Positions 1 through 64,000 of a DNA stretch of 64,000 nt are shown here, piece by piece. The stretch spans positions 1,547,684 through 1,611,683 of the forward strand of contig NZ_KQ758903.1 in the NCBI RefSeq assembly GCF_001466665.1, in the 5' to 3' direction. The notes under the pieces are model-generated. The model was not told the DNA's origin. It saw only the letters and a program-made list of their open reading frames with translations, and did not search any database. A program made the translations under genes and the position numbers. Source of the stretch: Dehalogenimonas alkenigignens (GTDB lineage Bacteria > Chloroflexota > Dehalococcoidia > Dehalococcoidales > Dehalococcoidaceae). Within the stretch, counting starts at the first letter, position 1. Each line of letters opens with the position of its first letter.

Positions 1-170
1 AGGAAACGGTTGACTCGGATGGAATAAGAACCGAAATCACCTGTGCGAAATGCGGCGCTCATCTGGGTCACGTTTTCCGGGGCGAACGTAAAACCCCAAA
101 AAACACCCGTCACTGCGTTAACTCGCTGTCGCTCGATTTCACGCCGGGCGCGGGAGAGGGGGAGCGTTAA
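1..170 (+). CDS. msrB: Peptide-methionine (R)-S-oxide reductase, C-terminal part
   Basis: The window opens inside this gene. The frame beginning at base 3 gives 55 residues up to TAA at 168-170. A CAKC pair followed by HLGHVF is one half of the structural zinc site of MsrB proteins. [11 protein letters not shown] matches the conserved active-site segment holding the catalytic Cys. The enzyme reduces methionine-R-sulfoxide in proteins. Its stop codon overlaps the msrA start by one base (TAATG), so the two stereospecific reductases are translationally coupled. The N-terminus lies outside the window. Confidence 0.9.
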
Positions 171-682
171 TGGAGAGCGCTGTCTTTGGAGGGGGTTGTT
201 TTTGGTGCCTTGAAGCGGTGTTCAGCCGCTTAAAAGGCGTTACGGGGGTCACTCCGGGTTACGCTGGAGGTACCGTAGAAAAACCCACCTATGAACAGGT
301 GTGCTCCGGGCGGACCGGTCATGCCGAGGTGGTCAGGATTGAGTACGATGAATCAGTGATTACGTTCAGGGATTTGCTGGCAGTGTTCTTCCGAGCTCAT
401 GATCCGACGACGGCGAACCGTCAGGGCGCAGATATCGGCAGCCAGTACCGGTCAATAATTCTAACCGCCGACCAGTCTAAGGAGAACGAGGCACGGGCTT
501 ACATCGAAAAGCTTGAGACTGCCGGTGAATTTCAGGACCCGATTGTCACCGAGATTCAGAAACTGAACGTATTTTACCCTGCAGAAACCTACCATCACGA
601 TTATTACAGGCGCCATTCCGATCAGCCTTATTGCAGAGCAGTAATCGCTCCCAAACTGGCAAAGTTATTCAAGGACAAGTAG
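170..682 (+). CDS. msrA: Peptide-methionine (S)-S-oxide reductase MsrA
   Basis: A 170-residue cytosolic enzyme that reduces methionine-S-sulfoxide in proteins and free methionine. The signature GCFWC (residues 9-13) holds the catalytic Cys. Further family marks are the GYAGG segment near residue 30, the HAEVV stretch and a C-terminal YHHDYY motif. The length is typical of single-domain MsrA. The ATG shares its A with the msrB stop, which gives coupled msrB-msrA expression. There is no fused MsrB domain. It probably belongs with superoxide dismutase (37.5 kb) to the defence of an oxygen-sensitive cell; that link is inferred. Confidence 0.95.
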   Translation: MESAVFGGGCFWCLEAVFSRLKGVTGVTPGYAGGTVEKPTYEQVCSGRTGHAEVVRIEYDESVITFRDLLAVFFRAHDPTTANRQGADIGSQYRSIILTADQSKENEARAYIEKLETAGEFQDPIVTEIQKLNVFYPAETYHHDYYRRHSDQPYCRAVIAPKLAKLFKDK

Positions 683-703
683 CTTTCTATTTAAGGAAGA
701 CCT

Positions 704-1372
704 GTGGGACAAATCCGCGTCATCAGCCGCAGCGCTGCACCGTTCGTTGACCGGCAAGAAGCCGGCCGCCTGTTAGCGGACTCGATGAGTCACCTGATGG
801 ATACTCATGCGGTAGTTCTGGGAATACCCCGCGGCGGCGTGGCAGTGGCGGCGGAACTTGCCCGCCGGTTGAGGGCAGAACTCGATATCGTACTTTCAAG
901 AAAGTTGAGAGCGCCTGGTCAGCCCGAACTTGCGATGGGGGCGGTGTCGGAAGACGGCCATGTGCTTCTGAATAAGGATGTCGTTGAAGCTCTTGATATC
1001 AAACCAGATACGATCGAGCGGGAACGGACATTTCAACTCTCCGAAATCGAACGGCGCGGTCGTCTGTTCAGGGGAACCAGGAAACGTGTGCCGCTCAAAG
1101 GCAGGATTGTAATTGTCACAGATGACGGTGTGGCAACAGGGGCAACGTTCAGGTCGGCACTGGATGCCTGTCGCCACGAAAGTCCGTCAAGATTGATAGC
1201 CGCCTTGCCGGTGGCGCCGGAAGGCGCCATTCAAGATATTGCGGCCGCCGCCGACGAACTGATTTGTTTACGGGTGCCGCCGTTTTTTAATGCAGTAGGA
1301 CAATTTTATGTCAGATTTGAACAACTTGAAGATGACGACGTTATCAAATTACTTCAACTTTCGACGCCCTGA
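704..1372 (+). CDS. Phosphoribosyltransferase-family protein
   Basis: A 222-residue protein starting at GTG 704 behind AAGGAAGA. The PRPP-binding loop reads IVTDDGVATGAT (about residues 134-145), the classical type I phosphoribosyltransferase motif. The N-terminal part (FVDRQEAGRLLA, then VLGIPRGGVAVA) fits the COG1926 group of stand-alone predicted phosphoribosyltransferases, often found beside stress genes. The substrate is unknown and cannot be read from the sequence. It follows msrA by 21 bases and is probably in the same operon. Confidence 0.85.
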   Translation: MGQIRVISRSAAPFVDRQEAGRLLADSMSHLMDTHAVVLGIPRGGVAVAAELARRLRAELDIVLSRKLRAPGQPELAMGAVSEDGHVLLNKDVVEALDIKPDTIERERTFQLSEIERRGRLFRGTRKRVPLKGRIVIVTDDGVATGATFRSALDACRHESPSRLIAALPVAPEGAIQDIAAAADELICLRVPPFFNAVGQFYVRFEQLEDDDVIKLLQLSTP

Positions 1373-1384
1373 CCAAGCAAACAT

Positions 1385-1427
1385 TAAATAAACAATCACG
1401 GAGGGCAATTACAACGCCATCCGTGAT
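1385..1427 (-). terminator. Hairpin terminator for the small reverse-strand genes
   Basis: ATCACGGA (1395-1402) pairs perfectly with TCCGTGAT (1420-1427), and the stem is extended inside by GGC/GCC after one mismatch. Read on the reverse strand the hairpin is followed by TGTTTATTTAATG, a T-rich tail, so it suits the small genes at 1443-1795. It may also stop transcripts from the forward phosphoribosyltransferase gene, which ends at 1372. Confidence 0.5.
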
Positions 1428-1442
1428 CTGCGTTCTCTCAAA

Positions 1443-1616
1443 TTAACGGCGCCCTCGCCGATGCAACTGCTCCGCCCTTGCCTGTTCCAGTGTCAGGATT
1501 TTGCCGGGGTAACCTACGTACCCGCACTGGAAGCATTGGGCGAAGGTGCCATATTCATCAGAATCCTCAAAAAGGTCGCCTTTACCGCACCGGGGACAAC
1601 TCTTAAAGTGATACAC
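1443..1616 (-). CDS. Small zinc-ribbon protein, 57 residues
   Basis: GTG at 1616 sits 8 bases behind a perfect GGAGG on the reverse strand. The product has two Cys pairs, CPRC (residues 7-10) and CFQC (28-31), about 17 residues apart, followed by a GYVGYPGKI turn and a basic C-terminus ending RRGRR. This is the layout of a one-finger zinc ribbon. Similar tiny proteins may bind nucleic acid or a protein partner; the function here is unknown. It lies 38 bases behind the small membrane protein gene at 1655-1795 and probably shares its mRNA. It is short enough to be missed by length cut-offs. Confidence 0.7.
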   Translation of the reverse strand: MYHFKSCPRCGKGDLFEDSDEYGTFAQCFQCGYVGYPGKILTLEQARAEQLHRRGRR

Positions 1617-1654
1617 TGTCCTTACCTCCGGTTTTTATGTCAGAACCCAATGAC

Positions 1655-1795
1655 CTACTCTTCGGTTGTTCCTGTCTTTACCTGGACCGAGGAAACCGCG
1701 GCTGGTCTTACTTCCCGATTGAATTCGGTCTCCAAGCCCCAGCCGCCCGCGATTATAGCACCCAGCAACAATCCCATGACCAGTATTAAATCCAT
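1655..1795 (-). CDS. Small single-span membrane protein, 46 residues
   Basis: ATG at 1795 follows GGAG with a 6-base gap on the reverse strand. Residues 2-19 form one hydrophobic helix (LILVMGLLLGAIIAGGW). A short polar tail rich in V, T and E follows and ends TGTTEE. No known family is recognised. The good ribosome binding site, the clear helix-plus-tail pattern and the tandem zinc-ribbon gene support a real gene. A forward open frame across the same bases (1461-1829) has low-complexity content and no binding site. Confidence 0.55.
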   Translation of the reverse strand: MDLILVMGLLLGAIIAGGWGLETEFNREVRPAAVSSVQVKTGTTEE

Positions 1796-1922
1796 TTCCC
1801 GCTCCGGACTCGTTGAATGCCCTCATTAAACACTAACTCAACCGGGCTTTGTATCCGTAAAACTACGTAGTTATTCTTGAAAATGCCCTGAATTTTCCTG
1901 AAATCAAATGCCGAATACTGTC

Positions 1923-1951
1923 TTGGGATTTCACCAGTATTGGTTTATACT
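1923..1951 (+). promoter_or_regulatory. Promoter of the NarL-type two-component operon
   Basis: TTGGGA (1923-1928), a 17-base spacer and TATACT (1946-1951) make a sigma-70-like promoter. It lies about 50 bases ahead of the regulator start at 2002, which itself follows a GGGAGG binding site. Confidence 0.5.
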
Positions 1952-2001
1952 TTTATTATGACTAATCGGATATTCTGGTTAGCGCCGCCACGGGAGGCGA
2001 T

Positions 2002-2688
2002 ATGACGATCAGCATTTTCCTTGCCGATGACCACCGGGTGGTGCGCGCAGGGATAAGGGCGTTGCTGGAAAGCCAGACGGACTTTGTCGTGGTAGGCGAA
2101 ACCGAGGATGGGCTCGATGCCGTCAAACAGGTGGAACAGCTTCATCCGGATGTCTTGATCGTGGACCTGATGCTGCACGGCATTTCAGGCATCGAGGTCT
2201 GCCGCCAAGTCGTGAAGCACTCTAGCCGGACGGTAGTGGTGATACTTTCGATGTACGGTAATGAGACCTACGTCCAGGGAGCCCTGCGGGCCGGAGCTAA
2301 GGGCTACCTTCTAAAAGAGGCGACGGTTGATGAACTGGTTTCAGCCGTCCGCGAGGTTATGAAAGGCAGGCACTACCTGTCCGCCTCCCTGTCACAGAGG
2401 GCGATTGAAAATTACATCAAACAGCAGGAAACGGATACGATAACCGATCCTTACGAGCAACTGTCCACCCGCGAGCGGGAGGTGCTTCACCTGGTGGCTC
2501 GCGGCCATACCGGATCAGATATCGCCCGGCGCCTTTTTATCAGCCCACGGACCGTGGAGGCGCATCGGGCAAATTTGATGCGCAAGCTCGATATGCGCAA
2601 CCACAGCCAGTTGCTTCGCTACGCCCTCCAGAAGGGAATTATTAGTGCGGAGAACGAAGGTCTGCCGGAAAACCATGATGGTGGCTAG
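2002..2688 (+). CDS. NarL/FixJ-family response regulator (receiver + LuxR HTH)
   Basis: A 228-residue DNA-binding regulator. The receiver (about 1-120) has the acidic pair DD (9-10), the phosphorylation site D55 in VDLML, T/S in ILSM and the switch lysine K105 in YLLKE. The C-terminal LuxR-type helix-turn-helix runs from about 152 (LSTREREVLHLVARG) through SPRTVEAHRANLMRKL. The start has GGGAGG 5 bases upstream. The gene is followed by its likely partner histidine kinase at 2745. The target genes and the signal cannot be told from the sequence. Confidence 0.93.
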   Translation: MTISIFLADDHRVVRAGIRALLESQTDFVVVGETEDGLDAVKQVEQLHPDVLIVDLMLHGISGIEVCRQVVKHSSRTVVVILSMYGNETYVQGALRAGAKGYLLKEATVDELVSAVREVMKGRHYLSASLSQRAIENYIKQQETDTITDPYEQLSTREREVLHLVARGHTGSDIARRLFISPRTVEAHRANLMRKLDMRNHSQLLRYALQKGIISAENEGLPENHDGG

Positions 2689-2744
2689 GATGATCATTGT
2701 GTCTCCTGTCTCTTACCAGCGCCGAACGAACCGGGGAGGCTAAC

Positions 2745-3938
2745 TTGGGAAACGAACCTGAAGGCAGCGCGGGTACGGACTATCTGCATTCTATCGTTGC
2801 CGCAGTAAATGAGTTAAAGACAGATAGCCTGCCGATCCCGATTGCGCTGCTGACCACCGGGTTCAAGGTGGCACAAACAAATTCCGCGTTCCTACAGGCT
2901 TTCAACCTTTCCGTGGACCCGGCCTCTAAAGGCGACCTGTTTTTGAACCTGTTTGAGGATGTTGACCTCGCCGATACCTGCCGGAGAGCAATGACTACCG
3001 GCCAACCGGGTAACCGCCGCGACAGTCCGTTACTCATCGCCGGGCAACCGGAGCGGGGTATTACTTATTGGGATTGGACGTTCGCCCCGGTTCGGGATAG
3101 CAAGGGTCGGTTTGAGGGACTGGTGTGCTCCGCGATCGAGACCACCCAACGGGTGAGGGCGGCCGATACCCTTCAGAAATCATCTGAAGGACTGGAAACG
3201 GCGGTGCGTCAGGGAACAGAATCTCTGCGTAGGGTCAACCTTGAGTTGGCCTCCGAAGTCAAGCAGCGGGCTGCCGCTGAAAGCGAACTCAGATCATTAT
3301 CACGAAGGTTGATCCAGATTCAGGAGGATGAGAGGAGGCGCATTTCTCAAGAACTGCATGATGAGGTCGGCCAAAACCTGACCATGTTGAAAATGGTTCT
3401 TGATACCGCTGCCAGGCAGTTAGAGGGAATATCCGCGAGTAGCATTAAAGAAGCCTCAGCTCAAGTCAGCAGGATTATCGCCCAGGTCAGGGATATCTCT
3501 ATGTTCCTTCACCCCTCGATACTTGAGGTGCTGGGGCTCGAACCAGCGCTCAGGGCTTTGTTTGAGAGACTCCGGGCACAGACCGGTCTCGTTGTGAGTT
3601 TCAATTCAGCCTTTGACGATACCCGGCTTAATGCTGACAGCCGGTTGTGCGCCTACCGCACGGTTCAGGAGGCTTTAACCAATATCCTGCGGTATGCCGG
3701 AGTAAAGACCGCCAGCGTTTCCCTTTCCGATGAGGGTAATGATGTGCTTCTTTCGATAGCCGACGATGGCATCGGCTTTGACCTGACCGTCCTGAGCGCC
3801 GGGCAGACCAACGGATTGACCGGAATGAGGGAACGTGTATCCGCTGTCGGCGGGAAGTTCAATATTACGACCCATCCCGGTGAAGGCACGTTAATCGAAA
3901 TCGTTCTACCAAACAACGACTCCAATGCTGGTGAATAG
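2745..3938 (+). CDS. PAS-containing NarX/DesK-type histidine kinase
   Basis: A cytoplasmic sensor kinase of 397 residues with no membrane span. The N-terminal PAS-like region (about 25-145) is followed by a short coiled coil and the HisKA_3 dimerisation domain. The phospho-acceptor is H205 in QELHDEVGQ. The HATPase domain carries N in EALTNILRYA, DDGIGFD and GLTGMRER. This kinase class pairs with NarL-type regulators, and such regulators lie on both sides. The start chosen is TTG 2745, because GGGGAGG stands 5 bases upstream. An alternative TTG at 2697 would add 16 residues. The ligand of the PAS domain is unknown. Confidence 0.9.
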   Translation: MGNEPEGSAGTDYLHSIVAAVNELKTDSLPIPIALLTTGFKVAQTNSAFLQAFNLSVDPASKGDLFLNLFEDVDLADTCRRAMTTGQPGNRRDSPLLIAGQPERGITYWDWTFAPVRDSKGRFEGLVCSAIETTQRVRAADTLQKSSEGLETAVRQGTESLRRVNLELASEVKQRAAAESELRSLSRRLIQIQEDERRRISQELHDEVGQNLTMLKMVLDTAARQLEGISASSIKEASAQVSRIIAQVRDISMFLHPSILEVLGLEPALRALFERLRAQTGLVVSFNSAFDDTRLNADSRLCAYRTVQEALTNILRYAGVKTASVSLSDEGNDVLLSIADDGIGFDLTVLSAGQTNGLTGMRERVSAVGGKFNITTHPGEGTLIEIVLPNNDSNAGE

Positions 3939-4054
3939 CAATTCGTCTCATTTTTGAGCAAATTAACACGCCACTTTAAGTACTTTTACTAATATCACCC
4001 GGCGAGACCAGGTGGTATCCTATCTCCAGTTCAATCAATGAATTACCACAACCT

Positions 4055-4477
4055 ATGATTAGAGTTCTACTGGCCGACGACCATGAAATTGTAAGACAAG
4101 GCGTCGCGGCTCTCCTGAATTTAGAACCGGACATCCAGGTGATCGGCGGCGCCTCCGGAGGCGAACAAGCGCTTGATATGGTTTACAAGTTGATGCCGGA
4201 TGTACTGGTTACTGACATCGAAATGCCGGGGTACTCCGGAATTCGCCTCTGCCGAGAAATCCGCAGCCGCGGCCTGGCGACCAAGTGCATTGTTTTGTCG
4301 ATGCACTCGGCCGAGGAATACGTTCATGGAGCATTCCGCGCCGGCGCCGGCGGGTACGTCACCAAAGAGCGTTCAGTGGAACAGCTTGCCGACGCCATCC
4401 GAACGGTGGCGCGTGGCAAGCGTTACCTCAGCCCCCACCTGCCGATCGTCTTTTCCAGCCTGCCCCAACCTTGCTGA
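4055..4477 (+). CDS. Receiver-only NarL-type response regulator
   Basis: 140 residues covering just a receiver: DD at 8-9, phospho-site D54 in TDIEMPG, S82 in VLSMHS and switch lysine K104 in YVTKE. The sequence after GKRYLSP, where NarL proteins have a linker and LuxR helix-turn-helix, ends in 13 unrelated residues and a stop. The next bases belong to a reverse-strand gene, and no HTH is encoded in any forward frame. It may be a genuine single-domain phosphate sink or competitor for the kinase at 2745, or a regulator that lost its output domain. No strong ribosome binding site is visible. Confidence 0.85.
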   Translation: MIRVLLADDHEIVRQGVAALLNLEPDIQVIGGASGGEQALDMVYKLMPDVLVTDIEMPGYSGIRLCREIRSRGLATKCIVLSMHSAEEYVHGAFRAGAGGYVTKERSVEQLADAIRTVARGKRYLSPHLPIVFSSLPQPC

Positions 4478-4484
4478 TACGGTT

Positions 4485-5165
4485 TCAACACCGGTTCGAC
4501 GCGGCTGTCAGGTATTTTAAGAACCAGCTTGCCGCTAAACTGCGGACTTCATCCAGTTTTCCCGGTTCTTCAAAAAGGTGGGAAGCTCCCGCTACTATGA
4601 CCAGCTCTTTAGCCGTGTTCAACCTTTCCAGTGCCAGGTTGTTCAGGGGAATAACATCCGTATCTTTACTGCCGACAATTAGCATTGTTGGGCATCTCAC
4701 CGCCGGCAGGCAGCGCAGCGCCAGGTCCGGCCTGCCGCCTCGGGATACCACAGCCCTGACGGTATCGCTGCGCTGGCTGGCAGCGCACAGGGCGGCGGCG
4801 GCGCCGGTGGAAGCGCCGTAAAATCCGATCGGTAATTTGCAGTAATCCGGATGGGTTCTTACCCAATCGGTGGCTGACAGCAGGCGCCGTGTCAGCAATT
4901 CGATATTGAAGCGGAATTCGGCTGTAACCCGATCCACCGCTTCCTCTCCCGGTGTCAGCAGGTCGAAGAGCAGGGTCCCGAACCCGACGCTTCTCAGAGC
5001 GGCGGCAACCCACCGGTTGCGTGAACTTTTCCTTGATGAACCACTACCGTGGGCGAATATGACCATACCATCCGGTTTCGCCGGGAGGCACAGATCACCT
5101 GAAAGGTAACCACGGTCGGACGGTATATTTATCAGGCACTCGCCTTCATCCATAATGCCACTCAT
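4485..5165 (-). CDS. Dienelactone hydrolase-like alpha/beta hydrolase
   Basis: 226 residues with an alpha/beta-hydrolase fold. The oxyanion-side HGSGSSR loop is near residue 36. The nucleophile elbow is GASTG (about 116-120, Ser). The acid is probably Asp in VGSKDTDVI (about 172), and the His is in GASHLFEEPG (about 195). Homologues are annotated as dienelactone hydrolases or phosphoribosyltransferase-fused hydrolases; the substrate is unknown. The gene converges on the receiver-only regulator with 7 bases between the stops. A second in-frame ATG four codons in (at 5153) is an equally possible start. Confidence 0.8.
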   Translation of the reverse strand: MSGIMDEGECLINIPSDRGYLSGDLCLPAKPDGMVIFAHGSGSSRKSSRNRWVAAALRSVGFGTLLFDLLTPGEEAVDRVTAEFRFNIELLTRRLLSATDWVRTHPDYCKLPIGFYGASTGAAAALCAASQRSDTVRAVVSRGGRPDLALRCLPAVRCPTMLIVGSKDTDVIPLNNLALERLNTAKELVIVAGASHLFEEPGKLDEVRSLAASWFLKYLTAASNRC

Positions 5166-5249
5166 TCAGAACTATGAGAACGAATAATATGTTCCAACAG
5201 CGCCTTTCTTATACCATTTTATTCTGATTGGGGTTTTCCCGCCACAAAC

Positions 5250-5258
5250 TGCTATAAT
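5250..5258 (+). promoter_or_regulatory. Extended -10 promoter of the DMT transporter gene
   Basis: TGCTATAAT is a perfect extended -10 (TGnTATAAT) ending 28 bases before the ATG at 5287. A weak TTGGGG lies 19 bases further upstream. GGGAGG stands just before the start codon. Confidence 0.5.
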
Positions 5259-5286
5259 CTGCCCTCGGTTTCTCAATGGGAGGCGA

Positions 5287-6171
5287 ATGTTCAACAACTG
5301 GAGGAGTTCGACAAGATTGGCGGCGGTTGCCCTGGTCGCCGTGACGGCCGCCTGGGGCGCTACCTTTGTTGTCGTCCAGGACGCGGTCTCCAAAGTTCCG
5401 GTCATGGACTTCCTGGCCGTCAGGTTCTGCGTGGCTGCGGCTGCAATGCTGGCTCTTCGCCCTATGGCTTTGCGGAAAATGGGGAAGGAGGGCTACATAA
5501 GGTCGGTTTGGCTTGGCCTGGCGCTCGGTCTCGGCTACATTACCCAGACTTACGGCCTGCAGCATACATCCGCATCAGTTTCCGGTTTTATCACCGGTAT
5601 GTTTGTGGTGCTGACTCCGGTTATTTCATGGTTAGTTCTTGGGCGTAAGACCGGCCCCAATGTATGGCGTGCAGTGCTGTTGGCGACCCTGGGTCTGGCC
5701 ATTCTTTCGGTTCGGGGCGGTTCAGCCGGTATCGGCGAACTCCTGACTCTACTCTGCGCTGTGTTATTTGCCCTCCACATCGTCGGTTTGGGCGAATGGT
5801 CTTCGAAGCACGACATCTACGGCTTGGCACTGCTGCAAATTGCCTTCGTTGGAGGATTGTGCCTGGCGGCGGCTGTGCCCAACGGCTTGACCCTGCCGCC
5901 GGACGCCGGGGTTTGGGGCGCGGTGGCGCTGACGGCACTGGTGGCAACCGCCTTCGCCTTCATCATCCAAACCTGGGCCCAGTCATTGATGAGTCCAGCC
6001 AGAGCCGCGGTAATTATGACCATGGAACCGGTATTCGCTGGATTTTTTGCCGTGCTACTTGCCGGAGACCAATTGACTCTCCGCATAATCCTAGGCGGCA
6101 TGCTAGTCCTGGCAGCCATGATTCTTACTGAAGTTAAACCCGGCACCAGTCTGAAACGCCTGGAAATCTGA
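5287..6171 (+). CDS. EamA/RhaT-family (DMT) transporter
   Basis: 294 residues that form about ten hydrophobic helices in two EamA repeats (roughly 15-140 and 150-285), the usual size of drug/metabolite exporters. The first repeat has the family marks AAWGATFVVV near the N-terminus and TSASVSGFITGMFVVLTPV. The second ends with MTMEPVFAGFFAVLLAGD. Proteins of this family move amino acids, nucleosides or other small metabolites across the cytoplasmic membrane; the substrate cannot be predicted. It stands alone with its own promoter. Confidence 0.92.
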   Translation: MFNNWRSSTRLAAVALVAVTAAWGATFVVVQDAVSKVPVMDFLAVRFCVAAAAMLALRPMALRKMGKEGYIRSVWLGLALGLGYITQTYGLQHTSASVSGFITGMFVVLTPVISWLVLGRKTGPNVWRAVLLATLGLAILSVRGGSAGIGELLTLLCAVLFALHIVGLGEWSSKHDIYGLALLQIAFVGGLCLAAAVPNGLTLPPDAGVWGAVALTALVATAFAFIIQTWAQSLMSPARAAVIMTMEPVFAGFFAVLLAGDQLTLRIILGGMLVLAAMILTEVKPGTSLKRLEI

Positions 6172-6176
6172 GGAAC

Positions 6177-6416
6177 CTACACAATCCAGATATCCTGAGG
6201 TTCCGCTTCAAAGGTATTTAGACAATCGCTGCAGCTGAATACGACGCGAGAAAGTCTTGAACCCCATCTTTCAAAACGGGAAATGTATGCCCGCCCGTTG
6301 TCTCTGGGGCAGTAAGCCATCATCGTATATCGGTATTTGGTGTCAGGATCAACCAGAGACACGTGACCGCTGGCGAAGAGCTTTTCAACTTTCACCGTAT
6401 CTTTCACCGGTTCCAT
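6177..6416 (-). CDS. Hypothetical small Cys-containing protein, 79 residues
   Basis: The start chosen is ATG 6416, which follows GGGAGG by 8 bases; an in-frame ATG at 6476 has no such site. The product has a Cys in the YCPRD segment and a pair in FSCSDC, which could form a zinc site, in a background of beta-like sequence. There is no family I can name. It converges with the DMT transporter gene (5 bases between stops) and follows the cyclase-family gene 6491-7141 in the same direction. Confidence 0.65.
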   Translation of the reverse strand: MEPVKDTVKVEKLFASGHVSLVDPDTKYRYTMMAYCPRDNGRAYISRFERWGSRLSRVVFSCSDCLNTFEAEPQDIWIV

Positions 6417-6490
6417 AGCGTTCGCCTCCCTAAGTATTCCGATAGATAATATATTCCTGCCCTGCAGTGACCGCAAGAGAACTATTGGCT

Positions 6491-7141
6491 CTACCGCCGC
6501 CGTAAAACAACCCTGGCCGGGGCCCCGTCACCGTCCCGGATTTTCATCGGCAGGCAGATCAGATCGTACATGCCCGGGGTAATCATGGATAGGTCAAGAC
6601 CTTCTAAGATCCAGATGCCCGCATCAAGCAGACTGCGATGAACATCATAAGCATCAGGCTCGATGGGGCCGATTGACGGGCTGTCGATACCGACCAATCC
6701 GATCTCTTTTTCGACCAGATATTGCCCCGCTTCCGGGGTGATGTAGCGATAATCTCTATTGAACTTTCCCGCCGCCGGCAATCCCACGGTATTCGTCTTT
6801 AAGATCAGCCTTTTACATGCTCCTATCCGGCATTTCTGAAACATCAGGGGCGTAACCGGCTCTCCACCTGTTAACTCTATAACCTGAGCTGGCCCGATCA
6901 GCAGATCAAGAGGCGCCCGGTCAACTGACAAACCAGTTTCGATAAAATGCCGGGGGGCGTCCAGGTGAGTACCGGAATGAAGGCTCATTGAAATAGATGA
7001 AAGGTTATACGGCGCGCCGTTCCGGATCTGCCGGACAGGGGTGATCTCGACATTTGGATCGCCCGGCCAAACGCCCATCTCATGGTCCAGGATCATTGAA
7101 ATATCAACCCATGACTCTGCTCTGTTAGATTGTACCGGCAT
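6491..7141 (-). CDS. Kynurenine formamidase/cyclase-family metal hydrolase
   Basis: About 216 residues matching the cyclase family (Pfam PF04199, which includes KynB and isatin hydrolase). The metal-binding signature HSGTHLDAPRHF (about residues 55-66) holds the His and Asp ligands, and W in GVWPGDP is near the N-terminus. Known members hydrolyse N-formylkynurenine or cyclic amides. No tryptophan catabolism gene is near, so the substrate is open. ATG 7141 is preferred over an upstream TTG at 7153 because GGAG lies 7 bases ahead of it. Confidence 0.85.
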   Translation of the reverse strand: MPVQSNRAESWVDISMILDHEMGVWPGDPNVEITPVRQIRNGAPYNLSSISMSLHSGTHLDAPRHFIETGLSVDRAPLDLLIGPAQVIELTGGEPVTPLMFQKCRIGACKRLILKTNTVGLPAAGKFNRDYRYITPEAGQYLVEKEIGLVGIDSPSIGPIEPDAYDVHRSLLDAGIWILEGLDLSMITPGMYDLICLPMKIRDGDGAPARVVLRRR

Positions 7142-7235
7142 AGCGTTCTCCAAGTTTATTTATATTGTATCAGACCCGGTGTCCGTTCGGCTGGGCGGGC
7201 TAAATCTGTATTATCTTAAACGGTGTCAGTTAAGG

Positions 7236-7241
7236 TATAAT
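7236..7241 (+). promoter_or_regulatory. -10 box directly before dnaX
   Basis: TATAAT ends 10 bases before the dnaX ATG and no ribosome binding site is present between them. The transcript would begin within about 5 bases of the start codon, so dnaX may be translated from a leaderless mRNA. No clear -35 box is seen. Confidence 0.5.
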
Positions 7242-7251
7242 TACGCCGCTT

Positions 7252-9006
7252 ATGTCTTGCCAGGTTTATTACCGAAAATGGCGCCCGCAGCGGCTTTCTG
7301 AAGTGGTCGGCCAGGAGCCGATAACCCGCACTCTGCTATCCGCTTTGAATCAACGCCGTTTGGCTCAGGCTTACCTTTTCTGCGGACCCCGGGGCACGGG
7401 TAAAACCTCCACCGGGCGCATCTTAGCCAAGGCGGTCAACTGCCTGAGCAATGAAGGCGCCGGCGAACCGTGCAACACCTGTTCCATGTGCCGGGCTATC
7501 ACCGACGGCCGGGCCATGGATGTGATCGAGATCGATGCCGCGTCTAACACCGGCGTCGATGATATCCGCGAACTTAAAGAGCGCGTCAACTACGCCCCGG
7601 CCGAAGCCCGCTTCAAGGTCTATATCATCGACGAGGTCCATATGCTGTCGACGAGCGCGAGCAACGCGCTTCTGAAGACGTTGGAGGAGCCGCCGCCGCG
7701 AGTCATATTCATCCTCGCGACGACCGAACTGCATAAGATATTGCCTACTATCATGTCCCGCTGCCAGCGCTTCGATTTCCGCCGGCTTTCCGCCAAAGAC
7801 ATCGCCGGCAAACTCTCGGAAGTGGCTGCCGCCGAAGGCATCGACATCAGCGAATCCGCGGTAGCCATGCTGGCCCGGGCCGCCGGCGGCGCCCTGCGCG
7901 ACGCTGAGAACCTGCTCCAGCAGGTTGCCACGGTCCGCGGCGGCCATATCGGTCTTAAAGATGTCCAGTCATCGCTGGGCCTCACCGGCGACGACCGGTC
8001 CGGAAAACTTCTGGCCGCTATTGCGACCGGTGACGCCGCCGCCGGGCTGCGCCTGTTGCACGGCGTAGCCGCCGACGGCGTCGACCTGAAGCAATTCAAT
8101 CGAGAACTGGTCGAGCGATTACGCCAGTTGCTCATGGTCAAAGCCGGTTCCGCCGATGCCGCAGGGCTGAGTGACAATGAACTGGCCGAGACTAAAGCTC
8201 TAGCCGCTGCCACGACCATCGAACAGATATTGAAAGCATTGAAAGGCTTTTCCGCCCTATCCGCCGGAACCGATATGGGCACTCCGCTGGCCATGGAAAT
8301 GGCTCTTGTTGACGCGACGATAAAACCATCGCCTGCCGAAAAAATCGTCGAAGTTAAGCCTGGTAGAGCCGAACCGGCGCAACTACCGGTCAGGAAAGTT
8401 GAGCCCGCCGCTAAACCTGCCGAAGTGACCTCGCCGTCACCACCAAAGGAAAGTGTTCGGCAATCTAAAGGGGAACCGGTTGCACCGATTCAACCCGCTG
8501 CCGCGGCCACACCTGTATCCGCCGACCTGCCGCTGGTTCCAGTCAGTCCTGTGGCCATCCAGCCGAAGGATTCCCAGCCTTCCCCTGGCGCTAAAGAACG
8601 AATGGTTGATGAAGTTCCGCCCCCGGTGAATGAGCCGAAACTGACCGGAGCGCCGGTAACGACGCTCGAAGAATTGCAAGATCAATGGCCCCAAATACTG
8701 ACTCAAGCGCCGCCAAGGCTGCGTCGGTCGACGGCGCTGGCCATCCTGAGATCTGCGGGCATCGTCCAGCCTGTCAGCTTCAACAATGGCACGATCACCC
8801 TGTCCTTCAAATTCGCCGTCCATATGAACAAGATCAATGAACCCGAAAACAAGAAAATTACTGCGGAAATACTCTCGGCTTGCGTCGGGGCGCCGTGCCA
8901 GGTGGCTTGTGTTTTTGACCAGGTAAGCAACCATCTGGTCAAGGAGGCGCAGAAGAGGGGAGCCGAGATAATAAAAGTGGAGGATAAATGGATTTCTCAA
9001 AAGTAA
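7252..9006 (+). CDS. dnaX: DNA polymerase III subunit gamma/tau
   Basis: 584 residues; the AAA+ clamp-loader ATPase that opens the sliding clamp at the replication fork. Walker A is GPRGTGKTS (about 44-52). The zinc module Cys residues lie in NCLSN and CNTCSMC (about 63-80). Walker B is IIDEVHML, and the sensor region is FILATTELHK. After about residue 360 comes a Pro/Ala-rich linker, then a folded C-terminal domain (about 470-584) as in tau. No slippery heptamer or second start was sought beyond eye level. It overlaps the next gene by 19 bases and heads a recombination/replication cluster. Confidence 0.97.
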   Translation: MSCQVYYRKWRPQRLSEVVGQEPITRTLLSALNQRRLAQAYLFCGPRGTGKTSTGRILAKAVNCLSNEGAGEPCNTCSMCRAITDGRAMDVIEIDAASNTGVDDIRELKERVNYAPAEARFKVYIIDEVHMLSTSASNALLKTLEEPPPRVIFILATTELHKILPTIMSRCQRFDFRRLSAKDIAGKLSEVAAAEGIDISESAVAMLARAAGGALRDAENLLQQVATVRGGHIGLKDVQSSLGLTGDDRSGKLLAAIATGDAAAGLRLLHGVAADGVDLKQFNRELVERLRQLLMVKAGSADAAGLSDNELAETKALAAATTIEQILKALKGFSALSAGTDMGTPLAMEMALVDATIKPSPAEKIVEVKPGRAEPAQLPVRKVEPAAKPAEVTSPSPPKESVRQSKGEPVAPIQPAAAATPVSADLPLVPVSPVAIQPKDSQPSPGAKERMVDEVPPPVNEPKLTGAPVTTLEELQDQWPQILTQAPPRLRRSTALAILRSAGIVQPVSFNNGTITLSFKFAVHMNKINEPENKKITAEILSACVGAPCQVACVFDQVSNHLVKEAQKRGAEIIKVEDKWISQK

Positions 9007-9287
9007 AGCAAGCCATGGAACTGAAACAGCAGCTGGATAAGATCCAGAAAGAACTGGCCAAAATTATCGTCGAAGCTGAGCGGGGGCCGGTCAAAGTCAC
9101 CGCCAACGGCCAACAGAAGCTAATTTCGATAACCATCAACCCGGAAGCGGTCATCCCGGCCAAAACCAAGCAACTGGAAGATAACATCCTGAAAACCATA
9201 AACGACGCCATGGAAAAGGCTAAAAAGGAATCGTCCAAACAAATGGCAGGAATGATGGGCGGAATGGGACTGCCGGGTCTGGGATAG
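8988..9287 (+). CDS. YbaB/EbfC nucleoid-associated protein
   Basis: A 99-residue DNA-binding protein of the YbaB/EbfC family, which forms a tweezer-like dimer. The N-terminal helix rich in K and Q (about 1-30), the VKVTANGQQKLISITINPEAV strand region and a Gly/Met-rich tail (GMMGGMGLPG) are typical. It overlaps the end of dnaX by 19 bases and precedes recR, the same dnaX-ybaB-recR order as in many bacteria. GTGGAGG stands 4 bases before the ATG. Confidence 0.93.
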   Translation: MDFSKVKQAMELKQQLDKIQKELAKIIVEAERGPVKVTANGQQKLISITINPEAVIPAKTKQLEDNILKTINDAMEKAKKESSKQMAGMMGGMGLPGLG

Positions 9288-9353
9288 CCGGAGGCGGATT
9301 ATCATTTTTTCTGGTGTTATTGACACGCTTTTCACAGCCATTTAAGGATGAAT

Positions 9354-9965
9354 ATGAAGGAAGCGCCTAAGTCCACCGCCGCAGCTGTAAACCGCCTGAC
9401 TGACGTGCTGTCCCGGCTACCGGGAATAGGACCGAAGAGTGCCCAGCGCCTGGCTTACCATCTGCTCAAAGCCTCCGAGGAACAGGTGAGGGAATTATCT
9501 GATGCGCTGGTAGCCGTGAAGCAGAAAACGCGGCGCTGCCGGGTATGCTGCAACATCGCCGACGGAGACCTCTGTCTCATCTGTGGCAACCCGGTGAGGG
9601 ACAGGAGCCGAATCTGTGTGGTTGAGCAACCACAGGATATGCTGACCTTGGAGCACACCGGAGTCTATAAGGGCGTTTACCACGTGCTGCACGGCAACAT
9701 CTCCCCGGCTGAAGGCGTGGGCAGCGATGATATCTGCATCAGAGAGCTTATGGCTCGCCTCGATGGAAGCGATGTGACGGAAATCATCCTGGCAACAAAC
9801 GCCAATGTCGAGGGCGAGACCACAGCTATGTACCTGCAGCGTCTGATCAGCCCACTGGGAGTAAAAGTGACCAGGCTGGCGCGGGGCTTGCCCTTCGGCG
9901 GCGAGATCGAGTACGCCGACGATGTCACTCTGTCCCGCGCTATGGAGAACCGCCAGGAGTTTTGA
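9354..9965 (+). CDS. recR: Recombination mediator RecR
   Basis: About 203 residues. The N-terminal helix-hairpin-helix ([17 protein letters not shown], about 20-37) and the Cys4 zinc finger (CRVC through CLIC, about 65-80) are followed by a TOPRIM domain ([10 protein letters not shown], then [11 protein letters not shown]). RecR works with RecO and RecF to load RecA on gapped DNA; recO is present 2 kb downstream. ATG 9354 is preferred, with AAGGA 5 bases ahead. The ATG at 9348 directly abuts that site and would add two residues. Confidence 0.96.
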
Positions 9966-9971
9966 TCCAAG

Positions 9972-11030
9972 ATGACCGGAACCCAAAAACGGTCGCTCAA
10001 GGCCGGCCTTGAGCCCGGGACGCTGATCCACATCGGCGAGCGGCGGGCGGAGAAGACCCGGCTCAGGCTGATTGACTACAATCAGAACCAGCTTTTTGAG
10101 CGCGAACTGGAATCAGTCGAGGAAGCCTTCCCTTTCCGGGATACCGCCTCTGTCACCTGGATCAACATCGACGGACTGCACGACACCTCTCTCATAAACC
10201 AGCTCGGCGGCCATTTCGGCCTTCACCCGCTGGTGCTGGAAGACATCGTCAACACCGAGCAGCGGCCCAAGATTGAGGACTTCGAGAGCTACCTTTTCAT
10301 CGTCCTCAAGATGCTTTACCGGGACGAGGACGGAGAGATCGTAGCGGAGCAAGTCAGCCTGGTGCTGGGTCGGAACTACGTATTGTCCTTCCAGGAGGGC
10401 GGCGGCGATGCCTTCAATCCGGTGCGGGAAAGGCTGCGGCAGAACAAAGGCACGCTGCGCAAGCAAGGCGCCGACGCTCTGCTTTACGCTCTTGTCGACG
10501 CTATCGTCGACAACTACTTCGGTGTTCTGGAAAACTTTGGTGAGGTGTCGGAGAGGATCGAGGAAAACCTGATCGAGGAACAGACATCGGAGCTCCTGGG
10601 CGCGATCAAGCGCCTTAAAAGCGAACTGTTATTTTTACGCCGCTCAGCCTGGCCTTTGAGAGAAATGGTCTCCGGTTTGCAACACAGCGAATCCGGCCTC
10701 ATCTCACCTAATACCCGGCTCTACCTTCGGGATGTCCACGACCATGCTGTGCAGGTCATGGACTCGGTGGAAAACCAGCGCGAGGTGCTCTCCGATATGG
10801 TAGATATCTACCTTTCCAACGCCTCCAACCGGATGAACGCTGTCATGAAGGTGCTGACAATTATTTCAACCATCTTTATCCCGCTAACTTTTATTGCCGG
10901 GATCTACGGAATGAACTTCGATAACATGCCGGAGTTACGCTGGCGCTGGGGTTATTTCGGCATCCTCGGTGTTATGGCTTTCCTTGGTCTGGCAATGGTC
11001 GCTTACTTCAAGCGCAAAAAGTGGTTTTAG
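9972..11030 (+). CDS. corA: CorA-type magnesium/cobalt transporter
   Basis: 352 residues. A long soluble N-terminal funnel domain is followed by two membrane helices at the C-terminus (about 290-310 and 325-347). The ion-selectivity signature GMN is in IYGMNFDNMPE between them, and the C-terminus is basic (FKRKKWF), as in CorA pentamers. It probably takes up Mg2+ or Co2+; Co2+ would matter in an organism that uses corrinoids (inference). It starts 6 bases after recR and its stop overlaps the csaA start by one base. Confidence 0.95.
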   Translation: MTGTQKRSLKAGLEPGTLIHIGERRAEKTRLRLIDYNQNQLFERELESVEEAFPFRDTASVTWINIDGLHDTSLINQLGGHFGLHPLVLEDIVNTEQRPKIEDFESYLFIVLKMLYRDEDGEIVAEQVSLVLGRNYVLSFQEGGGDAFNPVRERLRQNKGTLRKQGADALLYALVDAIVDNYFGVLENFGEVSERIEENLIEEQTSELLGAIKRLKSELLFLRRSAWPLREMVSGLQHSESGLISPNTRLYLRDVHDHAVQVMDSVENQREVLSDMVDIYLSNASNRMNAVMKVLTIISTIFIPLTFIAGIYGMNFDNMPELRWRWGYFGILGVMAFLGLAMVAYFKRKKWF

Positions 11031-11362
11031 TGATTATCGATTACACCGATTTCGAACGTGTCGACATCCGCGCCGGGCGAGTAATTGCCGCCGAGCCGTT
11101 CCCAGAAGCCCGCAAACCAGCGTACCGGCTTCATCTGGACTTTGGAGAGCTTGGTGTGAAGCAGTCCAGCGCCCAGATCACCCGGCGTTACGCCTGTGAA
11201 GAACTTGTCGGCCGGACATTGCTGGCGGTGGTCAATTTCCCGCCCAGGCGGATCGCCGGCTTTGTTTCCGAGGTGCTGGTGCTGGGCGTCGTTAGCGGAG
11301 ATGGTGACGTTGTCTTAGTCGCGCCGGATTTCGACGTAGCGCCCGGAGCGCGCCTGCTGTGA
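11030..11362 (+). CDS. csaA: CsaA-like tRNA-binding domain protein
   Basis: 110 residues from GTG 11030 (TAGTG overlap with corA). A GTG three codons earlier (11021) is possible but would overlap further. The sequence DYTDFERVDIRAGRVIAAE, KQSSAQIT and the VNFPPRRIAGFVSEVLVLG core match the stand-alone OB-fold tRNA-binding/CsaA family, proposed as an export chaperone or tRNA-binding protein. Only the family, not a tested function, can be stated. Confidence 0.88.
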   Translation: MIIDYTDFERVDIRAGRVIAAEPFPEARKPAYRLHLDFGELGVKQSSAQITRRYACEELVGRTLLAVVNFPPRRIAGFVSEVLVLGVVSGDGDVVLVAPDFDVAPGARLL

Positions 11363-12051
11363 GTCTTGCCGACGACATTATCGTCCATCTGAGATCGATG
11401 GCCAATCCGGCAAACGCGGCCGGAATGGCCCGTTACGGCATTAAGTCAGACAACACCCTGGGTGTATCCATGCCGGTGCTGCGTACGATGGCTAAGTCAT
11501 ACCGCCGAAACCACGAACTGGCTCTGGCGTTATGGGACTCCGGCATACACGAAGCCCGTATTCTAGCCAGCCTGGTCGACGATCCTAAAAAGGTCACGCC
11601 TGAGCAGATGGATCGTTGGACGGCAAGTTTCGACTCCTGGGATATCTGTGACCAGGTAGTGTCTAACCTTTGGGAGACGACGCCCTATGCGTTCGAGAAG
11701 GCTGTCGAATGGGTCCGCCGGGAAGAGGAGTTCGTCAAGCGCGCCGGATTCGTGCTGATGGCTCGGCTGGTGGTTGGTGCCAGGAACATCCCTGAAGGTG
11801 CCCGGATCGAAGTTTTCTTTGCCGAGATCGAACACGGCGCAGCCGACAGTCGTAACTACGTCAAGAAAGCGGTTAATTGGGCGCTGCGTCAGATAGGCAA
11901 ACGGTCTTTTGAGTTAAACCGCCGAGCTATCGCGGTGGCCGAAAAGATCTCCAGGTCCCATAATCCCGCCGCCCGTTGGGTGGCATCCGATGCGCTGCGC
12001 GAACTCAGAAGCCCGGCCGTCCAAGCCAGGCTTCAGGCGAGGATTCGCTAA
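11359..12051 (+). CDS. DNA alkylation repair protein, AlkD-like HEAT-repeat glycosylase
   Basis: 230 residues, all helical with repeated HEAT-like units. Family marks are GVSMPVLRTMAK near 34-45, ALWDSGIHEARILASLVDDP and DSWDICDQVVSNLW (about 92-105). AlkD proteins excise bulky or cationic alkylated bases without flipping the base. The gene starts at GTG 11359 and overlaps csaA by four bases (GTGA). Its stop overlaps recO by one base, so it is embedded in a repair operon. Confidence 0.9.
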   Translation: MSLADDIIVHLRSMANPANAAGMARYGIKSDNTLGVSMPVLRTMAKSYRRNHELALALWDSGIHEARILASLVDDPKKVTPEQMDRWTASFDSWDICDQVVSNLWETTPYAFEKAVEWVRREEEFVKRAGFVLMARLVVGARNIPEGARIEVFFAEIEHGAADSRNYVKKAVNWALRQIGKRSFELNRRAIAVAEKISRSHNPAARWVASDALRELRSPAVQARLQARIR

Positions 12052-12839
12052 TGAGCGCGCCGCATGAACTGAAAACCCCGGCTGTGGTTATCCGCCGGGC
12101 GCGGCTGAAAGAGGCAGATCGGGTGATCACCTTCTTCACTCGTGAGTTTGGCAAGGTTTCGGCGGTGGCAATAGGGGTCCGCAAGGGTAAAAGCAAACTG
12201 GCCGGGCACCTGGAAATTTTGACTTATACTGATCTCACTTTAGCCAGCGGTAAGAACCTGGACACGATAATCGGCAGCCAAACGTTATCGCCGTACCTCG
12301 GGATCAGAAACTCGCTCGAGCGAACGGCTTACGGACTGTATTTTGCTGAACTGGTCAGCCACTTCGCGCCGGAAGGGCAGGCCAACCAGGCTCTTTTTGC
12401 GCTGTTGGTCGAAACATTGGAAAATTTGAATTCAACCTCCAGCCCGGAGCCTTTGAGCCTTTATTTTGAATTGCACCTGTTGAAAACACTGGGATACCAG
12501 CCGGAACTCCGGCGCTGCGTCGGTTGTCGGTCAGAACTCAAAGAAACTACGAATTTCTTCGCGCCGGCCTCGGGCGGAATATTATGCCCTGACTGCGCGG
12601 TGGCCGCGCCGGCGTCTTATGCAGTATCGGTCAGCGGGTTGAAAGTGATGCGCTTTTTCCTGGAAAACCGCTACGAATCGGCTGCCAGACTCAGAATCGA
12701 ACGGGCATTGAATATTGAAGTAACCGCAGTCACCCGCGCCTATATCCAGCATCTGTTGGAAAAAAGTTGCTTGAAAAGCGCCTCCTGGCTGGAACAAATC
12801 CGTTCTATTAGCCATCCAGCAAACCTTTCGGGAAAATGA
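12051..12839 (+). CDS. recO: DNA repair protein RecO
   Basis: About 262 residues. The N-terminal OB-fold begins KTPAVVIRRARLKEADRVITFFTREFGKV. The C-terminal helical domain carries a Cys4 zinc site, CVGC and CPDC (about 152-182). RecO anneals SSB-coated strands and acts with RecR. The start used is the ATG in TAATG at the alkD stop. An open frame extends upstream inside alkD but has no reason to be used. It closes the co-directional run that begins with dnaX. Confidence 0.95.
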   Translation: MSAPHELKTPAVVIRRARLKEADRVITFFTREFGKVSAVAIGVRKGKSKLAGHLEILTYTDLTLASGKNLDTIIGSQTLSPYLGIRNSLERTAYGLYFAELVSHFAPEGQANQALFALLVETLENLNSTSSPEPLSLYFELHLLKTLGYQPELRRCVGCRSELKETTNFFAPASGGILCPDCAVAAPASYAVSVSGLKVMRFFLENRYESAARLRIERALNIEVTAVTRAYIQHLLEKSCLKSASWLEQIRSISHPANLSGK

Positions 12840-12951
12840 TACCCTGCCCGGCCATTCCGGTAAAAATAATACCCGATGGTACTCTTTTTTTTATGTAATC
12901 ATGGTGCTATGATTCTTTTCATGCCTAAGGTGGCTTAAAGGAGGCCAGCCA

Positions 12952-14145
12952 GTGGAAAAGAAACAGGGTTTATCCACCATCATTCTGTCTGTCGCGGTGG
13001 TGATCGCTATTATCCTGGGCTCATTTTCAATAATTCAGGGCAATCAACACTCAGAAGATGCCCAGGCACAAATATCCAGTTTGTCGTCAGAGATCACCAG
13101 CCTTGAAAATACAATTACGGGACTCAACGGGCAAGTCACTGCTTTAAGCGCCCAGCTTTCGGCGCAATTCTCAAGCTTGAACCAGCAAGTCTCAGGTTTG
13201 ATCCAGGCGTCAACCGCCGTTCCTAACGCCATCGCCAAAATCCTTCCCAGCGTCGTGTTCATCGAAGTCGCCTTCGGCAATCCCAGCGGCACCGGGGGGA
13301 TTGGCTCTGGTTCAGGAATCATCATGGACAAGGCGGGATATATATTAACCAACAAACACGTGGTTAACGGGGCTTTCGCCGCCAGAGTCATTACCAGCGA
13401 TCGGCGCATTTACGAGGTGGATGAGATCTGGGAGGATGACATCACTGACCTGGCAGTAGTGAAGGTCACCGCCCAAAACCTGACGCCCGCTGTCTTCGGA
13501 GATCCCGCCGGGATGAAAGTCGGCGATACGGTTATTGCTATAGGTTACCCGTTGGGGATGTCGCCCGCCGAAGGCGGCGCCAACGCCACCGCCGGGATCC
13601 TGTCCAACCTGAGCCGGTTTTTCTGGATCGACAACACACCGTATTATGACCTTATGGAGTTTGATGCCGCCATCAATCCGGGCAATTCGGGCGGCGCTTT
13701 GATCAACCTTAAAGGCGAACTTGTCGGCATCAACAGCGCCGGCCTGGATACCGCTCAAGGCATTAATTATGCCATCAACGTCGCAACCGCCAAACATGTA
13801 TACAACGATCTGGTTCAAGGTGAGATTGGTCATCACCCGTACCTGGGGATAATGATTGATGACAATATCCAGGTGATTCCCGGTGAACCTTTCGCTGCCG
13901 CGTTGGTCGGTGCGGAGATTCTCGATCTGGATCTTCTAGGTCCAGCGGCTAAGTCAGGCTTGAGGCCGTTTGATGTGATTATCAAATTCAACGGGCAGAC
14001 TGTTTCCTCTGCCTCAGACGTCATCCGTTTTCTCTGGCGGCTGGACGTGAACGAAAGAGTCACAATTGTGGTAAAAAGAGGAACAGGGGAGCTCACTTTT
14101 GAGTTCAACGCTCCTAAGAGGCCTTTTAGTTCCAGGTTCATTTAA
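12952..14145 (+). CDS. HtrA/DegP-type membrane-anchored serine protease
   Basis: 397 residues from GTG 12952 behind AAAGGAGG. One N-terminal membrane helix (about 6-26) is followed by a coiled-coil stalk (about 33-80), which puts the protease outside the membrane. The trypsin-like domain has the triad His (NKHVVNG, about 139), Asp (DITDLAVVKV, about 167) and Ser (PGNSGGAL, about 245). A single PDZ domain follows (about 300-390). Such proteases degrade or refold damaged exported proteins. It stands alone between recO and lysS. Confidence 0.94.
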   Translation: MEKKQGLSTIILSVAVVIAIILGSFSIIQGNQHSEDAQAQISSLSSEITSLENTITGLNGQVTALSAQLSAQFSSLNQQVSGLIQASTAVPNAIAKILPSVVFIEVAFGNPSGTGGIGSGSGIIMDKAGYILTNKHVVNGAFAARVITSDRRIYEVDEIWEDDITDLAVVKVTAQNLTPAVFGDPAGMKVGDTVIAIGYPLGMSPAEGGANATAGILSNLSRFFWIDNTPYYDLMEFDAAINPGNSGGALINLKGELVGINSAGLDTAQGINYAINVATAKHVYNDLVQGEIGHHPYLGIMIDDNIQVIPGEPFAAALVGAEILDLDLLGPAAKSGLRPFDVIIKFNGQTVSSASDVIRFLWRLDVNERVTIVVKRGTGELTFEFNAPKRPFSSRFI

Positions 14146-14201
14146 TTGGCACAAGACAGCAGGTGAATAAAGACAGAAAGCCTGGATTCGTGCTTCCTGC
14201 T

Positions 14202-14230
14202 TTGCCACAGCCGGGGTCATCACCTATAAT
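14202..14230 (+). promoter_or_regulatory. Promoter of lysS
   Basis: TTGCCA (14202-14207), a spacer of exactly 17 and a perfect TATAAT (14225-14230). The start codon lies 24 bases downstream, with GAGG 7 bases ahead of it. Confidence 0.65.
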
Positions 14231-14253
14231 TACCTCACGATAAGAGGTAACTG

Positions 14254-16023
14254 ATGACTTCACGACTTGACTCTATTACTAGGGAACGCCTTGACAAGCT
14301 GTCCCGCCTTAAACAATTGGGCATCGAGGCTTACCCCAACACTTTCCGCCGCAGCCATTCCTGTCTGGAAGCCGTAAAAATCCTCGAGGCTTCAGAAAAA
14401 GCCGGATCTGATGCCCCGGAGGTGACCGTGGCCGGCCGCCTGGTGTCCCGCCGCGGCATGGGTAAGATAAATTTCCTGGATATCCGCGACGGTTCCGGTA
14501 AGATCCAAATCTTATGCGGCAAGGATCACGTCAAAGAAGGCTGGGACATACTTGCCGCTCTTGACATCGGTGATTTCATCGGAGTTACCGGTAAACTGCT
14601 GCGAACCCGGTCCGGTGAACCTACTGTTGGCGCCGTTAAACTGACCCTGCTTACCAAATCGTTACAACCGCTGCCTGAAAAATGGCACGGCCTGCAAGAC
14701 ACTGAGACCCGTTACCGCCAGCGCTACCTTGACCTCATCTCCAATCCAGATGTTCGGGAGACATTCCGCGCGCGCGCCCTAATCATCTCCGGTATCCGCC
14801 GCTATCTTGACAGCCATAACTTCCTCGAGGTCGAGACGCCGGTGCTCCAGCCTGCCGCTGGCGGCGCCGCGGCCCGCCCGTTCATCACCCACCATAACGC
14901 TCTCGACCGCGATTTCTACCTCCGAATCGCCCTTGAACTGCATCTTAAGCGCCTCATCGTCGGCGGCTTCGACGGCGTCTACGAGATCGGCCGTATTTTC
15001 CGTAATGAGGGCATCTCCTTCAAGCACAACCCGGAATTCACGATGCTGGAATGCTACCAGGCTTACGCAGACTACCGGGACGTCATGCAGACAGTTGAGA
15101 ACATGGTCTCCGGCATCGTAAAAGATATCACGGGCGGCTATACCGTCAAGTTCGGCGAAAACACCCTCGACTTTAATCCGCCCTGGCCGAGGATTGATTT
15201 CCGCAGCGAACTGCTCAAGCGTTCGGGCGTCGACTTCCTGGCTTACGACGGCATTGAGCCACTGCGGCAAAAGATGCGTGAACTCGGCATCGCAGTTGAC
15301 CCCAAGAAGGACAAGGGCAAGCTGCTCGATGAATTGCTATCTACTTTTGTCGAGCCGAACCTGACCCAACCGTGTTTCCTCGTTGATTATCCTATTGAGA
15401 TGTCGCCGTTGGCTAAGACCAGGCCTGACGAGCCAAGGGTCGTCGAGCGCTTCGAGGCCTTCGCCGCTGGCATGGAGATCGCCAATGCCTTCTCCGAACT
15501 CAACGACCCACTGGAACAGGAACGGCGTTTCAAACTCCAAATACTCTACCGCAACACCCAAGCCCAGCTTGCGCTCCTGACCGCCGAGCTTATCGAAGAG
15601 ATGCAAAACCAGGTGACCGGGTTGACCCACATCGACCCGGTAAAGGTAGCCGGCTTGGCTGCCCGCGCCGGCGCCCTGGGCACCGAAATCGAGACCCAGG
15701 CGACAGACAATCCATCTCTCAAGAAAATGATGAGCACCTTCCGAGAGCATATCCACGAGATCGAGCACAAGTCCGGATCACTGAGCGAAAAAAACGTTGC
15801 CGCCTTCGCTGAAAACCTGGCCGCAGACATGGACGAGATCCGCCGGGGCCGCGGCGACGAGGAGGAAGAAACCATCGACGAGGACTTCATCACCGCTCTT
15901 GAATATGGAATGCCGCCTACCGGCGGCCTGGGCATCGGCATCGATCGGCTTACCATGGTCATCACCAATAACCAGAGCATCCGCGAGGTCATTTTCTTCC
16001 CGGCTCTCAAAGACAAGGAGTAA
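14254..16023 (+). CDS. lysS: Class II lysyl-tRNA synthetase with internal insertion
   Basis: Charges tRNA-Lys with lysine in the cytosol. The N-terminal OB-fold for the anticodon (about 55-145) precedes the catalytic core: motif 1 near FLEVETPVLQP, motif 2 FRNEGISFKHNPEFTMLECY (about 250-269) and motif 3 GLGIGIDRL (about 554-562). At 589 residues it is longer than the usual 490-510. The excess is a helical, charged stretch at about residues 432-528, between QERRFKLQILYRN and the TIDEDFITALEYGMPPTGG block, where other enzymes have a short loop. All core motifs are intact, so it should be active. Confidence 0.96.
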   Translation: MTSRLDSITRERLDKLSRLKQLGIEAYPNTFRRSHSCLEAVKILEASEKAGSDAPEVTVAGRLVSRRGMGKINFLDIRDGSGKIQILCGKDHVKEGWDILAALDIGDFIGVTGKLLRTRSGEPTVGAVKLTLLTKSLQPLPEKWHGLQDTETRYRQRYLDLISNPDVRETFRARALIISGIRRYLDSHNFLEVETPVLQPAAGGAAARPFITHHNALDRDFYLRIALELHLKRLIVGGFDGVYEIGRIFRNEGISFKHNPEFTMLECYQAYADYRDVMQTVENMVSGIVKDITGGYTVKFGENTLDFNPPWPRIDFRSELLKRSGVDFLAYDGIEPLRQKMRELGIAVDPKKDKGKLLDELLSTFVEPNLTQPCFLVDYPIEMSPLAKTRPDEPRVVERFEAFAAGMEIANAFSELNDPLEQERRFKLQILYRNTQAQLALLTAELIEEMQNQVTGLTHIDPVKVAGLAARAGALGTEIETQATDNPSLKKMMSTFREHIHEIEHKSGSLSEKNVAAFAENLAADMDEIRRGRGDEEEETIDEDFITALEYGMPPTGGLGIGIDRLTMVITNNQSIREVIFFPALKDKE

Positions 16024-16026
16024 TCC

Positions 16027-17274
16027 ATGATTGACCTTAAACTCATCCGCGACAATCCAGACCTGGTGCGCCGCGCCGTCGACAGCCGCCAGTCGAAGGC
16101 TCCTGTCGATGAGATTTTAGAGACCGACAAGCTGCGCCGGGAGAAGACGGCCGAACTTGACGAGTTGCGGCGCCAGCGTAAGGAGCAGTCCAAGCAGCGG
16201 CCACCGGACCCCGAAGCCGGCCGCGCCCTCCGGGAAAAGATCTCCGAATTGGAAGAGGTTTTAAGGACACTTGACGAACAGCTCCAGAGTTACCTCCTTC
16301 AGGTGCCCAACATCCCTCAAGCCAGCACGCCGTTAGGCACCAGCGAGGACGACAATATCGTACTGCGTCACTGCGGCAACATCCGGGAATTCGACTTCGA
16401 GGTCAAGCCCCATTGGGAACTGGGTGAAAGCCTGGGCATGATTGACTTCGACCGCGGCGTGAAACTTTCCGGCACCCGCTTCTATGTCCTCAAAGAACTC
16501 GGTGCCAGGCTGCAGCGGTCGCTCATTTCTCTCTTCCTGGACCTGCACACCCGGAAACACGGCTATAAGGAAATGTACCTGCCTTTCCTGGTAAAAAAGG
16601 AGGTATTATACGGCTCCGGCAACTTACCGAAGTTCGCCGACAATCTTTACCGTGACGCCGTAGACGATCTATGGCTGGTACCCACCGCCGAGGTGCCGCT
16701 GACCGGCCTGCACAGCGGGGAAATTTTGTCTAACGACCAGCTGCCTATCAACTACTGCGCCTATACCGCCTGCTTCCGGCGAGAAAAGATGAGCGCCGGC
16801 AAGGATACCCGCGGTATCAAGCGCGGGCACCAGTTTGATAAAGTGGAGCTCTACAAGTTCACCGAGCCCGAGAAGTCCAACGAGGAATTGGAAAAACTGT
16901 TAGACGACGCCGAGGACATCGCCCGGACGCTGGGTCTCCCCTACCGTATCAAGCAGCTTTGCACTGCCGACATCGGCTTTGCCTCATCCAGAAGCTACGA
17001 CATTGAAATCTGGGCGCCGGGCATCAAAGAATGGCTGGAGGTATCATCCTGCTCCAACTGCTGGGACTTCCAGGCGCGGCGGGCTAACATCCGATATCGC
17101 CGGGCATCAGATGGCAAGGTGGACTATGTCCACACCTTGAATGGCTCCGGCCTGGCGTTGCCGCGGGTTCTTATCGCTGTCATGGAAAATTACCAGCAGG
17201 CCGACGGATCAATCATTATCCCCGAGGTGCTGCAATCGTATATGGGTGTCGATGTAATTCAGCAGCCCGGATAA
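16027..17274 (+). CDS. serS: Seryl-tRNA synthetase
   Basis: 415 residues. The N-terminal tRNA-binding coiled coil (about 28-105) is followed by the class II core: TAEVPLTGLHSGEIL, motif 2 CFRREKMSAGKDTRGIKRGHQF (about 257-278) and motif 3 near NGSGLALPRVLIAVMENYQ (about 378-396). It charges tRNA-Ser and also supplies serine for selenocysteine systems where present. It begins three bases after the lysS stop and is co-transcribed with it. Confidence 0.97.
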   Translation: MIDLKLIRDNPDLVRRAVDSRQSKAPVDEILETDKLRREKTAELDELRRQRKEQSKQRPPDPEAGRALREKISELEEVLRTLDEQLQSYLLQVPNIPQASTPLGTSEDDNIVLRHCGNIREFDFEVKPHWELGESLGMIDFDRGVKLSGTRFYVLKELGARLQRSLISLFLDLHTRKHGYKEMYLPFLVKKEVLYGSGNLPKFADNLYRDAVDDLWLVPTAEVPLTGLHSGEILSNDQLPINYCAYTACFRREKMSAGKDTRGIKRGHQFDKVELYKFTEPEKSNEELEKLLDDAEDIARTLGLPYRIKQLCTADIGFASSRSYDIEIWAPGIKEWLEVSSCSNCWDFQARRANIRYRRASDGKVDYVHTLNGSGLALPRVLIAVMENYQQADGSIIIPEVLQSYMGVDVIQQPG

Positions 17275-17276
17275 AC

Positions 17277-17305
17277 TTGAGGAGCCCCTTTCTGGATCTC
17301 CTCAA
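17277..17305. terminator. Hairpin between serS and the small reverse gene
   Basis: TTGAGGAG (17277-17284) pairs with CTCCTCAA (17298-17305) over 8 perfect bases between convergent genes. No T-tract follows on either strand, so it may be a factor-dependent or mRNA-stabilising hairpin. Confidence 0.4.
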
Positions 17306-17316
17306 ATACACGATCC

Positions 17317-17433
17317 CTATTTTACTTTCTTTTCCAGTTCATCAACCTTCTTTTTCATCTGCCAATCGATGAAAGAATGAACCACAGCCCATCCCACCAG
17401 GAAGACCACGACCCATTGCTCCCAAGAATCCAT
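17317..17433 (-). CDS. Tiny membrane protein, 38 residues
   Basis: ATG 17433 follows a perfect GGAGG by 6 bases on the reverse strand. Residues 6-22 are a single hydrophobic helix with Trp at both faces (EQWVVVFLVGWAVVHSF). A charged amphipathic tail ends in a short heptad-like KKKVDELEKKVK. The layout resembles small subunits or regulators of membrane complexes, but I recognise no family. The binding site and the clear helix make it very likely to be translated. It is far below normal annotation cut-offs. Confidence 0.65.
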   Translation of the reverse strand: MDSWEQWVVVFLVGWAVVHSFIDWQMKKKVDELEKKVK

Positions 17434-17509
17434 TTTTTACCTCCGAATTAATCGTTAGAAGGATTATAGGAGCGCCGTAAAACCCTGTCAAAGGATTCAC
17501 GTTTCACCT

Positions 17510-18559
17510 CTACTGGGGGCTCTTGTCTTTTCCGGCTCGGTTATCGAGAAAGTCCTTCGCACCTTGAACGGCGAGCGCCATCAGTTCGAACAGATTCGGC
17601 TGCAGCCCAATGGTTTCCAGCGCTTGCTTCGGAAGAAAAATGTCTGATGACGACAGCAGATTGCCTGCCATCAGATGATTCAGTGCCGCAGCCTCTTTCA
17701 TCATATAGCCGTATTTCTTTAAAACGGCTTTTGAGTAGTCATCCTCTGAGTCCCAGTTTTCGACCAACAGCTTAGCGGAGGTCATCGCCGGTATGATTCC
17801 AGCCGCAGTTACCGGGTCCACCAGGCCGATGGCCTCGCCAATTCCCCAAATTCTGCCTTGAACGAAGGGGTAAGCCGGCCCGTGACAACGTATTTCCCCC
17901 CGGCAACTGCAGACAGCGCGATCTTGAGCTATCCCCCCGGTGATGCATTTGAGTGCTTGCCTGGCAGCATCAAACCCGAATGGAGATAGCGACCCCGCAT
18001 GAACTTCGCCGCTTCCGGCCGGAAACAACCATGAGTATCCGCCATGGGGATTCAGTACTGCGGTCGGTGTTTGAGGAGTTTTGGCCTTGAGTCTTATCTG
18101 GACGGCATAGACAACCGGGCACAACTCCACTGCGGGCAGGAAGGCGCGCTTGTATCCGGTGGCATCGATGACCCTGTCGAAATCACCGGGATTCATTGTT
18201 TCGGGCTCATGGAACGGGACACTGCCTGTCAAATCGCGGATAAAAGCTGGTTTATCGATGATCGCCAGATCCGCTTTGAGCCGTCGTCCGTTCACCAGAA
18301 CATGGTGATACTTCCCGAGGAAGTATTTGTCAGCAGTCAAACCGACCCCACCGCAGAGCGCTTCAAATAATGGCCGGGACAGCCCCCAGGCGCAGCCCTT
18401 CAACCCGCATGCATTCGCTGAAGGCCAGTCAAAAAGTGTGACCTGGCTTTGCGGCCGCCGCTGCCTCAGTAACCGTAAAAGGTAGCTCCCGCCGCTGCCG
18501 CAACCCATAATAGCTATCCGTTCAGTCACAGAATTAGCCAGATTCTCATCGATCATCAT
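17510..18559 (-). CDS. Geranylgeranyl-reductase-like FAD oxidoreductase
   Basis: 349 residues. The N-terminal Rossmann motif is IMGCGSGGSYLLRLL (about 17-31), followed by a CGLKGCAWG segment like the Cys-containing loop of geranylgeranyl reductases. Further on come DRVIDATGYKR and a second FAD motif, GEAIGLVDPVTAAGIIPAM (about 249-267). The family reduces isoprenoid double bonds or acts as a related flavin monooxygenase or reductase. It overlaps the upstream CxxCxxCC gene by four bases (ATGA) and so is coupled to it, and indirectly to the DAHP synthase gene. Substrate unknown; an isoprenoid or aromatic quinol-like compound is one guess. Confidence 0.75.
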   Translation of the reverse strand: MMIDENLANSVTERIAIMGCGSGGSYLLRLLRQRRPQSQVTLFDWPSANACGLKGCAWGLSRPLFEALCGGVGLTADKYFLGKYHHVLVNGRRLKADLAIIDKPAFIRDLTGSVPFHEPETMNPGDFDRVIDATGYKRAFLPAVELCPVVYAVQIRLKAKTPQTPTAVLNPHGGYSWLFPAGSGEVHAGSLSPFGFDAARQALKCITGGIAQDRAVCSCRGEIRCHGPAYPFVQGRIWGIGEAIGLVDPVTAAGIIPAMTSAKLLVENWDSEDDYSKAVLKKYGYMMKEAAALNHLMAGNLLSSSDIFLPKQALETIGLQPNLFELMALAVQGAKDFLDNRAGKDKSPQ

Positions 18560-19206
18560 GGTGCCGGCGACGAAGAGTCGCCCCTGGCTAATGCAAGAGT
18601 TCCGAGAACCTTGAAGACCATCACGCCTACCGAGTAGTGGCAGTCAGCAGCGGCTACCAGCGTATGTTTATGTTCAAGGTTTTCAGCCAGCGGCCAGTCG
18701 CGACAGGTACGAGGCCGGATGCTGTAGATTGAGCAGCGACCGGTGCGTTGATTCCACCAGCGGCAGGGGTTCGCTTGTTTCATGAACCATTGGCCAGCCC
18801 GAAGATCAAAAAGGTCTTCTTTCTTCAGTTTAAGTTTCCGGCTGATCCGATCAACGTCATCCGGGAAAACATGGATGCTCTTGGTCTGCGCGCAACACCA
18901 GCCGCATCCGAGACAGGCTGAAGCCAGGCGCTTCATTAACCCGTGAGATTCTACGCCGACAATGTCGACGATCGAGATGACGCGCCGGAGTTCATGGTCC
19001 GGAATATCGCCTACAACCGCATTATGTCGCGTCCGAAGCACTTCAAGAATCTGCGAGATATAAAAATCATAGCTCAGCCCCGTGCTGCGGCTCTTTATCC
19101 CTGCGAGCCGTTCCATAGCTTCGAGATCATCGGGCTTAAATACCTTCGATAAAAGTTCGATCATGGCTATTTGTTTTTCATATTCAACCGCGGAAACCGG
19201 ACACAT
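18556..19206 (-). CDS. YkgJ-type CxxCxxCC domain protein
   Basis: 216 residues. The Cys signature CLGCGWCC (about 97-104) with later Cys in ANPCRWW, GRCSIYSIRPRTCRDWP matches the zinc/iron-chelating YkgJ/FliB-like family (PF03692). An N-terminal helical extension of about 85 residues precedes it. The biochemical role of the family is poorly known; a metal cluster or zinc site is likely. The gene lies 14 bases behind the DAHP synthase gene and overlaps the flavoprotein gene by 4 bases. Confidence 0.8.
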   Translation of the reverse strand: MCPVSAVEYEKQIAMIELLSKVFKPDDLEAMERLAGIKSRSTGLSYDFYISQILEVLRTRHNAVVGDIPDHELRRVISIVDIVGVESHGLMKRLASACLGCGWCCAQTKSIHVFPDDVDRISRKLKLKKEDLFDLRAGQWFMKQANPCRWWNQRTGRCSIYSIRPRTCRDWPLAENLEHKHTLVAAADCHYSVGVMVFKVLGTLALARGDSSSPAP

Positions 19207-19220
19207 TGGAATCGCTTGAT

Positions 19221-20237
19221 TTAAATCTCCCTGCCTACCGCTGCGGCAACCGCCCGCAGTTCCTCCATGAGGCGGCTGAAATCAGAAGGCGTCAAGGACT
19301 GCAATCCGTCTACTAACGCCTCCTTGGGGTTTGGGTGCACTTCTATCAACAAACCGTCGGCTCCAGCCGCCACCGCCGCCTTTGCCATCGCCGGCACCAG
19401 GGCATAGTGGCCAGCGGCATGGCTTGGATCTACAACGACGGGCAAGTGACTGAAGCGTTTGATAACTGGGATTGCGGAAATATCCAGGGAAAAACGAGTG
19501 CTGGTCTCATAAGTGCGGATGCCGCGTTCGCACAGAATGACCTGATCGTTGCCGCCGGCCAGCAGATAGTCCGCCGCCGTCAACCACTCATCAATGGTGG
19601 ATGACAATCCGCGCTTGAGAAGCACCGGCTTTTTTTGCCTGCCGACAGCGGTAAGCAAGGCATAATTCTGCATATTTCTGGCACCGATCTGCAAGATATC
19701 GACGCTTTCAGAAATATTCTCAACATCCCGCGGATCGACTACCTCGGAGATCACCGGCATACCGAATTCGGTCTTAGCCTTGGCCAGCAGCTCCAGACCG
19801 GTCTTTTCCAGCCCCTGGAAACTGAAAGGCGAAGTCCGAGGCTTATAGGCGCCGCCGCGCAACACGGTTGCTCCGGCTTTCTTGACGATTCTGGCGGCCT
19901 CAAAAAGCTGGGCTTCGCTTTCGACGGCGCAAGGGCCAGCCATCACCACCAGCTTCCGACCGCCGATCTCGACGTTTGCGGATTTGACCACTGTCGGAAA
20001 AGGCTTGAATTCCCGGGCGGCCAATTTGTAAGGCTTCATAATCCGGGTGACTGACTCAACCTCAGGCAGAACGGCAAATAGGTCCGGCGACAATTGACCG
20101 GTATTACTGCCGAGAAGGGCAACCACTGTTTTATCGGTGCCAAGATTGAGTTGTACGCCTAACCCCAGCGATTTCGCCCTGGCTACAACCCCGTCAACCG
20201 ATTCCCGGGCAGCGCCTTTCCTCATTTCGACAATCAT
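19221..20237 (-). CDS. aroF: 3-Deoxy-7-phosphoheptulonate synthase (DAHP synthase, AroA-beta type)
   Basis: 338 residues. It catalyses the first shikimate step, joining phosphoenolpyruvate and erythrose-4-phosphate. A small N-terminal regulatory domain (about 1-70, ferredoxin-like) is followed by the barrel with [14 protein letters not shown] (about 98-111), [28 protein letters not shown] and the metal site [11 protein letters not shown] (about 275-285). The domain order is that of the Thermotoga/Bacillus class. GGGAG lies 7 bases before the ATG. It leads the operon with the CxxCxxCC protein and the flavoprotein. A strong terminator separates it from rpsU. Confidence 0.96.
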
Positions 20238-20269
20238 TTCATTCTCCCGTTAGCGACCTATTTCGGCCT

Positions 20270-20313
20270 TGAAAAGCAAAAGGCCCCCGGCGATGGATGC
20301 TTCCGGAGGCCTT
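20270..20313 (-). terminator. Intrinsic terminator between rpsU and aroF
   Basis: On the reverse strand AAGGCCTCCGG pairs with CCGGGGGCCTT (11 pairs, one G-T) around a 12-base loop, followed by TTTGCTTTTC. It ends the rpsU message 33 bases before the aroF start. It could also act as an attenuator if read-through from rpsU feeds aroF. Confidence 0.75.
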
Positions 20314-20362
20314 AATTCGATAAAGTATGTACGGCTCATTTTCGAGCCGGCAACCCGTAATG

Positions 20363-20566
20363 CTAGCGGCGGGTGGTGACGCGCCGGGCAGCCTTTATGG
20401 CCGCGCGGCGGGTTGCGGTTTCTTTCCGCTTGCGGCGGGTCAGCGGCTTTTCAAAACGGGAGCGGCGGCGGGCTTCGCGGATGACACCATCAAGCTGCAC
20501 TTTGCGGTTAAAGCGCTTGAGCATCCCTTCGAAGCTTTCATTATACTCGGGTCTAACTTCTGTCAA
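20363..20566 (-). CDS. rpsU: 30S ribosomal protein bS21
   Basis: 67 residues if started at TTG 20566, which has AAGGGG 8 bases upstream and gives the usual TEV-type N-terminus. The GTG at 20575 would sit against the binding site. The sequence is strongly basic with ESFEGMLKRFNRKVQ, REARRRSRFEKP and an Arg/Lys-rich tail (TRRKRKETATRRAA), as in bacterial S21, the last protein to join the small subunit near the anti-Shine-Dalgarno end of 16S rRNA. It is monocistronic, bounded by its own promoter and terminator. Confidence 0.93.
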   Translation of the reverse strand: MTEVRPEYNESFEGMLKRFNRKVQLDGVIREARRRSRFEKPLTRRKRKETATRRAAIKAARRVTTRR

Positions 20567-20611
20567 GAAAATCACCCCTTCCCGTCTGGAATAACAGATG
20601 CGCGATTAGCT

Positions 20612-20640
20612 ATTGTGGGCTATAGGAGATTTTGTGTCAA
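20612..20640 (-). promoter_or_regulatory. Promoter of rpsU
   Basis: On the reverse strand a perfect TTGACA (20635-20640), a 17-base spacer and CACAAT (20612-20617). The predicted RNA starts about 38 bases before the rpsU start codon. Confidence 0.65.
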
Positions 20641-20743
20641 GTCCGTTTAACCGAGCCGCCGCAGCGAGATTCACACTTGCGTCGGAAATGAAAAAGTGTG
20701 ACAACCTGCCCTTTCGGCCAGTACTAATCTCAACTCTTGGCTG

Positions 20744-20772
20744 TTAACTTATCACCTGGCCGATGTTATAGT
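20744..20772 (+). promoter_or_regulatory. Promoter of the M28 peptidase gene
   Basis: TTAACT (20744-20749), 17 bases, TATAGT (20767-20772). The RNA start would fall near 20779, downstream of the ATG at 20774, which supports the later start at 20804. Confidence 0.45.
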
Positions 20773-20803
20773 CATGTGGATAAACAGGGAAAGAAGGATC
20801 CGG

Positions 20804-22060
20804 ATGATCACAAGGTTCCCCGCGGACCTGGCGCGGTCTTATCTTGAGGCACTTTGCGCTGTGAAACCCAATCGCCGCACCGGGTCTCCCGGGAACAAGT
20901 CAGCCACCGACTTTGTAGCCTCCCTTTTCAAACAATGGGGATATGAAATAGATACTACGCCATTTGATTGCCTGGACTACGAAAGTGGGGCAGCGACGCT
21001 TACAAACGCTACCTCCTTTTTCCCGGTGACGATCAGCCCATTTTCTCCCGGCATCAACGTCATCGCGCCACTTGCCGTCGTTTCGACAGTGAAGGAACTG
21101 GCCGCGTGCGATTGTACCGGCAGACTGGTGCTCCTTAAAGGCGAGATCGCCGCCGAGCCCCTGATGCCTAAAAACTTCGCTTTTTACAATCCTGAGCAGC
21201 ATCAGCAGATCTATGCCCTGCTCGAAGCTAAGCAACCGGCTGCAATCATCACCACTACAACCGGTTCCCTATCCACCGCTGGCGCCGTTTATCCATTCCC
21301 GATGATAGAGGATGGCGATTTTGATATCCCGTCAGTCTACTGTACCGAACCGATCGGCAATGCCATCGCCGCTTCAGGATCGCCGCTGCGTCTGGTCGTC
21401 GAAGCGCGGCGCATACCGGCGCAGGCTGCTAACGTCGTTGCCCGCAAGAACTCCCGCGCAGCCGGCAAAATAACCGTCTGCGCCCATCTCGACGCTAAAG
21501 AAGGAACTCCCGGAGCTTTGGATAATGCTTCGGGTATCGCCGTCATCCTGCTCCTCGGCGAGATGCTGGCGGATTATGAGGGAGGTTTCGGTATTGAATT
21601 TGTCGCCGTCAACGGTGAAGATTATTACTCCGCCGGGGGTGAGATGGACTATCTGCGCAGGTACGGCGATTCGATCCAAGAGGTCGCCCTAGCCGTAAAT
21701 ATCGACGGCGCCGGTTATCGACAGGGTAAAACAGCGTTTTCAGCCTATGGTCTTCCTCCTGATTTAGAAACAGAGGTCAGGTTGATCTTCAAACGGTTTG
21801 ACGGGTTGATCGAAGGCCCGCCATGGTACCAGGGCGATCATATGATCTTCGTTCAGGCCGGACGGCCCGCGCTGGCCTTTACCTCGGAAAAAGCTACGGA
21901 CCTGCTGTCGACAGTTACCCACTCCGCTGCCGACACACCGGATGAAGTGGATTGTTGTAAACTTGTCGAGATCGCCCAGTCGCTGGGAAGCCTGATCAGG
22001 CACTTATCGACGCGGCCGGAGACAATTAATTGTATTGAAATATCAGAAGTCCAGGAATAG
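20804..22060 (+). CDS. M28-family zinc aminopeptidase-like protein
   Basis: About 418 residues. The metal-binding core is present: H and D in VCAHLDAKEGTPGALDNASG (the first His-Asp and bridging Asp), E in VNGEDYY, D in AVNIDGAGY and a late His in TVTHSAADTPDEVD. This order fits M28 exopeptidases with two zinc ions. A PA-like insert lies between about 100 and 200. There is no signal peptide, so it is probably cytosolic. AAGGA stands 5 bases before the chosen ATG. Exact substrate unknown. Confidence 0.88.
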   Translation: MITRFPADLARSYLEALCAVKPNRRTGSPGNKSATDFVASLFKQWGYEIDTTPFDCLDYESGAATLTNATSFFPVTISPFSPGINVIAPLAVVSTVKELAACDCTGRLVLLKGEIAAEPLMPKNFAFYNPEQHQQIYALLEAKQPAAIITTTTGSLSTAGAVYPFPMIEDGDFDIPSVYCTEPIGNAIAASGSPLRLVVEARRIPAQAANVVARKNSRAAGKITVCAHLDAKEGTPGALDNASGIAVILLLGEMLADYEGGFGIEFVAVNGEDYYSAGGEMDYLRRYGDSIQEVALAVNIDGAGYRQGKTAFSAYGLPPDLETEVRLIFKRFDGLIEGPPWYQGDHMIFVQAGRPALAFTSEKATDLLSTVTHSAADTPDEVDCCKLVEIAQSLGSLIRHLSTRPETINCIEISEVQE

Positions 22061-22092
22061 ACTATATTCGGATAGTTTAGGAGGTCAATACC

Positions 22093-22728
22093 ATGGTCGA
22101 AAACCTAGCACAGTACCCTGCCAGCCTGCGCATCGATTATCCGGACAAACCCAGAGACAAGGCGAGTGTGGCTTTCCGTATCTTTATGGCGATACCCATC
22201 GCGATCATTCTGAGTATGATCAGCGGCGGGGTTAACCAGTACACAGTCGATAAAATCACTTATTCCTGGGGCGGTACCGGGGGTATCGTAGTCCTGGCCG
22301 TTGCCGCCATGGTCCTTTTCCGGCAGAAATACCCCAGGTGGTGGTATGACTGGAACCTGGCATTAACCCGGTTCAGTACCCGTGTGGGTGCTTATTTCGC
22401 GTTGCTGCGCGATGAATACCCCTCAACCGATGAAGAACAATCGGTTCACCTGGAGGTTGCTTACCCGGATGCGAAGAAAGACCTTGTTCGCTGGATGCCG
22501 TTGGTCAAATGGTTTCTGGCAATCCCGCATTACGTGGTGCTGGCCTTCCTCAGCATAGCCGCGGTTGTTTGTACCATCATCGCCTGGTTTGCCATCCTTT
22601 TTACGGGCAAGCACCCGAGGGGATTATTTGATTTCGTCGTAGGTGTCATGCGCTGGGGAGTTCGGGTGTCAGCCTATGCCGTGTTGCTCACCACCGACCG
22701 TTACCCTCCATTCAGTTTAGATTCGTAG
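22093..22728 (+). CDS. DUF4389 membrane protein
   Basis: 211 residues with about three membrane helices (30-50, 66-82 and 138-165) and repeated FPHYVV/DRYPPF-like segments (KWFLAIPHYVVLAFLSIAAV; VLLTTDRYPPFSLD). These are typical of the DUF4389 family of actinobacterial and Chloroflexi membrane proteins. The function is unknown. AGGAGG lies 8 bases before the ATG. It follows the peptidase gene by 32 bases and is closed by a strong hairpin. Confidence 0.85.
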   Translation: MVENLAQYPASLRIDYPDKPRDKASVAFRIFMAIPIAIILSMISGGVNQYTVDKITYSWGGTGGIVVLAVAAMVLFRQKYPRWWYDWNLALTRFSTRVGAYFALLRDEYPSTDEEQSVHLEVAYPDAKKDLVRWMPLVKWFLAIPHYVVLAFLSIAAVVCTIIAWFAILFTGKHPRGLFDFVVGVMRWGVRVSAYAVLLTTDRYPPFSLDS

Positions 22729-22743
22729 AGACATCAGGAATCA

Positions 22744-22778
22744 GACGCGAGGGCGATGGTGAACATCGCCCTCGCGTC
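22744..22778 (+). terminator. Long perfect hairpin after the DUF4389 gene
   Basis: GACGCGAGGGCGATG (22744-22758) pairs over 15 perfect bases with CATCGCCCTCGCGTC (22764-22778). Only a mixed T-rich stretch (ATGTTGCCGTGTTGTT) follows, so termination without factors is likely but not certain. Confidence 0.65.
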
Positions 22779-22888
22779 ATGTTGCCGTGTTGTTAATCGT
22801 CGGAGGTTGACCTAATCCCAGCAATCAGTCACTATTAATAGGGTTAACCGTTTTTTAAGACATCGGTCCAGTTAATCAGGAAGGGCGA

Positions 22889-24298
22889 ATGATTTTGAAC
22901 GTAGTCCTGCGGTTTTTCAGTTCGGTCAGGGTCGCTCTATGGATCATTCTGCTCCTGGCAATCGTCAGCCTGTCCGGAACGCTATTACGTCAAATGCCCC
23001 CGGTAGTGGCGGCAGATCCGGAGTTGGTACAGTTATGGCTGGAACAGGTTGCCCGTCCTGCATACGGCGGTCTAACCGGTGTCTTCGATGTCCTAGGGTT
23101 ATTCGATGTGTTCCATTCCCCGCTGTTCATCATTCTTGGCAGTCTGCTTATTGTCAGTATCACTGTATGCTCCCTGAAAAGGTGGCCCAGCCTGATCAAG
23201 ATTTCCCGAGGCGTAGACAATGGAGACGCTCTCCGTTTGCTGGATAAAGGTCACGCCACCAGGGCTACCAGCCGCCTTTCAGCCGGAGACGGCGTTGCCG
23301 CCATTGAGCAGTTTTTCACCAAGAGAAACTATCGGCTGCGGCGCCAGTCAACCGGTGAGGTGGAACTGTTCCTGGCGGACAAAAACCGATTCGCCCCTTG
23401 GGGAACCTACGCCATCCATTTGAGCCTGATACTTTTGATTGCGGGTTATCTTGTCGGAAGTTATTCGGGATACTCCAACAATTCTTTCATCGTTGCCGAA
23501 GGAGAGACCCGGGACATCGGCGCCCCGTACGGCATCTCCGTTCACCTTGAATCCTTCGAGGATGAATACTACGCAACTGGAGCGCCCAAGGATTACAGGG
23601 CTCAGGTCCAGCTGCTGTCCGCTGGAGCTGTGATTAAGGAAGGATTGATCCGTGTCAATTATCCCATGGAATACGGCGGCCTCCGGATATACCAGTCATT
23701 CTTCGGGTCAGCGGTAAGGATCAAGGTCGCCAATTCTTCGTCGGGCGCTGAGGTTTTCAACGGCTCCATCGCATTGGCTGACGGCTTCACTGCGGAGGGG
23801 TATCAACGGTTTTCAGGTACCCTCGACCTCAATGCTCAAAACCTGTTTGTTTACCTGATTGCCCCCGCCGCCGGCGTCGACCCGGTGATTCCGGCTGACA
23901 GCATCCGCCTCGAGTTCTACGATGGGGAACAACCGGAAGGTCAGTTTATCGATTTTATAAATATCCCGATCGGCCAGAATTCTGAATTCCAGGGACTGGT
24001 TTTCTCCCCCGAAGAGATGACCCAGTTTTCGGGGTTCCAACTGCGGGAGGACCCAGGGTTAGGGCTGGTCTGGGCATCACTCGCCCTATTCATGCTCGGT
24101 CTGACCTCGGTATTCTATTTCCCCCACCGCCAGATAATTGTTTCCATACGGCCCGACACCAAGGGCAGCAAGATTAGTTTTACAACCCTGGGCAAGAAAA
24201 ACCAGGCTGCCATCGAAGAAATGGAAGCCTTTGGCAGCGCTGTCGCGGCCACTGGGCAGATAGCACCGAAAAAACCAGGAAAGGAAAACATGAACTAA
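22889..24298 (+). CDS. resB: ResB/Ccs1 cytochrome c biogenesis protein
   Basis: 469 residues. Three N-terminal membrane helices (about 8-28, 64-88 and 164-184) are followed by a large outside domain (about 185-385), one more helix (about 390-412) and a cytosolic tail. This is the ResB/Ccs1 plan of the System II haem-attachment machinery. SSVRVALWIILLLAIVSLSGTLLRQ at the N-terminus is characteristic. It works with CcsA, whose gene overlaps by one base. GGAAGGG precedes the start. No c-type cytochrome (CxxCH) gene was found in the window. Confidence 0.92.
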   Translation: MILNVVLRFFSSVRVALWIILLLAIVSLSGTLLRQMPPVVAADPELVQLWLEQVARPAYGGLTGVFDVLGLFDVFHSPLFIILGSLLIVSITVCSLKRWPSLIKISRGVDNGDALRLLDKGHATRATSRLSAGDGVAAIEQFFTKRNYRLRRQSTGEVELFLADKNRFAPWGTYAIHLSLILLIAGYLVGSYSGYSNNSFIVAEGETRDIGAPYGISVHLESFEDEYYATGAPKDYRAQVQLLSAGAVIKEGLIRVNYPMEYGGLRIYQSFFGSAVRIKVANSSSGAEVFNGSIALADGFTAEGYQRFSGTLDLNAQNLFVYLIAPAAGVDPVIPADSIRLEFYDGEQPEGQFIDFINIPIGQNSEFQGLVFSPEEMTQFSGFQLREDPGLGLVWASLALFMLGLTSVFYFPHRQIIVSIRPDTKGSKISFTTLGKKNQAAIEEMEAFGSAVAATGQIAPKKPGKENMN

Positions 24299-25140
24299 TG
24301 CAGGCGATCTTCTTCTGGGGCAGTTTAGTGGCACTTAGTCTGATCTTCTTTTTACTGGTCGCCTATTTTCTAACCCTGCGCAGCAATAAGGGGATGGAAG
24401 CCGGCGTCACGCTGCGGCAAACGATGATGGGAATGCTGGTGCTTTCCTTCATCCTCCTGAGCGGCTTAATCATCACAAGGTGGATAGACACCGGGCACGG
24501 GCCATTTACCAGCATGTGGGAATTTGCCGTAGCTTTTGCCTGGGGAATTATAGGCCTTGGGCTGTTATACTGGATGCGCTATCGTCTGATGCTGGTCACC
24601 GGCGCGTCCGCGGTTGTTGCCCTCGCGCTAATCGGCTTTGGAGCCTACCTATTTGCCACCGGCGAGTTTGACCCATCAGCCCCTTCTGACCTGGTGCCGG
24701 CACTGCAGCAAAGCTTCCTTTTATCAACCCATGTGGCGGCTGCGGCCCTGTCCTACGGCGCTTTTGCTATCGGCTTTGTGGCTTCAATCATGTTCCTGTC
24801 CCAACGGAAACAGGCTAAACCCTGGATGCCGGCGCCTGAGACACTGGACCGCCTCAGTTATCATACGGTCATCGTCGGATTTCCCCTGCTTACCCTGGTT
24901 ATCATTCTCGGCGCCATCTGGGCAGAGTATTCCTGGGGCCGCTATTGGTCATGGGATCCTAAAGAAACGGCGGCGCTGGTCACCTGGTTTTTTTACGCCG
25001 CCTACCTGCACACACGCGTGATCAAGGGCTGGCAGGGTGCGCGTTCGGCGTGGTTACTGGTCATCGCTTTCCTGGCGGTGATCTTTACGTTTTTCGGAAA
25101 TTACTTTTTTGAAGGCTTGCATGCCTTTGAAGTGGTATAG
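24298..25140 (+). CDS. ccsA: CcsA/ResC cytochrome c assembly protein
   Basis: 280 residues with about eight membrane helices. The haem-handling WWD motif is present as WGRYWSWDPKETAALVTW (about 217-234). His residues in LSTHVAAAALSYGAF (about 148) and FEGLHAF (near the end) are the expected haem ligands. With ResB it moves haem across the membrane and ligates it to apocytochrome. The start overlaps the resB stop (TAATG), so the two are made together. Confidence 0.94.
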   Translation: MQAIFFWGSLVALSLIFFLLVAYFLTLRSNKGMEAGVTLRQTMMGMLVLSFILLSGLIITRWIDTGHGPFTSMWEFAVAFAWGIIGLGLLYWMRYRLMLVTGASAVVALALIGFGAYLFATGEFDPSAPSDLVPALQQSFLLSTHVAAAALSYGAFAIGFVASIMFLSQRKQAKPWMPAPETLDRLSYHTVIVGFPLLTLVIILGAIWAEYSWGRYWSWDPKETAALVTWFFYAAYLHTRVIKGWQGARSAWLLVIAFLAVIFTFFGNYFFEGLHAFEVV

Positions 25141-25175
25141 CCTGAAGTCCTGTTTGGAAGCCGAGAACAGCTTGA

Positions 25176-25592
25176 TCAGTGTTTCAACCGATTAATGGTC
25201 GCGTGCACCTTGGCGATGCAACGGTCCATAACCACCGGCAATCCGGCTTGCCGCGCTCTGGCGGCAGCCTCTTCATTGACCACGCCCTCCTGCAGCCACA
25301 GAGCTCCAGCCCCGGCCTTGATGGCTTCTTCGATGGTCGGCATAACTTTATCCGGAGCGCGAAAGACGTTGACAATGTCGATCTTATCCGGTACTGAATT
25401 CAAGTCAGGGTAGCTTTTTCGTCCCAGAACAGATTCGACAGTTGGATTGATGGGGATCACCCGGTAACCGCTGGCTATCAGGTAGCCCATAACCGCATTG
25501 GAATGGCGTTGTGGATCCGGTGATGCCCCGACGACGGCGATCGTCCGGGATTTGGCCAACAGTTCCTTTTCTATCCGCGGTATTCTGGACAC
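25176..25592 (-). CDS. CoA-binding domain protein (YccU type)
   Basis: 138 residues, a lone Rossmann-like CoA-binding domain: RTIAVVGASPDPQRHSNAVMGYLIASGYRVIPINP (about 17-51), then VDIVNVFRAPD and GALWLQEGVVNEEAA. Related domains form the N-terminus of ADP-forming acyl-CoA synthetases such as the one at 29.2 kb. It probably binds CoA or an acyl-CoA; its role is unknown. GTG 25592 has AAGGA 8 bases ahead. It follows korB by 57 bases on the same strand. Confidence 0.88.
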   Translation of the reverse strand: MSRIPRIEKELLAKSRTIAVVGASPDPQRHSNAVMGYLIASGYRVIPINPTVESVLGRKSYPDLNSVPDKIDIVNVFRAPDKVMPTIEEAIKAGAGALWLQEGVVNEEAAARARQAGLPVVMDRCIAKVHATINRLKH

Positions 25593-25649
25593 TTTGTGTT
25601 CCTTTGCCTAGTAAAAATCGGTTTATGATACCGCCTGCAAGCGCTGACC

Positions 25650-26522
25650 TCAAGTAAAATCATCAAATAACTGGCCAACGGATGATGGGTCGATGGGTTG
25701 TTTCACCAGGAGTTCATGCCCGCTGATACCGACGTAATCCTCGAAAACCGGGCGTTCGTGACGGTAAATGACGCCGATAGGGATCCGGTCACCCCATTCC
25801 GAAGCCTTTTCAAATGCCGCCGCCCGGTTGCCCGGGTCATATTTCCCATCCTGGTCAACTTTATAGATGCGCTCCCGGTACCATTGAAAGGTATTCTTTT
25901 TGTTGAAACTTATACAGGGCTGCAGGATTTCAATCAGCGCGAATCCTTCATGTTTTACCGCCTGGGCTATCAGACCCGCAAGGTGATCAATATCCCCGGC
26001 AAAGCCCCGGCCAACAAACGAACAATCACAAGCCACTGCAAGTGCCAGCGGTCTCAACGCGGTCCAGGCGCCATCCGGATTGAGCTTCGTGGTGAAACCC
26101 AAATCAGTCGTTGGCGAAGCTTGCCCTTTGGTCAACCCATACACCTGATTGTTGTGAACCAGGTAGGTCAGATTGGAGTTCCGGTTCATAGCGTGGATGA
26201 AGTGATTGCCGCCCTCCCCGTACCCGTCACCGTCACCGGAAATGGCAATAACAGCTAATCCGCGGTTCGCCAGCTTGGCCGCCGTTGCGGCAGGCAGCGG
26301 GCGGCCGTGAAGCCCATTCAAAACATTGGCCCTGGTATAATGCGGAAGTTTACCGGCTTGACCTATCCCGGACACCAGCAGCACCTGGTGGGGCGGCATC
26401 TCCAAATCAACCAGCGCTTTATCCAGCGAGCGTAAAATACCAAAATTGCCGCATCCGGGACACCAGGCGCTGTTAGACGCGGAGGCATAATCATCAAGCT
26501 CGACTCTTGGTCCCGTTTTCAC
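25650..26522 (-). CDS. korB: 2-Oxoacid:ferredoxin oxidoreductase, beta subunit
   Basis: 290 residues. It holds thiamine diphosphate: CPGCGNFGILRSL (about 18-30) at the N-terminus, and the TPP/Mg motif GDGDGYGEGGNHFIHAMNRNSN (about 96-117) followed by NNQVYGLTKGQASPT. With the alpha/gamma chain next door it forms an enzyme that converts 2-oxoglutarate (or another 2-oxoacid) and CoA to acyl-CoA, CO2 and reduced ferredoxin, or runs in the reverse, CO2-fixing direction. GTG start, one base after the korA stop. The substrate assignment is by family resemblance only. Confidence 0.92.
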   Translation of the reverse strand: MKTGPRVELDDYASASNSAWCPGCGNFGILRSLDKALVDLEMPPHQVLLVSGIGQAGKLPHYTRANVLNGLHGRPLPAATAAKLANRGLAVIAISGDGDGYGEGGNHFIHAMNRNSNLTYLVHNNQVYGLTKGQASPTTDLGFTTKLNPDGAWTALRPLALAVACDCSFVGRGFAGDIDHLAGLIAQAVKHEGFALIEILQPCISFNKKNTFQWYRERIYKVDQDGKYDPGNRAAAFEKASEWGDRIPIGVIYRHERPVFEDYVGISGHELLVKQPIDPSSVGQLFDDFT

Positions 26523-26523
26523 C

Positions 26524-28245
26524 CTAAGCCCCCCCTTCTAAAGCAGCAACGATTTCATTTGCAGTGAAGGGCCGTCCGTCGTACTTTCGAACATGGCCGT
26601 CAGCTGAAACACCGGTCTCGGCACGGATGAGATTTTCGAGCTGCCCGGTAAAATTCGCCTCGACGACGATGTTCTTGACCCCTCCGGCCAGAGTCCGGGC
26701 GAAAGCCCTGACAGGGAAAGGCCAGAGTTCTTTCAGGTGGGTTACTTGCGCCTTGATGCCCCGTTGTTCCAACAATCGAGCCGCCTCGGCGACCGCACCA
26801 TAGGTTGACCCCCAGCAGATCAGGTTGTAAACAGGGTTCTGACGACGGATGACAGCCGGTCCGGCGATCCGGCGGGAAAGCCCGCCGTTTTTACGCATTC
26901 GTTTGTCCATCATCTTTCGGCGTGTCTTCCCGTCTTCGATAATGTGACCCTCTTCATTGTGTTCGTCGGAATCGGCTACCACCAAGGCTCTGCCCTGACC
27001 TGGAAAAGCCCGCGGCGAGATTCCGGTTCTGGTATAAGCGTAACGCCTATATTCAACCGCTTCGGCCGCCTCGGCGTCAGACAAGACCGTTCCCCGGTCG
27101 ATGACCACCTTCGCCAGATCGGGTTTTTTCATTGTGTAATAAGAGTTGCCCAGATCATGGTCGGTCAGGATGATGACCGGCGTCTGAAACGCCTCGGCCA
27201 AATTAAACGCCTTGACCGCCGCCCAAAAAGCTTCTTCGGCATTGCCCGGAGCAAGTATGGCTCGGGGGAATTCGCCGTGACCGGCATGCAGGGCAAAAAG
27301 CAGGTCCCCCTGCTCGGTTCGAGTTGGCAGCCCGATAGCCGGACCCGAACGCTGCCCCAAAACAACGACCAGGGGTGTCTCAGTCATACCGGCTAATGAC
27401 AGGGTTTCAGTCATCAGGCAAAAGCCGCCTCCGGAGGTTGCTGTCATCGACCTGACGCCAGCATAAGCCGCCCCGACTGCCATATTTGCCGCTGAAATCT
27501 CATCTTCAGCCTGGACAACATGGAGGCCAAATTCACGTCCCCTGTCGGCTAAAAACTCCAAAATTGAGGTAGTCGGCGTCATCGGGTACCCGGCAACGAA
27601 TTTACAGCCCGCCGCCAGGACGCCGAGCGCCAGGGCTTCATGACCAGAAATTAGCATCTTTCCTGATGGCCCGCTTGGTTTGAGACGAAGCTTGAATCCT
27701 TTCGGGCGATGCTGTTGAGCAAAACCATAACCAGCTCGCCCGGCATCCACATTAGCCTGAACAACCTTTTCACCTTTGCGTCCGTATTCCCCTCGCAACA
27801 CTGTTTCAAAAAGGCCGAAATCATAGTCCAATAAGCCCAAGATGCCGCCCGCGGCGACGGTATTGGTCATCAGGATATTGCCGGAGACACTGACTGCAAT
27901 TTTTTCAAAAGGGATGTCAAGCATAGGCTGGGCAGAGTTCTCTGGAACACCGGTTTTCGAAATTTCACTGACAATAATACCCTGGTTGGGAACTTTTTTT
28001 TCATGGAGCTTGATGGTATCCTCGTTTAATGCCACCAGGATATCAATTGGAGCCAAGGCTGCCGCAACAGGCCGTCGGCTGACCCGTACGCGGGAAAAGG
28101 AATGTCCCCCGCGGATTCTGGACTCAAAATCCTGATCGGCAAAAATCTCGTACCCGCCGCGCAGCAGCGTTTTAGCCAACACACTGCCTACGGATTGGAC
28201 GCCTTGACCGGCTTCCCCTCCAACCATGATATTCAAATCAACCAC
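26524..28245 (-). CDS. korA: 2-Oxoacid:ferredoxin oxidoreductase, fused gamma-alpha subunit
   Basis: 573 residues. An N-terminal gamma domain (about 1-185, beginning IMVGGEAGQGVQSVGSVLAKTL) is joined to the alpha domain (about 195-570, GHEALALGVLAAGCKFVAGYPMTPTTSILEFLA). This gamma-alpha fusion with a separate beta chain is the 2-oxoglutarate/2-oxoacid synthase layout. No separate iron-sulfur delta subunit is found nearby. GTG 28245 follows CAGGAGG by 8 bases. The rubredoxin gene precedes it by 76 bases on the same strand, suggesting one transcript. Confidence 0.93.
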   Translation of the reverse strand: MVDLNIMVGGEAGQGVQSVGSVLAKTLLRGGYEIFADQDFESRIRGGHSFSRVRVSRRPVAAALAPIDILVALNEDTIKLHEKKVPNQGIIVSEISKTGVPENSAQPMLDIPFEKIAVSVSGNILMTNTVAAGGILGLLDYDFGLFETVLRGEYGRKGEKVVQANVDAGRAGYGFAQQHRPKGFKLRLKPSGPSGKMLISGHEALALGVLAAGCKFVAGYPMTPTTSILEFLADRGREFGLHVVQAEDEISAANMAVGAAYAGVRSMTATSGGGFCLMTETLSLAGMTETPLVVVLGQRSGPAIGLPTRTEQGDLLFALHAGHGEFPRAILAPGNAEEAFWAAVKAFNLAEAFQTPVIILTDHDLGNSYYTMKKPDLAKVVIDRGTVLSDAEAAEAVEYRRYAYTRTGISPRAFPGQGRALVVADSDEHNEEGHIIEDGKTRRKMMDKRMRKNGGLSRRIAGPAVIRRQNPVYNLICWGSTYGAVAEAARLLEQRGIKAQVTHLKELWPFPVRAFARTLAGGVKNIVVEANFTGQLENLIRAETGVSADGHVRKYDGRPFTANEIVAALEGGA

Positions 28246-28321
28246 AGGTACGGCCTCCTGAAAAGATCAAGCTACGATCATTCGCGCCCAGATAACTGAA
28301 AGATCCTGTCAGCTAAAACAT

Positions 28322-28480
28322 TCATAACTTAACGAACATGTCTTTGGTAGCTCCGCAAACCGGGCATACCCACGAGTCCGGCAAATCATCAAAAGGGGTG
28401 CCGGGCTTGACGCCGCCGTCAATATCGCCTTTCGCGGGATCGTAGATATAATTGCAGATGGTGCACCGGTATTTGGTCAT
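28322..28480 (-). CDS. Rubredoxin
   Basis: 52 residues with the two iron-binding pairs CTIC (6-9) and CPVC (39-42), plus YIYDPAKGD and the W37 region of classical rubredoxins. A small cytosolic one-electron carrier with an Fe(Cys)4 site. GGAGG precedes the ATG at 28480 by 8 bases. It stands upstream of korA-korB, and it could also serve oxygen or superoxide defence. It is too short for ordinary cut-offs but unmistakable. Confidence 0.95.
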
Positions 28481-28500
28481 TGTGTTTTCCTCCTCTTTTC

Positions 28501-28529
28501 AGAATAAAGCTCCGGAAAGCTTATGTCAA
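28501..28529 (-). promoter_or_regulatory. Promoter of the rubredoxin-kor operon
   Basis: On the reverse strand TTGACA (28524-28529), 17 bases, TATTCT (28501-28506). The RNA start would be a few bases before the rubredoxin ribosome binding site. Confidence 0.6.
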
Positions 28530-28702
28530 AACATCTGTGTACCGATAATATAAAAGACATTATTATCTTTCTTATTTATTTATATTGATTTTATCGAATT
28601 CGGAGTTCAATTGAAGAACCGAATGCGCCGTTTTTTAACATTCTTTAAAATATTCCAGGAAAATAGAATTAAAATACCAGATCGTAATACTACTGAATGC
28701 GC

Positions 28703-28731
28703 TTTACAATAGGTTAGATTATAGTTATACT
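28703..28731 (+). promoter_or_regulatory. Promoter of the AT-hook-like gene
   Basis: TTTACA (28703-28708), exactly 17 bases, TATACT (28726-28731), in an AT-rich 285-base gap shared with the divergent rubredoxin promoter. AAGGAG follows at about 28750. Confidence 0.6.
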
Positions 28732-28765
28732 GAAATATTAACGTAATAAAAGGAGATATTCTTAA

Positions 28766-29161
28766 GTGACTGAAGCCAGGGTTTTCATCGATCTCAAAGA
28801 AGGTGTTATTGAATTGGAAGGTCCGATTGCTTTTGTAGAAAAATATATTGCCAAATACGCTCCAGCCGCTGCGGCAGAAAGTGTCCCCGAAACTCCCCGC
28901 AAACGTGGGCGGCCAGCAAAAAAAGGTGCGGTACCGGTAACGAAGAAAAAGGTAAATGCCGACAAAATAATCAGCGCGATGATTGATAACGGATTCTTTT
29001 CTTCTCCCAAGGCTTTTGGAAGTATTAAAGCTGAGGCATTGAAAACAGCACCCGAACTCTCCGACGCCAAGATCAGGAAAGGCCTTAAAAACGCCGAGAA
29101 CAAGCTTACCATCAGCGGTACCGGCCGTGGGACTAAATATATGTCCGTTAGTTCTGCCTAA
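28766..29161 (+). CDS. Basic protein with AT-hook-like motif, unknown function
   Basis: 131 residues from GTG 28766 with AAGGAG about 10 bases ahead. The N-terminal 31 residues look like a small beta-helix unit (ARVFIDLKEGVIELEGPIAFVEKYIAKY). Then comes an Ala-rich linker and the basic segment PRKRGRPAKKG, whose RGRP core is an AT-hook minor-groove binding motif. The C-terminal half (about 63-131) is helical and ends with a GTGRGTKYMSV strand, which could be a small winged-helix-like fold. It may be a nucleoid or regulatory protein (inference). It has its own promoter and a strong terminator. Confidence 0.75.
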   Translation: MTEARVFIDLKEGVIELEGPIAFVEKYIAKYAPAAAAESVPETPRKRGRPAKKGAVPVTKKKVNADKIISAMIDNGFFSSPKAFGSIKAEALKTAPELSDAKIRKGLKNAENKLTISGTGRGTKYMSVSSA

Positions 29162-29180
29162 ATCAGTATCGTTGTCCATA

Positions 29181-29214
29181 TAGAAACGCCCGGGTGCCAA
29201 CCCGGGCGTTTCTA
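29181..29214. terminator. Bidirectional terminator
   Basis: TAGAAACGCCCGGG (29181-29194) pairs over 14 perfect bases with CCCGGGCGTTTCTA (29201-29214) around a 6-base loop, between two convergent genes. Confidence 0.75.
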
Positions 29215-29231
29215 TAACAACTTCACGGACT

Positions 29232-31370
29232 TCATTCTATTAGGATGCGCGCGTCAACAACCGTATAGCTCTTCCCCGCAGTGAATGCCCTGATGGGATT
29301 GAGATCGAGTTCCTTGATCCTGGGTAAATCCTCCGCCATGGCCGAAAGCCGCAGCAGCAGTTCCTCGACAGCCGGGACGTCGGCTGGCGGCTCGCCGCGG
29401 AAGCCCTCAAGCAGCTTGAATGCCCTGACCGAACGCACCATCTCCTGCGCGTCTTTATCGGTCAATGGTTGGATCCGGAGAGTACGGTCCTCGAATAACT
29501 CGGTATATATGCCGCCCAGGCCAAAGAGGATAAGCGGTCCGAAAGTCTCATCGCGAGTAATCCCGGCGATGAGTTCCACACCTTCGCCGGCCATTTTCTG
29601 GACGGTTACGCCTCGTACCTCGGCAGCGCGGCCGACGGCTGCCAGCCGGCCCAACATACGGTGATAGGCTGCCCTCAACTCTTCCGACGAGCCGATGTCT
29701 AAAGCCACCCCTCCGACCTCGGTTTTATGGACGATCGTCGCCGAGTCCAGTTTCAACGCTACCGGGTAGCCGATGTCCTCGGCCGCGCCGATGGCCGCAT
29801 CAAGGTCTTCAGCGAACCGTAACGCCATTGACTTGATGCCGTAAGCTGTCAGTAAGGCAAACACGGATTTTGCCGGCAGCCAGCCATCTCCGGCTGATTC
29901 GACGATGCGCCTCGCTTTGCCGCGGTCGATACCTGGCAAATTAACCAACCTGCCAGCAGGTTGATTCCTTATCAGGCCATAGTCCCGCGCCCTGGCCAGG
30001 GCGTAGACTGCCGCCTCAGGGAAAGAAAAGGACGGCACGCCGGCCGCTCCAGGCGGCATAATAGTGCCTGGTACACAGCCGCGCTTACCCATGAAAGAGG
30101 CCAGGAGCGGCTTGCCGCGCCGCCGGAACTCAGGCTCCATCTCCCGGATGACCGCCGCCACGTCCTCCGGACAAGCGAAAACCGGCGGGATGAAAATAAC
30201 AATGACAGCGTCGATATTGTTATCTGCAGCCAGCAGGCGCAAGGCGCCCTGATATTCCGGCGCGCCGACATCGGTGATATCGATCGGGTTGCCTAACGAG
30301 GCGCGTGCCGGTAAAAGCGCCTTAAGCCCTTGGAGTGTTTTTTCGGCAAGAGAGGGCAGTTCCAGGCCAGCTGCGGCGCAGGCATCGGCGGTTAACGCGC
30401 CTGGACCTCCGCCGTTAGTCAATACCGCTACTCTGGAGCCTCGGGGTATCGGCTGCCGGGACAGGATATCGGCGACGTCGAAAAGACGCTCCAGGTTGTC
30501 AACTCTCAGAATCCCCCCCTGGGCGAACAGCGCGTCGACGGCCACATCAACCGTGGCCAAAGCGCCGGTATGAGAGGCAGCGGCCCGGGAGCCGGCTGAT
30601 GAGCGACCGGATTTCAATGCGATTATTGGTTTGTTCGGCGAGATCGACCGGGCAAGGCGGATAAAATTTTTTGGATTGCCGAAAGCTTCGAGATAGAGCA
30701 TGATCGCCGACGTGCCGGGGTCATCACGCCAGTATTCAAGGAGATCGTTGGAAGAAACATCTGCCCGGTTGCCGACGCTGGCGAAGTTGGAAAGCCCGAT
30801 GCCAAGATTGGACGCGTATTCCAATATTACTAAGCCCAGGGCGCCGCTGTCGGTTGCCATGGCGATTTTACCTTGAGGCGGGAAGACATGGCTGAAGGTA
30901 GCGTTCAAATTCACCGATGGGTCGGTGTTCATCACGCCCATGCAATTAGGTCCGACCAGCTTCATCCCGTAATGCCGGCAGATTAAAGTGAGTTTCTCCT
31001 GGAGTTCGATGCCTTCGACGCCGCTCTCAGCAAAACCGGCGGAAATGACGATGACCGCTTTAACACCTTTTCGCCCGCACCCTTCTACCATCGGCAACAC
31101 CGTCTCGGCCGGAACGACAATCACCGCCAGATCGACCGGCTCCGGTATGTCCAAGACCGAAGAATATGTCTTGACCCCAGAAATGGCATCAGCTTTGGGG
31201 TTGACAGGAATGACCGGTCCTCGGAACGAGGAGTCCAGCAAATTGGTAAAAATTTTATGCCCGATTGAGCCCTCTCTCCGAGAGGCGCCGATGACCGCCA
31301 CTGACCTCGGTTTAAAGACCCCATCTAACGGATTCGTTGGTTTACTCGCTTTAACGGGGTTTGAATCCAT
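29232..31370 (-). CDS. Acetate/acyl-CoA ligase (ADP-forming), fused alpha-beta
   Basis: 712 residues. The CoA-binding domain (about 18-110, SVAVIGASRREGSIGHKIF) leads into the ligase part (about 150-460), where the transiently phosphorylated His lies in AASHTGALATVDVA (about 270). A C-terminal ATP-grasp domain follows (about 485-712). The enzyme converts acetyl- or acyl-CoA plus ADP and phosphate to acid, CoA and ATP, giving substrate-level phosphorylation, or runs in reverse to activate the acid. Its neighbour upstream is the GH38 gene, 23 bases away. Confidence 0.93.
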   Translation of the reverse strand: MDSNPVKASKPTNPLDGVFKPRSVAVIGASRREGSIGHKIFTNLLDSSFRGPVIPVNPKADAISGVKTYSSVLDIPEPVDLAVIVVPAETVLPMVEGCGRKGVKAVIVISAGFAESGVEGIELQEKLTLICRHYGMKLVGPNCMGVMNTDPSVNLNATFSHVFPPQGKIAMATDSGALGLVILEYASNLGIGLSNFASVGNRADVSSNDLLEYWRDDPGTSAIMLYLEAFGNPKNFIRLARSISPNKPIIALKSGRSSAGSRAAASHTGALATVDVAVDALFAQGGILRVDNLERLFDVADILSRQPIPRGSRVAVLTNGGGPGALTADACAAAGLELPSLAEKTLQGLKALLPARASLGNPIDITDVGAPEYQGALRLLAADNNIDAVIVIFIPPVFACPEDVAAVIREMEPEFRRRGKPLLASFMGKRGCVPGTIMPPGAAGVPSFSFPEAAVYALARARDYGLIRNQPAGRLVNLPGIDRGKARRIVESAGDGWLPAKSVFALLTAYGIKSMALRFAEDLDAAIGAAEDIGYPVALKLDSATIVHKTEVGGVALDIGSSEELRAAYHRMLGRLAAVGRAAEVRGVTVQKMAGEGVELIAGITRDETFGPLILFGLGGIYTELFEDRTLRIQPLTDKDAQEMVRSVRAFKLLEGFRGEPPADVPAVEELLLRLSAMAEDLPRIKELDLNPIRAFTAGKSYTVVDARILIE

Positions 31371-31393
31371 AGTTCAAAAATACCTTCAATACC

Positions 31394-33991
31394 CTATTGA
31401 AAGACAACCTTTAATGTCAAAATCTCAAAGGGGGTGAAGGAAATCGTCACTGCCCCTTCGACGATGGCTACTTCTGATTCCTTTTCTTCGAGCAGGTTTA
31501 CTTTCCAAACCTGACTCGGTTGAGGGAACAACCGTCCAGGTGGCTCGGCTCCGGCATTAACCTTATTGAAGAATTGAATCGCCGCTTCGGTCGCCTGACC
31601 TCTGGTCTCATACAGTCGGAGTACTATTCCGCTACCATCCTCGGCTCTTTTACATGCTGCCAGGATGATGCTGGAAGGTGCGATATTGATGAAAGAAAAT
31701 GAATCGGAGAAGAGACTGCCATCTGCTTTTTCCGGGCGGATTTGAAAGGCTTGAAGGTTGCTGTTCACTTCAAATCCTTGCAGGTAGGATTGGGCGTCCC
31801 TCCAGTCTCCTTTGTGAGGGTAAAGGGAATACTCAAAAACGTGTTGTTTGAATTCCTGCGCGTCCGGTGTCGGTACCGCCGGCCCTGTCGCCCCATCGGA
31901 GGAAAGCATCAGAATACTCCGGAGTAAGGTGAGGTATATCGCCCCGTTTTTAATCTCATGGGACGGTAGACCCTGATTGATCAAAGTTATACCGTATTCC
32001 TTGTCGGAATAGTCTACCCAGTTAAGTGCCGGATAAATCCCGGATGGTTTCTCCACCCAGTCCCCTTCGGCTGGGGCAAGAGCCTGATCCGTAGGCCGGC
32101 TGAGAGCTCCGAACTGGATTTCCGAAGTATATTCAGGGGAACGGATATCTGTCGCAAACTTGAGCCTCAATTGAATTTGCGGGTGGCGGTTATCGACCCT
32201 GGTGACACAATCGATCCGCGGAAGATCGTGGTAGACCGTGATCGTCTTGGAAACAGAAAGGTAACTGTGGCGCCATAATACAGGCCGCAGCTTTTCCTGC
32301 AGTCTGTAGGGCCAAATCAGGGAATAGTAATCGCTTTCCAGCTTGATCACGCGGCGAAGCTTGGTCTTCTGAATCTCAAAATGCTTTAGTCTGAATTTAC
32401 CGAAGGTGACGCCGGCTTCACTCTCCGTACGATATTCGCCCTGGAAATTCTGCCGGTGGTAGTACAGATCGCCTGTTTCTTCTTCTATTACCAGCTCATT
32501 GCCCCTCAGCAGATGCTTGCCATCAATGAACACATCAAGTAATCCGCTGCCGGGGTCAACTTCAAGACGGAAATATTTATTCTGAACGCAATTGCCCTTG
32601 GTGATCAAACGGTGGCCGTCGCTCGAAGCCGGCGTTGATCGCGGGCTGTGCCGGAGCAAACGATAGGTGCGAAAGCCGAAAGGCGGCACAGAGGCTATAA
32701 ACCCGATTTTGACAGTGTGGAATGAATCATCGGAATAGCGCGTTGACTCGAGTATCTCAACCCCGATCTCATCGCTTCCGCTGCCGAGTCCGCCGATCCT
32801 CTTAACTTCTCCCGGATCAAAGCCCAACTCTGCCTCTACCCAATTGCGCACCTCCCATGAATGGGCATTGAGTACTAGAATATCGGCCGATTCAGCTAGA
32901 TTCCCCTGGACCATTTCAATGAATCCAGATAGTATCTGCGCCAGATGACTCTGAAGGTAGCCGAAATTATGCTTGACTTCCTCATAAGCATCGTCCATCC
33001 CGGTGCCCGGCGCGACATCGTGGAACGCACCCCAAAGCACCTTTAACCAGTTGTCATTGAGTTCATCCGCGGGATAGGCCATGCCCAGCAGCCAGCCTAA
33101 CGCCAGCCACTTCTCACACGCTAATATCATGTGCTCGTAATGCCGCAGGTTCTGTTTCAGCCATATCCGGGAGGAGGTGCAATGAGGAAAAACCCGGGAA
33201 TATTTCCCCGAATAAAGCTCTCCTTGTCGGGTTTCCAATTGCAATGGAACGGACTTTTCAAGCGCGCGGAAAAAATCCACGGATTTCGCCACCACCATCC
33301 TGATTCCCTTATGGGAGCGGTTCCAGCGCCTGACCATGCGCATTGTTTCCGGTTGCGGCGGAATAGAGCCCGAACCCGACGGCATCAAGATATTCCCGGT
33401 CGCCGCCGCCGATTTCAATTTCGTGACGGCGTCATCAAGCTCATCCAGATAAAGCCCGGCGCGATACCCCAGAGGCATCCAATGAGTCAAAATCCGGCTG
33501 CCGTCCAAACCCTGCCACCAAAATTCAGATGGGCTTTCCCGGTCGGCACCTCTGCGGAAAGCAAAATACCGGTAGCCTGATTTCAAGTAGATCTGAGGCA
33601 TCTGAGCGTTATAACCGAAGCTGTCGGCTCCCCAGGCGACAAGCGTTTTTGTGCCGAACTTGTCGCGGATAAAAGTTTTGCCAACCTGGATTTGCCTCAC
33701 CAGGGTTTCGCCCAGCGGCAGCATCGTATCGGACATCAGGTGTTCACCCGGGGCGAACTCTATCTGTCCTTTTTGGGCAGCCCGCTTGATGTCTTCGAAG
33801 AGCGATGGGTTCCGCCGTTCAATTTCCTCAATAAGCGCAGTCTGTTCGATGAGGAAACGGTAGCCCGGATCCGCCATCATTTCAATCGCAGGTTTTAAAA
33901 TCTTTTCGATATTAATGAAAAAGTAGTCTTCTTTGGTAAACGCCCATACCGCGTCGTAGTGACTGTGAGGCACGAGGTACACGGTGTCCAT
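31394..33991 (-). CDS. GH38-family alpha-mannosidase
   Basis: 865 residues. The N-terminal metal-binding motif is HSHYD (9-13), equivalent to the HxHxD of class II mannosidases, and the nucleophile and metal Asp is D123 in WGADSFGYN. The later GAFHDVAPGTGMDD corresponds to the HHDAITGT zinc/His site. The large all-beta C-terminal region (about 440-865) is typical. There is no signal peptide, so it acts in the cytosol. The substrate could be mannosyl oligosaccharides or a compatible solute such as mannosylglycerate (inference). GGAGG precedes the ATG by 5 bases. Confidence 0.9.
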   Translation of the reverse strand: MDTVYLVPHSHYDAVWAFTKEDYFFINIEKILKPAIEMMADPGYRFLIEQTALIEEIERRNPSLFEDIKRAAQKGQIEFAPGEHLMSDTMLPLGETLVRQIQVGKTFIRDKFGTKTLVAWGADSFGYNAQMPQIYLKSGYRYFAFRRGADRESPSEFWWQGLDGSRILTHWMPLGYRAGLYLDELDDAVTKLKSAAATGNILMPSGSGSIPPQPETMRMVRRWNRSHKGIRMVVAKSVDFFRALEKSVPLQLETRQGELYSGKYSRVFPHCTSSRIWLKQNLRHYEHMILACEKWLALGWLLGMAYPADELNDNWLKVLWGAFHDVAPGTGMDDAYEEVKHNFGYLQSHLAQILSGFIEMVQGNLAESADILVLNAHSWEVRNWVEAELGFDPGEVKRIGGLGSGSDEIGVEILESTRYSDDSFHTVKIGFIASVPPFGFRTYRLLRHSPRSTPASSDGHRLITKGNCVQNKYFRLEVDPGSGLLDVFIDGKHLLRGNELVIEEETGDLYYHRQNFQGEYRTESEAGVTFGKFRLKHFEIQKTKLRRVIKLESDYYSLIWPYRLQEKLRPVLWRHSYLSVSKTITVYHDLPRIDCVTRVDNRHPQIQLRLKFATDIRSPEYTSEIQFGALSRPTDQALAPAEGDWVEKPSGIYPALNWVDYSDKEYGITLINQGLPSHEIKNGAIYLTLLRSILMLSSDGATGPAVPTPDAQEFKQHVFEYSLYPHKGDWRDAQSYLQGFEVNSNLQAFQIRPEKADGSLFSDSFSFINIAPSSIILAACKRAEDGSGIVLRLYETRGQATEAAIQFFNKVNAGAEPPGRLFPQPSQVWKVNLLEEKESEVAIVEGAVTISFTPFEILTLKVVFQ

Positions 33992-34016
33992 CTGGTCCTC
34001 CGGCGTATGATGGCCT

Positions 34017-34022
34017 ATTATA
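34017..34022 (-). promoter_or_regulatory. -10 box of the GH38 gene
   Basis: On the reverse strand a perfect TATAAT lies about 26 bases before the ATG at 33991. No convincing -35 is present at 16-18 bases. Confidence 0.4.
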
Positions 34023-34080
34023 CCCGAAACACCTGCCCTGAAAGAACATTAAAATATTTTCGTAACATTGTGGTAATGTA

Positions 34081-34109
34081 TTGTCATCTATTCGCTGAAG
34101 ATATACAAT
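34081..34109 (+). promoter_or_regulatory. Promoter of the GAF/PAS kinase gene
   Basis: TTGTCA (34081-34086), 17 bases, TACAAT (34104-34109). The leader would be about 20-25 bases with no strong ribosome binding site. Confidence 0.6.
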
Positions 34110-34134
34110 TACGGCAATTAATTAAGAATCGGAC

Positions 34135-36624
34135 TTGGATGTGGTAAAACCGGACTCCGCGCAACTTCTTTCGATCACTTATCGGTTCCTGGAGATTGCC
34201 AACCGGCATACCGCCGTATCGCCGATGCTGGATGAGTTCGTCGGAGAGTTGAAATATGTGACCGGGTGCGCCGCCGTAGGCATCAGGCTTCTCGACGACA
34301 GAGGCAACATTCCTTATGCATGCTATGACGGTTTCAGCCAAGGTTTTATGGATCAGGAGAACCTGCTATCGATTCGCCATGACCGGTGTATGTGCGTTAA
34401 CGTCATTTCCGGCGTGTCGACTCAACAGAAACCGTTTTATTCGCCGAAAGGCTCGTTCTGGTTGAATGACACCCGTCAATTTCTGGATACCGTCTCAGAA
34501 AGCGAAAAAGGCGCTACCCGAAACGTCTGCGCAAATCACGGCTACCGGTCGGTGGCTCTTGTCCCCATCCGCGCGAGCGATCGTGTTCTAGGTTTGATCC
34601 ATGTTGCCGACCCTAAACCGGACATGGTGCCCATCGAGCTGGTTCTACAGTTGGAACACACGGCGCTTGCCCTGGGAAATTCCATTGCCAGAGTGACATT
34701 GTCCCAGGCCCAACGTGACAGTGAAGTCAAGTTTCGTACCCTGTTCGACAACGCCGGCGATGCGATCATCCTATGGGAGAAAAATGACGCCGAATTCCAG
34801 ATTATTGAAGTCAATCAATCCACCTGTGACCGGTATGGTTATACCCGGGCTGAAATGATTGGGATGTCCGGACGGCAGCTCAATACTGCCGAGAGCTATG
34901 CCGGAGCGGCGGCGTCAATTAAGACCTTGAACGAACACGGCCATGCAAGGTTCCAACTTGTGCATCTGACGAAATCAGGCAAAGAGATTCCGGTGGAGGT
35001 AACCGCCCATGTATTTACACTGGATTCCAAGCCGGTTATTTTGTCTGTCGTTCGCGATATTACCGACCGGCTAAAAAAAGAAGCAGAATTGCGGCAACTC
35101 GCCTCTTTCCCATTGTCAAATCCCAATCCAGTGCTGCGGCTCACGCCGCAGGGTAAAATAGTTTTTGCTAATCCTGCGGCTGATCTGCTTTTAAAATCAT
35201 GGAAATTGGGCATCGGGGATGTAATCCCATCCCTCTGGCTTGAAAAAACCGTCGCCGCCTTTAACACCGGGGAAAAAACCGCAGCTGAGATTAAAAGCGG
35301 CGACGCATTTTTTGCGCTCACAACTTACCCGGATACAACTGGCGGGTACGTGAACCTTTATGCCATGGATATCACTGCACGGAAAGAGGCCGAGCAAGCC
35401 CTCCAAACAAGCCGCGACCACCTTGAAAAATTGAACAATTCTCTTCCGGATGTTATTTTCGTCACCCGAAGACCGAGCCGACTAATAGAATATGTCAATA
35501 ACAGAGTGACTCAAATCTATGGCTATTCCCCGGAAGAATGCCTTGGCCGGACACCAGAGTTCCTTTTTGCCACCAGGGGAGCTTACTTAGCCCAAAGCCG
35601 GCGCATCTCAGACGTAATACGGCATAGCAATTCCGGCGATAGTATCCGCACTGAATTGATGCAAAAAAGGAAGAACGGGGAAGTGTTTCCATGCGAACTG
35701 ATTCAGACATTCACTTCACACCCGGATGGATCTATTTCGATCATTTCCATCGCCCGCGACATTACCTCACAGCAGCAAACCCAAAAAGAAATTGAAAGCT
35801 ATCACCAGCGGCTCGAAGAAATGGTGGCGGCGCGGACCGAGGCTCTGAATAGCGAGATAACCAACAGGAAACGAGCCGAGAACGAATTAAGGTCGCTTTA
35901 TGAGCGTGAGCAGACACTATCCGCGGCTCTTCGCCAGCAGATCGAAGAGCGCTCCTTATTTACCCGGGCGCTGGTGCATGAACTCAAAACACCGCTCACG
36001 CCATTGTTGACGGCATCTGATTTTCTCGAAGCCACTTTGACGGACGAAACAGCCCGGGGATTCGCCCGCAATATTAAACTTGGGGCGCGCAACCTTGAAA
36101 AGAGAATCAACGAAATGTTGGATCTGGCCCGAGGCGAAGTCGGCGCGCTGCGGTTAACCTATCGTGATTTCGACCTGGTGGAACTCCTCACCGAAACAGT
36201 CACCTACGTCCAGCCGGAAACAACGCGCCGAGGCCAAATTCTAGAATTAAACTTGCCTCCAGCGCCGCTGGCTATCCAGGCTGATCCCGATCGACTCCGG
36301 CAAGTTGTTCTTAACCTCATAAACAATTCGTTGAAATTCACTAAAAAGGGTGGCCACATCAGGGTGACTGCCCGCAGCGAGCCGGGCGCGGCAGTGATTT
36401 CGGTTGAGGACACTGGTGCCGGCATCGCAACCTCGGATCTGCCATTTATCTTCCAACCCTACCACCGGGGGCAAAATTCCGATAAAAAGCGACTAGGCGG
36501 GTTGGGACTGGGGCTTGCTTTGGCAAAAATGATTGTAGAACTGCACGGCGGGCAAATATGGCTCAAGAGCGCCGTGGGGAAGGGCAGCACTTTTAATTTC
36601 AGGGTCCCTTTCAAGAAGGTATAG
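34135..36624 (+). CDS. GAF/multi-PAS sensor histidine kinase
   Basis: 829 residues, soluble. In order: a GAF-like domain (about 20-185, with Cys-rich DRCMCVNV), a PAS (about 198-320), a weak PAS (about 325-425), a third PAS with PAC (about 430-548), a coiled coil, a HisKA domain with phospho-site H615 in LVHELKTPLTP, and a HATPase (NNSLKFT, VEDTGAGI, GLGLGLALAKMIVELHGG). The start is TTG 34135 or GTG 34141. The next gene, 23 bases away, is its likely OmpR-type partner. The signal is unknown; a GAF/PAS set without membrane helices points to a cytosolic cue such as redox or haem (inference). Confidence 0.92.
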   Translation: MDVVKPDSAQLLSITYRFLEIANRHTAVSPMLDEFVGELKYVTGCAAVGIRLLDDRGNIPYACYDGFSQGFMDQENLLSIRHDRCMCVNVISGVSTQQKPFYSPKGSFWLNDTRQFLDTVSESEKGATRNVCANHGYRSVALVPIRASDRVLGLIHVADPKPDMVPIELVLQLEHTALALGNSIARVTLSQAQRDSEVKFRTLFDNAGDAIILWEKNDAEFQIIEVNQSTCDRYGYTRAEMIGMSGRQLNTAESYAGAAASIKTLNEHGHARFQLVHLTKSGKEIPVEVTAHVFTLDSKPVILSVVRDITDRLKKEAELRQLASFPLSNPNPVLRLTPQGKIVFANPAADLLLKSWKLGIGDVIPSLWLEKTVAAFNTGEKTAAEIKSGDAFFALTTYPDTTGGYVNLYAMDITARKEAEQALQTSRDHLEKLNNSLPDVIFVTRRPSRLIEYVNNRVTQIYGYSPEECLGRTPEFLFATRGAYLAQSRRISDVIRHSNSGDSIRTELMQKRKNGEVFPCELIQTFTSHPDGSISIISIARDITSQQQTQKEIESYHQRLEEMVAARTEALNSEITNRKRAENELRSLYEREQTLSAALRQQIEERSLFTRALVHELKTPLTPLLTASDFLEATLTDETARGFARNIKLGARNLEKRINEMLDLARGEVGALRLTYRDFDLVELLTETVTYVQPETTRRGQILELNLPPAPLAIQADPDRLRQVVLNLINNSLKFTKKGGHIRVTARSEPGAAVISVEDTGAGIATSDLPFIFQPYHRGQNSDKKRLGGLGLGLALAKMIVELHGGQIWLKSAVGKGSTFNFRVPFKKV

Positions 36625-36647
36625 AGCAAATATTAAAGGGAGGCGAT

Positions 36648-37322
36648 ATGAAAATTTTAATCGTAGAAGATGACAGCGCCATCGTAGAACTGGTCAGTCT
36701 TTGTCTCAGGGTAAGCTGGCCTGACGCCAGGATTCTGTTTACCAGCCTGGCGGAGGAAGGCATCGAAATTGCGGAACGGGAAAACCCGGACCTGGTAATT
36801 CTGGACCTGGGACTGCCGGATAGAAGCGGACTGGAAGTATTGAAAGAAGTCCGTCACAACTCAAATGTTCCTATCATTATCTTGACCGTCAGGGACGAAG
36901 AAGCTGATGTCGTCCGCGGGTTGGAATTGGGAGCCGATGACTATATCACCAAACCATTTCGGCAAATGGAGTTCGTCTCCAGGGCTAAAGCGTTATTACG
37001 TCGGCAGCACGCCGCGGATTCCAGCGGGCCGACGACAATTGGGCAGTTCCATTTTTCCGCCTCCCGCCGCCAGGTGAGTTGCGCCGGGAAAACCTTGAAG
37101 CTGACCACAACTGAAGGAAAAATCTTGCATAATTTAGCTCAGAACGCAGGTAAGCCGGTATCTCATGGTGACCTTTCACTGGCCATTTGGGGTGAGATGC
37201 CCCCGGATGCCGCCAACTCAATCCGGGTCCACATGAGAAATCTCAGACAAAAACTCTCTGACACAGGGCTTGAAAACGTGATCATGACCAAATCCGGGGC
37301 AGGTTACTTTTTGAAGAAATAG
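36648..37322 (+). CDS. OmpR/PhoB-family response regulator
   Basis: 224 residues. Receiver with DD (8-9), phospho-site D53 in ILDLGLP, T80 in IILTVRDEE and K102 in YITKPF. A winged-helix output domain (about 130-224) contains LKLTTTEGKIL, IRVHMRNLRQKL and a final GAGYFLKK. AAAGGGAGG stands 4 bases before the ATG. It directly follows the GAF/PAS kinase. Superoxide dismutase lies downstream but has its own promoter. Confidence 0.94.
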   Translation: MKILIVEDDSAIVELVSLCLRVSWPDARILFTSLAEEGIEIAERENPDLVILDLGLPDRSGLEVLKEVRHNSNVPIIILTVRDEEADVVRGLELGADDYITKPFRQMEFVSRAKALLRRQHAADSSGPTTIGQFHFSASRRQVSCAGKTLKLTTTEGKILHNLAQNAGKPVSHGDLSLAIWGEMPPDAANSIRVHMRNLRQKLSDTGLENVIMTKSGAGYFLKK

Positions 37323-37410
37323 CCCGCGATTTTTGGTCTTTAGTCTTTCCATCTTGCGAGTTTCGGCCAAGAGTTAATAGTCTCAAGCCTGAGACGTGAT
37401 TCTCCGATGT

Positions 37411-37438
37411 TTGGATTACAGCTATTTTTCTATATAAT
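37411..37438 (+). promoter_or_regulatory. Promoter of the superoxide dismutase gene
   Basis: TTGGAT (37411-37416), 16 bases, TATAAT (37433-37438), about 33 bases before the start codon. Confidence 0.5.
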
Positions 37439-37470
37439 GAACTTAGAGCGAATTTTGGGAAGGCGGGCCG

Positions 37471-38049
37471 ATGGCATACGACACTCGGGATTATAAAAAA
37501 CTCCTCGGTATGAACGGCTTTTCTGACAACCTGTTGAACAACCATTTCACCCTTTACCAGGGGTATGTTAAAAACCTCAACCGCCTTGTGGAAACGATTG
37601 ATGCTCTATCTAAAGCAGGAAAATCCGATACACCGGAGTACGCGGAGTTGCAGCGGCGTTTTGGGTTTGAATGGAACGGCATGCGGCTGCACGAATACTA
37701 TTTTGACAACCTTGGTGGAACCGGTTTGGCCGTTTCCGGAGGCAAACTCGCACAGAACCTGGCTGCAACCTGGGGCAGCCGAGAGGCATGGGAAAAGGAT
37801 TTCCGGGCAACCGGCGCGATGCGCGGCGTAGGTTGGGTCGTACTTTACCAGGACATCCAGAACGGTCGATTGTTTAATACCTGGATTAACTTGCATGAAT
37901 CCGGCCATCTTACCGGATGCCAGCCCGTCCTGGTGATGGATGTCTGGGAGCATGCCTTCATGATAGACTACGGATTGAAGCGCGCAGAATATATCGAGGC
38001 GTTTTTTAGAAATATCGACTGGTCAGTTTGCGAGCTCCGCATAAAATAA
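37471..38049 (+). CDS. Fe/Mn superoxide dismutase
   Basis: 192 residues. The four metal ligands are visible: H25 (NNHFTLYQGYV), H74 (RLHEYYFDNLGG), D157 and H161 (MDVWEHAF). The enzyme removes superoxide in the cytosol. The sequence is somewhat divergent from E. coli enzymes, e.g. the ESGHLTGCQPVLVMDVWEHAFMIDYG stretch, but all ligands are kept. Metal choice (Fe or Mn) cannot be decided by eye. GGGAAGGCGG precedes the start. A ferritin-like gene follows by 32 bases. Confidence 0.93.
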   Translation: MAYDTRDYKKLLGMNGFSDNLLNNHFTLYQGYVKNLNRLVETIDALSKAGKSDTPEYAELQRRFGFEWNGMRLHEYYFDNLGGTGLAVSGGKLAQNLAATWGSREAWEKDFRATGAMRGVGWVVLYQDIQNGRLFNTWINLHESGHLTGCQPVLVMDVWEHAFMIDYGLKRAEYIEAFFRNIDWSVCELRIK

Positions 38050-38054
38050 CCCTG

Positions 38055-38063
38055 TGATAAAAT
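38055..38063 (+). promoter_or_regulatory. Possible extended -10 before the ferritin-like gene
   Basis: TGATAAAAT fits the extended -10 form TGnTATAAT with one change and ends 18 bases before the ATG at 38082. CTGGAGG lies between them. Confidence 0.35.
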
Positions 38064-38081
38064 ACCGCTGGAGGTACTAAA

Positions 38082-38561
38082 ATGTCCTTAGCCTTCTCTC
38101 CTGCTGAACTCTACAACATTGCCATTGCCGTCGAGCGGCGCGGCGCGGCATTTTATGACACCCTGGCTCGTTCGTGCCAGACCGCCGAGGTACAGAAAGC
38201 ATTTTTAGCACTGGCTGCTGTCGAGCATCAACATATTCAGACTTTCCAAAAACTACTGGCCGCGGCGCCCAAAACGGCGGGCGAGGGGGCTGATTCGGAA
38301 GAGTATGCGGGTTATTTCAAAGCTCTGGTGGATTCCTCGGTATTCAACGATGATCTTGCAACCAGCGAACTGGTCACCCAGGTAGACTCCGATGCCCAAG
38401 CGCTGGAAGTCGGAATCGGGGCTGAAAAAGATTCGATCCTTTTTTACGAACAACTGAGAGATATCATCGCCGGCGATGCCAGCGACGATATCAACCGGAT
38501 CATTAGTGAAGAAAAAGCGCACCTGCGGACGCTGGTCGAGATAAAAAATCGGATCAAATAA
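38082..38561 (+). CDS. Ferritin-like (rubrerythrin-type) diiron protein
   Basis: 159 residues forming a four-helix bundle. Likely iron ligands are Glu in VERRGAAFYD (about 19), the Glu/His pair in AVEHQHIQ (about 47-50), Glu in GAEKDSILFYEQL (about 111-118) and Glu/His in SEEKAHLRTL (about 147-150). There is no rubredoxin-like tail, unlike full rubrerythrin. It probably removes peroxide or stores iron, which fits its place after superoxide dismutase. Confidence 0.88.
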   Translation: MSLAFSPAELYNIAIAVERRGAAFYDTLARSCQTAEVQKAFLALAAVEHQHIQTFQKLLAAAPKTAGEGADSEEYAGYFKALVDSSVFNDDLATSELVTQVDSDAQALEVGIGAEKDSILFYEQLRDIIAGDASDDINRIISEEKAHLRTLVEIKNRIK

Positions 38562-38581
38562 ACGCTTGAGCCTGAGGTATT

Positions 38582-39598
38582 TCAGGATAACTGCTTCGTG
38601 ACATCCCAGAAGCTGTGAAGAGATCGGAACTCCATCAACCCGCTCATCGCCCGGTTGCGAATTGCGATCCCGGCTTCGGCAGCGGCGGCCACCGGATTCA
38701 GGCCGCCCGTTAGCACAAGGCCGGCTTTATTGAGACCCACCGGCACCTCGCAAACCGGTTTACCGCTTTCCCCTACGGCAACTATACCCCGAATCGAAGC
38801 CTTTTCCAGCCGTTTGATGAGATCACGCACCAGCGGCAGGCTCATCGCGGGCACTTCCCTGAAATTTGCTAAAATTTTACCAGCGCCTCGCCGGGCTGTA
38901 TCGGCAACTGTCGTCATCCGGCTGGCAATAAAGATTTCCGATGGGTCAAGCGATGACCCTGAATAGTGAATCAAATCGCAGAATCTCCAGGGTCGGTTCT
39001 GACGGTACTGAAGCGTGCCGCCGAATCGTGAATCCATCGGTATTCCTGCCTTGAGCAGGGTACCGTTAATCACAATGCTGCACACTGTGGCTAATCCAAT
39101 GTAACCATCAGGCACCTGCAGCCCTCCCAAAGTGCCGCCTGATTCTGCGATGGCGATTCTATCCGAAACACAGATTCCGGCTTTATAAACCGGGGCCATG
39201 GCTTTCAAAGCGTCGGTGAACTGGCTTGATTTAAAAAAGGAAATATTCACCGGAATCAACCCTGCCTGCCGATCAACATCGAAGGTGCTTTGGTAAGCCA
39301 GCAGCTCTATCTTGTCGGAAACAAAACCAACCTTGTCGGTCACGAGGGCGTTTGATAACTCATCAAGTCCGGCCGCCGTGATCGACCTGCCGCTGCGGCG
39401 GGAAACCTTGCTGGTCAGTCCTTGTTCATCGAGCAGGCCGAGGTGATAACGCACCGCCCGTTCGCATAATTCAACACCGTATTCATCGCGTAGCCTCCGT
39501 GAGATCACCTGGCTGCCGAGGCAGTTGGAGGCACTGCCTAAGACTCGGAGAATCGCCAGTTTTTCCCGTTCAACTTCCCGGCTGTCTATCCTGGCCAT
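38582..39598 (-). CDS. NrpR-like transcription regulator (DUF128)
   Basis: 338 residues. An N-terminal winged helix-turn-helix (about 8-75, SQVISRRLRDEYGVELCERAVRYHLGLLDEQG) is joined to the NrpR/DUF128 domain (about 85-335), with repeated GIVAVGESGKPVCEVPVGLNKAGLVLTGGLNP-like segments. In methanogenic archaea NrpR represses nitrogen genes and is released by 2-oxoglutarate. Here the ligand and targets are unknown. The gene is transcribed away from mtaB, and a dyad lies between its promoter and start. Confidence 0.88.
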   Translation of the reverse strand: MARIDSREVEREKLAILRVLGSASNCLGSQVISRRLRDEYGVELCERAVRYHLGLLDEQGLTSKVSRRSGRSITAAGLDELSNALVTDKVGFVSDKIELLAYQSTFDVDRQAGLIPVNISFFKSSQFTDALKAMAPVYKAGICVSDRIAIAESGGTLGGLQVPDGYIGLATVCSIVINGTLLKAGIPMDSRFGGTLQYRQNRPWRFCDLIHYSGSSLDPSEIFIASRMTTVADTARRGAGKILANFREVPAMSLPLVRDLIKRLEKASIRGIVAVGESGKPVCEVPVGLNKAGLVLTGGLNPVAAAAEAGIAIRNRAMSGLMEFRSLHSFWDVTKQLS

Positions 39599-39616
39599 TT
39601 TATCTAATCAAAATAC

Positions 39617-39641
39617 GGCAAATTAACATATTTATTTTGCC
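39617..39641. promoter_or_regulatory. Dyad, candidate operator of the NrpR-like regulator
   Basis: GGCAAATTAA (39617-39626), 5 bases, TTATTTTGCC (39632-39641): the half-sites match at 9 of 10 positions. It abuts the -10 box of the regulator gene and covers the predicted RNA start. This position suits autorepression. A role is inferred from location only. Confidence 0.5.
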
Positions 39642-39670
39642 ATTATACTGCCCCGGTGATTTGAATTCAA
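39642..39670 (-). promoter_or_regulatory. Promoter of the NrpR-like gene
   Basis: On the reverse strand TTGAAT (39665-39670), 17 bases, TATAAT (39642-39647). The -35 box is part of a perfect 10-base palindrome, TTGAATTCAA (39661-39670). Confidence 0.6.
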
Positions 39671-39699
39671 TAAACGACACACTGCCGCTCAATGAGGTC

Positions 39700-39708
39700 T
39701 GGTATAAT
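39700..39708 (+). promoter_or_regulatory. Extended -10 promoter of mtaB (leaderless)
   Basis: TGGTATAAT, a perfect extended -10, ends 7 bases before the ATG at 39716. RNA should start at or next to the A of ATG. No ribosome binding site is present. Confidence 0.6.
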
Positions 39709-39715
39709 TAGTTGA

Positions 39716-40918
39716 ATGACGCGGGTATTAATCGAAACTTTTGGCTGCAAACTGAACCAGGCCGAATCAGAGGACCTGGTGCGGCAGCTTGCGGCTGAAG
39801 GGTTTGAGGTCGTCCTTTCAGCGTCTGAGGCAGAAGTAATGATCTTCAACACATGCGCGGTGACTCATATTGCCGAACGTAAGATCAGGCAAGCGATCCG
39901 GTCGGCAGTTAAGGTCAACCCCGGTCTCGATGTAGTCGTCACCGGCTGCTACGCTGATCGCGATCGCTCAGATCTGGTACATCTGCCAAACGTTACGGCG
40001 GTCATCGGCAATAACTCCAAAAGTGAAATACCAGCTTTGCTCGCCGGCCTTGGCCATTCCCCCGGTAGCATAATCCCCCGTTCGTTTATGCCGATGCGCA
40101 CCAGATCATTCATCAAAATCCAGGACGGTTGTGATCACCGATGCACATATTGTATCGTGCCCTTTGTAAGGCCGGTGAAACACTCAAGGGATCCGGTAAG
40201 TATTATCGCTGCCATTAAGTTACGCCAGGCTGAAGGGACCAAGGAAATTGTCCTGACCGGGACCGAAATCGGAGAGTACCAGAGTGACGGCCTTGGACTC
40301 AAGGAATTATTGGATAGGATCCTCGACGAAACAACTATAGAACGAATCCGCGTTTCATCGCTGCAGCCCCAGGAACTGACGCCTTCACTCATCGGTTTAT
40401 GGGCTGATGAAAGATTGTGTCCCCATTTTCATCTATCGCTCCAAAGCGGTTCAGATTCAGTACTGGGTAGAATGAGACGGCGGTATTCGACTGATATGTA
40501 CCGAAAAGCGGTCGAACTGGTGCGGAGTGTCGTGCCGGATGCAGGTATTTCAACAGATATCATCGCAGGATTCCCCGGCGAAACCGACGCGGAATTTGAT
40601 AATTCCGCAGCCTTTATCGAGGCCATGAATTTTTCCCGTTTGCACGTATTTCCTTTCTCGCCGCGGCCGGGTACCCAGGCTGCCGAAATGCCGCACATGG
40701 TTGAGGCCAAGTTAGTACAGCGGCGGGTAGAAAAGCTTCTTTCCATCGGTCAAGAATGCCTAAATACGTTTGAAAAACAATTAATTGGAACGAAGCAGAA
40801 AATTCTGGTCGAAGGCAAATCAGGTAATAAATGGGTGGGATTCACGGGAAACTATATTCGAGCTAAAATATCTGGTAATCAGAACCTTTCTAATCAGGTT
40901 GTCGAAGTGGTTCTTTAG
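39716..40918 (+). CDS. mtaB: tRNA t6A37 methylthiotransferase MtaB
   Basis: 400 residues. The N-terminal UPF0004 domain begins ETFGCKLNQAESE, with Cys residues in FNTCAVT and TGCYAD that bind a [4Fe-4S] cluster. The radical SAM motif CDHRCTYC (about 139-146) binds a second. The C-terminus (about 345-400) is a TRAM-like RNA-binding region. It adds a methylthio group to threonylcarbamoyl-adenosine 37 of tRNAs that read ANN codons. The KLNQAES start of the Cys segment is typical of MtaB rather than MiaB. Followed by a strong terminator. Confidence 0.92.
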   Translation: MTRVLIETFGCKLNQAESEDLVRQLAAEGFEVVLSASEAEVMIFNTCAVTHIAERKIRQAIRSAVKVNPGLDVVVTGCYADRDRSDLVHLPNVTAVIGNNSKSEIPALLAGLGHSPGSIIPRSFMPMRTRSFIKIQDGCDHRCTYCIVPFVRPVKHSRDPVSIIAAIKLRQAEGTKEIVLTGTEIGEYQSDGLGLKELLDRILDETTIERIRVSSLQPQELTPSLIGLWADERLCPHFHLSLQSGSDSVLGRMRRRYSTDMYRKAVELVRSVVPDAGISTDIIAGFPGETDAEFDNSAAFIEAMNFSRLHVFPFSPRPGTQAAEMPHMVEAKLVQRRVEKLLSIGQECLNTFEKQLIGTKQKILVEGKSGNKWVGFTGNYIRAKISGNQNLSNQVVEVVL

Positions 40919-40925
40919 CCGTAAT

Positions 40926-40966
40926 AAAACTCAAGCGCCTCCATACGGAGGCGCTTGAGTTTTTTC
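40926..40966 (+). terminator. Intrinsic terminator of mtaB
   Basis: AAAACTCAAGCGCCTCC pairs perfectly with GGAGGCGCTTGAGTTTT around the 4-base loop ATAC, followed by T residues. The same hairpin can end the convergent zinc-protein gene at 40980. Confidence 0.85.
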
Positions 40967-40979
40967 AATTCACTTCAGA

Positions 40980-41297
40980 CTACCGGGTGGGCGGTCTGAC
41001 CTTGCGGAAACAATCGCTGCAATAAACAGGCTTGTCGCCGCGGGGTTGGAACGGAACCTGGGTGTTCTGACCGCAAGCAGCGCAGACAGCCGGGTACATC
41101 TGTGCCCGCTGGCCGCCGCCAAAACCACCGCCCATGCTTGACGAGCCACCGCGCTCGACTTTGCGAGCGGAGCGGCAAGGCGCGCAGCGCTTGGGTTCAT
41201 TGGTGTAACCCTTGGACCGGAAAAATTCCTGGTCCTCAGCGCTGAAGGTGAAGGTGGTTCCGCAATCGGAACACTGGATTTGCTTGTCCTGAGCCAT
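40980..41297 (-). CDS. CxxC-x17-CxxC zinc-binding protein
   Basis: 105 residues with Cys pairs at CSDC (9-12) and CAPC (38-41), then CAAC (72-75) and CSDC (93-96). The two halves, separated by a Gly-rich linker (GGGFGGGQRA), are each a small zinc module. The N-terminal unit (IQCSDCGTTFTFSAEDQEFFRSKGYTNEPKRC) is common in Chloroflexi and other anaerobes. The function is unknown; RNA binding has been suggested for similar ribbons. GAGGAGG stands a few bases ahead of the ATG. Confidence 0.88.
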   Translation of the reverse strand: MAQDKQIQCSDCGTTFTFSAEDQEFFRSKGYTNEPKRCAPCRSARKVERGGSSSMGGGFGGGQRAQMYPAVCAACGQNTQVPFQPRGDKPVYCSDCFRKVRPPTR

Positions 41298-41495
41298 CGA
41301 ATGACCTCCTCTCTAAAAACTCGTTGTGAGAGTTGCGGTCACTATACGTAGGCTCTTGGGCGCGGTACTAATGACACGAACTGACAACTATTATGTAGCA
41401 TATATCAGGCAGGAACAGTTGTCAAGAATGTTCCAAATTGGTTCAAAGTAGGTACCTGCCCGAATCGGTTTACTAAAACCATCTCTCGATAAGAC

Positions 41496-41527
41496 AAGGG
41501 AACGGTTCGTTTCAGATCCGTTCCCTT
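41496..41527 (-). terminator. Hairpin after the SDR gene
   Basis: AAGGGAACGG (41496-41505) pairs with CCGTTCCCTT (41518-41527), 10 perfect bases. On the reverse strand it is followed by GTCTTATCG, a weak tail. Confidence 0.55.
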
Positions 41528-41554
41528 GTGCTGAGCCGGTTGTTTCCAGGTTAT

Positions 41555-42349
41555 CTACCCGACCAGATACCCGCCATCCGCGACAATGGTGGTGCCCGTG
41601 ATATAGTCCGCCGCTTCAGATGCCAGGAAGAGAGCAACCCGGCCGATATCATCCGGTTCGCCCTGGCGGCCGAGGGGAATCGTTGCGATGAACGCCTTGG
41701 TCAAAGCTTCAATCTGTTCCTTGCTGATCCCGGTAAGGCCGCTTGCCGCGCCGGGGGTGGCGATAGCGCCTGGGGCGATCGCATTAACGTTGATATGTTT
41801 TGGCGCCAAGTCTTTTGCGATGGCTTTCGTCATCATTACCACTCCGCCCTTTGAGGCATCATATGAAATTAGGTTGCCGGTTGGATGGAAACCATCAACA
41901 GAGGCTATATTGATGATCTTGCCGCCGTGGCCTTTCTCGACCATGGCCTTGGTCGCCGCCTGGGTAAAAAACATCACGCCCTTTAAGTTTACGTTCAGGG
42001 TCTTATCCCATATCCGTTCGGACATCTCCAGTGTCGAAGCAAAGGGATAAATCCCGGCGTTGTTAACCAGAATATGAAGGTCTCCGAATGCCGCCAGCGC
42101 CAGTTGGACTGTTTTTTCCGCATCGGACACCTGGCTGGTATCGGCTTGGGCTTCCTTAACTTTGTACCCTTTAGCCCTCATTTCGGCAACAGTCTGCATA
42201 GCTGCATCTAAATTAAGATCCGCAATAACCACGCTGGCGCCCGCTTCCGCCAGGCGTAAGGCGATGCCTTTACCGATTCCCATGGCGCCGCCGGTAACGA
42301 TAGCTACTTTCCCGGAAAGGTCAAACAGTTCTCCGATGGTTTTAGTCAC
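41555..42349 (-). CDS. Short-chain dehydrogenase/reductase (classical SDR)
   Basis: 264 residues. The cofactor motif TGGAMGIGKGIALRLAEAG (about 19-37) is followed by an acidic end of beta-2 (VIADLN), which favours NAD(H). NNAGIYP, then the catalytic Ser (NIASVDG) and the YDASK pair (about 163-167) are all present. The closest types are 3-oxoacyl-ACP reductases and glucose 1-dehydrogenases; the substrate cannot be decided. GTG 42349 follows AAGGAGGG by 5-6 bases. It is divergent from the peptide transporter genes. Confidence 0.9.
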   Translation of the reverse strand: MTKTIGELFDLSGKVAIVTGGAMGIGKGIALRLAEAGASVVIADLNLDAAMQTVAEMRAKGYKVKEAQADTSQVSDAEKTVQLALAAFGDLHILVNNAGIYPFASTLEMSERIWDKTLNVNLKGVMFFTQAATKAMVEKGHGGKIINIASVDGFHPTGNLISYDASKGGVVMMTKAIAKDLAPKHINVNAIAPGAIATPGAASGLTGISKEQIEALTKAFIATIPLGRQGEPDDIGRVALFLASEAADYITGTTIVADGGYLVG

Positions 42350-42546
42350 TTTTCCCTCCTTTTTAGCGCGGCATTAGATCAACGTGTCAGGACTAATACT
42401 ACCATACCTTTTTGCATAATGACATGGCTAAAAGTCCGAATATTTTCATAGAAATCGACAAGTTATCGTACTATTATTCAAAGTCAGCACTCATATCTGC
42501 CAAATTAATTCACTTCATGATTCGACTCTCAACCGTGACCTTGATT

Positions 42547-42575
42547 TTGTAACCTCTTCATCGAAATAGTACAAT
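42547..42575 (+). promoter_or_regulatory. Promoter of the ABC peptide transporter operon
   Basis: TTGTAA (42547-42552), 17 bases, TACAAT (42570-42575). The GTG start lies only 10 bases further and has no ribosome binding site, so the message is nearly leaderless. Confidence 0.6.
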
Positions 42576-42585
42576 CCCAATCGCC

Positions 42586-44301
42586 GTGAATAGACCAGTG
42601 CCTGCCGCCATCCACGTTAGATCCTCCCAGCCTGACATCAGCCGCCGCGGTTTTGTAAAGGGACTGGCAGCCATTGCCGCTGTTATCGCCGTCAGCGAAG
42701 GATGCAATGGCCTGAATCCGATTGTCGTTGATGACGATAAAAAGAATATCCTCGTTTTAGCTAACCGCGGCGATCCGCCGGCCCATTTCAGCACGTTGCG
42801 CACCTCGAGCATCTCCCTTCACCATTCTGCCGGAGCTATCTTCGGGCCCGGCAATCTGGTCATGAGAAACCGGGGTAACATGTATTTGGTCGCTCCTTAT
42901 TTAGCCCGACGATGGGTCTCCAGCCCTGACTTCACCGAGTGGACTTTCATCCTACGGCGTGACGTTTTCTGGCATGATGGCACCCAATTCGGGCCGGATG
43001 ATGTAAAATTCTGGTTGGATCTGGCCGCCTTCGGTCTAAAGCAAGGGGATCAAGTCCGGGCACCGGCCTATTACACAGGCGAATTGGCTATTAAGCAGGT
43101 GGAGGTTATCCCGCCGGATCAGGTGAAGATAACCTTGAACGGGCCAAACCGATTCTTCCCTGATGTCCTGGCTGATCCGAGGATCAAGATCGACCATCCG
43201 CGCCACCTGATGGAAAAACAAATTAAAGACGGAGAGATCAACGTCTCACCTTCGGACGTGGGTATGATCGGCTTGGGACCTTTCAAATTTGACAGCTATG
43301 AAAATGGTTCCGTGATCCGTGTCAGGCGGTTCGATCAATACTTCGAGCAAGACTCTTCTGGAACGGCGCTGCCGTACCTCGATGGAATCGACTATATTAT
43401 CACGCCTGACGCCCAATCGATGGATATCGCCTTCCGTACCGGGCGCCTGGATGGCACAGCCAGGGGATTTGGCCACTATTTGACCGAAACACGCCTGAAA
43501 GAATACGTTAAAGATCTGGGAGATAGTGTTGTCTTTCCTTTAATGGAAGGCGGGACCTTCCGGCTGGCGTTTAACGTCCTTAAGTCCGGGCCATGGCAAG
43601 ATGCCAGAGTGAGAAGGGCGATTGCGTTGTGGATCGATAAAAAAGCCGCTGTCCCACTGGTTCTGGATGGTTTTGGCTGGACATCACCGGATGTCAGCCC
43701 CAACAACCCTGTCAAGGACAAAAACTTTGTGATCTGGCCGAGACTGGATTCTCAGGATTTGACAGCCAATCGTTTTGAGGCGCGTCGCTTGCTGAGTGAA
43801 GCGGGATTTTCCGCCGGATTCTCGATGGGGTATCTGTGCCGTGCTGAAAACGGGCTGCCCGGCGGTCAATTCCTCAAGGATCAATTGGCTGGGTTGGGGA
43901 TTGAACTCCGGCTGCAGATCGTCGATGAAGCTGAATGGAACCGCGGCCGGGTTAGCCTGGATTATGATTCCCAATCCGGAGCCCTCTCCGTATTGCCTAT
44001 TCCTGAAGGCACAGAAGGCGTTTACGGCCGTGCCAGTAAAGCCCCTGATGCCTACGCCAAGCATGAAGATTTGGAAATCGACCGTTTCTATCGCGAATTG
44101 AAAGATGCTTCGACCTATGACCGACGTTTAGACGTTTGGACGCAACTCCAGAAGTACCTGTTTGTGGATCAGACTTACGTCATCCCCATCGCCGAAATCA
44201 CCTATATCCAGGCGTTCCGGGATTATGTCAAAGGTCTGGTCATTCCGCCAGAAGACGGCCACACCTTTACGGATTATGCCACGGTCAGCTTGGAGCGGTA
44301 A
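42586..44301 (+). CDS. ABC transporter substrate-binding protein, family 5 (peptide/nickel)
   Basis: 571 residues. The N-terminus has a twin-arginine signal SRRGFVKG (about 19-26) before a hydrophobic helix and a Cys at 40 (VSEGCNG), so it may be exported folded by Tat and possibly lipid-anchored; the lipobox is imperfect. The mature part matches SBP_bac_5: YLVAPYLARRW, WTFILRRDVFWHDGTQFGPDDVKF, and INV/DARVRRAIALWIDKKA. Ligands of this family are oligopeptides, nickel chelates or sugars. It heads an operon with two permeases and one ATPase. Confidence 0.92.
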   Translation: MNRPVPAAIHVRSSQPDISRRGFVKGLAAIAAVIAVSEGCNGLNPIVVDDDKKNILVLANRGDPPAHFSTLRTSSISLHHSAGAIFGPGNLVMRNRGNMYLVAPYLARRWVSSPDFTEWTFILRRDVFWHDGTQFGPDDVKFWLDLAAFGLKQGDQVRAPAYYTGELAIKQVEVIPPDQVKITLNGPNRFFPDVLADPRIKIDHPRHLMEKQIKDGEINVSPSDVGMIGLGPFKFDSYENGSVIRVRRFDQYFEQDSSGTALPYLDGIDYIITPDAQSMDIAFRTGRLDGTARGFGHYLTETRLKEYVKDLGDSVVFPLMEGGTFRLAFNVLKSGPWQDARVRRAIALWIDKKAAVPLVLDGFGWTSPDVSPNNPVKDKNFVIWPRLDSQDLTANRFEARRLLSEAGFSAGFSMGYLCRAENGLPGGQFLKDQLAGLGIELRLQIVDEAEWNRGRVSLDYDSQSGALSVLPIPEGTEGVYGRASKAPDAYAKHEDLEIDRFYRELKDASTYDRRLDVWTQLQKYLFVDQTYVIPIAEITYIQAFRDYVKGLVIPPEDGHTFTDYATVSLER

Positions 44302-44302
44302 G

Positions 44303-45283
44303 GTGGATCGACTCCGGTCCGTTCTCATATCCCCGTGGGTCAGCCGGATAGCTTCCTTTCTTTTTACCTGCCTGATCGCTTCAATCATCATTTTCTTGAT
44401 TTTGAGGCTTCTCCCTGGAGATGTCGCCGATTTGATTGCGGGTGACGTTATTTCCGCCCCGGAATTTAAAGAAGCGGTCAGGTCAGAACTTGGGCTGGAT
44501 CAACCACTGTACGTGCAGTATGGGAACTGGTTGCTCAGTATTATCAGTGGAAATTTCGGAGGGAGTTCCCTTATATCCGGCCAGCCGATCGGGGAACTCC
44601 TGGCTAGACAAATCCCAGTCACCATCCTGCTGGCAACCGGCGTGGTCTTATTATCACTCGTGACCGGACTCCCCTTAGGCATCGCCGCAGCCATGAAAAA
44701 AGACCGGTGGCCGGACACTGTCATCCGCCTTATGGTAGTCCCTGGCCAATCATTGCCTGGATTCTGGTTGGCTATTATTTGCTTGTTAATGCTCGCCGCA
44801 GTTTTCAAATGGTCCCCGCCGCTGGTGTATTCTTTCCCCTGGCAAGATCCGTGGAACCATTTTCAAATGATTATTATTCCTCTGCTCCTGCTAACCTGGG
44901 AGTACGGATCCCATATTGTGAGGGTCACCCGTTCCGGTATTGCAGCCGCGATGCAGGAGGATCAAATTAGAGCCCTCAGAGCAAAAGGACTCACCGAAAG
45001 GCAAATCATTATCCATCACGCTCTCCGGGCGGCCGCGCCCTCGCTGATTGCCACCATGGCGCTCCAATTCGGCGTGCTCCTTGGCGGCGTCATGATCCTG
45101 GAGTCCATATTTGGCCTGCCCGGAGTCGGCCGCGGTTTGATAGGAGCCGCTCTGCAGCGAGATCTCCCTGTGATCCAGACATATGTACTGCTGATTGTGG
45201 CCGTCGTCTTGCTGGTCAATCTGGCGGCTGACCGCCTGCACCGGGCGGCTGACCCGAGACTACCGTCGGGCGCAGGACTATGA
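44303..45283 (+). CDS. ABC transporter permease, DppB/OppB type
   Basis: 326 residues from GTG 44303, which follows GGAG by 8 bases and begins one base after the binding-protein stop. About six membrane helices and the EAA loop (GSHIVRVTRSGIAAAMQEDQIRALRAKGLTERQIIIHHALR, about 208-248) are those of DppB. LPGDVADLIAGD at the N-terminal end is also family-typical. It pairs with the DppC-type permease whose gene overlaps by four bases. Confidence 0.93.
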   Translation: MDRLRSVLISPWVSRIASFLFTCLIASIIIFLILRLLPGDVADLIAGDVISAPEFKEAVRSELGLDQPLYVQYGNWLLSIISGNFGGSSLISGQPIGELLARQIPVTILLATGVVLLSLVTGLPLGIAAAMKKDRWPDTVIRLMVVPGQSLPGFWLAIICLLMLAAVFKWSPPLVYSFPWQDPWNHFQMIIIPLLLLTWEYGSHIVRVTRSGIAAAMQEDQIRALRAKGLTERQIIIHHALRAAAPSLIATMALQFGVLLGGVMILESIFGLPGVGRGLIGAALQRDLPVIQTYVLLIVAVVLLVNLAADRLHRAADPRLPSGAGL

Positions 45284-46089
45284 AGAGGCTGTCTACCGTA
45301 CTGGGCGGGATCATAATTGTTGGGCTCATCGGCACCGCCGTATCAGCCGAATTGCTGCCGATCCGTGATCCCCTGCTCCAGGATGCATCCGCCCGCCTGC
45401 TGCCGCCCGGTGCGGAATATTTTTTCGGCACCGATAATTACGGCCGGGATGTTTTCAGTCGGGTAATCTTCGGGGCGCGATCGGCGCTCTATGTGGCCAT
45501 AGCGTCGGTTTCGCTGGCTACTTTTGCCGGTGTCATCATCGGTGCCGTTACCGGTACCCGAGGCGGAGCGCTGGACGGTTTTACCCAGCGGGTGAACACC
45601 GCCATGCTTGGATTCCCCACCTTGGTTTTAGCTGTAGTTCTTATCACTGTCCTGGGCCCATCACCGAATGGGGTTCTAATTGGCATCGCAGTTGGAGTCT
45701 TCCCTCAGATGGTCAGGCTTTCCCACGCAATCACCGTTTCGGTTAAAACAGAGGAATATGTCCGATTTACCACGTCAATGGGACTGACGCCCTGGCGGAT
45801 CGCGGTAAGACGCATTATGCCCAGAATAGCCTCCCCGGTACTGGCTTACGCTACCGGTTATATCGGTATCGCCCTGATTTTGGAATCAGCGTTAAGTTTT
45901 CTTGGTTTGGGCGTCCCGCCGCCAACTCCAAGTTGGGGCGGTATGCTTCTGGAAGGCCGGCTTTATATGGAAGCTGCTCCGTGGCTGGCCGTGGCGCCGG
46001 GGCTGACACTATGCGCCGCGGTTTTTGCTTTTGTTTTCGTGGGCGATTATGTTCGCGACCTGCTCGACCCCAGGAACCGCCGAAGGTAA
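45280..46089 (+). CDS. ABC transporter permease, DppC/OppC type
   Basis: 269 residues with about six helices. FGTDNYGRDVFSRVIFGARSAL (about 49-70) is the DppC N-terminal signature. The EAA loop is EEYVRFTTSMGLTPWRIAVRRIMPR (about 162-186), and SALSFLGLGVPPPTPSWGGML (about 205-225) is typical. ATGA overlap with the upstream permease gene. Confidence 0.93.
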   Translation: MKRLSTVLGGIIIVGLIGTAVSAELLPIRDPLLQDASARLLPPGAEYFFGTDNYGRDVFSRVIFGARSALYVAIASVSLATFAGVIIGAVTGTRGGALDGFTQRVNTAMLGFPTLVLAVVLITVLGPSPNGVLIGIAVGVFPQMVRLSHAITVSVKTEEYVRFTTSMGLTPWRIAVRRIMPRIASPVLAYATGYIGIALILESALSFLGLGVPPPTPSWGGMLLEGRLYMEAAPWLAVAPGLTLCAAVFAFVFVGDYVRDLLDPRNRRR

Positions 46090-46111
46090 AATCCGGTATA
46101 CTGGCATTGAA

Positions 46112-47068
46112 TTGACAGAATTTCTTAGAACTGCCGGCCTGACCGTGCACTACCGTACCCCCGGAGGGATTATCCGGGCCGTCGACGGGGTTTCGTTTGA
46201 AATCAGCCAGCCGGGGCAGGCTTTGGCGCTTATCGGCGAATCCGGATGCGGCAAGTCCAGCGCAGGTTTGGCTTTGCTGCGCCTGTTGCCTGGCAACACA
46301 TCCGAATTCTCTGGATCGATACGTTTCGAGGGCTGCGATTTAACCACATTGAATAATGAGGATTTTCGGCGCAGTTACCGATGGAAAAAGATCGCCTGGG
46401 TGCCGCAAAACACTAAAAGTTCTCTGGATCCGTATTTTAGCATCGAAGCCCAGTTTAAGGAGCTTTTCGAGGCTCACGGCATCCGTAATGCCGCTGAAAA
46501 AATCAGCCGGTTGCTGGCAACCGTTGGTTTGTCCAAAGAGAAATGCGGTTCAATTCCGGACAGGCTGAGCGGCGGTGAAATTCAACGGGCTTGTATCGCC
46601 CTCGCCTTCGCCCTGGAGCCTGCTCTGGTGATTCTGGATGAACCAACATCCGCGCTTGACCCCAGCTTGAAAGGCCAGATAATATCCCTTCTCATTTCGT
46701 TGAAAAAAGAGTTATCCACCTCGTATTTGTTTATCACTCACGACATTGCCCAGGCAGCCGCCGTTTGTGACTATTTCATTGTCCTTTATGCTGGAAAAAT
46801 CGTCGAAAAAGGTACCCGTGAACAAATACTAAAAACCCCGTTGCATCCCTACACCAGGAAACTCCTTGAATGCATAAGCCTGTCTCATCAAGGCGAAGGC
46901 GTAGCTTATATACCCGGCGAACCACCTGACCTGAAGGGGTCTAACTCCGGTTGCTCCTTTGCGCCGCGTTGTGATCAGTCAGAGGCGGCGTGCTTAAAAG
47001 GCGTCCCGGTTTTGGATGAAACGGAGGAGGGGCACTTTGTGGCCTGCCGGCTGGCGCGAAAGATTTGA
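46112..47068 (+). CDS. ABC transporter ATP-binding protein, DppD/OppD type
   Basis: About 318 residues from TTG 46112, just after the DppC-type stop; an open frame continues upstream inside that gene, and the exact start is uncertain. Walker A GESGCGKSS, signature LSGGEIQRA, Walker B LVILDEPTSALD and the switch His (FITHD) are all present. The C-terminal peptide-transporter extension carries the Cys set CSFAPRCDQSEAAC and VAC. Only one ATPase is encoded, where most such systems have a DppD/DppF pair, so this one may act as a homodimer. Confidence 0.9.
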   Translation: MTEFLRTAGLTVHYRTPGGIIRAVDGVSFEISQPGQALALIGESGCGKSSAGLALLRLLPGNTSEFSGSIRFEGCDLTTLNNEDFRRSYRWKKIAWVPQNTKSSLDPYFSIEAQFKELFEAHGIRNAAEKISRLLATVGLSKEKCGSIPDRLSGGEIQRACIALAFALEPALVILDEPTSALDPSLKGQIISLLISLKKELSTSYLFITHDIAQAAAVCDYFIVLYAGKIVEKGTREQILKTPLHPYTRKLLECISLSHQGEGVAYIPGEPPDLKGSNSGCSFAPRCDQSEAACLKGVPVLDETEEGHFVACRLARKI

Positions 47069-47073
47069 ACTGC

Positions 47074-47149
47074 TGGCGCGCCTGGAGGGATTCGAACCCG
47101 CGACCCTCGGTTCCGAAGACCGATGCTCTATCCGCTGAGCTACAGGCGC
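47074..47149 (-). tRNA. tRNA-Arg (anticodon TCG)
   Basis: A 76-base cloverleaf with encoded CCA. The acceptor GCGCCTG pairs perfectly with CAGGCGC. The anticodon stem TCGGT/ACCGA encloses loop CTTCGGA (anticodon TCG). The T-loop is TTCGAAT. One T-stem pair (C50-T64) is a mismatch. The two tRNA genes are on the opposite strand to prfA. Confidence 0.95.
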
Positions 47150-47168
47150 CTGTCGTCGGGAAAAAGTT

Positions 47169-47245
47169 TGGGGTGGGTAGTGGGATTCGAACCCACGGTC
47201 TTCAGGGCCACAACCTGACGCCTTAACCACTCGGCTATACCCACC
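47169..47245 (-). tRNA. tRNA-His (anticodon GTG)
   Basis: A 77-base cloverleaf. The acceptor GTGGGTA pairs with TACCCAC, and the tRNA-His hallmark G(-1) pairs with C73. The anticodon stem TCAGG/CCTGA encloses TTGTGGC (anticodon GTG). CCA is encoded. It is followed on its strand by AAACTTTTT and then the tRNA-Arg gene 19 bases on, so both probably come from one transcript. Confidence 0.95.
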
Positions 47246-47336
47246 GCGCAAAGTATGATTATAGCCAGAATGCCATGCCGATTTCAATTTGCGGCTTGAG
47301 AACTCGCCGTTGGAGATGAGCCGAGCCTGCCTCCCG

Positions 47337-47345
47337 TGATATAAT
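47337..47345 (+). promoter_or_regulatory. Extended -10 promoter of prfA (leaderless)
   Basis: TGATATAAT, a perfect extended -10, ends 8 bases before the ATG at 47354. No ribosome binding site is seen. Confidence 0.55.
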
Positions 47346-47353
47346 CCAAACTT

Positions 47354-48424
47354 ATGCTGGAACAACTTGAGAAAATCGAAAAGCGTTATACCGAGATAGA
47401 AGAGGCAATTGCCACACCCGAAGTCGCCGCCAATATCCCGGAGCTCACCCGTCTTGCCAAGGAGCGCGCCGCTCTGGAAGATATCGTCGGCCTTTACCGG
47501 AGATACCTGCGCACCGTGAAGGCTTTAGAGGACACCGAACACCTTTTAGACACCGAGCGGGACGAGGAGATGTTGGCACTGGCGCGGGAGGAACACCAAA
47601 GCCTCAAAGAGCAGCAGGAGTCCCTCTACGAGGGACTGAAAATCGCCCTGTTGCCTAAGGACCCCAATGCCGGCCGCAACATCATCATGGAAATCCGCGC
47701 CGGTACCGGCGGCGACGAGGCCAAGCTTTTTGCCGCCGATCTTTTCCATATGTACACCCGCTACGCCGAACTCAAGGGCTGGAAGGTAGATGTTATCGAC
47801 CTGTCTGAATCCGCCGCCGGCGTTTTCAAGGAGGTTATCTTTGAGATCGACGGCGAGGAAGTATACAACCGCCTGAAGTTCGAGAGCGGCGTCCACCGTG
47901 TTCAGCGCGTCCCGGTGACTGAGGCCGCCGGACGCATCCATACATCGACAGCGACGGTAGCGGTGCTGCCGGTCGCCGAGGAGGTCGAGGTCGACATCAG
48001 CCCCGACGAGCTGCGGGTCGACATCTTCCATTCCGGCGGGGCGGGTGGCCAGAACGTCAACAAAGTGGCTACCGCGGTGCGCCTGACCCACCTGCCCACT
48101 GGTCTCGTCGTTGTTTGCCAGGACGAGCGTTCCCAGCTTCGGAACCGGCAGAAAGCCATGGACGTGTTGCGGGCACGCCTTCTGGCGATGGAACAGGAGA
48201 AGCAGCAGTCGGAGGTGACCGACGCTCGCCGCTCCCAGATCGGCACCGCCGAGCGCTCGGAGAAGATCCGCACCTACAACTTCCCCCAGGACCGCCTGAC
48301 CGACCACCGCATCGGCCTGTCGGTCCACAACCTGCCGAAACTGCTGCAAGGCTATCTTGATGACGTCATTGACGCTCTGGCTACCGATGAGCAGGCGCGG
48401 TTGCTGCAATCCGCCGGCATATGA
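47354..48424 (+). CDS. prfA: Peptide chain release factor 1
   Basis: 356 residues. Reads UAA and UAG in the ribosomal A site. The peptidyl-tRNA hydrolysis motif GGQ lies in [13 protein letters not shown] (about 227-239). The N-terminal helical domain and [22 protein letters not shown] are typical of RF1. The stop-codon recognition region lies at about 180-200. Its stop overlaps the prmC start by four bases (ATGA), the usual coupling with the enzyme that methylates the GGQ glutamine. Confidence 0.97.
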
Positions 48425-49260
48425 CCGTCGCCGCCGCTATCCATCAGGCTTCCGCTCGCCTGTCAGGTCTTTCTGCCCGCCTCGACGCCGAGGTGCTGAT
48501 GCGCCATGTTCTCGGTCTTTCTCGTATCGAGTTGTACCGGCGCCTTTTCGATGTTCTAACACCAGGCGATGAAGCCCTTTATTCGGTGTTGATCGATCGG
48601 CTGATCGCCGGCGAGCCGCTGCAGTACCTCACCGGGCACACCGAGTTCTATGCGCTTGAGTTTTATGTCAACCCAACCGTCCTTATTCCCCGTCCGGAGA
48701 CTGAAATCCTTGTCGCACAAGCCCTCGATATCGCAAGGCTCAAGACGGGGGACAAGCATAACGCGCTGGTTATCGCCGATGTCGGCTGCGGCTCCGGCGC
48801 GGTAGCTGTAACCCTGGCAAAACATTTGCCTGAATCGGTAATCTTTGCCATCGATACCTCGCCAGAGGCTCTTAACCTGGCCCGCCGCAACGCCGCCAGC
48901 CACGCCGTTACGAACATCGAGTTCATCCATGGCGACCTCCTCGACGGCGTCGCTGACCGCCGCCTCGACATCGTCTGCGCTAACCTGCCCTACGTCCCTT
49001 CCGCCGAGGCCAGGGGCAACAGGTTTGAACCACAGCTTGCGCTGGACGGCGGGCCGGACGGTTTAGATATCATCCGCCGCCTGGTCAGCCAGACTGCTGC
49101 CCGCGATGATAAGCCCGGCTGGTTGCTCCTCGAGTTCGGTTCATGTCAGTCCGCTGCGGTCAAATCAATAATTAATCAGGCATTCCCCGGAAACCGTACC
49201 GAAATCATCCGGGATCTCATCCCCCTTGATCGTGTCTCGGTCACCAAACTTCCCCCGTAG
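48421..49260 (+). CDS. prmC: Release factor glutamine methyltransferase PrmC
   Basis: 279 residues. It methylates the Gln of the GGQ motif in release factors using S-adenosylmethionine. An N-terminal helical domain (about 1-75) precedes the methyltransferase fold with [15 protein letters not shown] (about 120-134). The substrate-binding motif reads NLPYVPS, a variant of the usual NPPY, at about 189-192; L replaces the first [11 protein letters not shown] is also characteristic. Coupled to prfA. Confidence 0.94.
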
Positions 49261-49309
49261 CGGATAACATATGAACTTGATAACTCGCGTCGTAGGACCC
49301 GTGACGCAG

Positions 49310-49338
49310 TTGACCGGGACGCAGTGCGGGTGTTAAAT
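49310..49338 (+). promoter_or_regulatory. Promoter of etfBA
   Basis: TTGACC (49310-49315), 17 bases, TTAAAT (49333-49338), about 48 bases before the TTG start of etfB. Confidence 0.45.
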
Positions 49339-49385
49339 TAAGCCAGTCGTTGACCAATCGTTCAATTACGTCGAGGAGGCTGCTC

Positions 49386-50174
49386 TTGGATATCATCGTT
49401 CTGATCAAGCAAATCCCCGACCCCGAAATTCCTCCAGCAAGTTTCAAGATTGATCCCTCCGGCACCAAGGTCGTACCTCCCGCCGGAGTCTCTCCGGTGA
49501 TCGATCCCTACTCTGAGCACGCTCTGGAGGCTGGGCTGCGGCTCAAAGACACCAACACTGGCAGCACCTTGAAAGCGGTTTCTTTGGGAAGCGGCCTTAA
49601 TAAAGAACTCCTTAAAAAAGCCCTCGCCCTCGGTGCCGATGAACTCATCCTGTTGGACGACCCGGCCTTCGCCGACCTGGACAGCGCCGCTGCCGCCGCC
49701 GTCCTTGCCGCCGCAGTTAAAAAGATCGGCAAGTTCGATGTTATCCTCGCCGGTCGCACCGCCGCGGATTGGGACGCCGGCCAGACCGGCCTGCTTCTGG
49801 CTGGTCACCTCGGCCTGCCTTCATTGTCCCGCGCCCGCAAGGTCGAGTTCACCGGCGGCAAACTTCGCGTCGAGCGCATCGTCAACGGCGGCTTTGAAGT
49901 CGTCGAGGCAGCCTTACCCGCTGTCGTCACCGTTTCTGGAGAACTCGGGAAACTCCGTCTGCCCAACATCAGGGGAGTACTCGCCGCCAAGAAAAAGGAG
50001 CCGCTCTTTTGGAAAGCTACCGACCTGGGCACCGTCGCCGTTAACCGTCTGGTGAAGCTGGTGAGGCTCTATCAACCGGTGCGGGAAGCGAAGTGCGAAC
50101 TGATCCCCGGCGCCACCCCTGAAGAACAGGGCGCTAACCTGGCGCTGAAGCTTCGTGAACTAAAGCTGATCTAG
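49386..50174 (+). CDS. etfB: Electron transfer flavoprotein, beta subunit
   Basis: About 262 residues from TTG 49386 with GAGGAGG 6 bases ahead. DIIVLIKQIPDPEIPP at the N-terminus, NPYSEHALEAGLRLKD-like DPYSEHALEAGL, and VILAGRTAADWDAGQTGLLLAGHLGLPSL (about 116-144) are conserved EtfB segments. With EtfA it forms the FAD-holding electron carrier between flavin dehydrogenases and an acceptor. No acyl-CoA dehydrogenase or quinone reductase lies next to it, so its partners are elsewhere. Confidence 0.94.
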   Translation: MDIIVLIKQIPDPEIPPASFKIDPSGTKVVPPAGVSPVIDPYSEHALEAGLRLKDTNTGSTLKAVSLGSGLNKELLKKALALGADELILLDDPAFADLDSAAAAAVLAAAVKKIGKFDVILAGRTAADWDAGQTGLLLAGHLGLPSLSRARKVEFTGGKLRVERIVNGGFEVVEAALPAVVTVSGELGKLRLPNIRGVLAAKKKEPLFWKATDLGTVAVNRLVKLVRLYQPVREAKCELIPGATPEEQGANLALKLRELKLI

Positions 50175-50228
50175 CAGTTCCCAACTTTCCCTCCCGAGAG
50201 GAAAGACATAAAAGGAGCGGGTGAAAAC

Positions 50229-51200
50229 ATGCCAGATAATCAAAGCGTCCTAATCGTCGTCGAGGTCAAAGGCGGCACGCCGGCGCCTGCCGCCGCCGAG
50301 CTTTTCACCGCTGCGAAGGCAATCACCGCCGACGAATCCATTTTCGCCCTTGTTGTTGGCACCGGCGCCAGAGAGGCCGCCGTTGCCGTCGGTAGATTGG
50401 GTGCCGTGAAGGTCTTTGCCGCCGAAGTCGGCCAAGTTTCGAGTGATGCCGTCGCCCTGACGGTGATGCCGCTGGCCGCTAACTTGAACCCAAAAATCAT
50501 CCTCCTGGCTGAAACCGATTTAGGCCGCGACCTGGCGCCGATGCTGGCCGCCCGGCTTTCGACCGCCGCTGTAACCGATGTTATCGCTATCCGTACTGAG
50601 GGCGGCAGCCGGATTTTTACCCGCCCCGTCTACGGCGGCAACGCGCTGGCGGATTTTACCATCGATACCGAACCCCAGGTCGTTTCCATCCGGCCCAAGA
50701 CCTTCGCTCCGGCACCGGCCAACGATAAGCACACCGTTGAGATTTTGGAATTGCCGGCGGCTGAACCATTGACGGGTGTTCAAATCCTGGAGCGAGTAGC
50801 CGTGAAAGAGACTGGCCCAAAGATCGAAGAGGCAAAAATCGTCGTCGGCGGCGGCCGCGGCCTGGGTGGGCCCGAGGGTTTTGCCCAGCTCCAGGAACTC
50901 GCCGGCCTCCTCGACGGTGTCGTTGGTGCCTCCCGTCCGCCGTGTGACCAGGGTTGGTGGCCAGAATCTGGACAGATCGGAGTCACCGGCAAGATCATCG
51001 CCCCGGATTTATACATTGCCGTCGGTATCTCCGGCTCGTCACAGCACCTTTCTGGCGTCTCCGGCGCCAAAACACTCGTGGCCATCAACAAGGACGCCGA
51101 AGCAAACATTTTCAAAGCCGCCGCTTACGGCGTCACCGGCGATTGGAAGAAGGTTGTCCCGGCCCTCGTCGCCAAGGTCAAGGAGCTCACCGGCAGATAG
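50229..51200 (+). CDS. etfA: Electron transfer flavoprotein, alpha subunit
   Basis: 323 residues. The C-terminal FAD domain has VVGGGRGLGGPEGFAQLQELAGLL (about 200-223), GASRPPCDQGWWPESGQIGVTGKIIAPDLYIAVGISGSSQHL (about 235-276) and AINKDAEANIFKAAAYGVTGDWKKVVPAL. The CDQGWWP segment replaces the more common AxDAGY-like loop. AAAGGAG stands before the ATG. It lies 54 bases after etfB, same strand. Confidence 0.95.
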   Translation: MPDNQSVLIVVEVKGGTPAPAAAELFTAAKAITADESIFALVVGTGAREAAVAVGRLGAVKVFAAEVGQVSSDAVALTVMPLAANLNPKIILLAETDLGRDLAPMLAARLSTAAVTDVIAIRTEGGSRIFTRPVYGGNALADFTIDTEPQVVSIRPKTFAPAPANDKHTVEILELPAAEPLTGVQILERVAVKETGPKIEEAKIVVGGGRGLGGPEGFAQLQELAGLLDGVVGASRPPCDQGWWPESGQIGVTGKIIAPDLYIAVGISGSSQHLSGVSGAKTLVAINKDAEANIFKAAAYGVTGDWKKVVPALVAKVKELTGR

Positions 51201-51251
51201 CGTTACCATTCACTCCGGCGAACCATGATGGGAACCGTCATCGATTCCTGA

Positions 51252-51281
51252 TTGACCGGTATTAGTACTCTGTGTTACCAT
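51252..51281 (+). promoter_or_regulatory. Promoter of the tup leader
   Basis: TTGACC (51252-51257), 18 bases, TACCAT (51276-51281). RNA would start near 51288, just ahead of the structured leader. Confidence 0.4.
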
Positions 51282-51297
51282 GAGCTTAATTAAATAT

Positions 51298-51450
51298 TGA
51301 TCTCCGAAGTCTTGGAGCCTAACTCCTCGGTGATATGGCGACAAGACCGGCGGTCCTTCACAGAAGGACCCGAGGGTGATGCCGGAAACGGCGCCGCCTC
51401 CCGCGATTTGGAAAGGAGAGCATGCCATGACGAGGGTACTCCGTGGCCGC
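51298..51450 (+). ncRNA. Structured leader of tupABC, candidate Moco/Tuco riboswitch
   Basis: A 150-base untranslated leader with several helices that can be traced by eye. CCTCG/CGAGG (51325-51329 with 51371-51375) encloses a perfect 8-pair hairpin GGTCCTTC/GAAGGACC (51352-51370). GCCG-GAAA-CGGC (51381-51392) carries a GAAA tetraloop. CCTAAC (51318-51323) and TATGG (51334-51338) resemble the two strands of the 11-base tetraloop receptor. A tetraloop-receptor pair and GACGAGGG...CTCCG elements are what I recall of the Moco RNA class, members of which precede molybdate and tungstate transport genes. The class call is unverified. The terminator right after it suggests regulation by transcription attenuation. 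Confidence 0.6.
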
Positions 51451-51480
51451 GCACCTCCTTAAAAGAGGTGCTTTTTGTTT
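51451..51480 (+). terminator. Intrinsic terminator inside the tupABC leader
   Basis: GCACCTC (51451-51457) pairs perfectly with GAGGTGC (51465-51471), followed by CTTTTTGTTTG. It stands 33 bases before the tupA start, the position expected for a riboswitch expression platform. Confidence 0.85.
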
Positions 51481-51512
51481 GTACTATTCCAAATATTTGA
51501 TAAGGGGTACAG

Positions 51513-52439
51513 ATGAGAAAAACATGGTTAAAAGTTTCCGGCTTGTTGTTGTCGATGCTACTCGCGGCTTCATCGATCGCCGGCTGCAATGGATCTGATA
51601 ATCCATCAACCACCGGTCCGACGGTATCGCCGACCACCGAACAGGGCAGCGGCATCCTCTCCCCGGCAAAACGCCTCAAGGTGGCTACAACCAGCTCCCT
51701 CTACGACACCGGCTTGTGGGCCCTCCTGGAGCCCATGTTCGAGAAAGAGTTCGGAGTGGAAGTCGATGTCCTGTATGCCAACACCGGTATTGCCCTGCAA
51801 TACGGCCAACGCGGCGATGTTGACATTATCACCGTCCATGACAAGGCTCGGGAACTCCAGTTCATTGCCGACGGTTACGGTACAACCCGCAGCGCTTTCG
51901 CTTACAATTATTTCGTTATTGTAGGCCCTGCCTCCGATCCGCTCGGATTGAAAGGCCTTTCCGCCGAGGATGCCTTCAAGAAGTTGTTCGCTTCCAAGAC
52001 CGCCAAGTTCGTCTCCCGTGGCGATGCCTCCGGGACCAATTCCAAGGAGCAGGCTATTTGGAAGGCTGCCGGCATCACTTACACCGATGTCCGCAGTTCA
52101 GGCGCTTGGTACGTCGAGTCCGGCCAGGGCATGGGACCAACTCTTCAGATGGCCGGGCAGCTTCAGGGTTACACCCTTTCCGATATTGGCACCTTTTTAG
52201 CTTTCAAAGGACAGACCGGCCTGACTTCTATCGTAGATAAAGGGTCGATTCTGCTGAATGTTTATGCCGCAGTCCCGGTCAATCCGGTAAAAGTTGCCGT
52301 GAGTAACAAGGACATGGCTCAAAAGATGGTCGAATGGCTGTTGTCCCCGGCCATCCAGAAGATCATCGGCGACTACGGCGTCAAGGACTACGGCGCGCCG
52401 CTATTTACCCCTTGCGCCGGAAACGAACCGGCGAATTAA
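51513..52439 (+). CDS. tupA: Tungstate ABC transporter, substrate-binding lipoprotein TupA
   Basis: 308 residues. A signal peptide with lipobox SIAGC puts the mature protein, from Cys25, on the outer face of the membrane. The binding domain begins LKVATTSSLYDTGLWALLEPMFEKEFGVEV and has VSRGDASGTNSKEQAIWKAAG (about 170-190), which fits the TupA/WtpA-like anion binders. TupA proteins bind tungstate very tightly, and the permease and ATPase genes follow. AGGGG precedes the start. Molybdate as ligand cannot be excluded from sequence alone. Confidence 0.9.
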   Translation: MRKTWLKVSGLLLSMLLAASSIAGCNGSDNPSTTGPTVSPTTEQGSGILSPAKRLKVATTSSLYDTGLWALLEPMFEKEFGVEVDVLYANTGIALQYGQRGDVDIITVHDKARELQFIADGYGTTRSAFAYNYFVIVGPASDPLGLKGLSAEDAFKKLFASKTAKFVSRGDASGTNSKEQAIWKAAGITYTDVRSSGAWYVESGQGMGPTLQMAGQLQGYTLSDIGTFLAFKGQTGLTSIVDKGSILLNVYAAVPVNPVKVAVSNKDMAQKMVEWLLSPAIQKIIGDYGVKDYGAPLFTPCAGNEPAN

Positions 52440-52443
52440 TTAA

Positions 52444-53160
52444 ATGGAAGAGATCTGGCTTGGTCTGCAAAGGGCTATCGAACTAATCTTTTCGGCTGAT
52501 CCCGACGTTATGGAAGCCACCTGGCGGTCGCTGAGTATCTCAGCGACCGCCAGCGTCATCGCCGCAGTCATCGCTCTGCCTTTAGGCTCTCTCATCTTCC
52601 ATAACACCTTCCCCGGCAAGCGCTTCCTGATCAGCTTCATCCATACCCTGTTTTCCCTGCCGACGGTTTTGGTCGGCCTGTTTGTCTTCCTGCTGTTCTC
52701 GCGCTCCGGTCCGCTTGGGGAGTTCGGGCTGCTTTTCACCCCGACAATTATGGTTATTGGCCAGGCTGTGCTGGTGACACCGCTGATACTCGGCCTCGTT
52801 ATTTCGGCGCTCTCCGGAATCGACCTCATGGCTAAAGAGACGGCAATTGCCTTGGGCGCCAGCCGCTGGCAAATGGGATTGCTGTTGATCAAAGAGGCCA
52901 GGTACGCTATCTTCACCGCCTTCATCCTCGGCTTTGGTCGTGCCATCTCCGAAGTCGGCCTGGCGCTCATGGTCGGCGGCAACATCCGCGGCTTCACCCG
53001 GGTGCTGACCACCGCCATCTCGCTCGAGACCAGTAAGGGCGACATCGAACTGTCGCTGGCCTTGGGAATAATCCTGCTGGGTATTGCCCTGCTAATCAAT
53101 ATGGCGCTCTCCTGGCTGCAGCAGCGCGGTACAGACGTCAGGCGGAGACCGGTGGAATGA
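52444..53160 (+). CDS. tupB: Tungstate ABC transporter, permease TupB
   Basis: 238 residues with about five membrane helices. The ATPase-contact loop is DLMAKETAIALGASRWQMGLLLIKEARYAI (about 123-152). SLPTVLVGLFVFLLFSRSGPLG (about 74-95) is characteristic of TupB-type permeases. Begins four bases after tupA and overlaps tupC by ATGA. Confidence 0.92.
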   Translation: MEEIWLGLQRAIELIFSADPDVMEATWRSLSISATASVIAAVIALPLGSLIFHNTFPGKRFLISFIHTLFSLPTVLVGLFVFLLFSRSGPLGEFGLLFTPTIMVIGQAVLVTPLILGLVISALSGIDLMAKETAIALGASRWQMGLLLIKEARYAIFTAFILGFGRAISEVGLALMVGGNIRGFTRVLTTAISLETSKGDIELSLALGIILLGIALLINMALSWLQQRGTDVRRRPVE

Positions 53161-54254
53161 ATTTTTCGAACGCCAAACCGATTATCGAAGCCCGGGGGCT
53201 ACGACAGCGTTATGGCGGCAACTTCAGCTTGAAAGATATAAACTTGACCGTCGCCGCCGGCGAGACAGTGGCGCTGATCGGTCCCTCCGGCGCCGGTAAA
53301 AGCACCGTCCTCAGGCTGCTGGATCTCCTGGAGCAACCGTCTGGGGGCGCCATAGTCATTGGCGGGCAGCAGGTGACCGGCAGCGCCTCCAGTCGACTGG
53401 AGTTGCGCCGTAAAATGGCTTTCGTTCATCAGAAGCCGCTCGTCTTTACTACCTCGGTATTTGACAACATCGCTCAGCCGCTGCGCTGGAGAGGTATGAA
53501 AGGCGAAGACATTAAACCCAGGGTAACGGCGGCGCTGGCCGAAGTTGGCCTGGCAGGCTTTGAAGGCCGTCAGGCCAAGACTCTATCCGGCGGCGAAACG
53601 CAGCGCGTCGCCCTGGCGCGGGCGCTGGTCACCAGTCCTGACATTCTCTTCCTTGATGAACCGACAGCCAACCTGGACCCCAATTCCACCGCTATGGTCG
53701 AGGAATTGGTCTCAAACATCATCGGTAAACGCCGCCTCACGGTGGTCATGGCAACCCACGATTTGGCGCAGGGTCAACGTCTGGCAAACCGAATCGGCGT
53801 CATGATGAAAGGTGAACTGCTACAACTCGGCACCAGTGACGAAATCTTCATGGCGCCAGCCTGCCGAGCCGTGGCTGAATTCATCGGCATTGAAACGATA
53901 CTCGAAGGCTCAGTGATTGAGTCAATCGGCGGACTCATCACTGTCGACGTTGCCGGAAAATTGATACAGGCAACTGGTGAATTTATGCCCGGCGACCGGG
54001 TCAACCTGTTCCTCCGGCCGGACCATATCACCGTCAGTCTGAAATCTGAAATCGGTTCCAGCGCCCGTAATAGGCTTGAAGGCACCATAGTCAACATAGC
54101 CCTGGTCGGACCGCTGGTCAGGTTGGAAATAGACTGTGGGATCCACCTGCTGGCGGTCGTTACTCGCCAGTCCGCCGATGAACTGGGTTTGGCGATAGGC
54201 AAGCCGGTGGTTGCCTGTCTCAAGGCCGCCGCCATCCACGTCGTCAAGGTTTAG
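53157..54254 (+). CDS. tupC: Tungstate ABC transporter, ATPase TupC
   Basis: 365 residues. Walker A GPSGAGKST (about 42-50), the Q-loop MAFVHQKPLVFT, signature LSGGETQRV, Walker B DILFLDEPTANLD and H-loop ATHD are all present in the first 235 residues. A C-terminal beta domain (about 240-365, VNLFLRPDHITVSL; NRLEGTIVNIALVGPLVRLEIDCG) resembles the TOBE/MOP regulatory unit that senses oxyanion in related ATPases. Ends at a strong terminator. Confidence 0.93.
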   Translation: MNFSNAKPIIEARGLRQRYGGNFSLKDINLTVAAGETVALIGPSGAGKSTVLRLLDLLEQPSGGAIVIGGQQVTGSASSRLELRRKMAFVHQKPLVFTTSVFDNIAQPLRWRGMKGEDIKPRVTAALAEVGLAGFEGRQAKTLSGGETQRVALARALVTSPDILFLDEPTANLDPNSTAMVEELVSNIIGKRRLTVVMATHDLAQGQRLANRIGVMMKGELLQLGTSDEIFMAPACRAVAEFIGIETILEGSVIESIGGLITVDVAGKLIQATGEFMPGDRVNLFLRPDHITVSLKSEIGSSARNRLEGTIVNIALVGPLVRLEIDCGIHLLAVVTRQSADELGLAIGKPVVACLKAAAIHVVKV

Positions 54255-54301
54255 CTTTTGGTGAACGGCCACAAGGTTACGTAAGTTCGAAGACAAAACT
54301 A

Positions 54302-54340
54302 AAGAGGGGCTTTAGAGCCCCTCTTCGTTCTTTTTCTTTA
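54302..54340. terminator. Bidirectional intrinsic terminator after tupC
   Basis: AAGAGGGGCT (54302-54311) pairs with AGCCCCTCTT (54316-54325), followed by CGTTCTTTTTCTTT on the forward strand. On the reverse strand the same hairpin is followed by TAGTTTTG, so it also serves the convergent EF-G-like gene. Confidence 0.8.
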
Positions 54341-54363
54341 AACGCACTAAAACCCGGCGCTTA

Positions 54364-56433
54364 TCAATGCGTAGACTGCGCTGCCGCCAATTCCGCTGCC
54401 CGGTCGGCGACCAGTTTTTGCGTTAGGTTAGCCGGCACCTGCTGGTAATGATCGAACTTCATCGTAAACGAACCACGGCCTTGAGTCAGGCTTTTCAGGT
54501 TAACGGCATAACGTTGGACTTCAGCCAGCGGCGCCATCGCCTCAATAATTGTACGGTCCCCGTCAGGATTCATACCCTGGACATGAGCGCGCTTGGTATT
54601 AAGGTCGCCGATAATGTCACCCACGATCGAAGACGGGACATTTATCTGGAGACTGACGATCGGTTCCAGCAGCACCGGCCCGGCCTGCTCCATACCTTTC
54701 TTCAGCGCGCCTGCGCCGGCGATCTTGAAGCAGATCTCGGAGGAGTCCACCGGGTGGAAACTGCCGTCGCACAGGGTGGCGCGGAGGTCAACGATCGGAA
54801 AGCCCAGACTACCGCCTTCTTGCACTGCTTCTTTGATGCCCTTTTCCACCGCCGGTATATAGTTGCGGGGAACAGCGCCGCCGACCACCTTATCGACAAA
54901 CTCGACCCCTGAGCCGGGCGGCAGGGCTTCGACATCAAGTACGACGTGACCGAATTGGCCGTGGCCGCCGGTCTGCTTTTTATGGCGGTACTCTGCCCTG
55001 GCTGAGCCGGTGATCGTCTCTTTGTAGGGAACCCTGGGGGCTTTAAGTTCTACTGCGACTGAATACTTTCGCGCCATTTTTTCCGCGGCTACGTCCAGTT
55101 GGGTATCGCCGAGACCCGCGAGTATGGTTTCCGAGGTGTCTGGGTCTCGGTGGCTTTCCAGAGTCGGATCTTCTTCGATAAGCTTGGCGATCGCCTGTCC
55201 CAGTTTGTCAATATCCGCTTTGGATTTGGGGTGAACCGCCACCGAGTATGTCGGTTTGGGGAAAGATATTGGAGTGACTATTACCGGGCTGTCCTGGGTC
55301 GCCAGCGTATCATTCGTCGCTGTGACGGCGCATTTAGCAACCGCGCCGATGTCTCCGGCGCCGATTTGTGTTGCCGGTTCCTGGTGTTTGCCTCTCATGA
55401 CGTACAGCTGCCCAATCCGTTCGTCAGCTTTCCGGGTTGAATTCCAGACGTGGGTGTTGCTTTGAAGCATGCCGCGGTAAACACGAAAGAAAGTCAGCTT
55501 GCCAACAAAGGGGTCCGCGGTCGTTTTGAAAACCAGTGCGGCTAGCGGGCTTGACTCATCAGCGGTGAGGCTGTTTCCATCGTTGAGTTCGACTTTCCGC
55601 CCTTGAGGCGACGGCATGAATTCAACGACGAAATCCAACAATGAATCCACGCCGGTGTTGGTAAGCGCCGCCCCGGCCAGGATCGGTACAATTTCACCTG
55701 CCGCAATCGCCTTTTTCAAACCGCTGTGGATCTCCTCAGCCGACAGTTCTTCACCGCCGAGGAATTTTTCGATGAGATTGTCGTCCTGTTCGGCGACTGC
55801 CTCGATAAGCCGCTCTCTGGCGTCTTTTGCGGTCTGCGTCAATTGAGCTGGTACCTCGCCTTCAGCGGCGGGGTGGGCGCCGGTAAACGCCTTAAGGTTT
55901 AAGACATCAATAACGCCTTTAAAGTCTTTGAAAGAACCTATCGGAATCGTCATCGGCAAGCACTTGTGCCCAAATTTGGCCTGCAGCGCTGCTACCACAT
56001 TGTCAAAATTCACATTTTCCCGATCCATCTTGTTGACGACCAGGCACCTGGGTAATTTTGCCTCTTCCGCAAGAGCCCAGGCAGTCTCGGTGCCCACTTC
56101 AACACCCGATGAAGCGGCGACCACAATAATTGCCGATTCGGCTACTTTAATTGCCGCTTTTGCCTCTCCGGCGAAATCGGCATAACCCGGCGCGTCCAGA
56201 AAATTTATTTTGGTTTTGCGCCATATAAAAGGTAAAAGCGAAAGACTTATAGAAATCTTTCGCTTCACTCCCTCGGGATCGAAATCTGATGCTGTCGTGC
56301 CGTCGTCAACTCTGCCCATTCGGCTGACGGCGCCGGCGCTGAAGAGCGCCGCCTCGGCCAGGGTGGTTTTTCCGGCGCCGCTGTGAGACAGCAGCGCCAC
56401 ATTCCGGATGCCGGCTATGCCATAATTCTCCAT
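54364..56433 (-). CDS. EF-G-like translational GTPase (EF-G2 type)
   Basis: 689 residues. GTPase motifs: P-loop SHSGAGKTTL (about 16-25), G3 DAPGY (about 81-85), G4 NKMD (about 136-139). Domains II-V follow in EF-G order, with the domain IV segment RAEYRHKKQTGGHGQFGHVVLDVE. The switch I region differs from canonical EF-G (GTTASDFDPEGVKRKISIS), as in the second EF-G of many bacteria. The canonical gene is expected elsewhere with the ribosomal proteins. These paralogues may act in ribosome recycling or special conditions. Own promoter at 56468-56496. Confidence 0.9.
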   Translation of the reverse strand: MENYGIAGIRNVALLSHSGAGKTTLAEAALFSAGAVSRMGRVDDGTTASDFDPEGVKRKISISLSLLPFIWRKTKINFLDAPGYADFAGEAKAAIKVAESAIIVVAASSGVEVGTETAWALAEEAKLPRCLVVNKMDRENVNFDNVVAALQAKFGHKCLPMTIPIGSFKDFKGVIDVLNLKAFTGAHPAAEGEVPAQLTQTAKDARERLIEAVAEQDDNLIEKFLGGEELSAEEIHSGLKKAIAAGEIVPILAGAALTNTGVDSLLDFVVEFMPSPQGRKVELNDGNSLTADESSPLAALVFKTTADPFVGKLTFFRVYRGMLQSNTHVWNSTRKADERIGQLYVMRGKHQEPATQIGAGDIGAVAKCAVTATNDTLATQDSPVIVTPISFPKPTYSVAVHPKSKADIDKLGQAIAKLIEEDPTLESHRDPDTSETILAGLGDTQLDVAAEKMARKYSVAVELKAPRVPYKETITGSARAEYRHKKQTGGHGQFGHVVLDVEALPPGSGVEFVDKVVGGAVPRNYIPAVEKGIKEAVQEGGSLGFPIVDLRATLCDGSFHPVDSSEICFKIAGAGALKKGMEQAGPVLLEPIVSLQINVPSSIVGDIIGDLNTKRAHVQGMNPDGDRTIIEAMAPLAEVQRYAVNLKSLTQGRGSFTMKFDHYQQVPANLTQKLVADRAAELAAAQSTH

Positions 56434-56467
56434 GAAACACCTGCCCTGTATTTAGTCATTAGGGGCT

Positions 56468-56496
56468 ATTATATCCACCGACTTACACTGGGGCAA
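56468..56496 (-). promoter_or_regulatory. Promoter of the EF-G-like gene
   Basis: On the reverse strand TTGCCC (56491-56496), 17 bases, TATAAT (56468-56473). A perfect palindrome TTACCGGTAA (56498-56507) abuts the -35 box and could be a protein site. Confidence 0.55.
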
Positions 56497-56595
56497 ATTA
56501 CCGGTAACGTTGAACTCTCAGCCGCCCCGGAACCGCCGGAGAAACGCATCGGCCAATTCGGCAGAAAATCTGCCCTGGTGTTTCTGCCGGCAAGG

Positions 56596-56882
56596 TCAGC
56601 CCAGCAAGAACGCGGCCAGGACCAGCGTGCCAACAATGACTAATCCAAGAATTGCGAACCGCCTGAGCTCACTGCCCAGGTTAGCGATGCGGACGTCAGC
56701 CTGTCCTGTCTCAGCCGGCCTCGCCGAAATACCAGCTGAGACCGCTGGTCTTTTCGGCTCCGCAGCGGCTGATTTTGCTCCGACGTTTCCGTACACGGCG
56801 GATGATGCCTGAACATTCGCAGGGGCTTGCTGCTTTTGCGTTTTTTCTTCTTCCCCGGCTTGTAAGAATACTTATCTGCCAT
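56596..56882 (-). pseudogene. Small tail-anchored membrane protein gene with apparent -1 frameshift
   Basis: ATG 56882 has AGGAA 5 bases ahead and reads MADKYSYKPGKKKK, then turns into a Lys/Arg/His-rich nonsense-like frame. The frame one base back, entered at the run of six A residues (about 56841-56846), continues TQKQQAPANVQASSAVYGNV and ends in a clear membrane helix (FAILGLVIVGTLVLAAFLLG). It has no usable start of its own near there. One missing A, or slippage on AAAAAA, would join both into a 95-residue protein with a single C-terminal membrane helix. It lies just behind the Xer recombinase gene. It may be a sequencing indel, a mutation or programmed slippage. Confidence 0.65.
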
Positions 56883-56901
56883 CTTGTTCCTGCTTTTCAA
56901 A

Positions 56902-57822
56902 TTATCGAGGATTTGATTTTGCCCGAGGATGGGCGCTGTCATAAGCCTTCCTGATATGTTCGGAAGTCAAATGAGTATATATCTGGGTGGTGGAAATATT
57001 GGCATGCCCCAGGAGTTCCTGTACGGAACGCAGGTCAGCCCCGCCGTTGAGCATATGGGTGGCAAAACTATGCCGCAGGGTGTGAGGCGTGACCATGTCG
57101 CTCAAGCCAGCCTGACGAGCGTATTCCTTCAGGATCTGCCAGAGACCCTGGCGGGTAAGACGTTCGCCGCGGCGGTTGAGAAAAAGGGCTTTCTCCGATT
57201 CATCCCTCAGAAGCCGGTGCCGGATTTCATTAATATATTCGCCTGCAGCCCTGGCTGCTTGAGGATAAATAGGCACGATCCGTTCTTTGCGCCCTTTGCC
57301 GAAACAACGGACCTGGGCTTCGTTACAGTCCAGATCTTCGATATCCAGATTGATCAGTTCACTGACGCGCATACCGCTGGCATAAAGCAGTTCCAGCATT
57401 GCCCGGTCGCGCTTGGCTTCGGGAGCACTGGTTTTTGTCGGCTGCTCCAGGAGTAATTTCACCTGGCTGACCGAAATTGCCCCGGGCAGCGGTTTGCCTA
57501 CTTTGGGAGACTCGATGTTTTCGGTAGGATTTTGCCGGACTTTGTTCTCATCGACCTGGAATGAGAAAAAACTTTTTGCCGCAGCCAGTTTTCTTACCAC
57601 GGTGGTGACCGCATATTTGCGTTCTTTGAGATCCAACAGATAGGACAACATGTCCTGACGGTTAAAATTGTCCCACAAATGCTGTGCGTTCCGGTTCGAT
57701 AGGCATTTCTCGGCAAAATCGGCAAGTTGTGATAGGTCGTTGTGATAAGCTTCCCTGGTGTTCCCAGAGAAACCCTTCTCTACTACAAGATAGTTTAGAA
57801 AGTTGTCTATATCGGCTTTCAT
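56902..57822 (-). CDS. Tyrosine recombinase, XerC/XerD family
   Basis: About 306 residues from ATG 57822. Upstream in-frame codons to 57927 lie ahead of the predicted RNA start and are unlikely to be translated. The SAM-like N-terminal domain (about 1-90, IDNFLNYLVVEKGFSGNTREAYHNDLSQL) is followed by the catalytic domain with Arg in SGMRVSEL, HTLRHSFATHM (His-x-x-Arg), GHANISTTQIY (His and the nucleophile Tyr). Size and sequence suit the chromosome-dimer resolvase acting at dif rather than an integrase. Divergent from uvrC. Confidence 0.93.
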   Translation of the reverse strand: MKADIDNFLNYLVVEKGFSGNTREAYHNDLSQLADFAEKCLSNRNAQHLWDNFNRQDMLSYLLDLKERKYAVTTVVRKLAAAKSFFSFQVDENKVRQNPTENIESPKVGKPLPGAISVSQVKLLLEQPTKTSAPEAKRDRAMLELLYASGMRVSELINLDIEDLDCNEAQVRCFGKGRKERIVPIYPQAARAAGEYINEIRHRLLRDESEKALFLNRRGERLTRQGLWQILKEYARQAGLSDMVTPHTLRHSFATHMLNGGADLRSVQELLGHANISTTQIYTHLTSEHIRKAYDSAHPRAKSNPR

Positions 57823-57853
57823 CACAGCGCTCACCGCCTGAAAAGTTTTATGT

Positions 57854-57862
57854 ATTCTAACA
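57854..57862 (-). promoter_or_regulatory. Extended -10 promoter of the Xer gene
   Basis: On the reverse strand TGTTAGAAT, 31 bases before the ATG at 57822. It overlaps the longer open frame and so argues for the shorter protein. Confidence 0.45.
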
Positions 57863-57943
57863 TAATCAGAGTCCGGGGCAAACCAGGTTTGTGCGCCGCA
57901 AACCGAGATTCCATACAGTTTGGGCAAGTTTAAGTTGCCTTTA

Positions 57944-57952
57944 TGTTAAAAT
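57944..57952 (+). promoter_or_regulatory. Extended -10 promoter of uvrC (leaderless)
   Basis: TGTTAAAAT matches the extended -10 form with one change and ends 6 bases before the uvrC ATG. No ribosome binding site. Confidence 0.5.
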
Positions 57953-57958
57953 ATTGCC

Positions 57959-59806
57959 ATGGCAATCGCCCAGCTTCTTGAGGAACAAGTCCGCTGCTTG
58001 CCCGCAGCCCCCGGCGTCTATATCTATAAAGATGAAAAAGGCCGCATCATCTACGTCGGCAAGGCGGTCAATTTAAAAAACCGCGTCCGCAGTTATTTTC
58101 GCGGTACCGGCAGGCTCGACGAGAAGACCGAAATGCTGGTGGCTGAGGTGCGTGACCTGGAATACTTCGTGGTGCCTTCGGAGCAGGATGCCCTCATCCT
58201 GGAGCTAAACCTCATCAAGCGCCACCGGCCGGATTACAACATCCGCCTCAAGGATGACAAAGGCTTGCCCTACCTGCGGGTCACCCCGGGCGATTGGCCT
58301 AAGCTTGAGGTCACCCGCCGCTATGTTGAGGGCCAGGGCCGCTACTTCGGGCCGTTCACCGACTCCCGCTCCGTCCACGCCGTGGTCGATCTCCTACGGA
58401 AGATTTTTCCCTTTCGAAGTTGCAGCTTGGATCTGAAGAAAGTCAAGCGTCCATGCCTGGAATACGATATGCACCGTTGTCCGGCGCCCTGTACCGGCAG
58501 GGTCGCCGCCGAAGACTACAGGCGGAACATCAATCAGGCGGTGCTCTTCCTGGAAGGCCGGCTGGAGAAAGTGGTCAGGAACCTGAAATCGGAGATGGCC
58601 GCGGCTTCGGATAATATGGAGTTCGAGCGCGCCGCCGATTTACGGGACCGCATTCGCGACATTGAACAGGTCATCGCCGCCCAGCGTATCGCCACTAAGG
58701 TCAAGGGCGAACTCGACGCCGTCGCCTATGTCCAGAACGGTGACGAGAGCTTCGTTATGGTCTTTTTCGTTCGGGAGGGCAAGATCATTGGCAGGGAACA
58801 CTTCTTCCTGCGGGGTACCTCCGGCCAGCCGCCGTCCCAGGTCATGTCCAGCTTTGTCGGCCAGTTCTACAGCAATTCGCCCCACCTGCCGCCGCTCATC
58901 CTCATCGAACACAATCCGGATGACAAAGAGGTTCTTGAAGCCTGGCTCTCGACCAAGCGGGGAACCAAGGTCGAGATTGTCGTGCCGCAAAGGGGACCTC
59001 GTGTGGAGCTTATGAAGTTAGTCACCGAAAATGCGCGTAAAGGACTGGAACAGCACAAGATCAAGCGGCTGCTCACCGGCGCCGAAGACTCGCGCGCCGG
59101 CCTCGAAGAACTGGCAAAAGTCCTCGGCTTAAGCAAGCCGCCCCATCGCATCGAGGGCTACGATATTTCGAACATTCAGGGTAAGCTGGCGGTGGGTTCG
59201 ATGGTCGTCTTCACCGGCGGCCGGCCCGATTCAAAGAACTATCGCCGCTTCCGTATCAAGATGGTGCCCGGTGCCGATGACTTTGCCATGATGAAAGAGG
59301 TCATCGGCCGCCGGTTCGCCCATGCCAAGGCCCATAAAGATAAGCCCGACCTGGAAGGCGAAGCTGAAACCAAATGGGCTGCCCTGCCCGACCTGATTCT
59401 CATCGACGGCGGCAAGGGGCAAATTTCTGCGGCTGTCGGGGCGCTCAGAGAGAAAGGCGCCGAAAATATTCCCATTATCGGTTTGGCCAAGGAGCGTGAG
59501 GAGATATTCCTGCCGGAGCATTCGGCACCGATCATCCTCGAGGAGCGTTCCGCTGCACGACGGCTGCTGCAACGGATTCGGGACGAAGCCCACCGCTTCG
59601 CGCTTGGCTACCATACCAATTTGCGGCAAAAGTCCGCGATCGCTTCTCAACTTGAAGCCATCCCGGGCATCGGCCCGGCGCGCCGTCGCTCCCTTATTAA
59701 AAAATTCGGTTCCGTTCACGGCGTCCGCTCTGCAACGGCTGATCAAATCGTCGAGACTCAAGGCATCACTCCCCAGCTTGCTCGCCTCATTAAAGAGAGC
59801 TTATAA
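57959..59806 (+). CDS. uvrC: Excinuclease ABC subunit C
   Basis: 615 residues. GIY-YIG nuclease at the N-terminus (about 14-92: GVYIYKDEKGRIIYVGKAVNLKNRVRSYF) makes the 3' cut. The UvrB-interacting UVR segment (EFERAADLRDRIRDIEQVIA) is at about 220-245. The RNase H-like nuclease for the 5' cut spans about 370-545, with D in IEGYDISNIQG and LILIDGGKGQ. A tandem helix-hairpin-helix (IPGIGPARRRSLIKKFGSV) ends the protein. It acts with UvrA and UvrB in nucleotide excision repair. Confidence 0.97.
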   Translation: MAIAQLLEEQVRCLPAAPGVYIYKDEKGRIIYVGKAVNLKNRVRSYFRGTGRLDEKTEMLVAEVRDLEYFVVPSEQDALILELNLIKRHRPDYNIRLKDDKGLPYLRVTPGDWPKLEVTRRYVEGQGRYFGPFTDSRSVHAVVDLLRKIFPFRSCSLDLKKVKRPCLEYDMHRCPAPCTGRVAAEDYRRNINQAVLFLEGRLEKVVRNLKSEMAAASDNMEFERAADLRDRIRDIEQVIAAQRIATKVKGELDAVAYVQNGDESFVMVFFVREGKIIGREHFFLRGTSGQPPSQVMSSFVGQFYSNSPHLPPLILIEHNPDDKEVLEAWLSTKRGTKVEIVVPQRGPRVELMKLVTENARKGLEQHKIKRLLTGAEDSRAGLEELAKVLGLSKPPHRIEGYDISNIQGKLAVGSMVVFTGGRPDSKNYRRFRIKMVPGADDFAMMKEVIGRRFAHAKAHKDKPDLEGEAETKWAALPDLILIDGGKGQISAAVGALREKGAENIPIIGLAKEREEIFLPEHSAPIILEERSAARRLLQRIRDEAHRFALGYHTNLRQKSAIASQLEAIPGIGPARRRSLIKKFGSVHGVRSATADQIVETQGITPQLARLIKESL

Positions 59807-59873
59807 TCGTTTTGCTTTTCTCACTCTGAGCTTGGCCAAAGGCAAAATATCGATCAGGAGAACCAAAAGACCG

Positions 59874-60704
59874 ATGGAATGGCTGCTGGTCTTTTTCGCC
59901 GTCGATCTCGTTCTTGGCATCCTCATCGCCATTGCGCTCGGCCGGAGTATTAAAGGTTGGTCCCTCGACCGTAAAGCCGAGATCGAAAAACTGCTGTCGA
60001 AGGCAAAACCGATCGACAGGGTCTTCAACCAGGCAGACGTTAGCCGCCTGCCGCCGCCGGTGCAACGATACCTCCTTAAAGCTATTATACAGGGGACTCC
60101 TTACGTCAGCCGCCTGCACCTGAAACAGAGCGGCCGGATGCGATTCAACCAGAGGTGGATAAGCATCGAAGCCGACCAGTATTATTCGGCCGAACCGCTG
60201 TCCTTCACCTGGATTGCGAAGATGAAACTCGGTCCCGCCTGGGTTGCCGCCCGAGACCGCTACTCCAACGGCAAAGGCAACATGCTGATCAAAATACTCT
60301 CCGCCGTGCCTCTGTTCGACGTCCGCGGCCCGGAGATGGACCATGCCTCTTTACTGCGCTATCTGTCGGAGCTGCCCTGGCTGCCAACGGCTTTCCTATC
60401 TGATCACATCACCTGGCAAGCGATTGACGACCGCACCGCCGAGGCTACCATCACCGATGGCGGTATTTCGGCCACCGCCACCTTCCATTTCAACGGAGCC
60501 GATGAGATCAGTGAGTTCAAATCACTCGGCCGTTTCCGCAGTGAAACCGGTAAAATCACGCCATGGTCCGGAACGTGGTCGAACTACCAGGAATTCAACG
60601 GCTTCCGCATTCCAACCGAAGGTAACGCCGTTTGGAATGATCCTCAGGGCGATTTTGAGTATGTCAGGCTCAAGATTGAGACAGCAGAATACGACCGGCG
60701 TTAA
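59874..60704 (+). CDS. DUF6544-like membrane-anchored protein
   Basis: 276 residues from ATG 59874. An open frame reaches back into uvrC, but it is a shadow. AGGAG lies 13 bases ahead, rather far. One N-terminal membrane helix (about 3-25) precedes a soluble domain with LPPPVQRYLLKAI (about 59-71), the mark I associate with the DUF6544/DUF6920 family, and several beta-rich segments (GKGNMLIKILSAVPLFDVRGPEMD; ATFHFNGADEISEFKS). Function unknown. It follows uvrC by 67 bases. Confidence 0.8.
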   Translation: MEWLLVFFAVDLVLGILIAIALGRSIKGWSLDRKAEIEKLLSKAKPIDRVFNQADVSRLPPPVQRYLLKAIIQGTPYVSRLHLKQSGRMRFNQRWISIEADQYYSAEPLSFTWIAKMKLGPAWVAARDRYSNGKGNMLIKILSAVPLFDVRGPEMDHASLLRYLSELPWLPTAFLSDHITWQAIDDRTAEATITDGGISATATFHFNGADEISEFKSLGRFRSETGKITPWSGTWSNYQEFNGFRIPTEGNAVWNDPQGDFEYVRLKIETAEYDRR

Positions 60705-60888
60705 ATGATGCTGGGAGTCAACATCGCCCAGGCCTGTCCAGGTCAGGGCGGCCTGGGGTAGGTTCCCGTGACCTACTGACCAGTCGAAAAACCTGCTTGG
60801 GTCACTGTTGATAATCGCGGCGCTGACCTAGTTCACTTTTATCCTGCCACCCGGGGATGATGACACTAGGGGCTAGGTAACACCTTAA

Positions 60889-61794
60889 TCAGCACGATTC
60901 CCCGTACACTGCCGCCGGTCCCAGGTACTCCGGAAACCTGCCCTTCAATTTCTTCCTGGCTTCGTAGCACAGGTGGCAGGCATCAACGTGTCCAGCCGCC
61001 AGTTCCAGCCCGTAGCGTGCCGCCAGGCCCGCCGGACCGCCCTCGATCAGCGGTCCGGCGATCTGGTGTGCCTTGCCTTTGAAGTTCTTGACCAGTTCGG
61101 AAAGTGGCGTCTGCCACATGTTGCCCATCAAGAGCCCCTGACACAGGTGGACATTGCCGAAGGCATCGACATGGACGCGCGACGGGTTTTTGAGGTCTTC
61201 ATCGGGACATTCCCTGAAACTCTTCGAGTCCTTTCGCGGTAAATCGCCCAAAAGACATTCCGCCGCCCGCCCGCGGAACCTCACCCCGCCGCCGATGATC
61301 GGTTCGCCCTTCTTCCTGGCGCTGTCCGAAATCTTGACCGTGGGCTTCTCGATGCACATGGTATAGGCATTGAGCCCGAGTTTTTGCGCCGCCGCAACGG
61401 CGTGTTGCGCCGGGCTGGGTTTGCCCTCCGATGTATGGAAGGCGTCGTCAGAAAGTCCCAGATCAGACAGCCCGAGGTCTATGAGCGGCTTTAGCCAGAG
61501 CTCAGCCGACTCCGGATCGGTCGCCCAGTATGCGTTGGAGACGATACCCGCCGAGAGCTTCCGACCTTTAGCCAATTTCATTCCTTCGAGCAGGAGTGGA
61601 TAATACAGAAACGGCTCGCCGCCCTCAAAATAGACATTTTCGATGGATTCAACCTCGGCGATTTGTTCGAACGCCGCCCTCAACTGGGCGACACTGAATG
61701 TGCCTTCAGCTTCCGGGCTCCCGAAGACGAAACAATGTTCGCACGCTGACGTACAACGGTAGGTCAGCAGAAAATGGATTCCGTTTAACATCAC
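60889..61794 (-). CDS. Radical SAM protein with Cys-rich C-terminus
   Basis: 301 residues. The [4Fe-4S] motif CTSACEHC (14-21) follows LLTYR at the N-terminus, and GGEPFLYYP is the SAM-binding segment. The C-terminal half carries more Cys in FRECPDED, VHLCQG, DACHLC and the last residue Cys301, which suggests an auxiliary cluster as in SPASM-type enzymes. Reaction unknown; family members modify peptides, sulfatases or cofactors. The start overlaps the HAD gene stop by four bases. No precursor peptide was seen nearby. Confidence 0.85.
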   Translation of the reverse strand: MMLNGIHFLLTYRCTSACEHCFVFGSPEAEGTFSVAQLRAAFEQIAEVESIENVYFEGGEPFLYYPLLLEGMKLAKGRKLSAGIVSNAYWATDPESAELWLKPLIDLGLSDLGLSDDAFHTSEGKPSPAQHAVAAAQKLGLNAYTMCIEKPTVKISDSARKKGEPIIGGGVRFRGRAAECLLGDLPRKDSKSFRECPDEDLKNPSRVHVDAFGNVHLCQGLLMGNMWQTPLSELVKNFKGKAHQIAGPLIEGGPAGLAARYGLELAAGHVDACHLCYEARKKLKGRFPEYLGPAAVYGESC

Positions 61795-62657
61795 GTTTCT
61801 CCGTCCCGGGACAGAACAAAACGGGAAATAGCCAGTGCAACTCCCGACAAATCAACGCTTGAAGTGACAAAGTCGGCACAGGCTTTTAGCTCATCCGAAG
61901 CATTACCCATGGCCACAGCCAGACCCGCCGTTCCAAGCAAAGACAAATCGTTAATGCCATCGCCTATCGCCATGACCTGATCGAGATCAAGGTTCAGGTA
62001 TGCCGCCAATTTCACCAGCGCAGTTCCTTTAGAAACCGCCGGATTTACGACATTGATAAACTTGACGTTTGGGTAGGCCGGTGTTCGGGCAACCGATCCG
62101 CGCAGCGAACCGGTAAAATGGTCCAGGAATAGCCTGGCCTTCAATTCCTCATCCTGATTATGAATCATCAATTCGCATTTGATGATAAGTTCACGGCCGA
62201 TAATCTCGTCGAAATTCACATGCGTGCTTCTGAGTCCGAAAAATTCCCGATGAATCGCGTCTGCCCAGTTGATCTCCTCGACAAAATACCTGTCAAGCGC
62301 ATAGAGTTCCAGGTAAATGCTGTTGGCGCGGGCAAAACGCACCGCGGCGGCAAGTAATCCCGGATCAATCGGTTGCAAGGCAATTGTTGTATTCTGAGTT
62401 GGGTTATAAATCAAAGCTCCGTCGAAGAAAATATGCGCTCCGTCCAGGCTAAGATCGGCTATGTATTGGCGGCAGGCGTCGACAACGCGGCCTGTGGATA
62501 AGGCTATTGCGATGCCACCAGACTTTGCGGCCGCGATCACTGTTTTATCGGCGCTGGAAATTTGCCCTCTGGAGTTTATCAGGGTCCCATCGAGGTCAAC
62601 GACAACAAGCTTGATCTGGCGATTTGTTAACGGGGATCCTTGGGCTTTACAGCTCAT
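61791..62657 (-). CDS. Cof-type HAD-superfamily phosphatase
   Basis: 288 residues. Motif I VVDLDGTLINSRG (about 19-31) holds the nucleophile Asp. Motif II is ALSTGR, and motif IV GDGINDLSLLGTAGLAVAMGNA (about 236-257) binds Mg2+. The cap domain inserted between (about 85-195) marks the Cof/YbjI group, which dephosphorylates sugar phosphates, nucleotides or flavin precursors. Four-base overlaps link it to both neighbours. Confidence 0.92.
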   Translation of the reverse strand: MSCKAQGSPLTNRQIKLVVVDLDGTLINSRGQISSADKTVIAAAKSGGIAIALSTGRVVDACRQYIADLSLDGAHIFFDGALIYNPTQNTTIALQPIDPGLLAAAVRFARANSIYLELYALDRYFVEEINWADAIHREFFGLRSTHVNFDEIIGRELIIKCELMIHNQDEELKARLFLDHFTGSLRGSVARTPAYPNVKFINVVNPAVSKGTALVKLAAYLNLDLDQVMAIGDGINDLSLLGTAGLAVAMGNASDELKACADFVTSSVDLSGVALAISRFVLSRDGET

Positions 62658-63502
62658 CCGGCCACCAGCTGGATCTCAAATATTAATGGCCAAAGTTTGC
62701 CGGTGACAAACAATCGCTTCTGCGCCGCATCATAAGCAATTCCATTTAGAACATCTACATAAATGCCGGCTGCCTGGGCTGGTGTCAGAAGCCCGGTAAG
62801 GTCTATCCAACTTTCGACCCGGCCGCTGGCCGGATCAATGATAGCGATGCGGTCAGTCTGCCATACATTGGCATAGATTTTGCCGTCGATAAACTCCAAT
62901 TCATTAAGCCTTACTACTGGCGTCGTCCCGTCTTTGACCTCTATCTGACTCGTCCGCTGTAAGGTAACCGGATCAAGGAAGTAAAGATTGGCTGTGCCAT
63001 CGCTCATGATGATGCGGCTGCCGTCATTGGCCAGGCCCCAGCCCTCGGTGACGTAATTGAAATCACTCTCCAGATCAAACGTTTCACGGTCATAAACAAA
63101 GCCGATGCCTGATTGCCAGGTGAGCTGAATGAGAGTGTCCTGCCACATCGTCAGCCCCTCCCCAAAATACTGTTGGGGCAGCGTCTTTGATTGCATCACC
63201 ATACCCGTCGCCAGCTCCACCTTACGAATTGATGACTGACCGTTCAGACCCGTGCTTTCGTAGAGGAATCCATTGAAGTAAACCAATCCCTGGGTGAAGG
63301 CGGTACGGTCATGGGGATAACTGTTAACGATGCGGTAAGTGTAATGGGTAGCCGTCTGGACGGCAGGCGTCGCTGTTGTCGTCGTGATGGTTTGCAATCC
63401 GTCGTTGTTGCAGGCTGCAGGCGCGATGGTAAATGAGATGATGAGGCACGCCGCGACCGTTAAACGCTTTACGTGTTGGGTTATCACTGTTCGATCTGTC
63501 AC
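62654..63502 (-). CDS. Glutaminyl-peptide cyclotransferase, plant/bacterial type, lipoprotein
   Basis: 282 residues from GTG 63502. The signal peptide ends at lipobox APAAC (Cys30), so the mature protein sits on the outer face. A five-bladed beta-propeller follows, with the family marks FTQGLVYFNGFLYESTG (about 68-84), YFGEGLTMW, TEGWGLANDG, LNELEFIDGKIYANVWQTDRI and LNGIAYDAAQKRLFVTGKLWP. These enzymes turn N-terminal Gln into pyroglutamate, which protects exported proteins from peptidases. It heads a tight three-gene operon. Confidence 0.92.
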   Translation of the reverse strand: MTDRTVITQHVKRLTVAACLIISFTIAPAACNNDGLQTITTTTATPAVQTATHYTYRIVNSYPHDRTAFTQGLVYFNGFLYESTGLNGQSSIRKVELATGMVMQSKTLPQQYFGEGLTMWQDTLIQLTWQSGIGFVYDRETFDLESDFNYVTEGWGLANDGSRIIMSDGTANLYFLDPVTLQRTSQIEVKDGTTPVVRLNELEFIDGKIYANVWQTDRIAIIDPASGRVESWIDLTGLLTPAQAAGIYVDVLNGIAYDAAQKRLFVTGKLWPLIFEIQLVAG

Positions 63503-63522
63503 CGATTTATCGCCTATGCCTA

Positions 63523-63531
63523 ATCATACCA
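63523..63531 (-). promoter_or_regulatory. Extended -10 promoter of the cyclotransferase operon
   Basis: On the reverse strand TGGTATGAT, about 20 bases before the GTG at 63502. Confidence 0.45.
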
Positions 63532-63591
63532 GCGTTAAGGTAAAACCGGCGAATAAGACATCACTCGTCCACGGCCAGGTCTGACCTACTA

Positions 63592-63600
63592 TGGTATAAT
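63592..63600 (+). promoter_or_regulatory. Extended -10 promoter of smpB (leaderless)
   Basis: TGGTATAAT, a perfect extended -10, ends 6 bases before the ATG at 63607. RNA should begin at the start codon itself. Confidence 0.6.
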
Positions 63601-63606
63601 ATTTGC

Positions 63607-64000
63607 ATGGGCGAGATTAAGGTCGTCGCTACCAACCAAAAGGCGTACCACAACTACTATATCAGCGACCCGATGGAAGCCGGGCTCGTCCTGACCGGTA
63701 CGGAGATCAAATCACTCCGCGGCGGCCGAGTTAACTTGGGCGACGCCTATGTCAAGCCGGAAAACGGCGAGATGTGGCTCCTGAATGCCCATATTGCTCG
63801 TTATGAGGCTGGTTCCTACATGAGCCATGAACCGACGCGGAGCCGCAAGCTTCTGGTCCATAAGAAGGAGATGCGTACCATGCTCGGGCGCATCAAGGAA
63901 AAAGGCCTGACCCTGGTGCCGACCAAAATCTACATTAAAGGAAATGTCGCTAAAGTGGAAGTCGCGGTCGGCAAAGGTAAAAAGCTCTATGACAAACGCG
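63607..64000 (+). CDS. smpB: SsrA (tmRNA)-binding protein SmpB, truncated by window end
   Basis: 131 codons are visible and the frame is open at the window edge. NQKAYHNYYISDPMEAGLVLTGTEIKSLR (about 10-38), NLGDAYVKPENGEMWLLNAHI and the RSRKLLVHKKEM segment are the OB-fold core of SmpB, which brings tmRNA to stalled ribosomes. The basic tail begins at GKGKKLYDKR. Only a few C-terminal residues should be missing. Confidence 0.97.
   Translation, partial: MGEIKVVATNQKAYHNYYISDPMEAGLVLTGTEIKSLRGGRVNLGDAYVKPENGEMWLLNAHIARYEAGSYMSHEPTRSRKLLVHKKEMRTMLGRIKEKGLTLVPTKIYIKGNVAKVEVAVGKGKKLYDKR

Follow-up and report, generated by a model that had tools for sequence, protein, structure and literature searches.

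Six genes with -10-like boxes next to their start codons

The DNA analysed here (the window, 64,000 nucleotides of Dehalogenimonas alkenigignens) contains six genes, for an MtaB-like protein, PrfA, UvrC, SmpB, DnaX and a peptide-binding protein, each preceded at very short distance by a hexamer identical or close to TATAAT (Table 1). The boxes and start codons were all located at the coordinates given in the initial annotation, which had also reported gaps of 6-10 bases, TGn extensions of the mtaB, prfA, uvrC and smpB boxes and the lack of ribosome binding sites. The measured gaps, defined as the numbers of bases between the end of the box and the start codon, agree with that range, and the extension is present in all four cases. 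Scanning the sequences upstream of mtaB, prfA and uvrC revealed matches of only 3-5 bases to the complement of the anti-Shine-Dalgarno sequence, and inspection of the smpB and dnaX upstream sequences revealed no Shine-Dalgarno sequence.

Table 1. Boxes and associated genes in the window (gap in bases).
Feature	Coordinates	Strand	Description
dnaX -10 box TATAAT	7236..7241	+	no TGn; ATG 7252, gap 10
dnaX (DNA polymerase III gamma/tau)	7252..9006	+	Pfam
mtaB -10 box TATAAT	39703..39708	+	TGG directly 5' (extended -10); ATG 39716, gap 7
mtaB-like gene	39716..40918	+	ORF; Pfam UPF0004 and radical SAM; tRNA methylthiotransferase family
TACAAT before GTG 42586	42570..42575	+	gap 10; membership unconfirmed
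Family 5 solute-binding (peptide-binding) protein	42586..44301	+	Pfam SBP_bac_5, PF00496; alternative start GTG 42598
prfA -10 box TATAAT	47340..47345	+	TGA directly 5' (extended -10); ATG 47354, gap 8
prfA (peptide chain release factor 1)	47354..48424	+	Pfam PCRF and RF-1
uvrC -10 box TAAAAT	57947..57952	+	TGT directly 5' (extended -10); ATG 57959, gap 6
uvrC	57959..59806	+	Pfam UvrC domains and GIY-YIG
smpB -10 box TATAAT	63595..63600	+	TGG directly 5' (extended -10); ATG 63607, gap 6
smpB	63607..64000, continues beyond window end	+	Pfam SmpB

Because every one of the six genes is preceded by genes of opposite orientation (two tRNA genes at prfA, divergently transcribed genes elsewhere), each of the six needs a promoter of its own. 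The N-termini of orthologous proteins align at the same codon for five of them, and alternative in-frame start codons are absent from the vicinity of most. For mtaB, a promoter scan of the region detected no -35/-10 pair, the sole pair belonging to the divergent neighbour. The intergenic region common to the two genes (39598-39716) combines a conventional TTGAAT-17-TATAAT pair with a ~35-base leader for the nrpR-like gene and a putative leaderless, extended -10 promoter for mtaB.

Excess of close boxes in the genome

We assembled an 864-kb sample (56% G+C) consisting of the window and 40 other stretches, which covers ~47% of the closed 1.85-Mb genome, and added pattern counts for the whole genome, in which the reductive-dehalogenase family PF13486 has 30 matches. 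A simple hexamer-coding model that ignores upstream signals predicted 778 genes in the sample. Hexamers with T1, A2 and T6 fixed and no more than one mismatch were considered TATAAT-like. AAGGAG-type hexamers predominate at gaps 6-9, and three copies of the presumed anti-Shine-Dalgarno string GGATCACCTCC are present, which indicates that the majority of genes have Shine-Dalgarno leaders.

The leaderless reading of the six genes had been made dependent on a genome-wide excess of this box spacing over chance, and such an excess was found. At gaps 6-9, 43 TATAAT-like boxes precede in-frame ATGs in the sample, compared with 13 before out-of-frame ATGs of the same regions (Fisher p = 1e-4). The in-frame counts at gaps 6, 7, 8 and 9 are 12, 10, 10 and 11, respectively, against ~3 per position elsewhere. 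About 13 of the 43 candidates are expected by chance, and the excess of ~30 among 778 genes represents roughly 3-4% of genes. The complete genome contains 75 exact matches to TATAAT-N6-9-ATG, versus 30 for the N20-23 spacing and 27 for the reversed pattern. The candidates are also distinctive in other respects: TGn precedes the box in 17 of 43 of them, compared with 13 of the 103 remaining upstream boxes and with 8% of such hexamers overall, and none has a Shine-Dalgarno match of at least 6 bases, versus 22-25% of other genes. GTG and TTG starts show little or no box peak in the sample, which makes the GTG-initiated peptide-binding protein the weakest of the six cases.

Conservation of the boxes in the genus and beyond

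Orthologues were collected from up to 30 relatives, and their upstream regions were aligned to the start codon. Within the genus, represented by eight genomes including that of the source organism, the smpB, mtaB, prfA, uvrC and dnaX boxes are present in every genome. Their gaps are 6-8 for both smpB and mtaB, 8 without exception for prfA, 5-7 for uvrC (with TAAAAT) and 9-10 for dnaX. Column identity at these five genes reaches 0.93-1.00 over the box and its extension, versus 0.45-0.62 in the -35 zone and the spacer, and no consistent -35 element (TTGACA) was found at them across the eight genomes. TGn is present in eight of eight genomes for each of smpB, mtaB, prfA and uvrC, and in none of eight for dnaX. 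In a few orthologues (smpB in L127, mtaB in L150-L152 and uvrC in L211-L213), the start codon has changed to GTG and the box is retained, in keeping with a box that determines the 5' end of the mRNA.

Two of the conserved boxes are accompanied by additional elements. Upstream of prfA (47300-47340; L177-L184), an RTGAGN motif located 17-18 bases 5' of the -10 box is kept in all eight genus genomes; a -35 variant or an operator are both possible. At dnaX (7230-7241; L237-L261), the position directly before TATAAT is occupied not by TGn but by a conserved G-rich tetramer, AAGG or similar, both in the genus and across many of the order's genomes. At its other end, dnaX overlaps the next gene by 19 bases in the window (8988-9006), and the overlap is of the ATGA type in some relatives. 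An in-frame TGA in relatives raised the possibility of recoding in dnaX, which we rejected, as in the three readable cases (L247, L251 and L252) this TGA simply terminates dnaX where it overlaps the start of the following gene.

The situation outside the genus is more heterogeneous. In the sister genus, whose genomes are 1.4-1.5 Mb in size, a close box is retained at mtaB and dnaX, although the ratio of TATAAT-N6-9-ATG to N20-23 patterns is only 1.0-1.2 (G008-G010). Several outgroup prfA and uvrC orthologues have no box adjoining the start codon. In other families, a number of uvrC (L217, L228) and prfA (L186, L188, L191) orthologues harbour a -10 box that is separated from the start codon by a 20-30 base leader, and some of these leaders contain a stretch resembling a Shine-Dalgarno sequence; in uvrC of L228, ATGTTAAAAT is followed by a leader containing AGGAGG and then by TTG. 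Since outgroup orthologues possess both the box and a 20-30 base leader, the leader seems to have been gained or lost gene by gene. In our sample of the phylum, genomes of family f25 (G033, G043, G051, G065, G073 and G080) contain 152-222 TATAAT-N6-9-ATG patterns each, i.e., 1.9-3.9 times the N20-23 count, and the near/far ratio is ~1 in several other genomes.

The gene for the peptide-binding protein stands apart. It starts with GTG, its box lies at gap 10 without TGn, and TTGTAA is found 17 bases upstream. Only one relative, 92% identical, shares the box; the N-terminus differs in the third orthologue (L269), and another GTG lies 12 bases downstream of the start. From these features, the protein is only a possible member of the leaderless set, and its box may be a chance occurrence.

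Proposed mode of expression

We propose that each box serves as the -10 element in a promoter of the ordinary housekeeping (sigma-70) type and that transcription starts at, or 1-4 bases from, the start codon, a reading to which we give a probability of roughly 0.87. Starting from the observed position, excess, sequence specificity and conservation of the boxes, we infer the transcription start point and the mode of ribosome loading as follows. The position of the box would dictate where RNA polymerase initiates, and the resulting mRNA would have no leader, or one too short for a Shine-Dalgarno sequence. Ribosomes would then load on the 5'-terminal AUG (or GUG), the established route for leaderless mRNAs. 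The extended -10 would substitute for the -35 element in four of the five well-supported genes. The genome would thus have two start modes, with Shine-Dalgarno leaders for most genes and -10-adjacent starts for ~3-4% of them, almost exclusively genes heading transcripts. Promoters may also be present farther upstream of these start codons.

The usual distance between a -10 box and the transcription start is 6-8 bases. Subtracting it from the gap of 10 at dnaX makes a leader of 2-4 bases likeliest, and this gene is thus probably near-leaderless. Taken together, smpB, mtaB, prfA, uvrC and dnaX very probably give rise to mRNAs with no leader or almost none. The initial proposal of six leaderless genes is therefore well supported by genome-wide spacing and eight-genome conservation for the first four and holds in a near-leaderless form for dnaX; it does not extend with the same strength to the peptide-binding protein.

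Alternative explanations

A quite different origin of the signal would be an unstructured, A/T-rich ribosome-entry site of the S1 type or similar to those of Bacteroidetes, on mRNAs that start farther upstream. Such sites have a precedent, as genes without Shine-Dalgarno sequences in several phyla are AT-rich at approximately -20 to -10, in regions proposed as possible S1 sites (PMC5397173). However, the signal described here is an ordered TATAAT or TAAAAT with TGn rather than a matter of AT content: at the distance of the box, TATAAT is found 17 times in the 864-kb sample and the next permutation of the same letters 4 times. Furthermore, operon-internal genes, for which ribosomes must find an entry site although a promoter is dispensable, have a single box at gaps 6-9 in that sample. 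Letter-order specificity and this near-absence led us to reject the ribosome-entry explanation, which we consider very improbable. That TATAAT-like hexamers simply occur by chance in AT-rich intergenic DNA near start codons is more improbable still. Chance must account for some of the sites, given the ~13 expected in the sample, and the box of the peptide-binding protein may be one of them, but it does not account for ~30 sites in excess at a single spacing, nor for boxes kept with their spacing over diverged flanks in eight of eight genomes at five genes.

The initial annotation had further suggested that information-processing genes have a leaderless initiation mode of their own, an impression that dnaX, prfA, uvrC, smpB and mtaB do create in the window. 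In the survey of Zheng et al. (2011, PMC3160421), information categories are overall relatively richer in leaderless genes, translation genes less so. We compared 34 candidates with 33 matched controls, all Pfam-annotated and located outside the window. In this small sample with hand-assigned classes, information genes make up 4 of the 34 candidates (TilS, RsmG, RecG and an RNase H-like protein) and 3 of the 33 controls (endonuclease III, LigD phosphoesterase and Ku), and 7/37 versus 5/40 with the window included (p = 0.5). Elsewhere in the genome, most candidates belong to metabolism or transport or have no assigned function; examples are a reductive dehalogenase, ArgC, ArgJ, UppS, a P-type ATPase, MscS and response regulators, alongside many unknowns. 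In agreement with this lack of enrichment, Deinococcus radiodurans shows no pathway bias in a study that tested -10-adjacent ORFs experimentally (Zhong et al. 2025, PMC12340547). A mode reserved for information genes is thus very unlikely, and ordinary housekeeping promoters placed next to start codons are our preferred explanation.

Relation to known systems

In textbook extended -10 promoters, a leader separates the box from the start codon. The mtaB, prfA, uvrC and smpB promoters resemble them in that TGn adjoins the hexamer (TGnTATAAT) and the -35 element is poor or absent; they differ in that the start codon comes at once after the box. It is a tentative and somewhat doubtful idea that the leaderless promoters of the genus form a recognisable class, with an extended -10 and no -35, and that this class emerged one gene at a time as leaders were lost.

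Closer counterparts have been described in surveys of leaderless genes. The TA-led signal was detected in 207 of 953 bacterial genomes, and among Chloroflexi the TAtaaT pattern was reported in 4 of 12 genomes, for 4.0-5.7% of genes (Zheng et al. 2011, BMC Genomics 12:361, PMC3160421). As in that survey, the genes described here have a TANNNT/TAtaaT signal ~10-12 bases before the start and no Shine-Dalgarno sequence, at a comparable frequency (~3-4%). With regard to TA-led spacing (first T ~10-12 bases before the start, gap ~6-9), four of our genes have gaps of 6-8, and dnaX and the peptide-binding protein, with gaps of 10, are at the edge of the range. Theirs was a whole-genome statistical survey, whereas we tracked single genes across a genus; in addition, they noted TG peaks in low-GC genomes, and we see TGn in a mid-GC genome (PMC3160421). 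In Deinococcus-Thermus, likewise, a box ~6-7 bases before the ORF drives leaderless mRNAs with no need for a -35 element, but there it concerns about one third of genes with a loose TANNNT, compared with ~3-4% of genes and near-TATAAT, often extended boxes here (PMC12340547). Leaderless transcription has been predicted in 21.6% of bacterial species by GeneMarkS-2, according to the figure cited in PMC9581028. Our literature search found no start-site map for Dehalococcoides or Dehalogenimonas.

This is thus a known and widespread mode of bacterial gene expression, of which the genes described here are a sound new instance, and they leave existing knowledge of translation initiation unaffected. 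The orthologues with and without leader constitute a small natural experiment on the gain and loss of leaders. For the organohalide-respiring Chloroflexota, a group difficult to cultivate, our analysis provides a conserved and testable set of candidate leaderless genes, which helps both start-codon annotation and promoter prediction in these bacteria.
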